A stretch of 64,000 nt of DNA from Balamuthia mandrillaris (lineage: Eukaryota > Discosea > Longamoebia > Balamuthiidae), in contig JAVKOQ010000208.1 of NCBI GenBank assembly GCA_031835245.1, positions 1 to 64,000 on the forward strand. The letters are read 5' to 3'. The notes below the pieces were generated by a model. The model saw only the letters and a list, made by a program, of their open reading frames with translations, had not been told where the DNA came from and did no database searches. Every line of letters starts with the position of its first letter. The first letter of the stretch is position 1. Shown here piece by piece: positions 1-64,000 of this stretch. A program made the translations under genes and the position numbers.

Positions 1-449
1 TTCGGACTAACGTGGAATTCTTAAAGACCAAAGATTTTTTAAACAAAGTTTTAAAACGAGCAAGTCGTAGCTCAAATAAGCGGCGCCGTTGTTGAATAAC
101 TTGCCGCCACATAGACCCAGCCGGTAAAGCTTTAACTGCTTTTGTAACAAAACGAAAATTTCGAACTTGTTTAAAACCACTTAAAAATCTGAACTGACCT
201 ATAAAATGAAAATGAAATTTACGAAATTTTTTTATCATGGCAATTACCATTAATGGTCAATAATTTGCAAACCAAGTCCCGATTAACGTAAGAAGAAATC
301 AATGGGAAAGACTACGTCCACAATAGAGATGAGCGTAAATGACAAGGAGAGTGACAAGAAGAAGGAGGCGGAGGAGAAGGAGAAGGAAAAGAAGAAGAAC
401 AAGAACAAGAAGAACAAGAAGAAGGAGAAGGAGAAGAAAAAAAGAGAAC
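1..449. other. AT-rich left edge plus pyrimidine-rich intron tract
   Basis: Positions 1-282 are AT-rich with no convincing coding exon on either strand. Positions 300-449 form a purine-rich stretch (GAA/GAG/AAG) on the plus strand. Read on the minus strand it is the CT-rich start of an intron that follows the exon at 450-732. Confidence 0.5.
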
Positions 450-732
450 CGGCGTTGCTGAAAAGGTCAGGAAAGCCGCCGAATTGGATGATGATGCCGT
501 AGAGGAGGTAGGTGTACATGAGGGCCAGGAGGATGATGCACAGAGCCGCCAGCACGTTCCGAGGCCTCATGCAGTGCTTCGCCTTGTACATGATCAGCGG
601 GCCGTTCCATCGTAGCCGCACCATTTCGGTCGTTTTCATCCACTTTTTCTTCCTTCCGCTTTTTCCAACGGATAGGATCCAGGAATCGGACGAGCCAGCC
701 AGTATATGCATTACTGTCCACACATTCGCCAT
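450..732 (-). CDS. 5' exon of an unidentified membrane protein (partial)
   Basis: An open frame of about 94 codons starts at the ATG ending at 732 and runs to a plausible splice donor (G|GTTCTC) at 449. It has a basic stretch followed by a strong hydrophobic helix, roughly residues 58-85, containing NVLAALCIILLALMYTYLLY. The next bases are a sense-strand pyrimidine tract, as in most introns of this window. I could not find the next exon before the window edge. A basic loop ahead of a membrane helix would fit the amino end of a DHHC palmitoyltransferase, but no DHHC motif is visible, so the function is unknown. An alternative ATG at 784 opens a different frame without a membrane segment. The gene is divergent from SEC61B, about 340 bp away. 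Confidence 0.3.
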
Positions 733-1073
733 ACCTCTCGGTGGACATCATCAAGCTGAATTCAACTAAGCCCATCATTATCATGTCGACATGTCAAAAA
801 TTTCTTCTTTATATAATAGGTTGGTAAATGGAACTATTAGGATTGCCATCCGGCAGAAAAACGGATGACAAGTGACGTAAACGTGATCGAAAAAAGGATA
901 TCGACCCCTCAGGCGAGTGCTTCGGTGGCGCTTTGACTTTTTTTTCTCTCTCTCTTCTCTCTCCGCGTCGTCTCCGCGTCGGTGGGAAGAAAGAAAATAG
1001 TCAATTTTTTTTTTGATTTGATTTTCGAACAAAGAACCAACACACAAAAAAAAACACACACACGCACACAAAC

Positions 1074-1277
1074 ATGTCCTCTGCTGTGCGTTTCTTTTCT
1101 CTCTCTTCTCTCTCTTGTGTGTATCGACGCGTTTTTCTCACTCGTTCAAAAAAAACAACAGATTGGAAGCGCAAGCGTTGGCTCTCGTGGTGCCCCTACT
1201 CGCAGTGCGGGTGGTCTCACCAAGTGCGTCCTTCTCTCTCATTCTCTTTTCTCGCTCTCTCTCCTTTTGTCCACTTT

Positions 1278-1312
<35 letters not shown>

Positions 1313-1602
1313 GTCGCTCTCTCCTTTTGTTTCTTCCTTCCTCCGTTTTCTCTCCCTGTCAATTTTCTCTTCTCTCGCTTCTGTCTTCTGTCGTTTCGCT
1401 CCTTCCCTTCTCTTTCTCTCTTTTTCTTTCTTTCTTTCTTCCTTCTCGTCTCACACAGACAAACAAAAAAAAAGGCGCAAATCTGCAGCTGCACCTGCTG
1501 GAGGAGCAGGCGCCGCTCCCAGAGCGGTTCGTAGCAGTGGTTCCAGCGCTGGCATCCTCCGTTTCTACACAGAAGATGCTGAAGGTCTGAAAGTGTACGT
1601 CT

Positions 1603-1638
<36 letters not shown>

Positions 1639-1759
1639 AACGTAATCTGATCTCTTTTGTGCGCATTTTAGGCAGCCGATGGCAGTCATCATCTTCAGTT
1701 TTGCATACATTGGCTGTGTGGTTTTGTTGCACCTTTGGGGCAAGTTCATCCGCGGATAA
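1074..1759 (+). CDS. SEC61B: Sec61 beta subunit of the ER protein translocon
   Basis: This is the tail-anchored small subunit of the Sec61 channel in the ER membrane. Four exons are inferred: 1074-1085, one starting at 1162, 1459-1594 and 1672-1759. The family signature GILRFYTEDAEGLKV lies at the end of exon 3. Exon 4 encodes the single C-terminal membrane helix, which ends in HLWGKFIRG and a stop, as in other Sec61 beta proteins. The amino end is the usual short Ser/Gly/Ala/Arg-rich cytosolic segment. The end of exon 2 is uncertain: a donor at 1211 keeps the phase into exon 3, whereas donors at 1224 and 1228 do not. Introns 2 and 3 contain (CT)n runs at 1280-1310 and 1604-1638. The gene converges on the metal transporter, with about 190 bp between stop codons. 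Confidence 0.9.
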
Positions 1760-1945
1760 AACAGAAAGAAAGTTTCAACCGCTACAATGTTTTTCCCCCT
1801 CCTCTTTGTTTTTTTTTTTCCTTCGCCCTATTCTCTTCTTCTCCTCATCACCAAACAAAATCAACAGACAACAAGATATATTTTTTGTTAAACAGCCTTC
1901 TTTTTTTTGTACAAAAGATCTCTCTTTCTTTCTCTTCTCTTCTGC

Positions 1946-2651
1946 TCATGAAGAAGAAGCCTCCTCTTCCTTCTTCATCTTCTCTCCTTCCGATTGTTGT
2001 TGCTGCAACTGCGAAAGGCCCTCTCTCGGCGGTTGCTTCTTGAGCCGCTCCAGATCGACGGTCTCGCTGTTAAGGATCAATCCCGTTTGCTCGTCAAACA
2101 CATCGAAGCTGACTATGACCTCCTTCAAGCGGGGCACCGCCATCAACAGATCGCTCTGCACTTTTTTCAGCAGACGGTCCGCCTCCGCCACGCCCAGCCG
2201 CGAGTTGACCTCCAGCCGCAAGTCGGCGATGAAGTAGGTGCCCAGCTTCCTCACCCTCAGGTCCTGGTTCTTGTAGTTGAGCAACACTTTGTGCCTTCGG
2301 TTGAGTTCTTTGTTGGGATTTCTCTTCTTGTTCGTTTCTGTGTTTGCGTTGTGTTCCTCTCTTCTTTCTTCTTTTTGCGGCGTTGCAGAAGCAGCGGCAG
2401 AAGATAGCTGACGATGTCTGTGGTTCAGCTGACGAAGAGACTTGCGAAGGGTGTGCACGATGTCTTGGCGGACGTCGTGGGTGCCCACGGAGGAGTCCAC
2501 CAGTTCGTAGATGCTGCCCAAGGCCATGTCCGCTCCCATCTTGATGATCATCACTCCCACCACTCCTCCTGCTAAGCCATCCTTTTTGTTTGTTTGTTTG
2601 TTTGTTAGGTTTGAAAATAAAGAGATAGGAGAGAACGATGAAAAGAGAGAG

Positions 2652-2711
<60 letters not shown>

Positions 2712-3694
2712 CGACGAAAAGAGAGAGGAGAGAGAGAGAGAGAGAGGAGAGAGAGCGAGAAGAGAGGGAGAAGAGAGAAAGAAGAAACGACAATGTTACC
2801 AAAGCGGTGAAACCAAGTTGAGCACCAACAATGCCTATAAGGGCGATAATGGAGGAAATGGCATCAGCCCGATGATGCCATGCGTTGGCGATGAGGAGGT
2901 TGCTATGGGCTTGCTGCCCTATCCGTAAGTTGGCTTGAAACAACAACTCTTTGAACAAAATGGAGCCCAAGGCTGCGTACAAAAAATAAATTCGGAATGA
3001 GAAGCGGAAAAAGAGAGAGAGGAAAGAAGGAGGAAGAAGGATAAGAGAGCAGAGAAGAGAGACGAAAGGAAAGAGCATCGAAGAGAAATATAATAATACC
3101 TCCATAGAGAGCAACGTTGGTAGGCCCTTGAGAAGGGTCCCAATGTATGTGAGAGTGGCCGTGATGATGCGAGTGAGAATGAGCGTGTGGGTGTGCTGCT
3201 TCGCTCGCAACCGCCGCAGCATCACTACCAACAGCGGAAGCAGAAGCAGAAGCGGAAGTGCTGTCAACATTGCTGTTGGAGAATAGGTCTTCCAAGGAAG
3301 GAAGATGAAAGTGGGACGTATCGATGGTCAGCAACACTGTATCAATACACTGTTGGGTTAACACTATTCCTGTCCCTACTAATGTCGCTGATACCAAAAA
3401 CGTTCCTTTTTGTTGTTTGTTAGGTTGAAATGTCAGAAAAGAAGTCGGAAAGACGAAGAATAAGAAAACGGTAAGGCGAAAGAACCTAAGGTCTCGAACT
3501 TGCCGTATCCATAAGGGTATTTGTAGTTTTCTGGTTTCTTGATGGTATGTACAGCCCATAGAGTGACGGCATCAGACACAGAGTCGGAGAGAGAATGAAA
3601 GGCATCCGCCAAAAGAGCTTGCGAGTGACCCACCTTATAGCAGTAATAAAGGTGTTACACCACATATTAGCCAGTACATACAGTAAGGAGAGAG

Positions 3695-3740
<46 letters not shown>

Positions 3741-4538
3741 AAACGCGAGAACCAGGAACTGAGGAGGAAAGAAAGAGTGAAGAGAGAAGCGAGAGAACGA
3801 GGGAAGAGATAAAAAAGAGAACGAAATAACAGAGAGAGAAAGAGCAAGACGAGAGAGTACAAATCCAGCAACGCCTTTGCCAGCAGCAAGAACGATGTTA
3901 AACGCAAAGCCAGCCCAAGTGATCTGCAGCGCCTTCTTCTCGTTCCGCACCGCCGCCTCGTGCTGCTCTCTCAGCTTCTGTCTCAGGCTCTCCTCCGTTT
4001 CCTCCTCCTCTCCCTCCACGGCCATGTCGCCGCCGCTCTCATAAAAGTCGTCCTCGAAGTCATGCACTATTTCCTCCTCCAAAGGGTCCTTGCCGGTGAG
4101 CTTCCCCTTCACCCAGCCAAAGATCGAGGGACCGTGCGAGTGCGAGTGCGAGTGCGAGTGAGAACGAGTGATGGTAGAGGAAGGGTTGTGGTTGTGGTCG
4201 TCGTGAGAGTGGTGGTGGTGGTGACCATGAGGACGATGTTGTTGGTGAAAGAGAATAACTACAGAAGAAGAAGAAGAAGAAGAAAGCAAAGAAGAAGAAC
4301 GAGAACGAGGAAGAAACGAAGGAGAAGCGCGAGGATGTAGCGCAGGGGCGGTGCCGCCTCGATGATTGTACAGGTTTGCTGTTGCGGCTGCTGTGGCGGC
4401 GGTGGTTGTGGTGGGGTTTGACGTTCTGAAGAGCCGAGAACTACCGACGAAGCGGGCGAGCGTGCCGCCTGGCTGTGCTGCGGTCGGGGTGGAGGTGGTA
4501 GAAGCAGAGACGCCTCGCAGGGCGCCCACGCGAAGCAT
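1946..4538 (-). CDS. Mitochondrial cation diffusion facilitator (MMT1/2-like metal transporter)
   Basis: Five exons (4538-3861, 3633-3486, 3387-3100, 2972-2800, 2581-1946) join in frame to give about 640 residues. The amino end is rich in Ser, Thr, Arg and Ala with almost no acidic residues, which suggests mitochondrial import. It is followed by a His-rich stretch (HHHHHSHDDHNHN). The CDF membrane core has the metal-site helix HSQALLADAFHSLSD (an HxxxD pair) and a second site in NAWHHRADAISS. A second His-rich loop (HSHSHHHGHSHIH) lies between helices. The last exon encodes the C-terminal cytoplasmic/matrix domain. Closest in form are yeast Mmt1/Mmt2 and related mitochondrial iron/zinc exporters; the actual metal cannot be read from sequence. 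Introns 1 and 4 carry long sense-strand (CT)n tracts. Cation transporter of the CDF family is certain, mitochondrial location is likely. Confidence 0.85.
2655..2703. repeat. (GA)n microsatellite in intron 4 of the metal transporter
   Basis: Near-perfect GA dinucleotide run, followed by a degenerate GA-rich stretch to about 2780. It is pyrimidine-rich on the strand of the host gene. Confidence 0.95.
3685..3736. repeat. (GA)n microsatellite in intron 1 of the metal transporter
   Basis: GA dinucleotide run with two short interruptions, pyrimidine-rich on the coding strand of the host gene. Confidence 0.95.
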
Positions 4539-4730
4539 TTCTCATCAAATCAAATCTCTTTTTTTTTAACTTCTTTCATTTATTTTTTGTCGACGAAGCA
4601 TCGCGTCGACACGAAATACCCACCAACATTTTTTAAAATTATCGATAAAATTATTATCGATATTTTCACTTTAGTATTTTTATTCATTTTATTTTTTTTA
4701 TTTTTTTTTTTCTAATATTACCATGCACAA

Positions 4731-4920
4731 TCAAGTTTTTCCGAATTTCTGGGTTTATCCATATTTTCTCACATAGAACAAGTGGGAAAAAAAGTATTTT
4801 GGAAAAACTTGAAAGTGCTGGGTAATAAATATCTTATTTTATTCCTTAGTTGTTCAAGTTTTTCAAAACGCTTTTTTCCGTCCACTTGTTTTATAACCAA
4901 AAATTAGGAAAAACTTGATA
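4731..4920. repeat. Imperfect long inverted repeat (hairpin/MITE-like)
   Basis: The left arm (about 4731-4813) and the right arm (about 4852-4920) are reverse complements of each other with small gaps. Both ends of each arm carry the word TCAAGTTTTTC or its complement GAAAAACTTGA, and both arms share an ACAAGTGG core in the middle. The loop is about 38 bp. It lies in the AT-rich spacer (4539-5143) between the metal transporter and RasGAP genes and is followed by a TTTTA-rich run at 4925-4970. No coding capacity is visible. A folded MITE or other foldback element is the simplest reading. Confidence 0.6.
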
Positions 4921-5143
4921 ATACAGAGTCTTATTTTATTTATTTTATTTTATTTTATTTTATTTATTTATTGCAACAACAACAGGAAAATATAATGTAA
5001 TGTTTTTGTAATGCAAATGAGAAAAACAAAAATGGGTTGGGTATGTTATGCCAAAAAAAAAAAAAGAACACAGAAAAAAAAAAGATAATTGTTTACAAAC
5101 AATGTTGAGAGAAAGAGGAAGAAGAGGTGGAGAAAGAAGAAAC

Positions 5144-8100
5144 TTATTCTTCATAGTCCACATCTCCAATGGCCTCCAATACCTCCTCCAAACGATTCGC
5201 CATCTCCTCGTCCACCTTCTCGGCGGCCGCCAACAGCTTATCGTAGTTGTTGATGATGTATCGGTGAATCTGAAGCAGAGCGTTGATGGTGACCTCTTGA
5301 GGAATAGTGGAGGAAGAGGAAGAGGAGGACGAAGACAAAGAAGAGGCTGATGCTAGGAGGCCGCTTTTCGATGTTGTTGTTGATCGTGATCTTCCTTCTT
5401 TGGAGGATGTCTCCTCAGCTTCTTCTTTACCGCTTTCTTCAGAAGAAGAAGAAGAGGAGGAATGAGGGGAGTTGTTCTTGTTCTTGCGAGGTGTATGCTT
5501 GGCCCTTCGTCCATGCTCATCTCGCTAAAGCCACAAACAACGAAAAATAATACGTATAAGTTATAAAAAGAAAAAGTAAAAAGAAAGAACAATAACATAC
5601 GATGAGAACAGCATAGAATTCTTCCAAAGATTCCTGGTTGGACGTGATGAACGTGTTGAGCCTCTCCAAGTAGCTTTCCTTGCGGCCGGGCATCGTGTCG
5701 TTGGCCAAGTTCTGCATAACTTTGGCTATCAGGATGAGTTGTCGCTGCGCGATGGAGTGAGGAGGGCCTGTTTATATGTTTTGTGTTTAAAATATGTTAA
5801 AAAGATGGTATGAGGTCAGTTGAAAAGAAAAAAAACAAACCTTGAAGCAGTCCATAAACATGCGGCGCCATCAAAGAAGGACACAAAAAGTGATGGAACA
5901 AGAAGATGCCAATGGCCTTATGCGCCGCGTCCTCGTTGAACTTGTCCAACACCTCCGAGTGCACTCCTCGCAGCACTTCACGAAGTTCTGCGGGGAGTTG
6001 GTCGGGGCTTTGGATGAGGGCGTTGAAGAGCTGCTGCGCGAACAGCCAGAGCTGCAAGGTGTTCACTTTGGCATCCTCCGCTTCGGTCAGTTTGGAGGGG
6101 TCCACCTCCATTTCCAAGGGACCCAATAGGGAGCTGGTGTGACTCTTGCTGTTGTCTCCTCTTTCTTTGGACTTGTGGGAAATGCGTGCTATATACAAAG
6201 AAGAGGCAAACAAAAGGAATGTAAGCTAAGAAAGAGAGGAAGAGAGAGAGGAGAGAGAAGATAGAGAGGATAGAGAGGAGTAGGAGGAGAGAGGAGAAGA
6301 AACACAAACCCATAAAATCGAGTTCAGTAACTCTCTGCGCAAAGATGGACCAAACATAACGCAAAGCAATAATACGGCAATAGCAGTTGAACATCTTACA
6401 GCTAATACTGTTGGCCCTGAACAAGGCAGTATCCCTGTTGGTGGCTTTGACCTCCCTGCCAACAAAGTGTTGCAACATGGCAGGAACGGCGTCATGAGCG
6501 GCAAAGATGTAGGTCAGCGCTTTGGCAACGTTCTCCGCCTCAGTGGCTTTGGCGGTGTTACAGAGAATGGAGGCAAAGACAAAGCCGGTAGAGACAATCA
6601 GCTCTTCCAGTTGAGAGAAGTTTGTCTTTTGGTCTTTGTTGAGCTCCACGGTTTTTTGTGTCATGGTGCCGTAGGCTAGTGCTTCGTAGTCTGGTTCGAT
6701 TGCCTTCACTCTCTTAACTCTGTTATTTGTTTTGGTGTAAACGCATTTTAATAAAAGAAGAAGCAGAGCAGAAGGAAAAAGAAAATAAAGATAGAACAAA
6801 CCTCTTTGTCTTCCAAACGATGATAAAGACTATAAAGGCAACGATTACAATAAGAAGCAAACCTCCCAAAAGTGGACCGACCACAAGAGGAACCACGCTA
6901 TCTTCTTCTTCTCGTGCTCGTGGATTCCTGGGATAAGCATAACGCTTTACAGTCCATGTATTGGTCTCAGCGCTACCTGCAACGTTGCTAACAGTACTGT
7001 AGTATATACATATGTGAAAAAAACATTACTGTGCGTACAACAAAATGCAAAAAATAGAACAAGAACAAGAAGAAGAAGAAGAAGAACAAGACAACAAGAG
7101 ATGGAGAAGAAGAAGCACCATTTAATCTCTCGTATTTCGCCTGGACCAACAAACGGTTCATCATCCGACGAAGAATCCTCATCATAGTATCCATCTTCCT
7201 CCGAATCGTCCTGTCGTCGTCTTTGATCCCATTTATCTCTATTTCTGTAGTCCTTCATCACTCCTCTTCTTCTTCTTCCTGCCTCAGTCTCTGGACCCAA
7301 GTTGTTGTTTTCGTTGTCAACCACCGTCTTGTCATTCGGACTGCCAAGAGGATACAACAGGAATGTGTTAGAGCGTTGTCCAGGTATCTGCGTGAATGTC
7401 CCGTTGCCGGTGGTCCACTGCCACTTGAAAATGGGCTTAGGGAATCCCTTGGCCACCACCGTGAAGTTGATGTATCGCCCGTCCTGGTAGAGCTCGTCTC
7501 CTCCTGTGATGATGGCCTCCTCCACAGTGGGAGCATCCGGCAAGATCTGGACCTGAAGACTTTCGGAGGTGCAGAGTTCTCCATCCGAGACCTCGAGGAT
7601 GAACTGCAGGTCCTGTCTACCGCTCACGCTGACCGTGTCCAAAGCGAGGGTGCTGCTGGCGGTGTCGACGATACCTCCAACGAGGCATCCTCTCCCAGTA
7701 TTCTCCGACCAATGGTACAGCAATGAGGTATCATTGCTGCTGCTGTTGAATTGGGAATCCTCGGCTGCAACTTGGAAGGAGAACCCGCCGAGAACAGTTC
7801 CTGCGTGTAAACTCCACGGAGGACGCTGATACTTTGACGTTCCATTGTTGTTCTCGTCGGGGTTCGTGCCGTTCGTTGTTCCGTTGTTGTTGTCAGGCAA
7901 AGCAGTGGAAGAGCCGACCAACACGCGACCCCCGGTGATGACAGGGGGAGTGTTCCCCGGCCCAAAGAAGGCCAAACGGTTGTTGTTGTCCGTGAGCCTG
8001 GTCTTCGTTCCGGCAAGCAAGGCCACCTCTGCCTGCGTTAAAGCAAAGTCGAAGATGCGCAGATCATCAATGCCGCCCTCCCAGCTCCCTCGTTGGTTGG

Positions 8101-8517
8101 TCGCCAAGCTCGGGGGGTAGTAGCCCGAGCAGGTGCTAGCGGGATAAACTTCGTCGGTGCGCTCGGAGCAGGACCCTATGAAGCGGGGCATGGCCATCGT
8201 GTGTTGGGAGTCACGCGAGAACGCGGCCGCGCTGGCCGTGGCCTTGGTCCCATCGACAAACAGGTCGACGAGCTCGGGGCCAAAGACCAGCGCCAAGTGG
8301 AACCACTCGTTCTGGTCCGAGTCTTCCAGGATGAAGTCGGAGGTGATGGTGGTGACCTCGGAGGGGGAGTCGCCGGGGCCTACTTGGATGGTGAGCGTGA
8401 ACGTGCCACCGGAATCGAGGGAGAGCTGCCAGCGGCGACAGTCACGCAGGCATTCGCCCATTTCGGAGATGAGCAGGCTTGAGTTTGGTTGTTGTTGTTT
8501 GTGTTATTTATGTTTGT

Positions 8518-8560
<43 letters not shown>

Positions 8561-9320
8561 GGAGAACGAAAGAAGCAGTTCAAACAAACCTGGCGCCTCT
8601 GGGAAAGTAATCATACTTCTCGTAAAAGAACCACAGCGAAACGGACATCTCTCTGGTTTGCAGGCTAGGGTCCCACGCCTCAAAGGCTATCATTCACAAC
8701 CGAGAAACACACCAAACTGATCAGCATCACCAAAAAAAAAAACACCAAAAAAAAGAAACGGAACCTATTCCTCTCCATCCGTCGTAGAAGACGTAGAGAT
8801 GCTCCTTAAAATCAGGCCCAGGGCCGCCCTCGTTGACGTAGAGCGGAGGGGCGTCCTCGAAGACCTCCGTGGGGGCCAGCAGCTGCAGGTGCGCTTTGAT
8901 GGGGCAGCGGGTGAAGGCGCGAAAGGACTGGGTGTCGGCGTCAAAGGTGTCGAGGTCCAAGGGGGCGTAGAGCAGGGCCTGCTGTTGGGCCTCCGCCGCC
9001 AGGCGCCCCTTGGGCAGCACGCACGTCCATAGGCTCAGCACCGCCAAGCTGTAGAGCACGAACCAAAGGGAGGAGCAGGAGGAGGAGGAGGAGGAGGAGA
9101 AGGTGTAATAATAACAAGCGGAAGGGAGCGATGAGCAAGAGGAGGCGGAACGGTGAGCAGAAGAGGAGGAATGCAGAGGAGAACGAGGAATTCTCCGGTC
9201 GTGGTTGTGGTGGTGGCATGAGGACAACGACGTTCGCCCACGGTGGTTGTGCTTTTGCATCGGCCGCTCCGTCCTCGCGCTCGCGCAGATGCGGAAGAGC
9301 GCTAGGTCCTCCGCAGCCAT
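5144..9320 (-). CDS. Receptor-like transmembrane RasGAP with LamG and Ig-like ectodomain
   Basis: Eight exons (9320-8765, 8686-8590, 8477-7119, 6996-6802, 6719-6310, 6188-5841, 5767-5601, 5524-5144) join without phase conflict into about 1,170 residues. Order of parts: an amino-terminal hydrophobic signal/anchor (near residue 80); a LamG-like jelly roll (MSVSLWFFY, WFHLALVF, VDLFVDGT, GGIDDLRIFDFALTQAE); a beta-sandwich region ending ILEVSDGELC; an Ig-like domain ending IKCTVSNVAGSAE; one membrane helix of about 24 residues; then a RasGAP domain. The GAP arginine finger is present (ALFRANS). The usual FLR motif reads FHH in FLFHHFLCPSLMAP, so its arginine is lost. It ends with a Ser-rich linker and a short acidic helix. 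By family knowledge it should turn off a Ras-type GTPase at a membrane under control of an outside ligand. The joining of ectodomain and GAP is inferred from matching splice phases. Confidence 0.8.
8521..8556. repeat. (GA)n microsatellite in an intron of the RasGAP receptor gene
   Basis: Perfect GA run in the intron between the second and third coding exons; (CT)n on the coding strand. Confidence 0.95.
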
Positions 9321-9821
9321 TTGTTTTTAATTATTTTCGCTCTCTCTCTCTCTCTCTGTGCTTTATAGCGTACTTAAACAAAATTGTATAAAATGAACGG
9401 TTGGTTGGTTTGAAGGTTTGCTGTTGCCGCCGTGGAACCCGCTTTGTCGGGCGGATCGAAAGAAAAAGAAAAGAAAGAAGGGGGAGGTTGTTGTCGTCAC
9501 CTCTTTTCTCTTCACTTGCAACCGCACCGTTCAAGAAAAAATAATAATAAAAAAAAAAAATACAGCTGTTATACCGTTTAATTGGTTTTATTGGATGCAA
9601 TTAATTCATTTACTGCAATTCCGATAGAATGATTTGGGGGCCAAAAGCGTCGATGCTCGTTCCGATAATTCGATATTCACTCCTTCGCACCAGTGGGCTT
9701 GGTTCCAGCGGATCGCAATAATTGTCCGCAACAATCGTCATCACAAATTATCGATCATTAAATTAGCCAATGACTCCTTTTTGGTTTTTTATTTTTTTGC
9801 TTCGAAGGAAAAAAAGATTAG
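9321..9821. other. Spacer between the RasGAP receptor and kinesin genes
   Basis: This 500 bp interval contains the promoter side of the RasGAP receptor (with a (CT)n run near 9337-9357) and the 3' side of the kinesin gene. It also holds two A-rich runs near 9540-9560 and 9800-9815. I see no coding exon in it. Confidence 0.5.
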
Positions 9822-12191
9822 TTACTCTGAATAATATTTGGGAGCAATATCCTCCCGCAGGTCCTTCCGTGACTCTGCCGCTTTTATCAGTCGTAACTCC
9901 TCCTCCAACATTTGTTGTTTATGTTCCTATGTTTTTTTTTTGTTATTTTAAAGAAAAAAAGAAAAGAAAAGAAAAGAAAAGAAAAGAAAAGAAAAGAAAA
10001 GAAAAGAAAAGAAAAGAAAAGAAAAGAAAAGAAAAGAAAAGAAACGCACATAGTATTCGAAAAAGTCAACCCATTCCCGGATCAACTCGTCCTTCTCCTC
10101 CAGTTGGCTAACCAGGTGTTTGTTGTCTGCCCGCAGTACTTCGGTCTTGATCTCCGCATCCACAATTTGGGAGCGAAGCTGGGTCACCTCCTGCAGCATC
10201 ATGCGAAGCACAAAAATGTTCGGCATTAACAAAGAGGAAGCAGAAGAAGAGGAATAGGTGCGTAAGTACATGAGCATGCATGTGAGTCACCACGCCAGTT
10301 AACACTTCCAAGCCATGCTCCTTGGTCTTGGCATCGACGGCGGCGCGAAGGTCCTTGTCTCTCTTTTGCAGCTCCTCATCCAGTCGCAGCAGCAAAGCGT
10401 CCTTGCATTGAAGCTCGTGAGTGAGGTCGCTCAGCTGCTGTTTGGCGTAACGGGCGTTGAACTTGAGCAGCTGCAGTTTTTGTTGTTTGTGAGAGACCAC
10501 CTCTCTAAGGGAGTTGATAGTGCTTTGTAGAGATGCGATCTTGTGGATGGAAAATGAAAGAAGGGTGTGTAAGCAAACGCAAAAAGAAAGACGAAAAGTC
10601 CAGATAAGAACAAACCTCTTCTTCTTGTTCTTGTAGCCTAATTTGCAAACGTTTTACATTGCCAGGATCCTCCGAAACAGGAGAGGTGAAGGCATGATCT
10701 CGTCCAGTGGATCCCCTTATGGAGCCTTTTCTACCTCTGAAAACACGAAACTTTTCTGGTTGTTGTGGAAATGGGCTGATGGCTGAAGAAGAAGGAGAAG
10801 AAGGAGAAGGAGGAGACGAGAGGGAATATAGAGAAGAAGACCCGTTTTCTGCGTTTGTGGTTGTTGGTTGTGCTTGATTTTTTTCTGATTCTTCCTCATC
10901 AGATGACGCTGACGAAGAAGAGCGTTCTTTTCCATTTACATGTCTATACGATACACCCTTTTTTTACCAGACACGTAAGAAATGACAAAATAAAGAAATG
11001 AACTAGAAAATTAAAAAGAAAAGAAAAGCTTACATTAGAAGCAGGAGAACCATGAATCCCAAAAGAAAGGTCTAAGTTACGCCGCGCTCTGGGAGATATC
11101 ACCGGCAACAGACCGTCACCACCACCAACGCCATTCATTTTCTCAAACGAAGCCGCTCTGCTCAACAAAGCCGCCGCTGGGGATCGTCCTGCAACTACAG
11201 CTGCTGCCGCTGAAGATGTAGAGGTAGAACCCCGCCAAAGACGATTGGGAGGTTTGACAGGAGTGGCGATGGAAGTGGAGACCAGGATGAGTTTTGTCAA
11301 ACGATTGATCTTCTGTTCCAAAGAGACTCGGACCTCCTCCTGCTCCTGTAGTCTCTGAATGAGAGTGGCGTTGCTCTGCTCCAAGCTCTTCTTCTCCAGC
11401 TCCGTCACCTCCGACCTTTGTTGTTGCATCTCCAATTCCTTCGCCTTCACCTCCTGCAACCGTCTCTGTAGCTCGTGGATCTGGTTCTTGTACTTTTGGA
11501 TGAGCGCCTTGTCGTCTAACACTTCATTCAGGCGGGCTCGGTTTGTGATGCGTTTGGCGCGGTTGGCAAATTTGAGGGTGTTGTGTGTCTCCTCGAAGCA
11601 AGGAGGAGTTGGAGAGAGTGTGCAGATGATGGCGATGCGAGCGTTACCGCTGAGAGAGGGCTCTAAGATTCGAGTTAGCTTGCTGTCTCGATATGGAATA
11701 TGACCCCTAATGGATATAAAATGATCAGTCTTGTTTTTACGAATGAAAGGAAAGAGGGGAGAGAAACTCTTTTTTTTGGCTAAGGCGGGATATGACGTTT
11801 CCGAGCGTCAACAAACTTTTGTTGATGAATGCGCCTTCTTGCCGCTGAATGCCTTTGCCGGTTGCCTTCTCCGAACCAGCCAAATCTATCAAGTTCTATT
11901 GAGAGTAGCAGCCGACACGTGAAGAAAGAGACATGATGTATAAATTAGCAACAGTAAACTTAACAAACGATGAGAGAGGGAAAGAGAGTTGTACCAATGT
12001 AGAAACACGGACAGGTGATCCAATCGAGCTATCACCAGTTGATTCTCGTATGTTGCCTGACCGTTTGCCTCCTGATACAGGTTTACTTTCAATTACCTGT
12101 ATCCCAAGCAAGTCAAACAGCGAAGAGAACAAAAAAAAAAGAGAGAGAACCATAACAAAGTGAATAACTCATTGACATAGAACAAGAAATG

Positions 12192-12231
<40 letters not shown>

Positions 12232-13424
12232 GAACCATCCGAAATATGGTATGAGAACGACTGCTCATTTCGTTAAAGTTGGTTGCTCCGACATGGCGAT
12301 GAGCCTCTCCAGCCGCAATGATGGACATCACTTGTTCAGGCGATAACACAATTTCCTCTTTTAAGCCCCCAACAAATACCCCTTTCTGTATTTTTGTGTA
12401 TTTTAGTGAGTTTTTGCTTCGTTTTCGTCTCATTTTAAATGCGTTAAAACAAAAATAACGCAATAAAGATAAGAGAGAATGAAAGAGAAGGGTACGTACT
12501 TCTGGAGATTCATGAATCTTCAAATTACCGTTCTCAGGAGAAAGCAGGTCGTTGATAACTTCGTTGTATATCTCCAAATAAGAAACTCTTAAAAGAAACT
12601 CTCGTTCGGGTGTCTATTACAGTTATTGGGTTATCAAACAGAAGAAAGGCTTTCAGAACTTCAAAGAAAGGTGTTCAGAGAAACACAGGAAGAAGAAGGC
12701 GAAGAAGAAACCTGTTTGATGTATGAAAACACGTCTTGAATGGCCAGAGGGATCGTGCCAGGATTCTTTTTGGTGCCTTTCATGGTGTAGGTCTTTCCTG
12801 AAGCCGTCTGTCCATATACAAACATTGTACCTGGTTGTAGGGAGAAGCGGTAGCACGGATAAGAAAGAAAGGAACGACAAGAACGAATATATAGATACAT
12901 TGTGTACAAGAAGAAGAAAAGAAGAAGAAGAAGATCAACAACAACAAGAAGAACAAAAGCACCACTACCACCACAACAACAACGAGAAGAAGAAGAACAA
13001 CACCAAGCACACGAAAAAGAGGAAGAGGAGAAAAGAGGGCAGTACCATTGAAGCCTTCCATGGCAGACCAAACTATCTTCTCGCCCATTTTCTCGTAGAC
13101 CTCCTGATTGAGGACCTGTGGCCCAAATACCTGGTCTGCACAGTCATAGTTCAGCCACACAAGAGAAAGAGAAGACGAAAAAGAGAAAGAGAAAGAGAGA
13201 AGAAAAGAGACAAGAGAGAGGGAGGAGACGAGAGATGAGTTACCAAAAGTGAACTTGACGTCTCTCTTCGCAGCCGCGTAGCTATCCGGAAAGGACGAGG
13301 CAGAGCAGTAGACGCTCCTGTTGGAATCGGTGCGCCACACCTCGGTGTAGCCCTGTTGCCTCTCCCTCCTCATCAGAGGCCTAATCCTCACCGCCACTGA
13401 AATATTTTCCTCTTTGCGAGACAT
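9822..13424 (-). CDS. Kinesin-7 (CENP-E-type) motor protein
   Basis: Twelve exons (13424-13244, 13135-13046, 12830-12712, 12613-12500, 12385-12236, 12096-11995, 11895-11768, 11706-11034, 10957-10616, 10539-10291, 10190-10050, 9926-9822) give about 797 residues in continuous phase. The motor domain is N-terminal. It starts [10 protein letters not shown], has the P-loop [10 protein letters not shown], switch I as NEMSSRSH, switch II as DLAGSE, and [13 protein letters not shown]. The neck [20 protein letters not shown] followed by ALIQKY is typical of kinesin-7, a plus-end motor used in chromosome congression or cytokinesis. A long coiled coil, a Ser/Pro-rich linker and further C-terminal coiled coil follow. 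It is shorter than animal CENP-E and closer in size to plant and protist kinesin-7 forms. Introns hold (CT)n at 12191-12227 and a (TTTTC)n tract on the coding strand. Confidence 0.9.
9961..10044. repeat. (GAAAA)n microsatellite in the last kinesin intron
   Basis: About 17 perfect pentanucleotide units; TTTTC on the coding strand of the host gene. Confidence 0.97.
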
Positions 13425-13788
13425 CTCCTGTTATTTGTTTGTTAACAAACCGGCCTAACACGGTTACACTTGGGTTTGCCGTCCTTTCCCCCCCTTCCTC
13501 AGGGAACAGAAGAAGAAGAGGAAGAAGAAAGAGGGGGACTCTTCTTCGCCTTCTTGCCTGGTTATTTTTTTTCTTCTTCCTCTGTTTTTCCGTGACGACA
13601 TGAATAATAAAGTTTCGGGCGACCATTTTGTTGACATTTTGAGCATTACTTCTGTTCTGTTTTTCCACTCATGACGACACAAAAACTCTTCTTACGGTAA
13701 TTGTTGTCGACAGTTGAATCCAAAATAATTTTTTTATTCCTTATTTTCTTTTCATTCTATTAATATTTTTCTTTTATTTTTCTTTCGT
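13425..13788. other. Spacer between kinesin and ABC-F genes
   Basis: Both flanking genes run on the minus strand, so this holds the kinesin promoter and the ABC-F 3' flank. The half next to the ABC-F gene is T-rich. Short open frames on the minus strand (13381-13682) are low-complexity and I do not consider them genes. Confidence 0.5.
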
Positions 13789-16700
13789 TTAAAAGTTGAA
13801 CTTGTTTTCAACGAGGATGGACTTTTTGTAAGCCTCAAAGTCGCCCTCGTGACGCTTCACCGTGCCCTTGTTGACGACCCAGAGGTCCTGGCACACCGTC
13901 TTGATCAGGCGCTCGTCGTGGGTGACGAGGACCAACCCGCCGGTGAACTCGTTCAGGGCGCCAGCCAACACGTCCACCGTCTCCACATCCAAATGGTTCG
14001 TCGGCTGTGTGTGCATATGTTAGGTTAGAGAGTTTTTTCCTGAGGTTTAAACAAGAACGCAAACAAAAAACAAAAACAACAACATTACCTCGTCGAGAAT
14101 AAGGAAATGCGGCTTCAACCATCCCAACAACGCAAACACCACACGGCTCTTCTGTCCTCCGCTGAGCGTGCCAATGGGCTGCAAGGCCAAATCCCCGGTG
14201 ACTCCGTACCTTCCCATGTGAGCCCTCATTGCCTGCGGGTCGCTCCCTGGGAAGCTCTTCACGAAAAACTCCAAGGGAGAGTCCTCCAGGCTGAGCTGGT
14301 CGACGTGATGCTGGCTGAACGTGCCAAAGCGGATGCGGCGGTGGATGAAGACAAAGCCTTTGCTTGGTTTGAGCTCCCCAGTGATGAGTTTGAGCAGCGT
14401 GGTTTTGCCTTGGCCGTTCGCTCCCACCTGTTTTTTTTGGTGTTACAAGCATTTGAGTTAGACAAAGAGAAAACAAAAAAAAAAAAAGGATTAACATAAT
14501 ACAAACGTTACGAACGGAAAAATAAACAAACAAAAAAACAGCAAAAACAAAATAAAAATAGAAAGTTTGTAGAGAGAGAAATATACCAATGCAACTCTAC
14601 TATCCATATCAAGACTGAACGAAAGTTTTGTGAAAAGCTCTGGCGGACCCTTCTTTTTCCCTCCTTTCTTGCCGCTCAACGTCGGATTTGTATTTCCTCC
14701 TGCTGCTGAAATGCTTCCAACCGCTCCAAGTCCTTTCTTCGGAGGATAAGCAAAGGAGACCTCGTCAAACTGTATCAAAGGCGGGGCCAGCTCCTCCGGC
14801 TCAGGAAAGCTAAAGGAGCAAGTGGGGTCCTCCAAGAGGGCAGGGATCATCTCCATCTTATCCAACATCTTTATTCTGCTCTGCACGAGGGAGGCTCTGC
14901 CGGCTTTGTAGCGGAACCTATCGATGAACTGTTGCACGTGGGCACGAAGCTTTTCCTGAGCCTCCACCGCCTTGGCTTGGTTCTTTAGCCGTTCCATGCG
15001 GCTGCGCTCAAAGGTATCGTAGTTGCCGTGGTAAGTTGTTAGCTGTTCTGCTTGCAAGTGGATCACATCGGTTACCACCTGTTTTTTTGTTATTGTTGAT
15101 GGTTTAATAAAGAGAAAGAAATGAAGAAGTAACAACGAAGATAGTAAACATGATGCAAGAAAAAGCAAAGATAATGAGATAAGAGAGAGCGACTAAAGAA
15201 AAATTAAGCTTGAGACAAACGAGAGGTAAAACGTACATTGTTCAAAAAATTCCTGTCGTGAGAAACGACGAGCAAAGTGCTCTCCCACTGTTGCAGATAG
15301 GCCTCCAGCCATAACACAGCTGAAATGTCCAACATGTTAGTCGGCTCGTCCAACAACAGCAAGTCCGGCTTACAAAAGAGGGCGCGAGAGAGGGCCATCC
15401 TCATTCTCCAACCACCCGAAAATTCTTTGGTGGGTCTCTGTTGAGCCTCTTGAGAGAAGCCCAAACCAGCCAAGATGGCAGCTGCTCGTGCTTCGGAACT
15501 GTCCGCATCAATCTCCTGCAAGCGAGCATAAATAGCAGCCAAACGAGAGCCTTTCTCAGGAGCAACAGCAGCAGGAGAAGGAGAGAATGATTTGTTGATG
15601 CCTCCTTGTTTGGCAAGTTTCTTGGCTAACCTGGCTTCTTCCTTTTCTTGCATTTCTTTGAGGATTTGTTTTTCCTCTGTGAGCAAAGCTTCTCGCTCCG
15701 CATCTGCTTCTAGCACACTTTGTAACACTGTCTTATCACTTCCTACCGCCTTTTTGTGCGATGTGTTTGGTATTGTGGGTTTAGAAAAAGAACAAAAGAA
15801 AAAAGGGGAAAAATAAGTACCTCTTGTTCCACGTGAAGTATTTGCAAGTGAGCAGGAATGCCTGCAATATCTCTGCCTGCAATATGTCGAAGAAGAGTTG
15901 TTTTACCAGCTCCGTTACGTCCAACTAAACCGTACCGCCTTTTAGAGAATAAAGTTTAATAACAGCGACAACAAATAGAAACTAGGCAAAGAAAAGAAAA
16001 GAGGAGGGTTGTACCGTCCAGCAGCGAGTGATATAGATGAATCCCGAATGAGAGTGCGGCCAGATACCTGGATATCAAAATTGTGAAGCTGAACGTCTCG
16101 AGACTTGTCTGCGCCCGGTGGCCGCCTCATAAATACGGCAGTGTCCCGTCTAGCGTTGGCAAGCGCTTCTTTCTCTCTCATCTTCTCTTTCTTGTATCTC
16201 ATCAATGCCTCTATAGAGAAGTTATTTGGGGAATAAAGGATTGAAGATTAACAAACACATATTGGTTTTTGAAAGGTACTGGAAGAGAGAGCATAAACAA
16301 AACACAAACACAGAGAAAGAGAAAGAGAGAGTAAAAAACAGATAAAAGAAACCATGACAGAGGATGAGAGAGACGAAAGAAAGCACAAGGAAGAAACACG
16401 CAAGAGAGAATAAACCTTTCTTTTCTTTCTTCAAACGAGCATCCTCAGAATTATCAACAAACTCGTTGACAACCGTTTTGTTGCCGGCAACCTTGGCCCC
16501 TCGTCCCATCTTGGGCGTATAGCCAAAGCTTAGACTCATAGCAGCCTCCTCTTCCGTCACTGCGCTCGTCATCTGCACCGGAGCGTCCAACAGCCTCAAG
16601 GAGTCGCTGCTTGTCTTCACGCGTTTGATAGAAATGAGGAGACGAAAACAAAACCAAAAGGAAGAGGGAAGAAAGCGAAACAACAGCAGAACGAAGAATG

Positions 16701-17110
16701 AAGAGAAGAAAGAATAAAGAAGAAGCGAGAAGAAAGAACAAAGAGGAAGAGAAACAGAGCAATCACAAACCTCAGTTTTAGCGGAACGACCAAAGAGCAC
16801 TTGCGAGAGGGTGTCACAGATGTCTTTTACCGCCTTCTCCTCGATGCCAGAGTCAGCGAGGAAGGGACCAATCGAGTCGCTGACCGACTCTCCGTCAGAC
16901 GGATTGAACTCCTGCAAGATGGCTATTTTGGTGGCAGCGAGTTGCGATGTTCATTCATTCAGCCTTGGTTTTTTAAAAAAAGCAAAGAAAGACAGAGAAC
17001 AAAAAAAAAAACCGCTAACCAACGACGTAGTCGATCATGGAAGTGTCCAAGCTGCCGACATGCTCCCCCAATGCCTCCGTCAAGCCCGTTCGAACCTTTT
17101 CTTCTTCCAT
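13789..17110 (-). CDS. ABCF3: ABC-F ATPase, GCN20/ABCF3 type
   Basis: Nine exons (17110-17020, 16922-16771, 16614-16416, 16210-16015, 15938-15821, 15749-15237, 15078-14587, 14427-14089, 14004-13789) give about 771 residues, close to yeast Gcn20 (752). There are two ABC cassettes and no membrane helices. The first Walker A is GRNGAGKTT, with FSGGWRMRM as signature and [11 protein letters not shown] as Walker B. The second Walker A is GANGQGKTT, with LSGGQKSR and LDEPTNHLD. The N-terminal segment (IDYVV then [11 protein letters not shown]) matches the Gcn20 region that binds Gcn1. The expected role is ribosome-associated activation of the Gcn2 amino-acid starvation response together with Gcn1. 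The start was chosen as the first ATG of the conserved N-terminal segment. Confidence 0.92.
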
Positions 17111-17815
17111 GGTGCTCCTTTTTTTTTTTTTTTTGTTCCCCCCCAAAAAAAAATATGAGACGGAAGGCAAAAACAAGGAGAAAGAAGAAGAAGAAGAAGA
17201 AGAAGAAGAGAAAAAAAGCGGGCGCTGCTGCTGGTTTTTCTCCTCCTTTCTTTTTTTTCCCTTCTCTTTCTCTGCTTTTCTTTTTTTTTCTCGCCTTTTT
17301 CTTTCTTCCTTGTTTTTCCCCCCTTTGATTGTTTTGAAGGGAAAAGCACCCCTCAGAAAACGACGTGTCGCGCTCTGCTCTCTCCTCTCCTTATCTCTCT
17401 CTCTCTCTCCTCTCGTCTCTCCCTCTCTCCTTCTGTCCGCTCCTCTCCTCTCCTCTCGTCCCTCCTCTCCCTCTCTCGTCGCGACACTCTCTTTTCTCAC
17501 CCTCTTCTCTCTCTGTCCTCCGCTCCTCGCTCTTCTCCTCCCTTCCACAAGACGCCATCATTCAGCAGAGTCGGAGCAAACTCAGAGCACTCGAAAAAAG
17601 TGCAGCCAAGTTTTTCTTGCTTCAGAAAATTGGAACGTTTGGAGTCATCCTCTTCCCGGCAGGAGTAAAAAAGACCTGCAACATGGATAAGCCACCTATA
17701 TTTTTTTTCATCCTGAGCAAAAAAACGAGGGTACGAAGGAGAAGAGGCCTCAAACCCCACAAAAAGGCCCTGGAGGATCGGTCGCTTTTCGGTTATGGGT
17801 GGCTCTTAGTTTGAT
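17111..17815. other. Low-complexity region upstream of the ABC-F gene
   Basis: Positions 17111-17350 alternate T-rich and GAA-rich tracts. Positions 17380-17550 are CT-rich. From 17560 to 17812 an open frame exists on each strand, but neither shows a recognisable domain, a good start or clear splice partners. It could hold a short exon of an unrecognised gene. Confidence 0.4.
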
Positions 17816-19765
17816 TCATGACGACATGACCGTTCGCGCAGAGGAAATGGAAAAAGCAAAAAAAACAAGAGAGAGAAAGCAAAAACAAAGAGAACAAATG
17901 AAAGAATGAAAAGAAAAGAAAACACTGCATGTGAGAAAAGGAAGTTGGTGGTTTTTTCACCAAATTAAATGCCCTTTACCTAGACTAACTTATCTACCTT
18001 TTTGATCAAACCAAGAACTATTCTAATTTTATCTTTCCTTTGTAAGTGTTACACTTAAGAGAAAGAGGGATTGGCACAACCCAAGGCTGGATTGTAAGGA
18101 TATGTTGTAAAATGAAAACAAGAATGACAGTGAAGACAAAGTGTCACAACCAGGCCTTGGGTCATGCCAATTCCTTACTCTCATACAATGCTCACAAAGA
18201 AGAAATAAAATTGGAGTGGTTCTTGGTTTGCTCTTATTAAAAAGACCTGCTTTGTGTGTACAGTTTCTTTCTTTAATTCTTTTATTCCCTCTTCTTTTTC
18301 TTTTTCCTCCCTTATTGAGTAAAGAAATAATGAGAGATTAAGTTGATTGGCTGGCTGACATCATTCAAGCAATAGACAGGATTGCACCATATGACAAAAG
18401 TAAGTCCAAGATCCAACCTTCATTGACTAAAGGTAAAGAGTACAAGTAAAGAATCTTATTGTAAGTTGTAAGTTGAAAGTTGTAAGTTGTGTTAAGAAGA
18501 AAGAAGAAACAAGGAGAGGTGGTATTTAAAGGAAGAAGAAAGATCCATAAACAAACAGGGCACAAAATAGAAAAAAGAGAGAAAAGGAAACATCAAGGAA
18601 AGAGAAGGGGAAGAAAAGAGGTTTCCTCAAGTTGATGGCTGAAAGAGAAGTCAGCACAAAGAAGAGCTACTATGTTGGAGTTTTTCAACAAATACAAGAA
18701 TACAAGACTTTTAATTATTTATATGTTTTTTTAAAAATTGCAGCTAATCTCATACAACAAAGATATACTACAATAAAGCAATTAAAGTTTCCGACCCCAC
18801 TTAAACTTTCTTAAAGAATGCAAACAACATATAATGATGAAAAAAAAAATGTGAAATATTTTTTAAATAAACATGAATTTCTTTACAATTCTGTGTTTCC
18901 TTGTTAACTCATCTGTTTTCAACCATTTCTTACCCAAGTTTATTTCTTCTCTATCTTATAATTTGTTGTTAATTGTTGAAAAGGGTGAATAATATAAATG
19001 GATAGTACAAATCCAAAGTATTATTCAAAAAGGAAACAAAGGAACAAAGATGTTAAAAGGAAAAGGTGTAATGTGAATAAAACAAAACCAACTAAAAGAA
19101 AAAGAAAAGGAAGTAATTTAAAGATAAAGATTAAGAAATAAAAGGAAGCAGCCTGGTGATTGTTCCAATTACAAATGTCAATAGAAAAAAAAAGATTAAG
19201 CTGCAATGGAGCTAATATGTTAAGAGTAATTCTCACATGGACAGAGTTTATGTCTTTTGGATATTGTTGATATATTATTTAGAATAATGAAACCACTCAT
19301 CCACAATACTTATTCTTATCTCTCCTGGTATCTATATTTCTTTTTGTCATTTTATTTAACATTTTATCTAAGTTTAAAAAATGAGTAATTTGTTAAGCTG
19401 TTCTTCACCAGCCTTATTGAAGAAATTGGGATAAGTGTTATGAAAGAGTGTTTTAATAGTGTTTTTAATGATTTACCCTTTTTGTTTCTTATTAGCCCTT
19501 TGGTTTTCAGTGTCTTTGAGGCTAATTCATTTTATTTTTGTCTTTTATTATCATTAGTTATTATTTTAGTTAATTTTAATATAAAAAAACTCAACAAAAG
19601 CATTACTTTTTTGTTCTTTCTGAAAAATTTGTTTTGTTTAAAATACATTGACTAAGAGTTGTTAATAACTTTAAAAAGGTTACAAGAGTGTTTAAAGCAC
19701 TTATCAAGTATTGATATGATGGAAATATTTGAAGGTTAACAAAGTGAAAGAGAATAAGAGCATGA
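17816..19765. other. AT-rich non-coding island downstream of PPR-A
   Basis: Base composition changes sharply to AT-rich. No exon with coding character is visible on either strand. The only ordered structure is the repeat at 18007-18400 (separate entry). Short open frames here are random-looking and rich in Phe, Leu and Lys. Confidence 0.6.
18007..18400 (-). repeat. Dispersed repeat R1 with internal foldback arms
   Basis: Arms at 18007-18095 and 18144-18232 are imperfect reverse complements of each other. They share CAAACCAAGAAC at the outside and TTGGCACAACCCAAGG (or its complement) inside. The rest, to about 18400, contains the word TTGGCTGGCTGACATCATTC. The same order of segments, reverse-complemented, occurs at 63178-63396 beside PPR-B. 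It is non-coding. It may be a non-autonomous DNA element or a segment duplicated together with the PPR genes. Confidence 0.6.
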
Positions 19766-22577
19766 TCACCAATAATCCCCACAAGAGCAGTGCCCATCAG
19801 GAGAGAAGTGATGAAAGCGATTGCCATCCCTCACCAGGATCTCCCGCTGAGTGACCTTGGCAATGAACTTGGTGGCTGTGTGGCAGTCCCCACACACCCT
19901 CAGGTTCTTCATGATCTGCAAGGGCTGCCCTGGTGGTGTGCTCAGCAGCCCGAAGGCGATGGCCAGCTTCTCGCTGTGATAGCACAGCTCTTCCTCCTTC
20001 TGCTCGTCCTCCACATCATGCAGCACCCACTCCGTGGCTGGTTGGTATCCTGCTGCCTTCATCTGTTGGATCAGCTGGTCCAGGTGGTGGAAGATCTCTG
20101 TGCTGCGAGGATGGCTGCGGTCCTTCACCGCAAAGCTGTGCACCTCCCCATCCACCGTGATCCAGCTCCTCCCTGCCTCTTTCTTCACCTTCCGCTCCTT
20201 CATCTCCTTCCGCACCTTCTCCACCTCTTCCCATCGCCCTGCTGCTGCCAAGATGTTGGACAGCACCACAAAGGAGGATGCATCCTTTGGATTCAATGCA
20301 ATGGCTTGCTCTGCTGCTCTTTTCCCTCGCTCCACGTCCTTGGCCCCTCGGCAGGCCCCCAGCAAGGCCTTCCATGTCACGGCATCAGGAGGGACCTCCA
20401 TGGTGTGGATCAAGGCTTCTGCCTCCTCCAGTCTTCCTGCCCGCCCCAACAGGTCCACCGTGCAGTTGAAATGTTCCGTGGTGGGTTGGATGTTATGCTT
20501 CTCTCTCATGGCAGCAAAGCAGGCCAAGCCTTCCTCCACCAGCCCTGTGTGGCTGCACGCGTTCAGCACATTGATGAAGGTGATGGCGTCCGGCTGCACG
20601 CCTTGTTCTTGCATCTCCTGCAGTGCGGCCAGTGCTGCTTTGCCTTGGCCATGCAGCCCATGCATGGCGATCATTGCATTCCACGTGATCACATTCCGTT
20701 CCTTCATTTGCTGGAAGACCTTGCATGCCTCCTCCAGCTCCCCACACTTGCCGTACATGTCGATGAGGGCGGTGGAGAGAACAACATTGGGAAGCAAGCT
20801 CCTCCGCAGCAGTTCTGCATGCAAACGGTTGCCTGTCTTCAAGTCTGCTGTGCTGGCACAGGCCTTCAGCACAGCAGCGAAGGTGAAGGCGTTTGCTGCC
20901 AGCCCGGATTGCTCCATCTCTTTGAACAGCTGCAAGGCTTCCTCCCCATGACCACTTTGGGCTGCCGCGGCAATCATGGCGGTCCAGGTCACTACGTCCC
21001 GTTCCTTCATTCCTTGGAACACTGCACGCGCCTCTTCCATCTTCCCACAGGTTCCATACATGTTGATGAGGGCAGTGGAAAGAACGGTGTTTCCTTGCAA
21101 GCCCCTTCGCAGCAGCTCGGCGTGCACCTGCTTGCCTGTCTTCAAGTCTGCTGTGCTGGCGCAGGCCTTCAGCACGGCAGCGAAGGTGAAGGCATTTGCT
21201 GCCACCCCCGCTTGTTGCATCTCTTCAAACAGCTGCAAGGCCTCTTTACCATTCTCACGTTGAGCTTCCTCTGCAATCATGGCGGTCCAGGTCACCACAT
21301 TCCGTTCCTTCATCGCCTGGAACACCGCACGTGCCTCCTCCATCTTCCCACACTTGCCATACATGCTGATCAGGGCTGTTGCCTCGGAGAGACTCAAGGA
21401 GCCGCGGCGCAGCATCTCCTCATGCACTCGCTTCCCCGTCTCCACATCCTTCGTCATTCCACAGGCCTTCAGCACAACAGCAAAGGTGAAGGCGTCGGCT
21501 GACACATCTACCTTCTCCATCTCTTGGAAAAGCTGCAAGGCCTCCGTCCCATCTCCGCTTTGGGTTTCTGCTGTAATCATGGCGGTCCAGGTCACCACGT
21601 CCCGTTCCTTCATTCCTTGGAACACCGCACGTGCCTCCTCCATCTTCCTACACTTGCCATACATGCTGATCAGAGCGTTTGCCTCGGAGAGACTCAAGGA
21701 GCCGCGGCGCAGCATCTCCTCATGCACTCGCTTCCCCGTCTCCACATCCTTCGTCATTCCACAGGCCTTGAGAACAATGGAGAAGGTGAAGGCGTCTGCT
21801 GGAACGCCGGCCTCCTCCATTTCTTGGAACAGCTGCAAGGCTTCCTTTCCACCCCCACATTGTGTGCACGCTTGCATCATGGCGTTCCACATCGCCGCTC
21901 CGCCTTTCTCCCCCTTGCCTCGCTCTTGTTGCTGTTGGTGGTAGTGATGGAAGACTTCACGGGCCAAGTCCAGGCGACCACATGCCCCATACGCAGTGAT
22001 CAGCGAAGCCGCCAGGCGGGAAAACACCTCCTGGTCAGAAGAAGAGTGGTGGAGGTGGGCGTGCACCCTCTGGCTGGCCTTGAGGTTCCTCTCCTGCTTG
22101 CACCGTTTCAGCAAGGCCAAGAGGACCTTCTCCCCCGCTCTCTCCCCTCCCCTTTCCATCTCCCCCAACACCCTCTTCACCGCTTCTGCTTCCAGGCGGC
22201 CTCCTCTTCCTCCTCCTCCTCCTTGTGCCAGCGCTTGCAGTTGCTCTTGTCCCGCATGCCTCCCGACCTCCCTCCTGCTGCTGGCCTCCTTGGTTTCTGT
22301 CCTGCCTGCCACCCTGCTGGAGGCGCTGGGCCGGTGCTGCTCTCTTTGGTTTCTCTGCTTGTCCTCTGCTCTGCCTTCTGCTGTTTGATGGTGGGAGGGT
22401 GAGTGAAAGAAGAAAGAAGAAGAACAGGACAGAGGACAGGAACATACCAGAACAGACACAAGAGTGGAAGTAGCGGACAGGAAGGACTGGGACAAGGAGA
22501 GACGGGACGGGAAAGTGCAGGGAAGCAGGGAGGGGAAAGGGTGTCCTCTGCACTCCCCTGATCATCTGTTGCCACAT
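19766..22577 (-). CDS. PPR-DYW organelle RNA-editing factor (PPR-A)
   Basis: Two exons (22577-22448 and 22380-19766) are inferred, about 914 residues. A 67-nt intron beginning GTATGT and ending CAG restores an N-terminus matching PPR-B (PFPLPASLHFP), a likely mitochondrial presequence. The body is a run of P-L-S type PPR repeats with five P motifs (MWNAMM, three TWTAMI, TWNAMI). E1/E2 motifs and a complete DYW cytidine-deaminase domain follow. The deaminase shows the zinc-site HSEKLAIAFG (HxE) and CGDCHTATK (CxxC), and ends exactly in CSCGDYW. The PG box reads AGRSW, not PGxSW. By family knowledge it would bind one organelle transcript and convert C to U. Two internal PLS triplets are almost identical copies 300 bp apart. 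Only one intron, unlike most neighbours, and AT-rich flanks suggest late arrival. If the intron is not used, the frame opens at 22495. Confidence 0.9.
21301..21900 (-). repeat. Tandem 300-bp duplication of one PLS repeat triplet inside PPR-A
   Basis: The stretch 21601-21900 repeats 21301-21600 with an exact 300 bp offset. For example, GCCTCGGAGAGACTCAAGG starts at 21381 and again at 21681. The unit is one P+L+S triplet of 100 codons, so the reading frame is kept. Confidence 0.9.
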
Positions 22578-24956
22578 CTTTCCTTTCTTTCTTTTGTTTC
22601 GCTTTTTTTATTTGCCTTTAATTTGTGTTATAATGAAAACTAAAGCAAGGAGACTTTGTACAATATATGTATATGGAGCACTATGTTTATGGGTATGTAA
22701 TAGAGTGTATAAACAAACTAGAAAACCCATCTTGCTTTGCTTTGAACCAAGTTTGACCCAGCAGTTCTTTTTTATCCTTTAACCCTGGAATATATAGTAA
22801 CAATAAAAAGCCAAAAACATAACATGTAAAAGAGAAACAAAAGATAAAAACATTCAAAGCACACTGTGGTCCACACCTCTTTGCCTGTGAATAACCCAGC
22901 ATTACTTATGGCTGTTCGTTACTTAATAAACTGAGTTGATTTCCCATTATTAGAAAATGAAAATAAAAAAGGTTAAAGGGATTTTAATAATATTTAACAA
23001 GCTTGGTTGTATAAACATCTAAATGAGACTGATTCTTAGAATAGAAATAGCTTTCATAGTAAACAAGGAATTTACTAAAAAGGTTATTTACTTAGTTTGT
23101 TAAAGATGTTATAAACAAGCTTGGCATTGCTTTCCATAGTACCATTAGCTCAGGGGCAATAGGTTGAAATGAAGCAGTGTTTAAAACCAGAGAGTTTCTT
23201 GAGAGCCTTGACAATTGCATTGATTAATTCAAAGCAAAAACTGGGTAAATCAAAGTAAAACAAATGATGATAATAAACAAAACCTTTGGTAAAATTACCA
23301 ACCTTAACTCCAGACTCCTCATGTAAATCCCCAGTCATGTATCGCTTAATATTCTTTTTTGCTTTTCTTTGTTCCCTGGTGGATTATCTGTAGTGAGAAT
23401 GTTGATGAGGAATAACCCTGTGAATCAAGAAAAGAATGGCATTTAAGTGACTCTGAATTTATTTACAAGAAAAGGGGTATAGACCAAAGTGCTTTGAATC
23501 TGTAGTGAGGAAAAGGGGAAAATAAAAAGGGCAAGAAAATTTGGAGGTGTTGACAAGAAGTTATAATGAAAGAAATGGTTGGTTTTTCAACAAGGAAGTT
23601 TCAAAGATAGTTTATGGCTAGATAGTTTATGACTATCAATAGGGTTATTAATAAGTTGTCTGGTTATCATCAACAAAAAAGGATTTGCCATTATCCTAGC
23701 CAAATAGTGTTGCAAAGATATCCAATCCATTTATTGTCGACTGAAATAACAATAGAAGGGAGTGTGTGGTGACCCTTGGGTCCAAATGTGTTAATATGGC
23801 CAAGGAGGAAAAGAAAAAGAAAGAATACTTGCATGGCTGGAGATTGTCTTGCTTTCTCTCTGGCAAAGTGAAAGTTTTCTTTCCTCTTTATTACTTTGTT
23901 TCTCTTCTCTCTCTCTCTTTTTCTCTTTCTCTCTCTCTCTCTCTTTCTCTCTTTCTTTCTCTTTTCCCACCTTTACCACTTCTTACTCTCTTTCTTTCTC
24001 TTTCTCTCTTTTTTTTTATTTTATTTTTCTTTCTTTTTTTTTCTTTTTCACTTTCTTTTGCTTCTTTATGGAGTGGAACCCACTGAAACAACATAGAAAA
24101 CAGAAAGAATGGATGCAATGTAAAACAAACTAGAAGAAAAGAAGAAAGAAAGGCAGGAAGGAAGCTTGAGTACTCCAGTGGTGGCAGTGGCAGTGGGGTC
24201 ATAGCTGAAAAGAAGATGGAGTTGCTTGACTTGTTGATAACAGAGAATGAAAAAGAAGAATGAAGAACAAAGAAGAACAAAGAAAAAGAAGAAGAAGAAG
24301 AAGAAGAAGAATGAAGAAGAATAAGAAGAACAAGAAGAAGAAGAAAAACAAGAAGAAGAGCAAGGAAAGTGAAACCAAAACCTTTATATCTAAACTTCAC
24401 CTTCTTAATACCATTCTGCTTCTCTCTTTTAAGCATGTACTTGCTCTCAACCTCAATTACTTTCATCTCCTTCTTTTCCTTCTTTTCCTCCACTCCCTTC
24501 TGTTATTATTTCAGTTAACAATAAAAGGATTGGATTATCTCTGCATCACTTTTTGCCAGAAAGTGGCTAATCTTTTTTTGTCGACGATATACGAACAGAA
24601 TAGTATTATTTGATAATTCCATAATATTGTAATTATTGTCTACATATATCGATATTTTTCGCAATTTCCTCCATGCTGCTTCCTACCAAAGGTAATACAA
24701 TACGACTCCTCATAATTCTAAGAATAATTTGGGTTTTTGATAAAGTGGAAAGTTGGGTGAAAGGCGGCAGAACGGAAGATTCGTCCCAAAGGAGAAGGAA
24801 AAAAAAAATAGAAATAGAAGGGAAGCGAAGGGGGGCGCACGGAAGAAAGAAGCTTCTCCCCTCCCTCTCCTGGCAGATTAAAAAAAAAAAAAAAAAAAAA
24901 AACCACCTTTGTGAGGCCCACGCACACTTCAAAAGCGCCGGCCAGGAGAAGGTGAT
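22578..24956. other. AT-rich and low-complexity spacer upstream of PPR-A
   Basis: Positions 22600-23760 are AT-rich without coding character. Positions 23900-24060 form a CT/TTC-rich tract and 24240-24370 a GAA-rich tract. A short minus-strand frame at 24907-25023 (starting MTLLPALLAFIRMVATTLRF) has a hydrophobic helix and a possible donor into a pyrimidine tract; it overlaps possible upstream sequence of the RING gene and I could not decide between them. Confidence 0.45.
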
Positions 24957-25417
24957 GAGAAGGGAACCGCAGCGTGGTGGCCACCATTCTGATGAAAGCC
25001 AAGAGGGCAGGGAGGAGGGTCAAAGCTCCGGGCTGTTAGCCTCTCTTCGGGGCCTCTGGCGTCGAGCCGCTGCCCCAAGCGGTGCTGCTGCTGAAGACAA
25101 TGGTATGGGCTCCTTCTGTTCTCTCCTTCTCTTTGGTTCTAACCCTTGTCCTCCTTTTTTTCTGCCTACCTCTCTTCTCTGCTACTCTTTTTTTCATCCT
25201 TTCCTTTTCTTTCTTCTTCTCATGCGCAACGGAACTGGAATGAACAAACACACACCTTTCAGAAGGAGCTTCCTATCCTGGGACGCGTTCTTCTGCTTAT
25301 CAACGACAACCAGCAGCAGCAGCGACTACAACGACACAACGGCGCAGCGACAACAACAACGCGGACGACGAATGGGTGCTTTTGAACGGGCGCCAGCCAG
25401 CAGCAACAAATGAGAAC

Positions 25418-26696
<1,279 letters not shown>

Positions 26697-27098
26697 ACAA
26701 CTCGGGAACGCACATGCGGGCAACCACCAACCACCTTGCGGAACCTTCTTTTGCTTCTCTCTCTCTGTCTCTTTCACCCAAATGTACATTTTTTTGCGAA
26801 CTTCTTTTTCTTTTTCGTTTGGCCGATCAATCAAAGCTGGTGGCTGATTGGCGGATCTACCAAAGTGATCATAGATTTATACCATATTTGGAAGGAACGG
26901 CTCCTCGCTTTGATTTTCCATTGGTCAAACTTTCACACGCGGTCCAACAAGATCAAGAAAACTTCATCTCCATTTTCCTTCTTTTCATTGAGAGAAACAA
27001 GAAGAGCTTTTCTTCCTTGTTCTTCTTCTTCTTCGTTCACTATCTATCTAGAGGCGTGTGCGTGCGCTCCAACAGGAAAAAAAAAATAATACAAAAAG
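26697..27098. other. Spacer between the RING and DOMON-b561 genes
   Basis: Contains the RING gene 3' flank and the promoter side of the next gene. I see no coding exon. Confidence 0.5.
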
Positions 27099-28776
27099 AT
27101 GGCCATGATACGGCATCAAAACGCTCTGCTGCTGCTTGTCTGCTCGCTTGTACTTTTCGCTGCCACTTTATCGAGTGGTACGTTTCTCTCCTCTGCTCTG
27201 GCTCTTCCCATCTCGTTCTTTCCTTCGCTGCTTTGCGTGTTTTTTCATTTTCTTCTCACCTTTCCTTGCAGCGGCGGATTTGCAGTTCACAACGGTGCCA
27301 TTTGCTGGCTACTCTCTCTCGTGGGGCATCGATGAGGCGGCAGAAGAGATCACCTTTGAGCTGAGCGTGGAGCAACCGGGGGGAGTGTGGATCGGAGTGG
27401 GCTGGCATGCCGTTGGCTCGTCGGATGACGCCATGACCAACGCTGACTTTGTGGTCTGCACCTTCAATGACAGTACCCATGTATGCTTTTTTTAAAACTC
27501 CACTTCACTTCACTTCTTCCTTCCTTCCTTTCCTTCTTTCTTCTTCCTTCCACCTTCCACCTCTTTCTTTCTTCTCCTTTTTGATCTTCTGCTAATGTTT
27601 GGCTGGCATTCTCCTATGCTGTTACTTAATCGTGTAGGTAAACATTTCAGACCGCTACGCCAACGCCAACAACAAAGGCTTCACCGCACCTGTGCTCGAC
27701 ACCACCATCGGCGGAGTGGACAACATCCTATCGCCCTATGGAGCGCAGATCTCCTCCACCTCCTCCGCCTCCCCCTCCACTATCACGGTGGTTCGCTTCA
27801 CCAGAAAGCTCAACACGGGAGACAAGGCCGACCATCCCATCACGCCGGGAGAGATGAAGGTTGTGGTTGCTATCGGAAGGTCCAACAACTTTGGCTTCCA
27901 TGCCAAGGCCAAGCAGATCTTGGTGAACTTCTTCACTGGCGCGTCTTCGGAGTCTACCACCGATGCGGTTCGTGTTTTTTCTCTGCTTTCTTCTTTTTCA
28001 GTTTGCTTCTTCGGCTTCGTTGTGGATTCTTATTCTCTTTCTCTGTTCTTCGGTTTCAAATAAATGAAATAAAACAGGAAATCTTGAAGCAATACCATGG
28101 CGCTATCATGACGTTGGCCTTTGGCGTTCTGCTTACCTTTGGCGTATTTGTGGCGCGCTACCACCGCCCCGCCTGGTATTGGTTCTTCCTGCATGCCTTC
28201 ACCCAGTTGATGGCCTTGATTCTGGCCATCAGCGGCCTAGCCGTGATCGTAGCCACGGTGCAGAACCATGGCTCTGGCAATCACTTTGACAACGTGCATG
28301 CCCGCTTCGGACTGGCCACGTTGCTGATGACCTGCCTGGTGGTGCCGGCCTTGGGTCTGTGGGCTCATATTTGGAGGGATCCTACCCGCAAGTCTCCTCG
28401 TGTCTTTCCCAATCGCTTCCATTGTACGTTTGATTTTTTCATGGTGTCGACATCGTTTTGCGTTCTGTTTTTTGTCTGCATGTTCACTCATGGCCATATT
28501 CATCAAACACAAGATTGGCTTGGCAGGCTCACATGGGTGATGGGACTGGTGGCGGTGTTTTTGGGATTGCACCAAATCGGAGCCAACACGCCGTTCTTTG
28601 TCCTCTTTGGGGTGTTCATCGGAGCGGCGGTCTTGCTGGCCCTCTTCGTGGAGCTCATTTACCTTATGGATCGTTTTGGGCTGTTCAACAAGTACAAGAG
28701 CAAAGGAAAGGTCCAAATGGAGGAGACGAGACCCATCCTGCAACACTCTGAAGGAGCTGCTGACGACTCCATTTAA
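27099..28776 (+). CDS. DOMON domain-cytochrome b561 membrane protein
   Basis: Five exons (27099-27177, 27272-27480, 27638-27967, 28078-28423, 28514-28776) join to about 408 residues. A signal peptide (residues 1-27) precedes a DOMON domain with ITFELSVEQPGGVWIGVGWH and RSNNFGFHAKAK. A b561 core of five helices follows, starting YHGAIMTLAFGVLLTFG and including HYWLGRLTWVMG. Histidines placed for heme binding are visible in YHGAIM, LHAFTQ, NVHARFG and HYWLG. Such proteins are thought to carry electrons across a membrane, with ascorbate or another reductant inside and ferric iron or radicals outside. The signal peptide and topology put the DOMON domain outside the cell or in the lumen. The tail is short and cytosolic. 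Confidence 0.88.
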
Positions 28777-29208
28777 CGATGCAGAAAGAAAAAATAAAAA
28801 ATAAAAATAAAATGAAAAAAAAATTGTAACGGTGATCGTGTCACCATGTGGTAAGAGGAATGTGTGTTTGCAAACATTCTCAGTCTGTGTTTGTGTGTGA
28901 GCATCGTCTCTCCCCTGTTCTTCCTTTCTCTTCCGGTGAGGATTGCGTTCCTCTCCATTCTTGTCGACAAGTATCACAAAAAATGCAAAAAATGTTTCCG
29001 TGCTCTTATCTACGCTCCTGTCCTGGCTCATCTCCATCTAGTTACTCAGCGCAACAAAGGAACCGCACCCGACAGGTTCGATGACGCGGCGGAACGGAGG
29101 AACCTTGGACAAAAGTTGCTGGGGATCCTTGTGCAGCCTCTTTATTTATGTCGACAAAAACACATTCAAAAAAAAAAAAAAAGATCAGCGAGAAGGAAGG
29201 AGCTCGAG
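28777..29208. other. Spacer between DOMON-b561 and transportin genes
   Basis: About 430 bp with the terminator side of one gene and the promoter side of the next. Open frames here have no conserved motif. Confidence 0.45.
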
Positions 29209-33692
<4,484 letters not shown>

Positions 33693-33780
33693 AACATTTA
33701 GGCTACAGTTGAATTGAAACAGTTGCGTTCAGCTCTATAGTTGCTTTTTTCTTTCTTTCTTTTCTTTTTTAACTTCTACA

Positions 33781-34704
33781 TTAATAACTAGTATCGACAA
33801 GTATTTCTACACTTATTTTCCTTATCTCAATTTCAGCTGCGTCTTTGCCCCTGAACTCCACTTCAGTGGCGCGCCACCCCTCGCCGGTAGCAAAGGAGTA
33901 TGGAACGTAGGGAAAGGGCAGCCCCACGGGTGGCACATCAAATGTCATCCGCTTCCACTCACTTGTGGGCTTGATGAAATCGAGAAACGTGTACTGAGAC
34001 AAGGTGAAGTCCCACATGCGTGCGGTCCAAACTTGAGACCCAGGGCTGTCAGCCAACTGGCGAGCCTCGAAGCTGACTTGGAAACCGACGGCCCAGCTGG
34101 GTTTGAGCTCCAGAGGATACTTGAAAAGAAAAGAGGAGCGGTGGCCGAGGTTTCGTGGCGTCAACACGAAGGTGTCATCTCCAACGTATTCCGACTGCCC
34201 TCGTCGAGCTTGCATCTCCACGAGCTCCAGGCGGCGCAAGGTTTTGGAAGGATCAAAGGCAACGAGGTGTGGCTTCACATCCACGGCGGAGCACCTCTCC
34301 TCGTTAGCGGCAGCACAGGGCATAGGTTCTGGCAGCCCTGCGAAGCAACGCCGCAGAAATCCACACTCCTCGACCACTGCCTGGCACAGGTAATGGCATG
34401 GCAGCAACGGTTCATCACCGTTGGTGCAGGCAGGACATCCTTGAGAGCAGAACAGTCTTGCCGCTGCGACGTAACAGGCAAAGCTCCTAGTGTCACACAC
34501 AAACCCGACGCTTTCGTTTACGCCGCGGTGAGCTCTGGCACAACAAGGTTTTTCGTAGTTTTCTGTACATGTTTCTGGCTCTCGGACGCGATAGTTTGGC
34601 GGAAAGGCGCAGACGCCCTCCTCCCCGGGAGGCAGAGCGCAGGATTGGCCCCGAGTTCCAACGAGCAACATGGAGAGCACAAAGCAAAAACACGGTATGT
34701 TCAT
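33781..34704 (-). CDS. Secreted cysteine-rich protein with Frizzled/folate-receptor-like CRD (CRD-A)
   Basis: A single uninterrupted frame of 307 residues. The start at 34704 gives a clean signal peptide (MNIPCFCFVLSMLLVGTRG); an earlier in-frame ATG at 34842 would bury it. The N-terminal half is cysteine-rich and contains FCSQGCPACTNGDEPLLPC followed by HYLCQAVVEECG, a spacing that resembles Frizzled-type CRDs. The C-terminal half (from about residue 150) looks like a beta-sandwich, with VGFQVSFEARQL and WKRMTFDVPPVG. No membrane helix or GPI signal is evident, so it is probably secreted. The downstream gene at 41446 encodes a related CRD plus beta-sandwich. It is divergent from the large receptor gene, with 253 bp between start codons, and convergent with TNPO3. 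The CRD assignment is by pattern only. Confidence 0.75.
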   Translation of the reverse strand: MNIPCFCFVLSMLLVGTRGQSCALPPGEEGVCAFPPNYRVREPETCTENYEKPCCARAHRGVNESVGFVCDTRSFACYVAAARLFCSQGCPACTNGDEPLLPCHYLCQAVVEECGFLRRCFAGLPEPMPCAAANEERCSAVDVKPHLVAFDPSKTLRRLELVEMQARRGQSEYVGDDTFVLTPRNLGHRSSFLFKYPLELKPSWAVGFQVSFEARQLADSPGSQVWTARMWDFTLSQYTFLDFIKPTSEWKRMTFDVPPVGLPFPYVPYSFATGEGWRATEVEFRGKDAAEIEIRKISVEILVDTSY

Positions 34705-34957
34705 CTTTTGCAACAACGTTTGTCCCACGACGTTGCAAGCTTTCAGCCCCCCCCGAAAGATTCGCTTTGTTTGTAAATCTTTGTTGTTTGTCTTGCTTGT
34801 CTTGTTTGCTGAAAAATAGAAAAGCGTTACAGAAAACAGCATGGTTTGCTGTTTTTGGTAAGTTCATTGAATGGACACGCTTATTGATGTTATGCCGAAC
34901 ATCCATCATTCTGAAGTTTTCTTTCCGAAATATCAATCAAGTGCAACGAAACGAACG
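34705..34957. promoter_or_regulatory. Shared divergent promoter region
   Basis: This short interval separates the start codons of two secreted/surface protein genes pointing away from each other. It must contain both promoters; no specific element could be recognised. Confidence 0.45.
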
Positions 34958-37900
34958 ATGACGCCTTTGACTACGCTGCTCTGCACCGCCGCTGTGCTTG
35001 CTTTTGTACTTTGCCTGTGCATTATTACCACCGAAGCAAATGACCCTTCTTGCCACTGGAAGGTCCGTCATTTCATACCACCATTGTTTTTTTTTTTCAT
35101 TCTTTTTTTGTACTTGTTGTTTCTTTCCTTTTCTTCTTTTTCTTTTCTTTTTTTCTTTTTTCTTTTCTTTTTTTCTTTTCTTTTTCTCTTTGTTTTAAAG
35201 TTTTATTGATGCAAATAATATTTGGCAGAAACGCCAAGCCACCACCTCTGCCGGCGCTCTGGCCGCCTTGACCTTTGAATTCGATTGGGCGGAGGAGGTG
35301 TACCTCTTGGAAAGCAAGGACGACTGCCCGAGCTTCACCTGTCAGGAGGAGGACCCTCCGGGCTCGCCCTCCACCGGGTGCTGGTGCGACTACAGCCAAA
35401 AGGGCGACCGCTGCGGCTCCCCGGTTGGTGGCGACTGCCTCTGCCTGGAGAGGGACTGGTGCAGCGATGACGGGGAGTGGGAGCGGCTTTTGCTGGGCGA
35501 GACCACACACCACGGCGTCCTCACCCACCAAGAGACCAAGTTCTATCGCTTTGTGGTGCCGAACAAGTGCGCCACGGTGAAGGTGTCGCTCCTGGCTCGG
35601 TCCGGTTGGCCCGAGTTTTCTATCACACGAACTCCATCTCCCTCCTCGGCCTGGCGGCTGGACAAGCCCTTCCAAAATACGTTTTTCTTGTGCCCGTCGA
35701 ACATTGCTTCCCTCCAAGTAGGAACCTGGTTCGTGGCGGTTCGCAACAAAGAGGTGGGTCCGGCTGAGTACACTTTGTCTGTGGAAGAAATAGGTACGCT
35801 TTCTTCTACACTCCTATTAGCCTCTTCCTCTCTGCTATTCAATTTTTTGTAACTCATTGACTTGTTCTTCTTGTTCTTCTTCTTCTTGTTCTTCTTGTTC
35901 TTCTTCTTCTTCTTCTTCTCCTTTAGATCCGCCACGTCCCAGACTAGAAGCTTGTCCTACTCCTGTATTTCCTTCTACCTGGAACAAGCTTTGGCCCGGA
36001 TGTACCCGAGTGCTTAGTAACGGAGCTGGTCTTCTCCGCACGTTGGAGTACGAAGTTCCGCGCGAACACTTGGGTTGTCCCACCTTCTTCTCCCTCTCCG
36101 TGTTTGACGGTGGCAACCCTGTCTTCGCCTGGATATCGTACAAGCAAGGCTCTCCCGATGTGGGACCCTACAACAGTAAACTGCCCTACACCAGTCCGCC
36201 ATGGAATGCAGAGGAGGCTTTTCTCCTCTACGACGACCACCGCGTTGCGCTCTCCTTCTGCCCTGAGCAAACAGAGCACGTCACTGTGCACATCACTTTG
36301 TGGACAAGGTTTATGACCACTTCCATGAGTGTGACCGCTGAATCCGATCCTACCCGTTTTCGCACCATTCCAACTTCGGACCTTCAGTCCTTCTCGGGAT
36401 TAGGCAAGTTGCTCGGCAGCTCTCATTTGTCCTGCCCGCAGCAAAACTACTATTGCTATCAGAGCTATGTCGACCGAGGAGAGGAAGGTCGCTATGGTGT
36501 TTGCACGGCTTGGAATATTCGAGTGCCTCACGAGCACGGTTGGCTATGGCCTCTGCCTAGCATTCTATGGAAAGAGAATCCTTCCCACCGCGCTCTTAAG
36601 TATGCTTGGTTTTTTTTGTTTTACTTCTGCTTTTCTTCTCGGTGCTGATCGCGATATTTACGAAATAGGTTTGTGGAGTCAGTGACTTTGGCGGGACAGT
36701 ACAGCGCGATGATTACGCTGAACTACACCAACTTGTCTACTGGAACGCAGTGGCAAACTGTGACCCTTTCTGAAGAGGAAGCCCTAAGGGACTGTTCCGT
36801 GAGCTTTGCTGCCTCTGGGCTGTCCAGATTGGTGAAGGCCTCCGGCGGTCCTTTGGATGTTCTTTCTGTGCCACTTTCCTCGTGCGAAGAGAAGGCTTTG
36901 AAGTGCGATCATTCCAGATTTCAACTCCTTTCTAACGAAGTCGCTTCAATTTTGGACCAGATGAAACGTTCAACATCTTCGGATGAGATGGAAACGCTGC
37001 GCTTTAAGCTCGACACGGTGGCTTTCTCGGATGACTGGTTGGCCTGCTTCTCCTTCGCTGAGTCGCTTCTCTCCACTGGATCAAACCAAGTCTTTCGCAG
37101 TCAAAACTGTACTTTACCGAACTATATTGAAGCGTTTGACAACCATTTGGCCTTTTACCAACCCAACAACTCGGATGTGCTTCACTTCACCGAGGTACGA
37201 GACCAACTCCTTTCCGACCCTTGCTGCTACGAAGGCGAGGCTTGGTTTCAGTGCTGTCAGGAATCGCAACGACAGGTTACGGTGGATTTATTCTTCGCGC
37301 CTTCACCGGAGCAGATTGCTGGGACTTGCCACCACCCCGAATGCGCTCGCTCTTTCCTGGAAGACTTTGCTTCTGAACTTGCTTCGGATTCTGAAGCGAG
37401 CTTTGACAGTTGCGATTCCATTATGCGGTTTTTTCCGGACAGAGCCACCTTCACGACGGCCAGTTTCGACTTTTGGAGAAACTGTACTGCATATGCTTTT
37501 GGAGAGGACCTTCAAGGATTCCCATGTTCTCACGCCAGCGACTGTCCCGGCTCTGCTGCCTGCGCCAACGGTCATTGCTTAATATCGGCTGAATTAGCAT
37601 TGAACCGCTTTCTGTCTTGTTTTTTGGACACCGTCAGCCCCTTTGTGCTGTACCATCTCCGCGATTTGCGTGGACTACCAGACCAAGTCACCACTGACCA
37701 CCTCAAGGTCGCATACGCGACGCTGGATTGCGAACCTCCGGCTGAAGCGCAGACGCTTTGGCCTCTCATCGGAGGTGATTCAGAACCACTTGCTCTCCGC
37801 AACCGCTGGCGCTACCAGCAGAGCACGATGTTTGAGGAATCCTGTGAGGATGACTGCACGGAGGAGTTTGCTTGTCTTTCACAGAGGTGCCGCCTTCCGC

Positions 37901-40900
37901 CCGTTTGTTCCTATACCCAAGCCTTTGGGGCAGGAGCCTGTCCACGTGAATGGGTTGGTATCTTTCGGGATGTGCATGGCATTGCAAGAAAAGCTGAACT
38001 TTTTTCAACTGCATTCGTAGACTTTTGTTGCGGCTGATTCAGAGGCTTGTATTGAGCAGGGATTTTGCAATTGGGATGCACAGAGGACAACTAACGAATC
38101 CTGCATGGAAGGCTTCGTTCAAAGCGAAAGCTTCTGTGCTGCTTGCGTGAACGATCAGAGCGGCTGTGTTACCTTAGGCTTCAACGCAACGCAATGTAAT
38201 GCATGGAGTTATGAAAGCGAGGAGCGTATATGTGTATTTGGTAATGGACGGTGGAAAACAGTAGAAAGTGCAGAGGTACCATTAAATTTTCCCTTTAGTT
38301 CTCTTTCTCTATATTTATCGTTTCTGTGATGATATCATACTCAACTGTGTGGCGCAGGACTGTTTCTGGTGCGATGAGTATTGTTGGGACAGCTCGACTG
38401 GTCAATCTAGGGAATGCCGAGACCAAGCGGAATGCGAAGCTAATTCTGGCCGATGTTTGGACGAGCAAGTCTTCCAAGACCACAGCGGAGTCTGTATCAA
38501 TACCAATTTACCTCCGTACTTCAGCTCTGCCTGTTCATCAACCATTCCTGTGGGTCTACGCAACGCTGCTCAAGTAGAGCTTCGGTATACCCCTTATGGT
38601 TGCATCGTGGAGCCTGCATCTGGTGGAAGCTTGTCGTCCTCCCAATGTCTTAGCAGGTATGTTGCTAATGTTGTCCAATTTATGTATTTATTTTTTTGTT
38701 TGACTTGTGCAATTTCAATCTGCAGTTTTGAAGAATACGGTTACCAATATCTTGCACGACAACACTCCGCAGAAACATGTTCACAAATCGGACATGTATG
38801 CGAGGAAGTTAGTAACACGTATGCACTCTTCAACCGTGGACCTCCTCTCGGAGAATCTAACAAGATTCTAACGGGAAAGGTTTGTGCACCTCCTTCTTGT
38901 GGCTTCAACCTTTAGCCTAACTCTCATCTGGAAAATAGAATGAGGAAGAATGCAATTGCAGTAACGGGAACTACCGCCCATGGTTTGTATGGAAAGCAGG
39001 AAAATGGCTCGAAGGAAACATTATTCAACCAGTTTGGCTGGAAAAGAAGTTTTTTTTGAACACTTGGACGACCTCGTTCGACTACAGCGCGCTGGAGCAA
39101 GACATTTCCGATGCCGCTCGTTTGCTCTACTCTCTGCAGCAACAAACAGAATCACGCTGCAAGTACTCCAAACGATTGCGAGCGCTGAAAGCCATCACTT
39201 GTGATTGTACTGACAACCGCACCGACGAAGAGCAATGCTTTGGTGAAGAGGAGGCTCCGAATGCAATTAGCAGAGTTTGTCAAGGCATAGAACAAGTTGT
39301 TCCGGTTAGTATTTTTCTAAATTAGTGTCTCACGTTTTCTTTACTAACATACATACAACCGCTCGTTGCTTGTTAGAGTCCACCTCATACAGTCAGAGTG
39401 GCGATAGATTCAGTTGAAAAGGCAGGCCATTGTGTCGACCTTGAAACGTTTGACGTCTCCGCCTCGGTCTTCCGCAAGGTGCCCAAACGAAAGCTTTCTT
39501 CTGCTTTCACCCACTTTGAAAGAGATGTGCAAGAGTGGAACTCTGTCTTCAACCAAAAAGGGGGCATCGTTGGACGGCTCGTGGGTGATGGCATGAAGAT
39601 CGTTTGGAAAGATGCTTTGATTCGACACTTTACTCTCTGTTTTGAGCTTCGCCAGGATATACTTCTCTCCACCGACGAAAAGTTTGCAGAGCCCGACCTA
39701 GGAATTGTACGCGACGGCAAGGTCCTTGCGCTTGGTCTACACCAAGTGAAACATACTGGAAATGAGCTGTGCGCAACGGTTCAGGCCGCTTCTCTTGAGG
39801 GCACGTTCAATGGGACATATTACCCGCTCTTTAGGATTTCCGACTGGGAGGATGAAGATGATTCGTTCTCGCTCTCCAGCGGTGAGAAGGCTGTGCTGTA
39901 CTTCGCGGCCACAAGCTATCTCGTGTTGCTGAGCGTTGCTATTTTCAGTTCAATTTTATTCTTCTGTGTTCACCGAGATAGTGTTGCGTTCATTCACGCA
40001 ACTCCCGTTTTCTTGGTTATGTTTGCTTGCTGTAAGTTTTTTTATAACTCGTTTATGTTCTTCTTTTTCAGTTTTTACTAATCCCTTTCTCTCTGTAGTA
40101 AGGAGTATTTATTTCTTTGTTCTCGCGGCTGAAGTAAACGTAGACGACACCCTCTCGTTTTTCCTCGCTGAAATACCCATTTTGCTCTTTTTCGCTGCTT
40201 TGACCGTTGTAATCACAACCCTAGCGTACGTTTCTTCCCTCCCTTTCCTTCAGTGCGTTTGCTTATCGCCTCTTGTACTTATTTTTTTGATACATCAAAA
40301 AGGGTTATTCTGGCAAGAGCTAGATATGCCAGGGCTTATATACTTCGCTTTATCAAGCTGGTGTGGAGTGCAGCCAACCTTGTTCTCCTCGGGGTTTTGA
40401 TTTTCTTTGTAATCTTGTATGAAACTCTGCCCCTCAACACCGAATCAACCTGCGGAGGAAGAGAGGAAGACAACCTAGACGATACTCAACCACGAGACGT
40501 GGTAAACATAGTGTACAAAGTGTTGCTGGCCGCCATAGCTTTGACCATTGGCGCTCTGTTCCTGATATTTGGTGGCAGGATTTACCACCGTCTCCGAGTC
40601 CTGAAAAAGAAGGCCAAGCGAAGAGGTGAACGTCGGGGCACTAAGGTCCGTTAAAAAGCTCTTTCATTTTCTTGCAACTCTCATTCTTGTTGTAATTTTG
40701 CTCACATCGCACCTTACAGTTATTTGTAGTGTCTCTTGGAGCCTCGATTTGCTTCTTACTGCAGTCAATACTTTTGCTTACGTTGGCTCTTGTGGACTGG
40801 CGCAATGTTGTCTTTGGTGCCCTCATTCTTTTGGTCGTGGAAGTCGTTCCCTCACTTACCATCTTGCTCCTCTTGGCTTTGCCACGGAAGGGCCAACACA

Positions 40901-41311
40901 GCAGCGACAGCGATAAGAGCTCAAAGTCTACTTCAGGAAGTGAGCCTACGCGCACCTCCTCAGGTGTCAATTTGGCCACGACCTCAACGGACAGCCAAAC
41001 GGATAGCACTGATACGAATAGTTCTGTATAATAAACAAAAACTTAATGTATTTATCATTCTTAAACTATGGCCACAGAAGGACGAAGAAAAAAAGGCAAA
41101 GCGCTTAAAACAGCTGAGCAAAAATCTGGATGAGCTTGCCACTGCTGGCATCCGCATAAACTCGATGCTGTTTGATGAGAAAAAAAAATGGCGTAGCGTA
41201 ATGCATTTCATCGAAAGGGCACCTGTCGCGGATAAGGTGTTGGCGGCCAATGAATTGTTTATCCAAACAAGAAATTATGTCGACGAAGATTTACTGTTTG
41301 TTTTCTTTTAA
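34958..41311 (+). CDS. Large receptor: Cys-rich ectodomain fused to THH1/TOM1/TOM3 seven-helix domain
   Basis: Thirteen exons (34958-35062, 35229-35793, 35927-36599, 36669-37953, 38021-38275, 38358-38656, 38726-38879, 38939-39304, 39377-40031, 40099-40225, 40303-40645, 40720-41025, 41078-41311) give about 1,788 residues. A signal peptide is followed by roughly 1,350 extracellular residues. An early part resembles PPC-type beta domains (FYRFVVPNKCATVKVSLLAR, WFVAVRNKEVGPAEYTLSVE); the rest is rich in Cys and N-glycosylation sites. The C-terminal membrane part matches plant TOM1/THH1: EIPILLFFAALTVVITTLA, FGGRIYHRLR, and VVEVVPSLTILLLLALPRK. Ectodomain and first helices share exon 39377-40031, so the fusion is direct. 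The 52-nt last intron, if retained, gives a stop at 41031; if spliced, a charged 77-residue tail is added. Ligand and signalling partner are unknown. Confidence 0.82.
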
Positions 41312-41445
41312 ATGACATACCGATTGAGTGACGATCGGTCCATTGAAGACTGACAAACCTGGACAAGGGCGTCCCTCGATATGTGTTATGCAAACCAATG
41401 GTTACTTGCATCACGAAGCTTTTCTTCATCACCGTTGAGCAAAAA

Positions 41446-43276
41446 ATGATGACTCTGGGACGCCTGTTCGTTTTTCTTGCGTTCGGCGTGCTCGCTTTTG
41501 GGTGTGTGGCTCCACCTACTTCGCGGGTTTGTCGCCTGCCCCTCCACCCCATCGCTGCTTCCTCCCTTGATGCTTGTGAAACGGCAAACAGTCCCAACAC
41601 TCTGAGACTGCAACTCTTGCGCGACATCCCTGAAGGTAACACTTGTGGATCTCTGGCCTTCTCCTCCTGTCTGGAAGCATTGGTATCTTTAGGCTGTGCT
41701 CGCTCATGCCCCAGATGTATCCACAACGACACGGCTGAGGTACTCCTCTCACCCTGTGGCTGGACTTGTCAGGCAGTAGATGAGCAGTGCGCTGAATACC
41801 TCTCTTGTCTTGGCGTTGAAAGCTTCGAACCATTTTGTGCGTCTCAAGGTAAATAGCAAACCTTTCTTTTCATCTTGTCCAAAGGCAACCATGCTGACCA
41901 TAAGCCAAAAGAGGATACAGAACAAGGAAAGTGTACCGCTTACGCCATAAATGACGCTGCATTGTTCGGCTCTCCTTACGACGAAGACTATTCTTTGTTT
42001 TTCCCTTCCCGAATGAAAGCGCTTAGGGGCACAGCTGAAGGGACACACGGAATACTGGCAGAGTGGCCCTATGGCGTGCCGGTTGCAGAACAAACAGTAT
42101 GATATCCTGTGCTGTCAGTACAAAAGCATTTTACTGACTTTGTTATGCGCAGGTTCGTTTGGGGCCAGATGATTCCGACGAGCATGCTTCTGTCTTTAAG
42201 TTTTTCCTTCCTGACTGGGTTGATGCAGAGGATATCGAATATATGCAGTTGATGATATACGCTCTTGTCAACAGCAGAACTGAGCAGTTGTGGAGGCTTA
42301 AGGTAGGACAGTTTTCAAACGGTATGAACCCTTCAGGTTTCCTTCTGTCGATTCCTTCCCTTCATCCCGCTTTGCTTTCTAACCTAGAGGATTTCAAGGA
42401 CACCATTGGATAAACATTGGAACAAATAATGTTTGGAGAGCAACTGGGAAATGGGGATTATGGATAACCGATGTTACTTCAACCGGTGCGTGCCCATCAC
42501 GGTTTTTTTCTGCCTGACTTCCTTTCTCATTGCATCTCCACTCGGGATCCTTCTTCAGACTTCATCGACTCGAATCGTGTGATGTGGGTGAAAATAACGA
42601 CTTCAATCAACAACCAACCGCAGCCTCGCAGCCAAGATGCCCTGGTAATATCCACCATGGCGCTGCGGGTCCATTGGAAGGAAACTGTAATGAAGTTCAA
42701 GGACAAGGTTGCTGTCAGCCTCTCCTCTTTGGAGTCCTACCTCTCTTCTGTTATAGTGTAAAAATGGGTTTCAGTCCCTCTATGTTTAGATTGTAAAGTT
42801 AATATCCTCTTCCTTCTGTTCCTATTAGCTCTTCTTTGTTATCTTGAGTTCGTTCTCTCGAGGGCAGCTTGCCGAGCCATATTCTTGTTCCTTTCAAGCT
42901 TCTTTCTTCATGTACTCATTGTGTTTATTGGGTTTTGCTGCGTACGTTAGCAAGTACTCTCCATTGTTTCCATCTTTTGCCCTGAGCGTCGCCAAGAGTC
43001 CTTATATCTTTTCTCTCTCTCCCTCTCTCTCTCTATTTCTCTCTCCTCTCTCCTCTCTCCTCTCTCCTCACTCAACTTCTTGAGTTATACGCGTATGGAT
43101 CGAGGAGACTTTTCCATGATGCACGTAATGTTGCCAACACCCAACAAGTCAGCTTGACAATGTACGTAAGGTGCTCTCCTTCAACCTCCATGTTCAGTGT
43201 GGGCGGTGAGACAGCCAGTGATGACACATTTTCTTGGAGTGGGCGCCGTGCTCGACAACCAACCAAGTGGCACTGA
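41446..43276 (+). CDS. CRD protein with probable membrane anchor (CRD-B), 3' exons uncertain
   Basis: Signal peptide MTLGRLFVFLAFGVLAFG, then a Cys-rich segment with LGCARSCPRC and LLSPCGWTCQAVDEQC, matching CRD-A in spacing. The first four exons are well supported (41446-41848, 41885-42096, 42153-42321, 42390 to about 42485) and encode a beta-rich part (GHHWINIGTNNVWRATGKW). The next exon (from 42559) is open in two frames. One stops at 42761. The other (RCPGNIHHGAAGPLEGNC, then CCQPLLFGVLPLFCY) can splice into an exon near 42829-42952 with strong hydrophobic helices, and then into an Arg-rich tail ending at 43276. The second version would be membrane-anchored; it needs a weak GTGCCC donor. 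The CDS is real; the C-terminus is unresolved. It sits just downstream of the large receptor. Confidence 0.6.
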
Positions 43277-43428
43277 GATAAGCAGCACCAGGTAAACTGG
43301 GAAGCAGCTGCTCAAAACGCTCTCTTGTTTCTTGCTTTTGTTTAAATGCGCTGTCCACTAAGTTAGAACTAACATAAACAAGAGAAAGTTTTATCGATAA
43401 TAAAAATAAACACAAGAAAAGTTAAGTG

Positions 43429-44679
43429 TTACAACGCATACTGGATGTAGTCCTCATGCCAGCACCACTCGTGGTCGGGGTGGTCGCAAATGATTACATC
43501 ACCCCATATCTTCGGGCACTTGACGTAAGTGACACCAACGCTCAAGTTGTGGCCATCCCATTCGGTTCTGTGGTTGTGGCCCAGGTTTTGATGGAGGTCA
43601 CACCAGTGTCCGTCTTCTTCGGGATCGGCGAGGGCAGGAGTGCAGTTCCACCCAACGTAGCAGGCCGATTTACAGTTGGGGCGCACGCACTGGGGAATTC
43701 CGTTCATCTCAAGGCCACGGCAGCAAGGAAGAGGAGGAACAGCCATCACGATGTGTCGCATGAGCCTTCCGCTCCAGTGGGGACCATCCCAGAGGTACAT
43801 GGAAGGAATAGGAGCCGGAATGCCATTCCCTGTCATCTCCAGCCAGAACCAGATAAAGTCGTTGGCACGCTCTCCAGCCGTTCTTCCGCTAACTGTATCG
43901 ACTCGTCTATTGTCATGGAAGAACTTGATGTTGGTGAGGGACTGATCGAAGTTGGAACGCGGGTTGACATCAGCCTGCTGAGACCTTCCCATGAGAGATC
44001 CCGCTTCCTCAAGGCACGTGCCCTTGTCGTGACACGTGATGCGGCAACCATGACCAGACCAAGCCTCTCCGATGGTTGACTCTGGATTGCTGAACGAAAC
44101 CCATTCGCAGGAAAGATCGGTCGCCGGGTCGCAGTGGGCTGGCCTCATTGCCTCATTGCCAGGTATGTTAGGGTTGTGTCCTCTGCTGTTTTTGAAGTGC
44201 CACACGCAATTAGGGCCAGTCACACAGGGAACGTTCTTGCCGATGACTCGCAGCTCGCACAACTCGCTCTTTGGGTCACAAGGCAAAACGTAATGAGGAA
44301 TACAGTTGGGACCAAGTTCACAGCGGTCCCTGAGGTCAGCTGGACCGCTCCATTCGGGGTAGTTGTCATCCACACCTGGTGTGCAGCCAGGACAAGGCAC
44401 ACGGAACATGGGATAACCGGCGTCAAGCCCGTTGGGATGGAAGATCCGGTCAGGAACGCCGCGAGGGATAAAGCATTTGTCTGAATTGGTACATGTGGGC
44501 TGACAGGGGCCAATATCCTCGCGGGATACATTCTCCATCCTATCATAGTCGTGGAAGGCAATGGAGCGTTTGGAGCAAAGCGGGGATTCCATGTTTCCGC
44601 AGTCTCTGTAGTCGCTCGGAACCCCGGCCGCGAGATGAGCAGCAACGGCAAAAGCAAGTATAGTTGCAAGTACTTTCAT
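43429..44679 (-). CDS. Secreted cysteine- and tryptophan-rich protein, unknown family
   Basis: A single-exon gene of 416 residues. Signal peptide MKVLATILAFAVAAHLAAG is followed by a mature protein with about 30 cysteines spread along its length, many in short pairs (CTPGVDDNYPEW, CELGPNC, CVTGPNCVW, CRGLEMNGIPQC). The C-terminus is rich in His and Trp (DHPDHEWCWHEDY). There is no membrane helix. I do not recognise the family. Disulfide-rich secreted proteins of this kind in amoebae include cyst-wall and matrix proteins, but nothing in the sequence proves that here. It lies in the run of surface and secreted protein genes and lacks introns, unlike most of them. Confidence 0.75.
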   Translation of the reverse strand: MKVLATILAFAVAAHLAAGVPSDYRDCGNMESPLCSKRSIAFHDYDRMENVSREDIGPCQPTCTNSDKCFIPRGVPDRIFHPNGLDAGYPMFRVPCPGCTPGVDDNYPEWSGPADLRDRCELGPNCIPHYVLPCDPKSELCELRVIGKNVPCVTGPNCVWHFKNSRGHNPNIPGNEAMRPAHCDPATDLSCEWVSFSNPESTIGEAWSGHGCRITCHDKGTCLEEAGSLMGRSQQADVNPRSNFDQSLTNIKFFHDNRRVDTVSGRTAGERANDFIWFWLEMTGNGIPAPIPSMYLWDGPHWSGRLMRHIVMAVPPLPCCRGLEMNGIPQCVRPNCKSACYVGWNCTPALADPEEDGHWCDLHQNLGHNHRTEWDGHNLSVGVTYVKCPKIWGDVIICDHPDHEWCWHEDYIQYAL

Positions 44680-45214
44680 GTTGGTGTTGGCGGTACTGTT
44701 GATTTGTGAAACAATGAACAGAAGAGAAGAAACCGAAAGAAATATTTCTGTGGCTTTAGAGGAAACTTTGGATGAATAACTTGACCTTATTTGACAGACG
44801 GGTCGTCAATCAATTGCCTAGATAAGGTGGATCTCACTGTTATAGAGAACATCTCACTGAAAGGCACAACGCCATTGGTCACCTACTTCCAAGTTTGGAA
44901 TTGCGTATCCATTTCTTGATATGGTGTGACGTTGCTTTGTGATGTTGCTGGACAGCTGCCACGTTTGGATGACTTCGGAAAAGGGGCAATGCCATCGGCG
45001 GACAAAAGGTAAAGCTGATCTTTTGTCCTGTTCCTATTGAGTAGGCCTTTTGCAAGTTAGAAAAAAGAAATTACCAAAAGAGAAAGGTGACAACCATCGT
45101 CAATCGATTGGAGATGACTGAATGACCTGTCCATTTTTAAACGTAATACACATATTAAAAACTTTCCTTGGCTTTCATTTTTTATTTCTTTCTTTTGTAT
45201 AAACCACAAAAACA
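44680..45214. promoter_or_regulatory. Divergent intergenic region between two secreted-protein genes
   Basis: About 535 bp separate two start codons that point away from each other. Two related words (GGCACAACGCCATTGG near 44863 and GGGGCAATGCCATCGG near 44983) occur 120 bp apart and could be a repeated regulatory site. No coding exon is visible. Confidence 0.35.
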
Positions 45215-46268
45215 ATGAGAACTACTACCCTTCTCACTATCATAGCCGGTACGGCAGTTGGTCATTGTTGGCTTTTTGTTTTAACTGATCTTTGAAATAG
45301 TTGTCTTGTGCGCCGCTCAGAGCGTGGTAGCAATCACCTGCTCCTCAGGTGAAACCTTGTGTAAAACAGCGCATGTTGCTGCTAACGGAACGCTGCTCAA
45401 TCTGGAAGAAACATGCCAAACAACCTGCAGTAAGTTTCTTTCAGGTGTTGTTTCATTCTTACAAAATTTCTGCGTTTATCTTTCTTAGACGAGTGCAACA
45501 GCGCTTTTGGTGGCACATGCGCAGTGGGAGAGACCTGTTGTGCCAAGCCAGGAAAGTACCAGTACTACGAATACTGTGCTGAGTTTTGCAGTATGGCTTT
45601 TCTCCTTTTGTTGTTGTATGCCACATGTTCTAACCCCATCGCTCTCGTTGTGCAAAGGATGTTCCGGTTGGCTAACTGTGGATGAGATAGATATTTCCAC
45701 CTATACCTCCAGCACCGATTGCCCTTCCCAATGCAGCTATTGCATCAAGAAGGGCACCCAACACTTCTGCGTCATGAACTGTCAGGGCACAAACTGCGCC
45801 AGCGCTACTGTTCAATGCCCTGAGTGGCGTCCTTCCGGTAGTTACCCTATCGGTTGCCTGATTGACTGCAGCGGTTCAGGCACCTCATGCCAAAACATCG
45901 AAGTGGAATGCGCACCCTACCGTCGATGCATCATGAACTGCACTGCCAGCGGGGCTAATACGTGCAGAGGCATGACAGTTACTGCGCCGGGGGGCACCTT
46001 GTTCACAGCAAACTGCGCTGGAGGTGAGCACACCTGCTCCGACAGCGACTGGAACATGGAGGGCTCTCAATCTGTGCATCTGACGTATAACGCTGTCAAC
46101 GCGGGCGCCAACTCCTACATCTACACTGGCAACACTCCGACCGCCTGCACGAAGATCACGGGCCACTCCACCGCTGGCTTCCACCACTGGGGTGTTACCG
46201 ACGGACAGATCCCTACCTGCCCAGCACACATTGATGGCTGTGACATCAAAGAAGGATCCGCTCCCTAA
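45215..46268 (+). CDS. Small secreted cysteine-rich protein, unknown family
   Basis: Four exons (45215-45248, 45301-45429, 45489-45590, 45658-46268) join in phase 1 at each intron to give about 291 residues. A signal peptide (MRTTTLLTIIAVVLCAAQS) leads into an N-terminal part with closely spaced cysteines (GGTCAVGETCCAKPG). The longer C-terminal part holds repeated Cys motifs (FCVMNCQGTNC, CLIDCSGSGTSC, CIMNCTASGANTC). The spacing CxxxCxGxxC recurs at a period of about 35-40 residues, which hints at a beta-helix or ladder fold. There is no membrane helix. Function is unknown; its place among other secreted and receptor genes suggests an extracellular or matrix role. Confidence 0.75.
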
Positions 46269-46677
46269 GCAAAAAAAAAAAAACGAACGACAGTCTTGGT
46301 TTCCGTTCGCTCGTTTGTTTGTAGAGTTGTTTATTTTTATTTCATGATTAAAATAATGATTTTTTCCTAGAACCTACTTTTTAGAAGCGAAATCTGCTTG
46401 TGTGATTGGAGATGAGAAGACCTGATTGGTGGAATGGAAAATGAATTGTACGAGCACGTGATTACCTCCTTAAAATCTAAAGGTGGGTGCTTTGATTTGA
46501 CCAAACCAAATCAAAACACCCGTTGTCAGGGTTTTTCTCTTCTCTCTCGTGCTATTGTCCCCCTCTGGCACGCCAACTGCTTGTTTTTTTTTTTTTTTTT
46601 TTTTTTTTTTGGCTTTTCGTCCCTCTTTTGTTGCGGCTTGTTAACAGTGTTGGTTGCAACAGTCGATTTCTCAGCAA
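46269..46677. other. Spacer upstream of the CUB receptor
   Basis: Contains a short open frame at 46434 that is not conserved-looking and a run of about 26 T at 46585-46610. It is likely the promoter/5' UTR of the following gene. Confidence 0.45.
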
Positions 46678-48724
46678 ATGAAGGCAGCAACGCAGTTACC
46701 GTTTCTTCGGCTAGCACGGCCGACCCCTTCCCTTTACTTTTTTTTCTCGTTCTTCCTCTTCTGCCTCTCCTCAAGTTCCTCTTCCTTCGCTCATGCCCAA
46801 AGTTGCATCCTAGTCTCGGCTCCGGCGGGTTACTTTGCCTCCACCACGTCCTCGGCTGCTCAGGTGGAAGTGCCAGGCCCTCCTCCAGGCTCCCTGACCT
46901 ACGTTATTCCGGCCTCGGGCACCGTTGGTGAAGTGCCTCCCAACACGGAACGTTGTTGGCTGATCTCTCCCGACCCAGCGCAACAGGACGAGGAACAGCG
47001 TCAACCGATAGGAACCATCTTTCTCAACTTTCACAGCTTCAACGTCAAAGCAGGCGACGTGGTGGAAGTCTATGAGGGGGATGAGGAGAACGCGGTGGCT
47101 TTGTTGGGCGAGTTTACGCAGGACAACGTGCCGGTTTCGATCAAAACCGTCACGGAGGGTATTGGACAGATGTTGGTCGTGTTTAGAACCGGAAGCACGC
47201 AACAGGGGTCCAGCTTTGGTGTTTACTTTCAAGCAGGTTACTCGCTCTTCTCTTGGTTATTCTCTTCCTCTTCTCTCGTCCTCTTCTCTCTCTGTTCTCT
47301 GTTCTCAAATCCCCTTTTTTTAGGAGCGTGTGCACACGGCATACATCAACTAACACAAGCGCATGGTTGGATCGAGGATGGAAGCGGGCCTGAAAACCCC
47401 TATGCCAACCGTAGACAGTGTGGTTATCTCATCGCTCCAGGTTCGCTCTCCTTCCTTTCTTCCTCTTGCATGTGTTTTTAATCTTCACCCCTTTTCTTTC
47501 TTTTTTTCAAACAGCAAACCGAGATGAAACAGCTCGAGTATCAGTAACATTCACTCAACTGGTGCTTGAGTCAGGCTTCGACTGGGCATTCATCTACAAC
47601 GGGCCTGACCAAACGTATCCTCTCATCGAGGCATTTACCGGAGCACTCACCGCAGCCAATGAAAGCTGGAGCGATGGCGAAGTCGAGAAGGAGCCCAACT
47701 ACGAAGGAAGGTCCAACACCGTAATTGGAACACGCGGTGCGCTCTACCTTTTGTTCAGTCATGATAAAACAGTTAACGAACCTGGGTGGCGGTTCGAGTA
47801 CAGCATCACTTCTGGAGGTATCTACATTCTTTGCTTCCTTCTGCTTGTTATTCTTAATTCTTGTTGTTCTTCTTTGCCCTATTTCTTTATCCTGTCCTGC
47901 TGTTGTTATATTTTCCTAACCTATACTTGTTTTAGCGTTTTGTTCTGGAACCACCACTTTTACCGCTTCTTCTGCTACATTCTCTGACATGAGCGGTGTT
48001 GAAAACTATCTAGCTAATACAGAGTGTAGTTGGTTGATAAAGCCGGAAGTGCCCGTTGGATCTATCTCTTTATACTTTAATGAATTCGACCTTGCTTCTG
48101 GTTCATCTCTCAGTATCTATGCTGGGTAATATCTTGTTCTTCATGTTTTGCTTGTTGTTTTTGTTCTTCCTTCTGCTCCTTGCTTTATCTTATCCATTTA
48201 CTCACGAGCATTCATTTTACGCGTATACCATACGTATGAATAGATCAAGTGCAGATGCTGATTTGTTGGAAGTGCTGGTCGGCAACGAATTGCCACCGTT
48301 CTTGAACTACGATGGTGATGAACTCTTCTTGGTATTTTCTGGAGGAAGCTTAACTGCTCAAGGCTTCACTGCTATCTATCATGCTGGTGCGCGTCTTTAC
48401 ACTTGTTTCCTTCTTTCTTTCGCTCTGAACGTTAACAAAAATATCAGGAAGGTGTGTAAGTGCTAGTAGACTGAACAGTGCCAGTGGCCTTTTGGTGGAT
48501 GGAAGCGGCAGTCTACCCTACGGTATAAACATGGATTGCCAATGGATCATCGAGTTGGATGAGAGTATTTATGAGTACATATTTTTCAACTTCACTCACT
48601 TCGACATCGAGTTTCGTTTCGACCAAGTCTCCGTTTATGGTGGGTTGGATACCAGTGATAGCCCTCTCCTTCTTAGTTATTCAGGATTCAACCAAACGCC
48701 CCCTGCTGGCCGTTGCAACGGTTT

Positions 48725-48763
<39 letters not shown>

Positions 48764-49806
48764 ATTCCTCGCTCTCTTGGCTCTTTCAATCTCGTCTTCC
48801 TTTTATTATTTTAACCTATCGATTTTTTCATATATCTGTTTTGCTGTTTTTGTAAAATAAAGGAGGAAAAATGCTTGTTACTTTTAAAGCGGATGCTGAC
48901 ACTATAGGTTCTGGTTGGGAGCTTTACTTTGAAGGAGTTCCTTTTGAACCTCGTGCGTTATCATCTGATCTTTCTTTTCACACTTTAGCTTTCTTTGTTT
49001 ATCATTTCCTGTTCAAAATAACAAACTAACTACGTAAACAAAAACAGCTACCTTCATATATCCTTCATACGACGAATCAGAAACAATAACTGTTGTGGTT
49101 CTTCTCATGACAGCAGCTTTCTTTGCCTTGGTTTTCTTCATTATCTTCTCGATTTTCATCAACAAGAAAGTGGTGCGCAACACAGGCCGTGTCTATAATC
49201 TTTTGTTGCTGGTGTTATTGTTTTTGGCTTGTTTCACCATCTATCCGTTCTTGGATGATCCCTCCGACTCCAGTTGTGCTGCTAGACCTTGGATGATGGT
49301 TGCTTACTTTATGGTCGTGGGGTACATCTCCCTTCTGCCTTAATCTTTGGTTTCATATTTTAATGAACTAAAAACGGTATGTATGAAGTTTGTTGACAGG
49401 GAAGATATATGCCATTTGGTTCCAACAACAAAGACGAAAGAAGAATGAACGTTCTGACTTACTCTATTTGCGAAACTCATGGTTCGTAATGGGCGCTGTA
49501 CTCGCTGTAGTAATGATTGTCGAACTGGTAATTATCTTTTCGTATACGCAGTTTTCCCTTTTTTTTTTTTTGAAGCTAACTTGTTTATTTTATGCTTCTG
49601 TTCTGACTTTCGTTGCTATTCTTGTGTCAAACAGCTGTTCTTGATTTTATGGAGCAGCATTGATGCACCGATACCAACCCTGACAGACACTGAGACCGAC
49701 GGTGAAGTCTATGAGAGATGTGAATCGGAGGACGGTCATACTGTTTGGGCTGGCTTCCAAATTGGACTAGTTGGCATTCTCCTGATTGCTGGTTCAAATC
49801 TCTCTC

Positions 49807-49847
<41 letters not shown>

Positions 49848-50207
49848 TGCTTTTGACTAATGATTTGATGTTCTTCTTTAAACTCAGCGGTCATTGGAGC
49901 AATACGCATCTACTTCATTCCGGTGATGTGGAGCGAATCTACGTTCCTCTCGATGAGCGTTGGGCTGTTGTGCGCCTCCACCGTCATCTTCATTGGCATC
50001 CTCTTTGCCGTTCAAGACACTCCCAGCGCATGGGTCCTCGTCCTAGGTATTGGCATTTGGTGGCACGTATTCATCGTTTTGGCCTGCGTGTTTGGTACTC
50101 GCTTTTACTTCCTTGTTCGATCGCTGCAGTCCAAGAAGAAAGCCAACACCGCCATCACCACCGCTGATGCCACCATTGCTGAAGATGATGGCCTTGATGA
50201 TCTGTAG
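46678..50207 (+). CDS. Class C-like GPCR with four CUB domains
   Basis: Eleven exons (46678-47236, 47324-47440, 47515-47817, 47936-48125, 48244-48386, 48448-48720, 48863-48952, 49048-49321, 49389-49527, 49635-49791, 49888-50207) give about 854 residues. After a signal peptide come four CUB-like units, each starting from a Cys and a GYF/GWI-type turn. Examples are CWLISPDP, CGYLIAP, CSWLIKPEV and CQWIIELD, with GSxxxVYF or LYFEG ends. No Venus-flytrap domain is present. The seven-helix part starts after FIYPSYDESET. It shows class C hallmarks: KVVRNTGRVYNLLLLVLL, a Cys in SSCAARPWMMVAYF, GLLTGKIYAIWFQ, and a long second extracellular loop with CESEDGHTVW. The short tail is acidic. It should signal through G proteins. 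Direct ligand capture by CUB domains is an inference. Confidence 0.82.
48724..48761. repeat. (CT)n microsatellite in a CUB receptor intron
   Basis: Perfect CT run just after the donor. A second one lies at 49808-49844 in the last intron of the same gene. Confidence 0.96.
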
Positions 50208-51600
50208 CATCTGTTTGTTTGTTTTTTTTTTTTTTTTTTGTTATATTGTAAAGTGTAATTTCTCGAAATATTTCAATCGGCAATTTTTAGCATTCTTTCG
50301 TCGTTAAATAGGACGTGCTTTGCGTTCTTCTAGTTGCTTCTTTCTCTTTCGTGTCTCTTCCTACTCTTGTCTCTCTGTGACAAAACGTGATAGGTAAAAC
50401 ATTATTCTGGTGTGATAAGAACAAAAGATTTAGAGATATTAGGCGACACGAGAGATATTGAATGCGAACAGTTGAAACCTATATTTTGTGGATTGAGTTC
50501 TCACGGATTTGTTTTTCAGAAGTGGGAGGCATCGCCTTCTCTTGGAAGGGATACTCGTTGACCTCGGGAACCACAGCGCAGACCTGTTCTATCGAACAGA
50601 ACTTCAGGTGCTTATAACTGTTCTTCCCCGGGTGTCCTTCTTCTCTTCTCTTGATCGTAGAGTGTTCGGCTGCTCTGGGTCGTGATGAAGAGATAGGAGA
50701 CAAGGGAGTCTGGTTGAGATGGAATGGAGAGTCGGGCATCTTCTGGACTATCCACTCGAAGGGGAAGATTAGTCAGCTTGGTGAACGTGTCGGCTACCTT
50801 TCCACTCCTCAGCTTCTGAGCCAGCTTTCCTCTATCGTGGTTTCTCAGCGTCATGACAGAAGCTTCCACAATGGTTATCGCCTGGTTGGAGGCTCCAGTG
50901 CGCAGATCCTCCACGGTTCCGCAAAGGATGAAGTCGAAGGCTGGGTTCCGTTGTTTCGGTATCAAGATCTTGTTCGTCCTCATCGTCAGCTCCTTCCCCT
51001 CCATGTCTCCGATGAGAAACGTTTGCTTTCCTTTCAAGAACTTGTCCCGGAGGAGGTGCTCAAAGAAGACTCTCTTTATCACAGGGTTAGAGGCAACCTC
51101 GTAACGAATATATTGATGGCTTAGTTTCCGTCGTGGCACAAGAAGGTTGGATATCCAACCTATTCGAGAACTACCCGTAACAGCCAGGCTCTTTCCATGA
51201 GAAGGAGCTAAGGACAGCAGGGAAGACAACATGCTGGCCCCTTTGCTTGAAGGCGGTTCTGCGTCTCAAATGACTCCACAATAATCGAGGCCAAACTGGT
51301 TTTCGTATTCCATAGCGGTTTCTCTCAGTTCGTACACCGTCGGAACGTAGCCCCCTAACCCCAAAAAGGAGAAGTGATTGTCTGAGATACACCGACGTTC
51401 ATGCCCAGACACATCAGCACAACTTAAAATTGGCAATGCTATTCCACAGGCGCGTTCTGAAGATGAGATGAGTAACTTCAGACACCAAGTTCTCTTCTTC
51501 TCCTCTCTGCTCATGCGGACTAGCTTGATTCTTCATCTTCCTGTTTTTGTCTGCTCCACGGGGCTTCAGGCTTCTGTGATGCCGTTCTGAATTTCTATTG
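50208..51600 (-). pseudogene. Unresolved coding-like region, possibly a decayed gene
   Basis: Three open stretches follow each other on the minus strand in different frames: 51514-51266 (includes GGYVPTVYELRETAMEYENQ), 51232-50612 (includes VIKRVFFEHLLRDKFLKGKQ) and about 50795-50479 (starts LIFPFEWIVQKMPDSPFHLN). The junctions lack convincing splice signals and there is no pyrimidine-rich intron as in neighbouring genes. Frame shifts in a degraded gene are therefore the simpler reading. A competing plus-strand frame at 50651-51124 also has a balanced composition. I recognise no domain on either strand. Positions 50208-50478 are AT-rich 3' flank of the CUB receptor. Confidence 0.35.
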
Positions 51601-51732
51601 GAGGTTTGAATGCTTTGTCCAATAAGAATTCAAAGCTTTTATTGCAATACTCTTTTTATTTTTGTTCAACAACAAAAAATAAATAATATAAACGGAAAGA
51701 AGGAAGGAAGGAAGGAAAGGAGCCAAACGAAG

Positions 51733-53219
51733 ATGCCCAAGGAATTCGATCCCAAGCGAGCGGCCGAGGCCCGTCAGTGGATAGAAAGCGTGACTGGAGA
51801 GCAGTTCGCCTCGGAAGACTTTGTTGAGGCGCTCAAGAGCGGCGTTTTGTTGTGCAAGTACGTTATCACAGCGACCACAACATAGCGCAGAGAGCAGCGA
51901 GAGAGCAGATGTGAGAGAGGAAAGATAAGTGAGAGAGAGAGAGAGAGAGAGAGAGAGCAGAAGAGAGAGAGAGCAGAGAGAGAGAGAGAGAGAGAGCAGA
52001 AGAGAGATAGCGAATCCAATGTTTATTTTTTGCTCTTTGCTTTTTGAACAAAAAAAAAGACTCGTCAATGCGTTGAAGCCCGGAACCATCAGAACGATAA
52101 ACACTTCCAGGTAAGAACTGCGGCCAACCACCCGAACGTTTTTCTTTCTTTTTTGTCGTTTCACGTTCTTGCTTGCTTATCTTTTACTTTCTTTTCTTTT
52201 CTTTCTGTTGATGATAGCATGCCGTTCAAGCAAATGGAGAACATAGCGGCATACATCAACGCCACCAGGGACATGGGCGTTCCCGACAGGGAAAACTTCA
52301 TGACGGTGGATCTCTATGAAAGCAAAGACCTCGCTCAGGTATTCCATTTTGGGCAAACCTCTTTCGCTCTTTCTCTCTCTGTCCCTGCTTCTCCGTTCTT
52401 TGCTTCCCGTCTTGTTTTTCTTCTTTCTCTCAGCAAAACTCTTGTCATTATTTTCAGGTAGTCCAGAACATTCTCTCTTTGAAAAGAGCAACAGGTCTCC
52501 TCTCTCTCTCTCTCGTTCTCTTTCTCTCTCTCTCTCTCTCTCTTTCATTCTCTTGCTCTCTTGCTCTCTCTCTCTTTCATTCTCTTGGCTAAAATATCTG
52601 AAATGATCAGGACACGGTTTCGAGAGAGAGAGTCCCGCTCAAATCTCTCTTCAAACGGAGGTCAACTCCTCTTCCGGCTTTGACAGATCAACTCTCAGTG
52701 CTACTCCCACAAAGCTTGGGGAAGGCGGTCGTTAGTACGTCCTTCTTTCTTTCGCATTTTCTCTTCTTCCTTGTCGTGTCTTCAGCTCGTTCCAGAAACT
52801 GAACAAGAAGCAAAAAACCTGAAAATAAAAAAGCACGGGCCAAGCGTATCAACCGGGCCACTCTGAAAACACACAAACGTTCACATGCTGCGTTTGCACA
52901 AAGTTCATCACATCCGGCTGTATCGATGCCTGTGGCAAGAAATGGCATCCGTCATGCTTTGATTGTAAACGTATGTCATGTCTCTTTCTTCTCTTCGTTC
53001 TTTCTTTTCTTTTCTTTTCTGTTCGTCTTCTCTTCCGTTCGTTTCGTGTGTTTGTTAACCATCGAAACAAAAACAAAAAAAGGCTGCGGCACCAGGTTAG
53101 CCTCTGGAAAGTATTACGAACATGAAGCGAAGCCCTACTGCGAGAAGTGCGTGTTGATAGTGAATCCTTCGAACAAGAGGGTACAAGGGAGGACCACCGA
53201 CAAAGGCTTCGCCTTTTAG
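51733..53219 (+). CDS. CH-LIM protein (calponin-homology plus one LIM domain)
   Basis: Seven exons (51733-51857, 52060-52110, 52218-52338, 52458-52494, 52611-52734, 52834-52970, 53083-53219) give about 243 residues. The N-terminal single CH domain is of transgelin/calponin type: ARQWIESVTGEQF, LKSGVLLCKLVNALKPG, MENIAAYINATRDMGVP and FMTVDLYESKDLAQVVQNI. A Ser-rich linker leads to one complete LIM domain with CCVCTKFI, GKKWHPSCFDCK and GKYYEHEAKPYCEKC. Single CH plus LIM proteins are known in Dictyostelium (ChLim), where they act with actin and Rac signalling. Intron 1 is unusual for this window because its repeat is (GA)n on the coding strand, while intron 4 and the 3' flank carry (CT)n. Confidence 0.88.
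51930..52010. repeat. (GA)n-rich tract in CH-LIM intron 1
   Basis: GA runs with GCAGAA interruptions. Purine-rich on the coding strand, the reverse of nearly all other intronic repeats here. Confidence 0.93.
52500..52582. repeat. (CT)n-rich tract in CH-LIM intron 4
   Basis: CT runs with TTGCTCTC interruptions. A further CT tract at 53226-53285 lies directly after the stop codon, in the 3' UTR or flank. Confidence 0.93.
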
Positions 53220-53227
53220 ACCTTTTC

Positions 53228-53287
<60 letters not shown>

Positions 53288-53482
53288 GAGAGAAGCAAAG
53301 CAAAAAATAAAAACCCTCTATGTCCTATGCAAATAAACCCAACTCAAAGAACAATCTTGTAGCATGACGTCATTCCTGCTGCCCCAATTATGCGGCAAAC
53401 CAATGACGTCATCCATGTTTTCACACTTTCGTGACGGGCGTTTTCTGTCTTGCTTTTTGGGTTTTGTGAAAGGAAGGAAAAG
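53220..53482. promoter_or_regulatory. Short intergenic region with paired TGACGTCA-like sites
   Basis: Between the CH-LIM stop and the next start, CATGACGTCATTC (near 53364) and AATGACGTCATCC (near 53403) occur 40 bp apart. TGACGTCA is the palindromic CRE/bZIP consensus. Placed about 80-120 bp before the AlkB-SRA start codon, they are candidate transcription factor sites. Confidence 0.45.
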
Positions 53483-56400
53483 ATGTCGCTGAAGAGGAAG
53501 ACGCGCGCCGCTTCTTCGTTGCGCTCAAGGACGGCCGTCGATGAGGAGGAGGAGGAGGAAAACGATGGCCGTAGGAGGCAACGGCCGCGAGGAGGGAGCA
53601 GGTGGGAAGCCGCCCCGGCGAACGGGGTGCGCGAGCATCAGACCACAGAGGAGAAGGAAGACCTCGTCGGTAGAGCTCGTGAGGCTCTCTCGGCCGTCCG
53701 TTCCCGCATCATCGCATCCAACGAGACGAGCAACAACACGAGAAACGTCAACAACAACAAATGGAAAACGTGGATCAATGATAACGACGTTCGCTCCTTA
53801 CTTCTATCCTTTTGGTCTTTTCGATGTACCGATTTTAATGTTTTTTTTTTTTTGATCTCTCAACGAACAAACAAAAGGGTCATGTGAAAAGTTGGTCAGG
53901 GTTGTTGACCCACGAGGAAGCGGACCTGGTGATGAGGGCGGTGGAGGCAGAGTTGGCAGGGCTCTGGCGGCAGGACAAGATCTTGATTTACGGGTCTCAC
54001 TGGCACGAACCTCGTTTGAAGGTTTACTTTGGGGAGAGGGCTTATTCTTATCATGGTGTAGCACAACAGGTTTTTGTTGTTGTTGTTGTTCTTGTTCTTC
54101 TTGTTCTTGTTCTTCTTGTTCTTGTTCTTCTTCTTGTTCTTCTTCTTGTTCTTTTTCTTGTTGTTCTTGTTCTTCTTGTTCTTCTTGTTCTTCTTCTTCT
54201 TCTTCTTCTTCTTCTTCTTCTTCTTCTTCTTCTTCTTCTTCTTGTTCTTCTTCTTGTTCTTCTTCTTCTTGTTCTTGTTCTTGTTCTTCTTCTTGTTCTT
54301 CTTCTTCTTCTTGTTCTTCTTCTTCTTCTTGTTCTTCTTGTTCTTCTTCTTCTTCTTCTTCTTCTTCTTCTTCTTCTTCTTCTTCTTCTTCTTCTTCTTC
54401 TTCTTCTTCTTCTTCTTCTTCTTCTTCTCCTCAGAAGAAAAAAGCCTAACCAAACAATAGGCGAGACCATTTACAGCTTTATTTCGTGACATCATGAACG
54501 TCCTTGGCCTTGCCCTATCCATCCACGGTATTGCATTTATACTTTCATTCTTCATTTTTTGTTTCGCGTTTTCACCTTTTGCTTCTCTCTCGCACAATCC
54601 TAACAGAAAACGGAACAGCTAATGAAGCAGAACAGGTTTACAACTCACTTTTAGTGACGATGTACAGAAAAGGCTCAGACAGCATATCGTGGCACTCCGA
54701 CGATGAGCCTTGTTTGGGTCATCGTCCCAACATTTCTTCACTTTCGTTGGGAGAAAGTCGTGTCTTTTGTTTGCGACACAAGTGCCGTAACATAAGTCCA
54801 ACTAAGGTTTTTGGTTACTGCTTTGCTTCGTTTTTCTTTTCTGTTTTGACTATTGTCACAATAATACAGATTATGTTGAATCATGGAGACATGCTACACA
54901 TGGGTGGAGCCACTCAAGAATTTTGGGAACACTCCATTCCAAAGTCAACCAACTGCGGCACCCCGCTTGGGCTGCGAATAAGCTTTACCGCAAGAAAAGT
55001 TCTCTTTGATCCTCTTCCTCCTCTTCCTCCCTTTCTTTGCCCCTCTACTGCTTCTGGTGCCACTATCTTTACTCTTCCTCCTCTCTCTTCTCTTTCTCTT
55101 CCTCTTCCGTCTCTTGCTTGTTCGTCTTCCTCTGTACAGCGCCAAGACCTTGGCTGTTCTTCGTCTTCCACTCACCTTTCATCTGCTCTTTCTTCTCGTC
55201 TTTTATCCTTATCTTCATCATCACAGCTATCTTCCTCATCACCGCCATTTGCTTGTTCTTCTTCTTCTTCTTCTTCTTCTTCTTCTTCTTCTTCACCATA
55301 TTCTCCATCACTCCCATTTTCTCCCGCCAAAGAGAACGACATTCCCGTTTACTGCTTCTCTCCCAAGCCAATCTATGGAGAGTTGCCCAACATTAAACCT
55401 GGAACTATTGTGCAAGGCGCTGGTACTCTTTGGTCCTCTTCTCTCCATCGTAATTACAGGCAAGGTATCTCGTACACTAGTCTTTCCATAGCCCGCAACG
55501 GCAAAAAGAAGGGCAAAGCGGCCAGAACAACAACCATGGAATCCATCAAACTAAGCTCCACAGCAAATAGAGGCAACAGAGTAGTGTTGGTGGATGGTTG
55601 CGATTGTTGGGAGAAAGTGTATTACGTAGGAGAAGGCTCTCCGGAAAGAAACCAAACCATGACTCGAGGCAATCTTGCTATGGTGCGAGCATACCATGAG
55701 AAGCAACCCATTCGTGTTGTTGAAAGCCTGCCAAAGCAAGGACAACCAGTAACACCAACTGTACGGGAAATAACACCACAAACGCAAAAGAGGATGGAGC
55801 AATCGAATCTTTTGACGCAATCGTGGGGAGCTTCTTCTACTCCTCAGTCCTCAGCCTCCTCCTGTCCTTCTGCTACTTCTTCTACCGCTGGATTCGTTGC
55901 TCCTCTTGATCCTTCTTCGCCATCATTGCGACGAGTTCAACCGAGCTACAAGTATCACGGCCTTTTTGGTGTGACGGAGATCCTATATAACATCAACGAA
56001 GTCGGCTTTGGATACTTTGTATTTGGCCTGACGCGTTGCATGCGAACCAAATCGGATGGCGTATCCTCCGATTGGGAATGTCCTCCTCAACTTCCAATTG
56101 AATCATCTGTTGAACAGCGGTTTTCTGCACGTGAGTGACTTTGCTTCTTTGTTAATGTAAGAAGATTAACTTTGCTGTCCAAAGTTGGTACTTCTATGTT
56201 TCATAGAAACGGTGGTACCAGCGAAGCATTGGATGAGGACGATCTGGCTGCAGCTACCGTGGAGGAACGAGAAACGGAAACGAAAACAGAAGACGTGGAC
56301 GCGGGAGCTGCAGAGGCAGAAGAGGGAGTAGAAGGAGGAGCAAAGGCAGCAGCACCAGAGGAAGAACAAGAAACACCAATAGAGCAAGAGCATGTGGGGC

Positions 56401-56990
56401 AAAACGAACAAGAAGAAGTTCAAGAATCACATGGAGAAGAACAACGCACAAAGAGAAAGCGTCTACGGAAATTATTCGAGCCATTGCCACCAAGACCACA
56501 AAAACAGCAAAGAACCACAACAAAGAGAAACCACAACCTTTGTCGGCCATCACCAAGGAGTACACGAGCAACAGCACATCTCCAGCAAAAAAAACAACGG
56601 CAATACAAAGATGCTCTTGACGCACTTTCCTCTGAAGAACTTCGTCAACATCTCGCCTTTCATTACTTGGCACAACAGGTTCTCTCCTTCAACAAAACCA
56701 ACCACGACAAGGAGAACAAGGCAAACAAAATGACCAACAACAACAAACAAAAAAACCTTTGTTCGTTTGCCAAAGAACCGATGCGCATTCCGTTGCGCTT
56801 TCAAGTGCCACATCGAGACAAACTGCAAGAGGGCTATGGAGTGCTGCTTCAAAGTTTGGATTGGGAGAACGACCAAAGCACTAGTAGGCAGCACGTTTGG
56901 CTGGCTACGAAGGGCTTTCATTTGGATGCTTTCCGAGCTGTTGTCTTGGAGGGTGGTTACTTCTTTCCCGACTTTTATAAATCCAAATAA
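53483..56990 (+). CDS. AlkB-family dioxygenase fused to an SRA/YDG domain
   Basis: Six exons (53483-53788, 53878-54069, 54461-54527, 54607-54806, 54870-56130, 56185-56990) give about 943 residues. The N-terminal third is an ALKBH2/3-like Fe(II)/2-oxoglutarate dioxygenase: YNSLLVTMYRKGSDS, WHSDDEPCLG (metal His and Asp), HGDMLHMGGATQEFWEHSIP (distal His) and the RISFTAR arginine pair that holds 2-oxoglutarate. After a Ser-rich linker, the same exon encodes an SRA-type domain: PIYGELPNIKPGTIV, LHRNYRQGISYTSL, MTRGNLAMVRA, PIRVVESL, YKYHGLFGV and GFGYFVFGLTR. SRA domains flip and read modified cytosine. The normal GGYEDD region is changed (VDGCDCWE) and a low-complexity insert of about 100 residues splits the fold. 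The basic C-terminal region is unfamiliar. A nuclear enzyme targeting modified or alkylated DNA is likely; substrate unknown. Confidence 0.85.
54070..54430. repeat. 360-bp TTC/TTG repeat filling an AlkB-SRA intron
   Basis: Interspersed TTC and TTG trinucleotides ending in an uninterrupted TTC run (about 54345-54428). It is located between the donor at 54070 and the acceptor TAG at 54458-54460. The poly-Phe, poly-Lys, poly-Ser and poly-Arg frames across it are artefacts. Confidence 0.95.
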
Positions 56991-59800
<2,810 letters not shown>

Positions 59801-60084
59801 AGAACGCTTTCCTATTTATTTTATATTCAGTGGTCTGTGTGCCTGCTTGTCCTCGAGACTCTCTCTCTTGTCGGCGGGGGGAGGGGGGGAACAACACTTA
59901 AAGGTGGAGACGGCGAACTCGAGAGATGCCTTTAGGGAGGAGAAGATGTGCATGGCATGCTCCCCGGAAGTGAAGAGCCTGTGTCCCTTGGGATGTGCTT
60001 CTCCCCTCTTGTTGTTGTTGTTGTTGCCACAAAAGTAGTTTTTTTATATTTTTTACTAAAACAAAAGAAAAGAAAAAGAAAAAG

Positions 60085-62313
60085 ATGTGGCAACGTGGAG
60101 GAGGGGTGATGGCCAGGGGCGTGCAGAGGAGACCCTTCCCCCTCCCTGCTTCCCTGCACTTCCCCCGCTCTTCTCTTCCTGTCCCTCCTGTCCGCCACTT
60201 CCGCCCCTCTTTCCTCTGCCCTGGTTCGTTTTCTTCTTCTTTCGCTCCACTTTCGCACCCTCTCAAAGCAGCGGAAGGCAGAGCGGAGGACAAACGGAGG
60301 AACCCAGGAGAGCAGCACCGGCCCAGCAGCAGCAGCAGGAGGAGCAGGGTGGCAGGCAGGACAGAAAGCAAAGAGGCCAGCAGCAGGAGGGAGGTCGGGA
60401 GGCATGCAGGACAAGAGCAACTGCAAGCACTGGCACGAGGAGGAAGAGGAGGCCGCCTGGAAGCAGAAGCGGTGAACAAAGTGTTGGAGGAGATGGAAAG
60501 GGGAGGGGAGAGAGCGGAGGAGAAGGCCCTCTTGGCCCTGCTGAAACGGTGCAAGCAGGAGAGGAACCTCAAGGCCAGCCAGAGGGTGCACGCCCACCTC
60601 CTCCATCTCTCTTCTTCTGACCAGGAGGTATTTTCCCGCCTGGCGGCCTCTCTGATCACTGCGTATGGGGCATGTGGTCGGTTGGACCTGGCCCGTGAAG
60701 TCTTCCATCACCACCACCACAACAAGCAGCAACAACAAGAGCAACAGCAACAAGACCGAAGCGGGGAGAAAGGCGGAGCGGTGATATGGAATGCCATGAT
60801 GCAAGCGTGCACACAATGTGGGAATGGAAAAGAGGCCTTGCAGCTGTTCCAAGAGATGCAGCAGGCCGACATTCCAGCAGACGCCTTCACCTTCTCCATT
60901 GTTCTCAAGGCCTGTGCCAGCACAGCAGACTTGAAGACAGGCAAACGTGTGCATGCTGAGGTGCTGCGGAGGGGCTTGCAAGCAAACCATGTTCTTTCCA
61001 GCGCCCTGATCAGCATGTATGGCACTTGCAGGAAAATGAAGGAGGCACGTGCGGTGTTCCAAGGCATGAAGGAACGGGACGTGGTGACCTGGACCGCCAT
61101 GATTGCAGCAGCCTCCCAAAGCGGCCATGGCGAGGAGGCCTTGCAGCTGTTCCAAGAGATGCAGCAGGCAGGCGTGGCAGCAGATGCCTTCACCTTCGCT
61201 GCTGTGCTGAAGGCCTGTGCCAGCACAGCAGACTTGAAGACAGGCAAACGTGTGCATGCAGAGCTGCTGCGGAGGAGCTTGCTTCCCAATATCGTTTCTT
61301 CTTCAAACGCCCTCATCGACATGTATGGCAAGTGTGGGGAGCTGGAGGAAGCATGCAAGGTCTTCCAGCAAATGAAGGAACGAGACGTGATCACGTGGAA
61401 TGCAATGATCGCTGTGCATGGGCTGCATGGCCAAGGCAAAGCAGCACTGGCCGCGCTGCAGGAGATGCAAGAACAAGGCGTGCAACCAGACGCCATCACC
61501 TTCATCAATGTGCTGAACGCGTGCAGCCATGCAGGGCTGGTGGAGGAAGGCTTGGCCTGCTTTGCTGCCATGAGAGAGAAACACAACATCCAGCCCACCA
61601 CAGAGCATTTCACTTGCATGGTGGATCTGTTGGGGCGGGCAGGCAAGCTGGAGGAGGCAGAAGCCTTGATCCACACCATGGAGGTCCCTCCTGATGCTGT
61701 GACGTGGAGGACTTTGTTGGGGGCCTGCCGAGGAGGCAAGGACGTGGAGCGGGCCAAAAGAGCAGCAGAGCAAGCCATTGCATTGGATCCAAAGGATGCA
61801 TCCTCCTTTGTGGTGCTGTCCAACATCTTGGCAGCAGCAGGGCGATGGGAAGAGGTGGAGAAGGTGCGGAAGGAGATGAAGGAGCGGAAGGTGAAGAAAG
61901 AGGCAGGGAGGAGCTGGATCACGGTGGATGGGGAGGTGCACAGCTTTGCGGTGAAGGACCGCAGCCATCCTCGCAGCACAGAGATCTTCCACCACCTGGA
62001 CCAGCTGATCCAACAGATGAAGGCAGCAGGATACCAACCAGCCACGGAGTGGGTGCTGCATGATGTGGAGGACGAGCAGAAGGAGGAAGAGCTGTGCTAT
62101 CACAGCGAGAAGCTGGCCATCGCCTTCGGGCTGCTGAGCACACCACCAGGGCAGCCCTTGCAGATCATGAAGAACCTGAGGGTGTGTGGGGACTGCCACA
62201 CAGCCACCAAGTTCATTGCCAAGGTCACTCAGCGGGAGATCCTGGTGAGGGATGGCAACCGCTTCCATCACTTCTCTCCTGATGGGCACTGCTCTTGTGG
62301 GGATTATTGGTGA
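60085..62313 (+). CDS. PPR-DYW organelle RNA-editing factor (PPR-B)
   Basis: An open frame of 742 codons starts at 60085 and ends in CSCGDYW. It shares with PPR-A the presequence (GVQRRPFPLPASLHFP), PLS-type PPR repeats, E1/E2 motifs and the DYW deaminase with HSEKLAIAFG and CGDCHTATK. It has three P motifs (IWNAMM, TWTAMI, TWNAMI), two PLS triplets fewer than PPR-A. From about position 61790 to the stop, its DNA is nearly identical to PPR-A, synonymous sites included. A 48-nt stretch (60224-60271) begins GTTCGT and ends CAG at the spot of the PPR-A intron; removal would restore the same junction, but its length is a multiple of three so the frame stays open either way. The expected role is C-to-U editing of one organelle transcript. 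Confidence 0.9.
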   Translation: MWQRGGGVMARGVQRRPFPLPASLHFPRSSLPVPPVRHFRPSFLCPGSFSSSFAPLSHPLKAAEGRAEDKRRNPGEQHRPSSSSRRSRVAGRTESKEASSRREVGRHAGQEQLQALARGGRGGRLEAEAVNKVLEEMERGGERAEEKALLALLKRCKQERNLKASQRVHAHLLHLSSSDQEVFSRLAASLITAYGACGRLDLAREVFHHHHHNKQQQQEQQQQDRSGEKGGAVIWNAMMQACTQCGNGKEALQLFQEMQQADIPADAFTFSIVLKACASTADLKTGKRVHAEVLRRGLQANHVLSSALISMYGTCRKMKEARAVFQGMKERDVVTWTAMIAAASQSGHGEEALQLFQEMQQAGVAADAFTFAAVLKACASTADLKTGKRVHAELLRRSLLPNIVSSSNALIDMYGKCGELEEACKVFQQMKERDVITWNAMIAVHGLHGQGKAALAALQEMQEQGVQPDAITFINVLNACSHAGLVEEGLACFAAMREKHNIQPTTEHFTCMVDLLGRAGKLEEAEALIHTMEVPPDAVTWRTLLGACRGGKDVERAKRAAEQAIALDPKDASSFVVLSNILAAAGRWEEVEKVRKEMKERKVKKEAGRSWITVDGEVHSFAVKDRSHPRSTEIFHHLDQLIQQMKAAGYQPATEWVLHDVEDEQKEEELCYHSEKLAIAFGLLSTPPGQPLQIMKNLRVCGDCHTATKFIAKVTQREILVRDGNRFHHFSPDGHCSCGDYW

Positions 62314-63177
62314 TCATGCTCCTATGCTGTTAGCAGAGAACACACCTCACTGTTTATTTGACCTGTGCACCAAAATCACTCAATGATGTTTTGTTGGGTT
62401 GTATTTTGGATTTGAAATTTGGTTATATAATTTCATAGACAACGTGGAAAGAATTGAAGAACAAAGACTGGAATAAAAATGAAAAGTGGATAGTTTTAAT
62501 TGAAAAAAAATGACCACAGGCTCCTATTATAAAATGAGGAAACTGTAATAAAAATTTTTTGTTATATTAGTATTAAACATAAGAAAAAAGAAAGAGCTTT
62601 CCTTATGTGAAAGTTGATATAAGCAAAAAAATAAAATGAAGTTAGGAAAGGCTATATATCTTGCACAAGGACCTGCAATAACTATTTGAGGTCCTTCATT
62701 CTCCTTCTTCCCCCATTTTCCATGTTGCAGGTGATAACAAAAGTCATCTTGATTAGACCCAACAATAACAAACTTGGCTATATTATAACTATTGATTTCT
62801 CATGTATTAAGGAAATTAAGGAAAGGTGCTATAACCACATAGGAAAGGAAAGAACAAAACAGTACTACCTATACAACCCATTTACAATACAAATAACATG
62901 TAGTTAAGTTATATTAATAATTCTTGTAAAAACTTAAAACTTATAGAGATACAAAGTAAACATAAAAGAAGATAACAATATTACAGTTTCTTCATGTTAG
63001 GTATATTAGTTGTTTTGTTATGTATTTTTAATAAAAACCTATAACATATTCTAAATCAAAAAGGGAGTCCCTTTGTGGAAATTTTGTTTGTAATATAAGA
63101 TAGAGCTTAATGCTTTAGTTACCTATAACCTTATGAATTTTGTGATGGAGATAAACTATCATCAATATTATGTTTGT
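62314..63177. other. AT-rich spacer downstream of PPR-B
   Basis: Homology to PPR-A flanking DNA ends within about 15 bp of the stop codon. The rest is AT-rich with no coding exon seen. Confidence 0.55.
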
Positions 63178-63396
63178 CACGCAGAGCAATCCCGGTCTGA
63201 TTGCTAGGATGACGTCAGCCAGCCAATCAACGGAATCTCTTAGTATTGCGTTACACAAAGCAGGGAAAAAAGGAGAGAGTAACAAAATTAGAGTTTATTA
63301 GAAAGACTCAAACCAAGAACCACCCCAATCTTATCTCTCCTTTGTGAGCGTTGTACTAGAGAGAGGGATTGGCACGACCCAAGGCCGGGTTGTGAC
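63178..63396 (+). repeat. Dispersed repeat R1, second copy
   Basis: Matches the reverse complement of 18144-18400 segment by segment: GACGTCAGCCAGCCAATCAA at 63211, ACACAAAGCAGG near 63253, then CAAACCAAGAACCACCCCAA at 63309, and TTGGCACGACCCAAGG at 63369. It has only one of the two foldback arms. A weaker third copy (GGTCTGACTGATAGGATAAT) lies at about 63570-63650. Orientation relative to the adjacent PPR gene is the same in both places. Confidence 0.6.
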
Positions 63397-63783
63397 ATGT
63401 TGAGAAATGAGAATAGTTGTATTTCTTATGTTGGTTTTTTTAACTTTTCTTTGTTCATTCTTCTTTAGCATCTTTATGTTCTTTTTTGCTTGTTTACTTT
63501 ATTGTGCTCATTTTCTTTCTCATTCACAAACTTAGCCTTGTTTTTTTTTTTACATTTTCTTCTTTTCCTCTTGTCATGTGATGTGATCTTGGTCTGACTG
63601 ATAGGATAATGTCAACTGTCACACAGATTAATACCTATTGTAAACTAGGCAGGTTTGAGCATTTCAATAGGCCAAGAGGAACTTAAAAATAGAAAAGAAG
63701 GATGTACATTTTAACAAGTTTTTATTTGAGTAAGTTGAAGCAAGCTTGATGAGACTATTTTTTTCTCTAAACCAGGATGAAAA

Positions 63784-64000
63784 CTGCAAGCACTGGCACG
63801 AGGAGGGAGAGGGGGCCGCCTGGAAGCAGGAGCGGTGAGGAGGGTGTTGGAGGAGATGGACAGGGGAGGGGAGAGAGCGGGGGAGAAGGTCCTCTTGGCC
63901 CTGTTGAAACGGTGCAAGCAGGAGAGAACCTCAAGGCCAGCCAGAGGGTGCACTCCCACCTCCTCCATCTCTCTACTTCTGACCAGGAGGTGCTTTCCCG
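63784..64000 (+). pseudogene. Truncated, frameshifted PPR-DYW gene copy (PPR-C)
   Basis: From CTGCAAGCACTGGCACGAGG onward this matches the segment of PPR-B that starts at about 60420, with scattered substitutions. Homology begins abruptly after AT-rich sequence, so the presequence is missing. A one-base deletion (GAGAGAACC against GAGAGGAACC in PPR-A and PPR-B, near 63927) shifts the frame. It runs off the window, so the rest of the gene is not seen. It is most likely a pseudogene fragment, though a rescued downstream frame outside the window cannot be excluded. Confidence 0.75.

Follow-up and report, generated by a model that had tools for sequence, protein, structure and literature searches.

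A Balamuthia mandrillaris gene joining an ALKBH3-type dioxygenase to an SRA domain: a putative repair enzyme held at modified cytosine

Readers of DNA marks are fused to repair or 2-oxoglutarate (2OG) enzymes in MBD4, JBP1 and the CXXC-TET proteins; in MBD4 a modified-base reader is wired to repair of the by-product of its mark. The readers of these proteins differ from the SRA domain described below, and the chemistry of MBD4 differs too. The closest described relatives are human ALKBH3 (PDB 8jnr, 2iuw) on the AlkB side and the SRA domains of UHRF1 and SUVH5/KYP (PDB 3q0d, 4qen) on the other. The solved chains of ALKBH3 comprise 232-250 residues, and to our knowledge ALKBH3 has no SRA domain or C-terminal region of the kind reported here. 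DNA methyltransferases (DNMTs) have been reported to introduce 3-methylcytosine (3mC) off-target and to co-evolve with ALKB2, a link to repair that draws on their shared occurrence in species and on the biochemistry of DNMTs (PMC9246332). An AlkB repair enzyme joined to an SRA reader would turn this link into a physical one, open to test in a single purified protein. The gene described here encodes an ALKBH3-type Fe(II)/2OG dioxygenase with its own SRA module; we tentatively read its product as an enzyme that is held at modified cytosine and repairs N-methyl bases, above all 3mC.

The DNA analysed (the window) comprises 64,000 nucleotides of one contig. The assembly to which it belongs, 64.8 Mb across 775 contigs, is that of a eukaryote, as introns and genes indicate. 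A six-exon model on the forward strand, encoding 943 amino acids, was derived by comparison of the window with a second locus on contig C7 (Table 1). All five introns are bounded by GT..AG. Intron 4, in frame in the window, differs in length between the copies (63 against 68 bp) and is therefore a true intron, which settled a doubtful junction. A sequence-only reading had placed the distal iron histidine, the end of the AlkB domain and an SRA domain in one frame of a single exon, and precisely this exon was recovered as exon 5. Since H276, R291/R297 and the whole SRA domain are stop-free within it, the AlkB-SRA fusion needs no splicing. The union of both domains in one protein, claimed in the same reading, was borne out in the ORF at 54498-56138 (PF13532, 71.1 bits, cut-off 31.2; PF02182, 47.2 bits, cut-off 30.7) and again above both cut-offs in the spliced protein (PF13532 at residues 110-297, 84.5 bits; PF02182 at residues 424-645, 45.9 bits). 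The spliced protein gave just two other Pfam matches, both far under cut-off. The C-terminal region of 136 residues had no convincing Pfam match and no PHROGs match, and within its own genome matched the two copies only.

Table 1. Features of the fusion gene, with positions in the window.
Feature	Positions	Strand	Description
Exon 1	53483..53788	+	ATG; N-terminal basic/acidic region, residues 1-102; gene model, same exon in C7 copy
Exon 2	53878..54069	+	AlkB catalytic domain begins; residues 103-166
Intron 2	54070..54460	+	Filled by TTC/TTG-rich repeat; GT..AG; 391 bp, against 442 bp in C7 copy
Exon 3	54461..54527	+	AlkB domain
Exon 4	54607..54806	+	AlkB domain; HxD iron ligands H218 (54693-54695) and D220 (54699-54701)
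Intron 4	54807..54869	+	Open in frame, 63 bp; C7 counterpart 68 bp
Exon 5	54870..56130	+	H276 (54930-54932), R291/R297, Ser-rich linker (55017-55319) and SRA domain (55320-56130) in a single frame
Pfam SAD_SRA match	55374..56039	+	Broken by variable 69-residue insert at 55734-55940
Rebuilt pocket loop and two flanking strands	55542..55640	+	SIKLSSTANRGNRVVLVDGCDCWEKVYYVGEGS
Exon 6	56185..56990	+	Acidic/basic tract (56187-56579); unclassified C-terminal region (56580-56987); stop

A PF02182 profile search of the assembly yielded nine exon matches, one of them on contig C7 with PF13532 exons just upstream. The C7 locus has the same six exons and encodes 913 amino acids. DNA identity between the two loci was 91.8 and 92.4% in two main blocks (gene and downstream) and 86.5 and 88.0% upstream, and both are flanked by a LIM-like gene on the upstream side and a DEAH-helicase-like gene on the downstream side (names read from translations). 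The loci may be either alleles or duplicates. When the AlkB part and the C-terminal region were searched against the genome as protein, 18 exons matched, ten in the two copies and eight in AlkB paralogues (33-38% identity).

Changes between the copies, which are small in number, were counted codon by codon in a simple Nei-Gojobori-style count, with 36 partnerless codons of the window copy excluded. The dN/dS ratio was 0.46 for the whole gene, 0.14 for the AlkB domain, and 0.23 and 0.15 for the SRA domain before and after its insert. The ratio rose to 0.99 in the Ser-rich linker, 1.13 in the SRA insert and 1.07 in the acidic/basic tract, and was 0.44 at the N-terminus and 0.41 in the C-terminal region. 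Nonsynonymous changes were rarer in the SRA (5 at 465 sites, P = 3e-5) and AlkB domains (7 at 472, P = 2e-4) than in the linkers (35 at 611), and synonymous rates did not differ significantly from those of the linkers (SRA, P = 1.0; AlkB, P = 0.13). Within regions, nonsynonymous and synonymous rates differed for AlkB (P = 3e-5) and SRA (P = 0.009), and did not differ significantly for the N-terminus (P = 0.10), the C-terminal region (P = 0.06) or the linkers (P = 0.86). The two domains, intact and on one polypeptide, have stayed together in both gene copies under purifying selection. Small as the numbers are, AlkB and SRA are both maintained and their joints left free, as expected for a working two-module protein. 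This pattern, and the single stop-free exon that covers both domains at two loci, speak against an artefact of assembly or gene prediction in which two neighbouring genes were run together; such an origin is hardly credible and was rejected.

The iron triad HxD..H and the RxxxxxR arginines (H218, D220, H276, R291, R297) are present in both copies. The spliced AlkB domain was compared with the AlkB types of known structure by phmmer score rather than by tree, giving 90 bits for ALKBH3, 60 for ALKBH2, 22 for E. coli AlkB and 21 for ALKBH1. ALKBH3, the top match across the whole catalytic domain, shares both motifs. The bacterial AlkB equivalog TIGR00568 scored 28.3 bits, far under its cut-off of 231. 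The initial description of the domain as ALKBH2/3-like therefore held for the family and was narrowed to the neighbourhood of ALKBH3. Its sequence supports an ALKBH3-type enzyme, with N-demethylation of 3mC and 1mA as the predicted activity. PF13532 matched 36 exons in the genome, and two other AlkB genes were typed. The one on C206 is of ALKBH2 type (122.7 bits to ALKBH2, 83.1 to ALKBH3) and that on C550 is nearer ALKBH2 (90.6 against 73.7 bits). An ALKBH2 identity for the fusion, which scores higher against ALKBH3, was rejected.

An HMM built solely from 12 prokaryotic SRA domains scored 42.4 bits with each copy, and none of 200 shuffles of the protein exceeded 4.0, so the SRA match is not due to chance. 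By sequence, the SRA domain alone matched the PDB weakly (SUVH9, E = 0.007; SUVH5, E = 0.32). The SRA fold expected of this region was obtained in structure prediction with an alignment of SRA relatives; prediction from the two own copies alone failed (mean pLDDT 27.4). The resulting model was nearest to the plant SUVH type, with an overall fold near that of methyl-DNA-bound SUVH5. Among Pfam matches of the spliced protein to E = 5 (HMMER filters drop most above about 0.1), no SET, UBL, PHD or RING domain was found, and an ordinary UHRF1 or SUVH gene was rejected. The fusion further differs from the SUVH5/KYP type in its rebuilt pocket loop and dioxygenase partner, and from UHRF1 in having no GGYEDD motif and no long finger.

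The altered pocket noticed in the sequence-only reading was confirmed: GGYEDD is absent, and VDGCDCWE and YHG are present. In two alignments the strands SIVL and YTG are recognisable as SIKL and YYVG, and the loop between them, SSTANRGNRVVLVDGCDCWEK, is not of the GGYEDD type and is longer by eight residues; its gaps fell elsewhere in an alignment of three sequences. In UHRF1 the 5mC pocket includes Y466, D469 and Y478. The loop alignments vary, and the Y466 position is Leu in one and Ala in another; the D469 position is Gly, with Asp one residue earlier, and of the three only the Y478 position aligns with Tyr. With no clear counterparts of Y466 and D469, the domain probably lacks the standard 5mC pocket. 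A basic insert, KKKGKAAR, lies ahead of SIKL, and the finger is short. Mean pLDDT was 59 and 75 at the pocket (residues 81-90 and 91-100), which is moderate certainty; around the basic insert (residues 51-70) it was 60 and 53. In the main alternative to tethered repair, the SRA domain no longer reads modified bases and serves only to bind DNA or chromatin in general, so that an otherwise ordinary ALKBH3-type repair enzyme is locally concentrated. Loss of GGYEDD, the longer loop, the short finger and the modest model confidence at the pocket are in keeping with this; however, the SRA core is constrained, the predicted fold is near methyl-DNA-bound SUVH5, and both the Tyr of the YTG strand and the stretch NQTMTRGNLA can still be recognised. 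We regard this alternative as doubtful.

The preferred reading, repair by an enzyme held at modified cytosine, also draws on the genome. PF00145 gave 17 matches; a DNMT with a BAH domain lies on C248, in DNA of 47% GC, and a stretch of C317 is identical. UHRF1-like genes on C81 and C283 both retain GGYEDD (PHD- and RING-like parts of the C81 gene were recognised by eye only), and the genome appears to make 5mC. Three features together point to an enzyme that repairs 3mC while anchored in methylated DNA: an AlkB domain whose nearest relatives of known structure are 3mC repair enzymes, an SRA module, and a genome seemingly making 5mC. The SRA domain would bind DNA at or beside a modified cytosine and hold the AlkB half there, and the AlkB half would oxidatively strip N-methyl groups from bases, above all from 3mC arising as a by-product of cytosine-5 DNMTs. 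The protein would act in the nucleus; the base read and the substrate are likewise predicted. If the biochemistry matches the parts, the protein would act in repair or as an eraser and bring its own guide to methylated DNA. Several points count against tethered 3mC repair: the lack of clear counterparts of UHRF1 Y466 and D469, the ALKBH2-type gene already in the genome, the weak PDB matches of the SRA domain, the alignment that its fold required, and the fact that protein database searches showed the fusion in no further species. In addition, ALKBH3 prefers single strands, whereas SRA domains bind duplex DNA. Three functions had been put forward from the sequence (3mC repair beside 5mC, 4mC removal and direct demethylation), and the genome context fits the first two.

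The second of these would make the protein a programmed eraser of N4-methylcytosine (4mC) or another N-methyl mark, read by the rebuilt SRA pocket, which is not of the 5mC type, and removed by the AlkB half. N6_N4_Mtase gave five matches, three on a low-GC contig and two (C10, C154) on DNA of 48-49% GC; MT-A70 gave seven. At C10:265482-266207 a bacterial-type PF01555 DNA methylase has SPPY and the domain in one open frame and a nuclear-like base composition; in the second copy, at C154:44769-45425, SPPY lies in a different frame from the rest. The SPPY motif presumably points to N4 methylation. The C10 protein had 12 PDB matches, cytosine-N4 methyltransferases among them, but the top two were CcrM and a modification methylase of unspecified type, and further adenine methylases were among the 12, so 4mC writing is not established. 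By sequence, the two methylases are candidate eukaryotic writers of 4mC or 6mA. A 4mC eraser is described as unknown in one source (PMC11898903), and another raises the possibility of a 4mC demethylase with AlkB-like chemistry (PMC11065753). Taken together, a programmed eraser is unlikely, and improbable too is the specific form in which the reshaped SRA reads 4mC or another N-methyl base made by the genome's own bacterial-type SPPY methylase and the ALKBH3-type domain removes it. If true, such a self-guided enzyme would supply the 4mC eraser that has been missing, and would do so in a eukaryote; a pocket reading 4mC or another N-methyl base would make it the first guided eraser of that mark.

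Direct demethylation would require the AlkB half to act like TET and oxidise 5mC itself, with the SRA domain choosing the sites. The one-chain arrangement of reader and 2OG oxygenase does resemble JBP1 and CXXC-TET, but the catalytic domain is ALKBH3-like with no Tet_JBP match, and such matches occur elsewhere in the genome (eight, five over cut-off); this reading is very improbable.

Relatives of the fusion were sought in several collections. A search of the protein database yielded no AlkB-SRA relative; four of 7999 scored candidates matched at E <= 1e-3, over the AlkB domain alone, in a search that scored only candidates sharing most words and whose word choice was probably spoiled by the Ser-rich linker. 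In a second search 14 of 5020 candidates matched, again over the AlkB part and with no SRA fusion; proteins of fish, amphibians and reptiles are among them, and two of these carry the name AlkB homolog 3. A linker-trimmed form with the SRA and C-terminal region matched none of 2615 candidates at E <= 10; ordinary SRA domains were missed as well, so this search was blind to distant relatives. The fusion was thus found in no further species in these protein database searches. Ten phage records matched, each over the AlkB part only, and PHROGs gave no useful match. Among viral contigs, none of 69 stretches was related to the UHRF1-type SRA and none of 96 to that of the window; two of 24 matched prokaryotic SRA domains and were taken into the fold alignment. 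One of 17 matched AlkB, a phage-like stretch in which no SRA was seen by eye among ORFs of at least 100 residues. A plasmid search with the C81 SRA returned one record. PF02182 matched in 7 of 296 and 4 of 398 prokaryote genomes (three of the latter over cut-off) and in 4 of 79 stretches, and these matches were used for alignments only. No description of an AlkB-SRA protein was found among the titles and abstract openings listed, which take in only a minority of subscription journals. AlkB and SRA are known kinds, and their union was found in neither protein nor literature searches; given the limited search reach, its rarity is likely rather than proven.

Other features of the assembly were noted. 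A third kind of SRA gene, at C55:120908-121377, has a GGYSDVD pocket, is set apart from UHRF1 and lies near prokaryotic SRA domains, scoring 142 bits with the prokaryotic HMM. Contigs C3, C69 and C445 have 25-27% GC and TGA read through, which indicates Mollicutes-like DNA in the assembly, from either a symbiont or a culture contaminant; PF00145 matches on C3 and C69 are among those counted above. An ALKBH2-like gene family occurs on C550, C20, C310, C342, C47 and C579, with C550, the typed member, and C20 encoding the same protein. Several loci are present twice: C7/C207 (about 92% identical), C81/C283, C248/C317 (identical over the fetched stretch) and C21/C599. These pairs represent haplotypes or duplicated segments.
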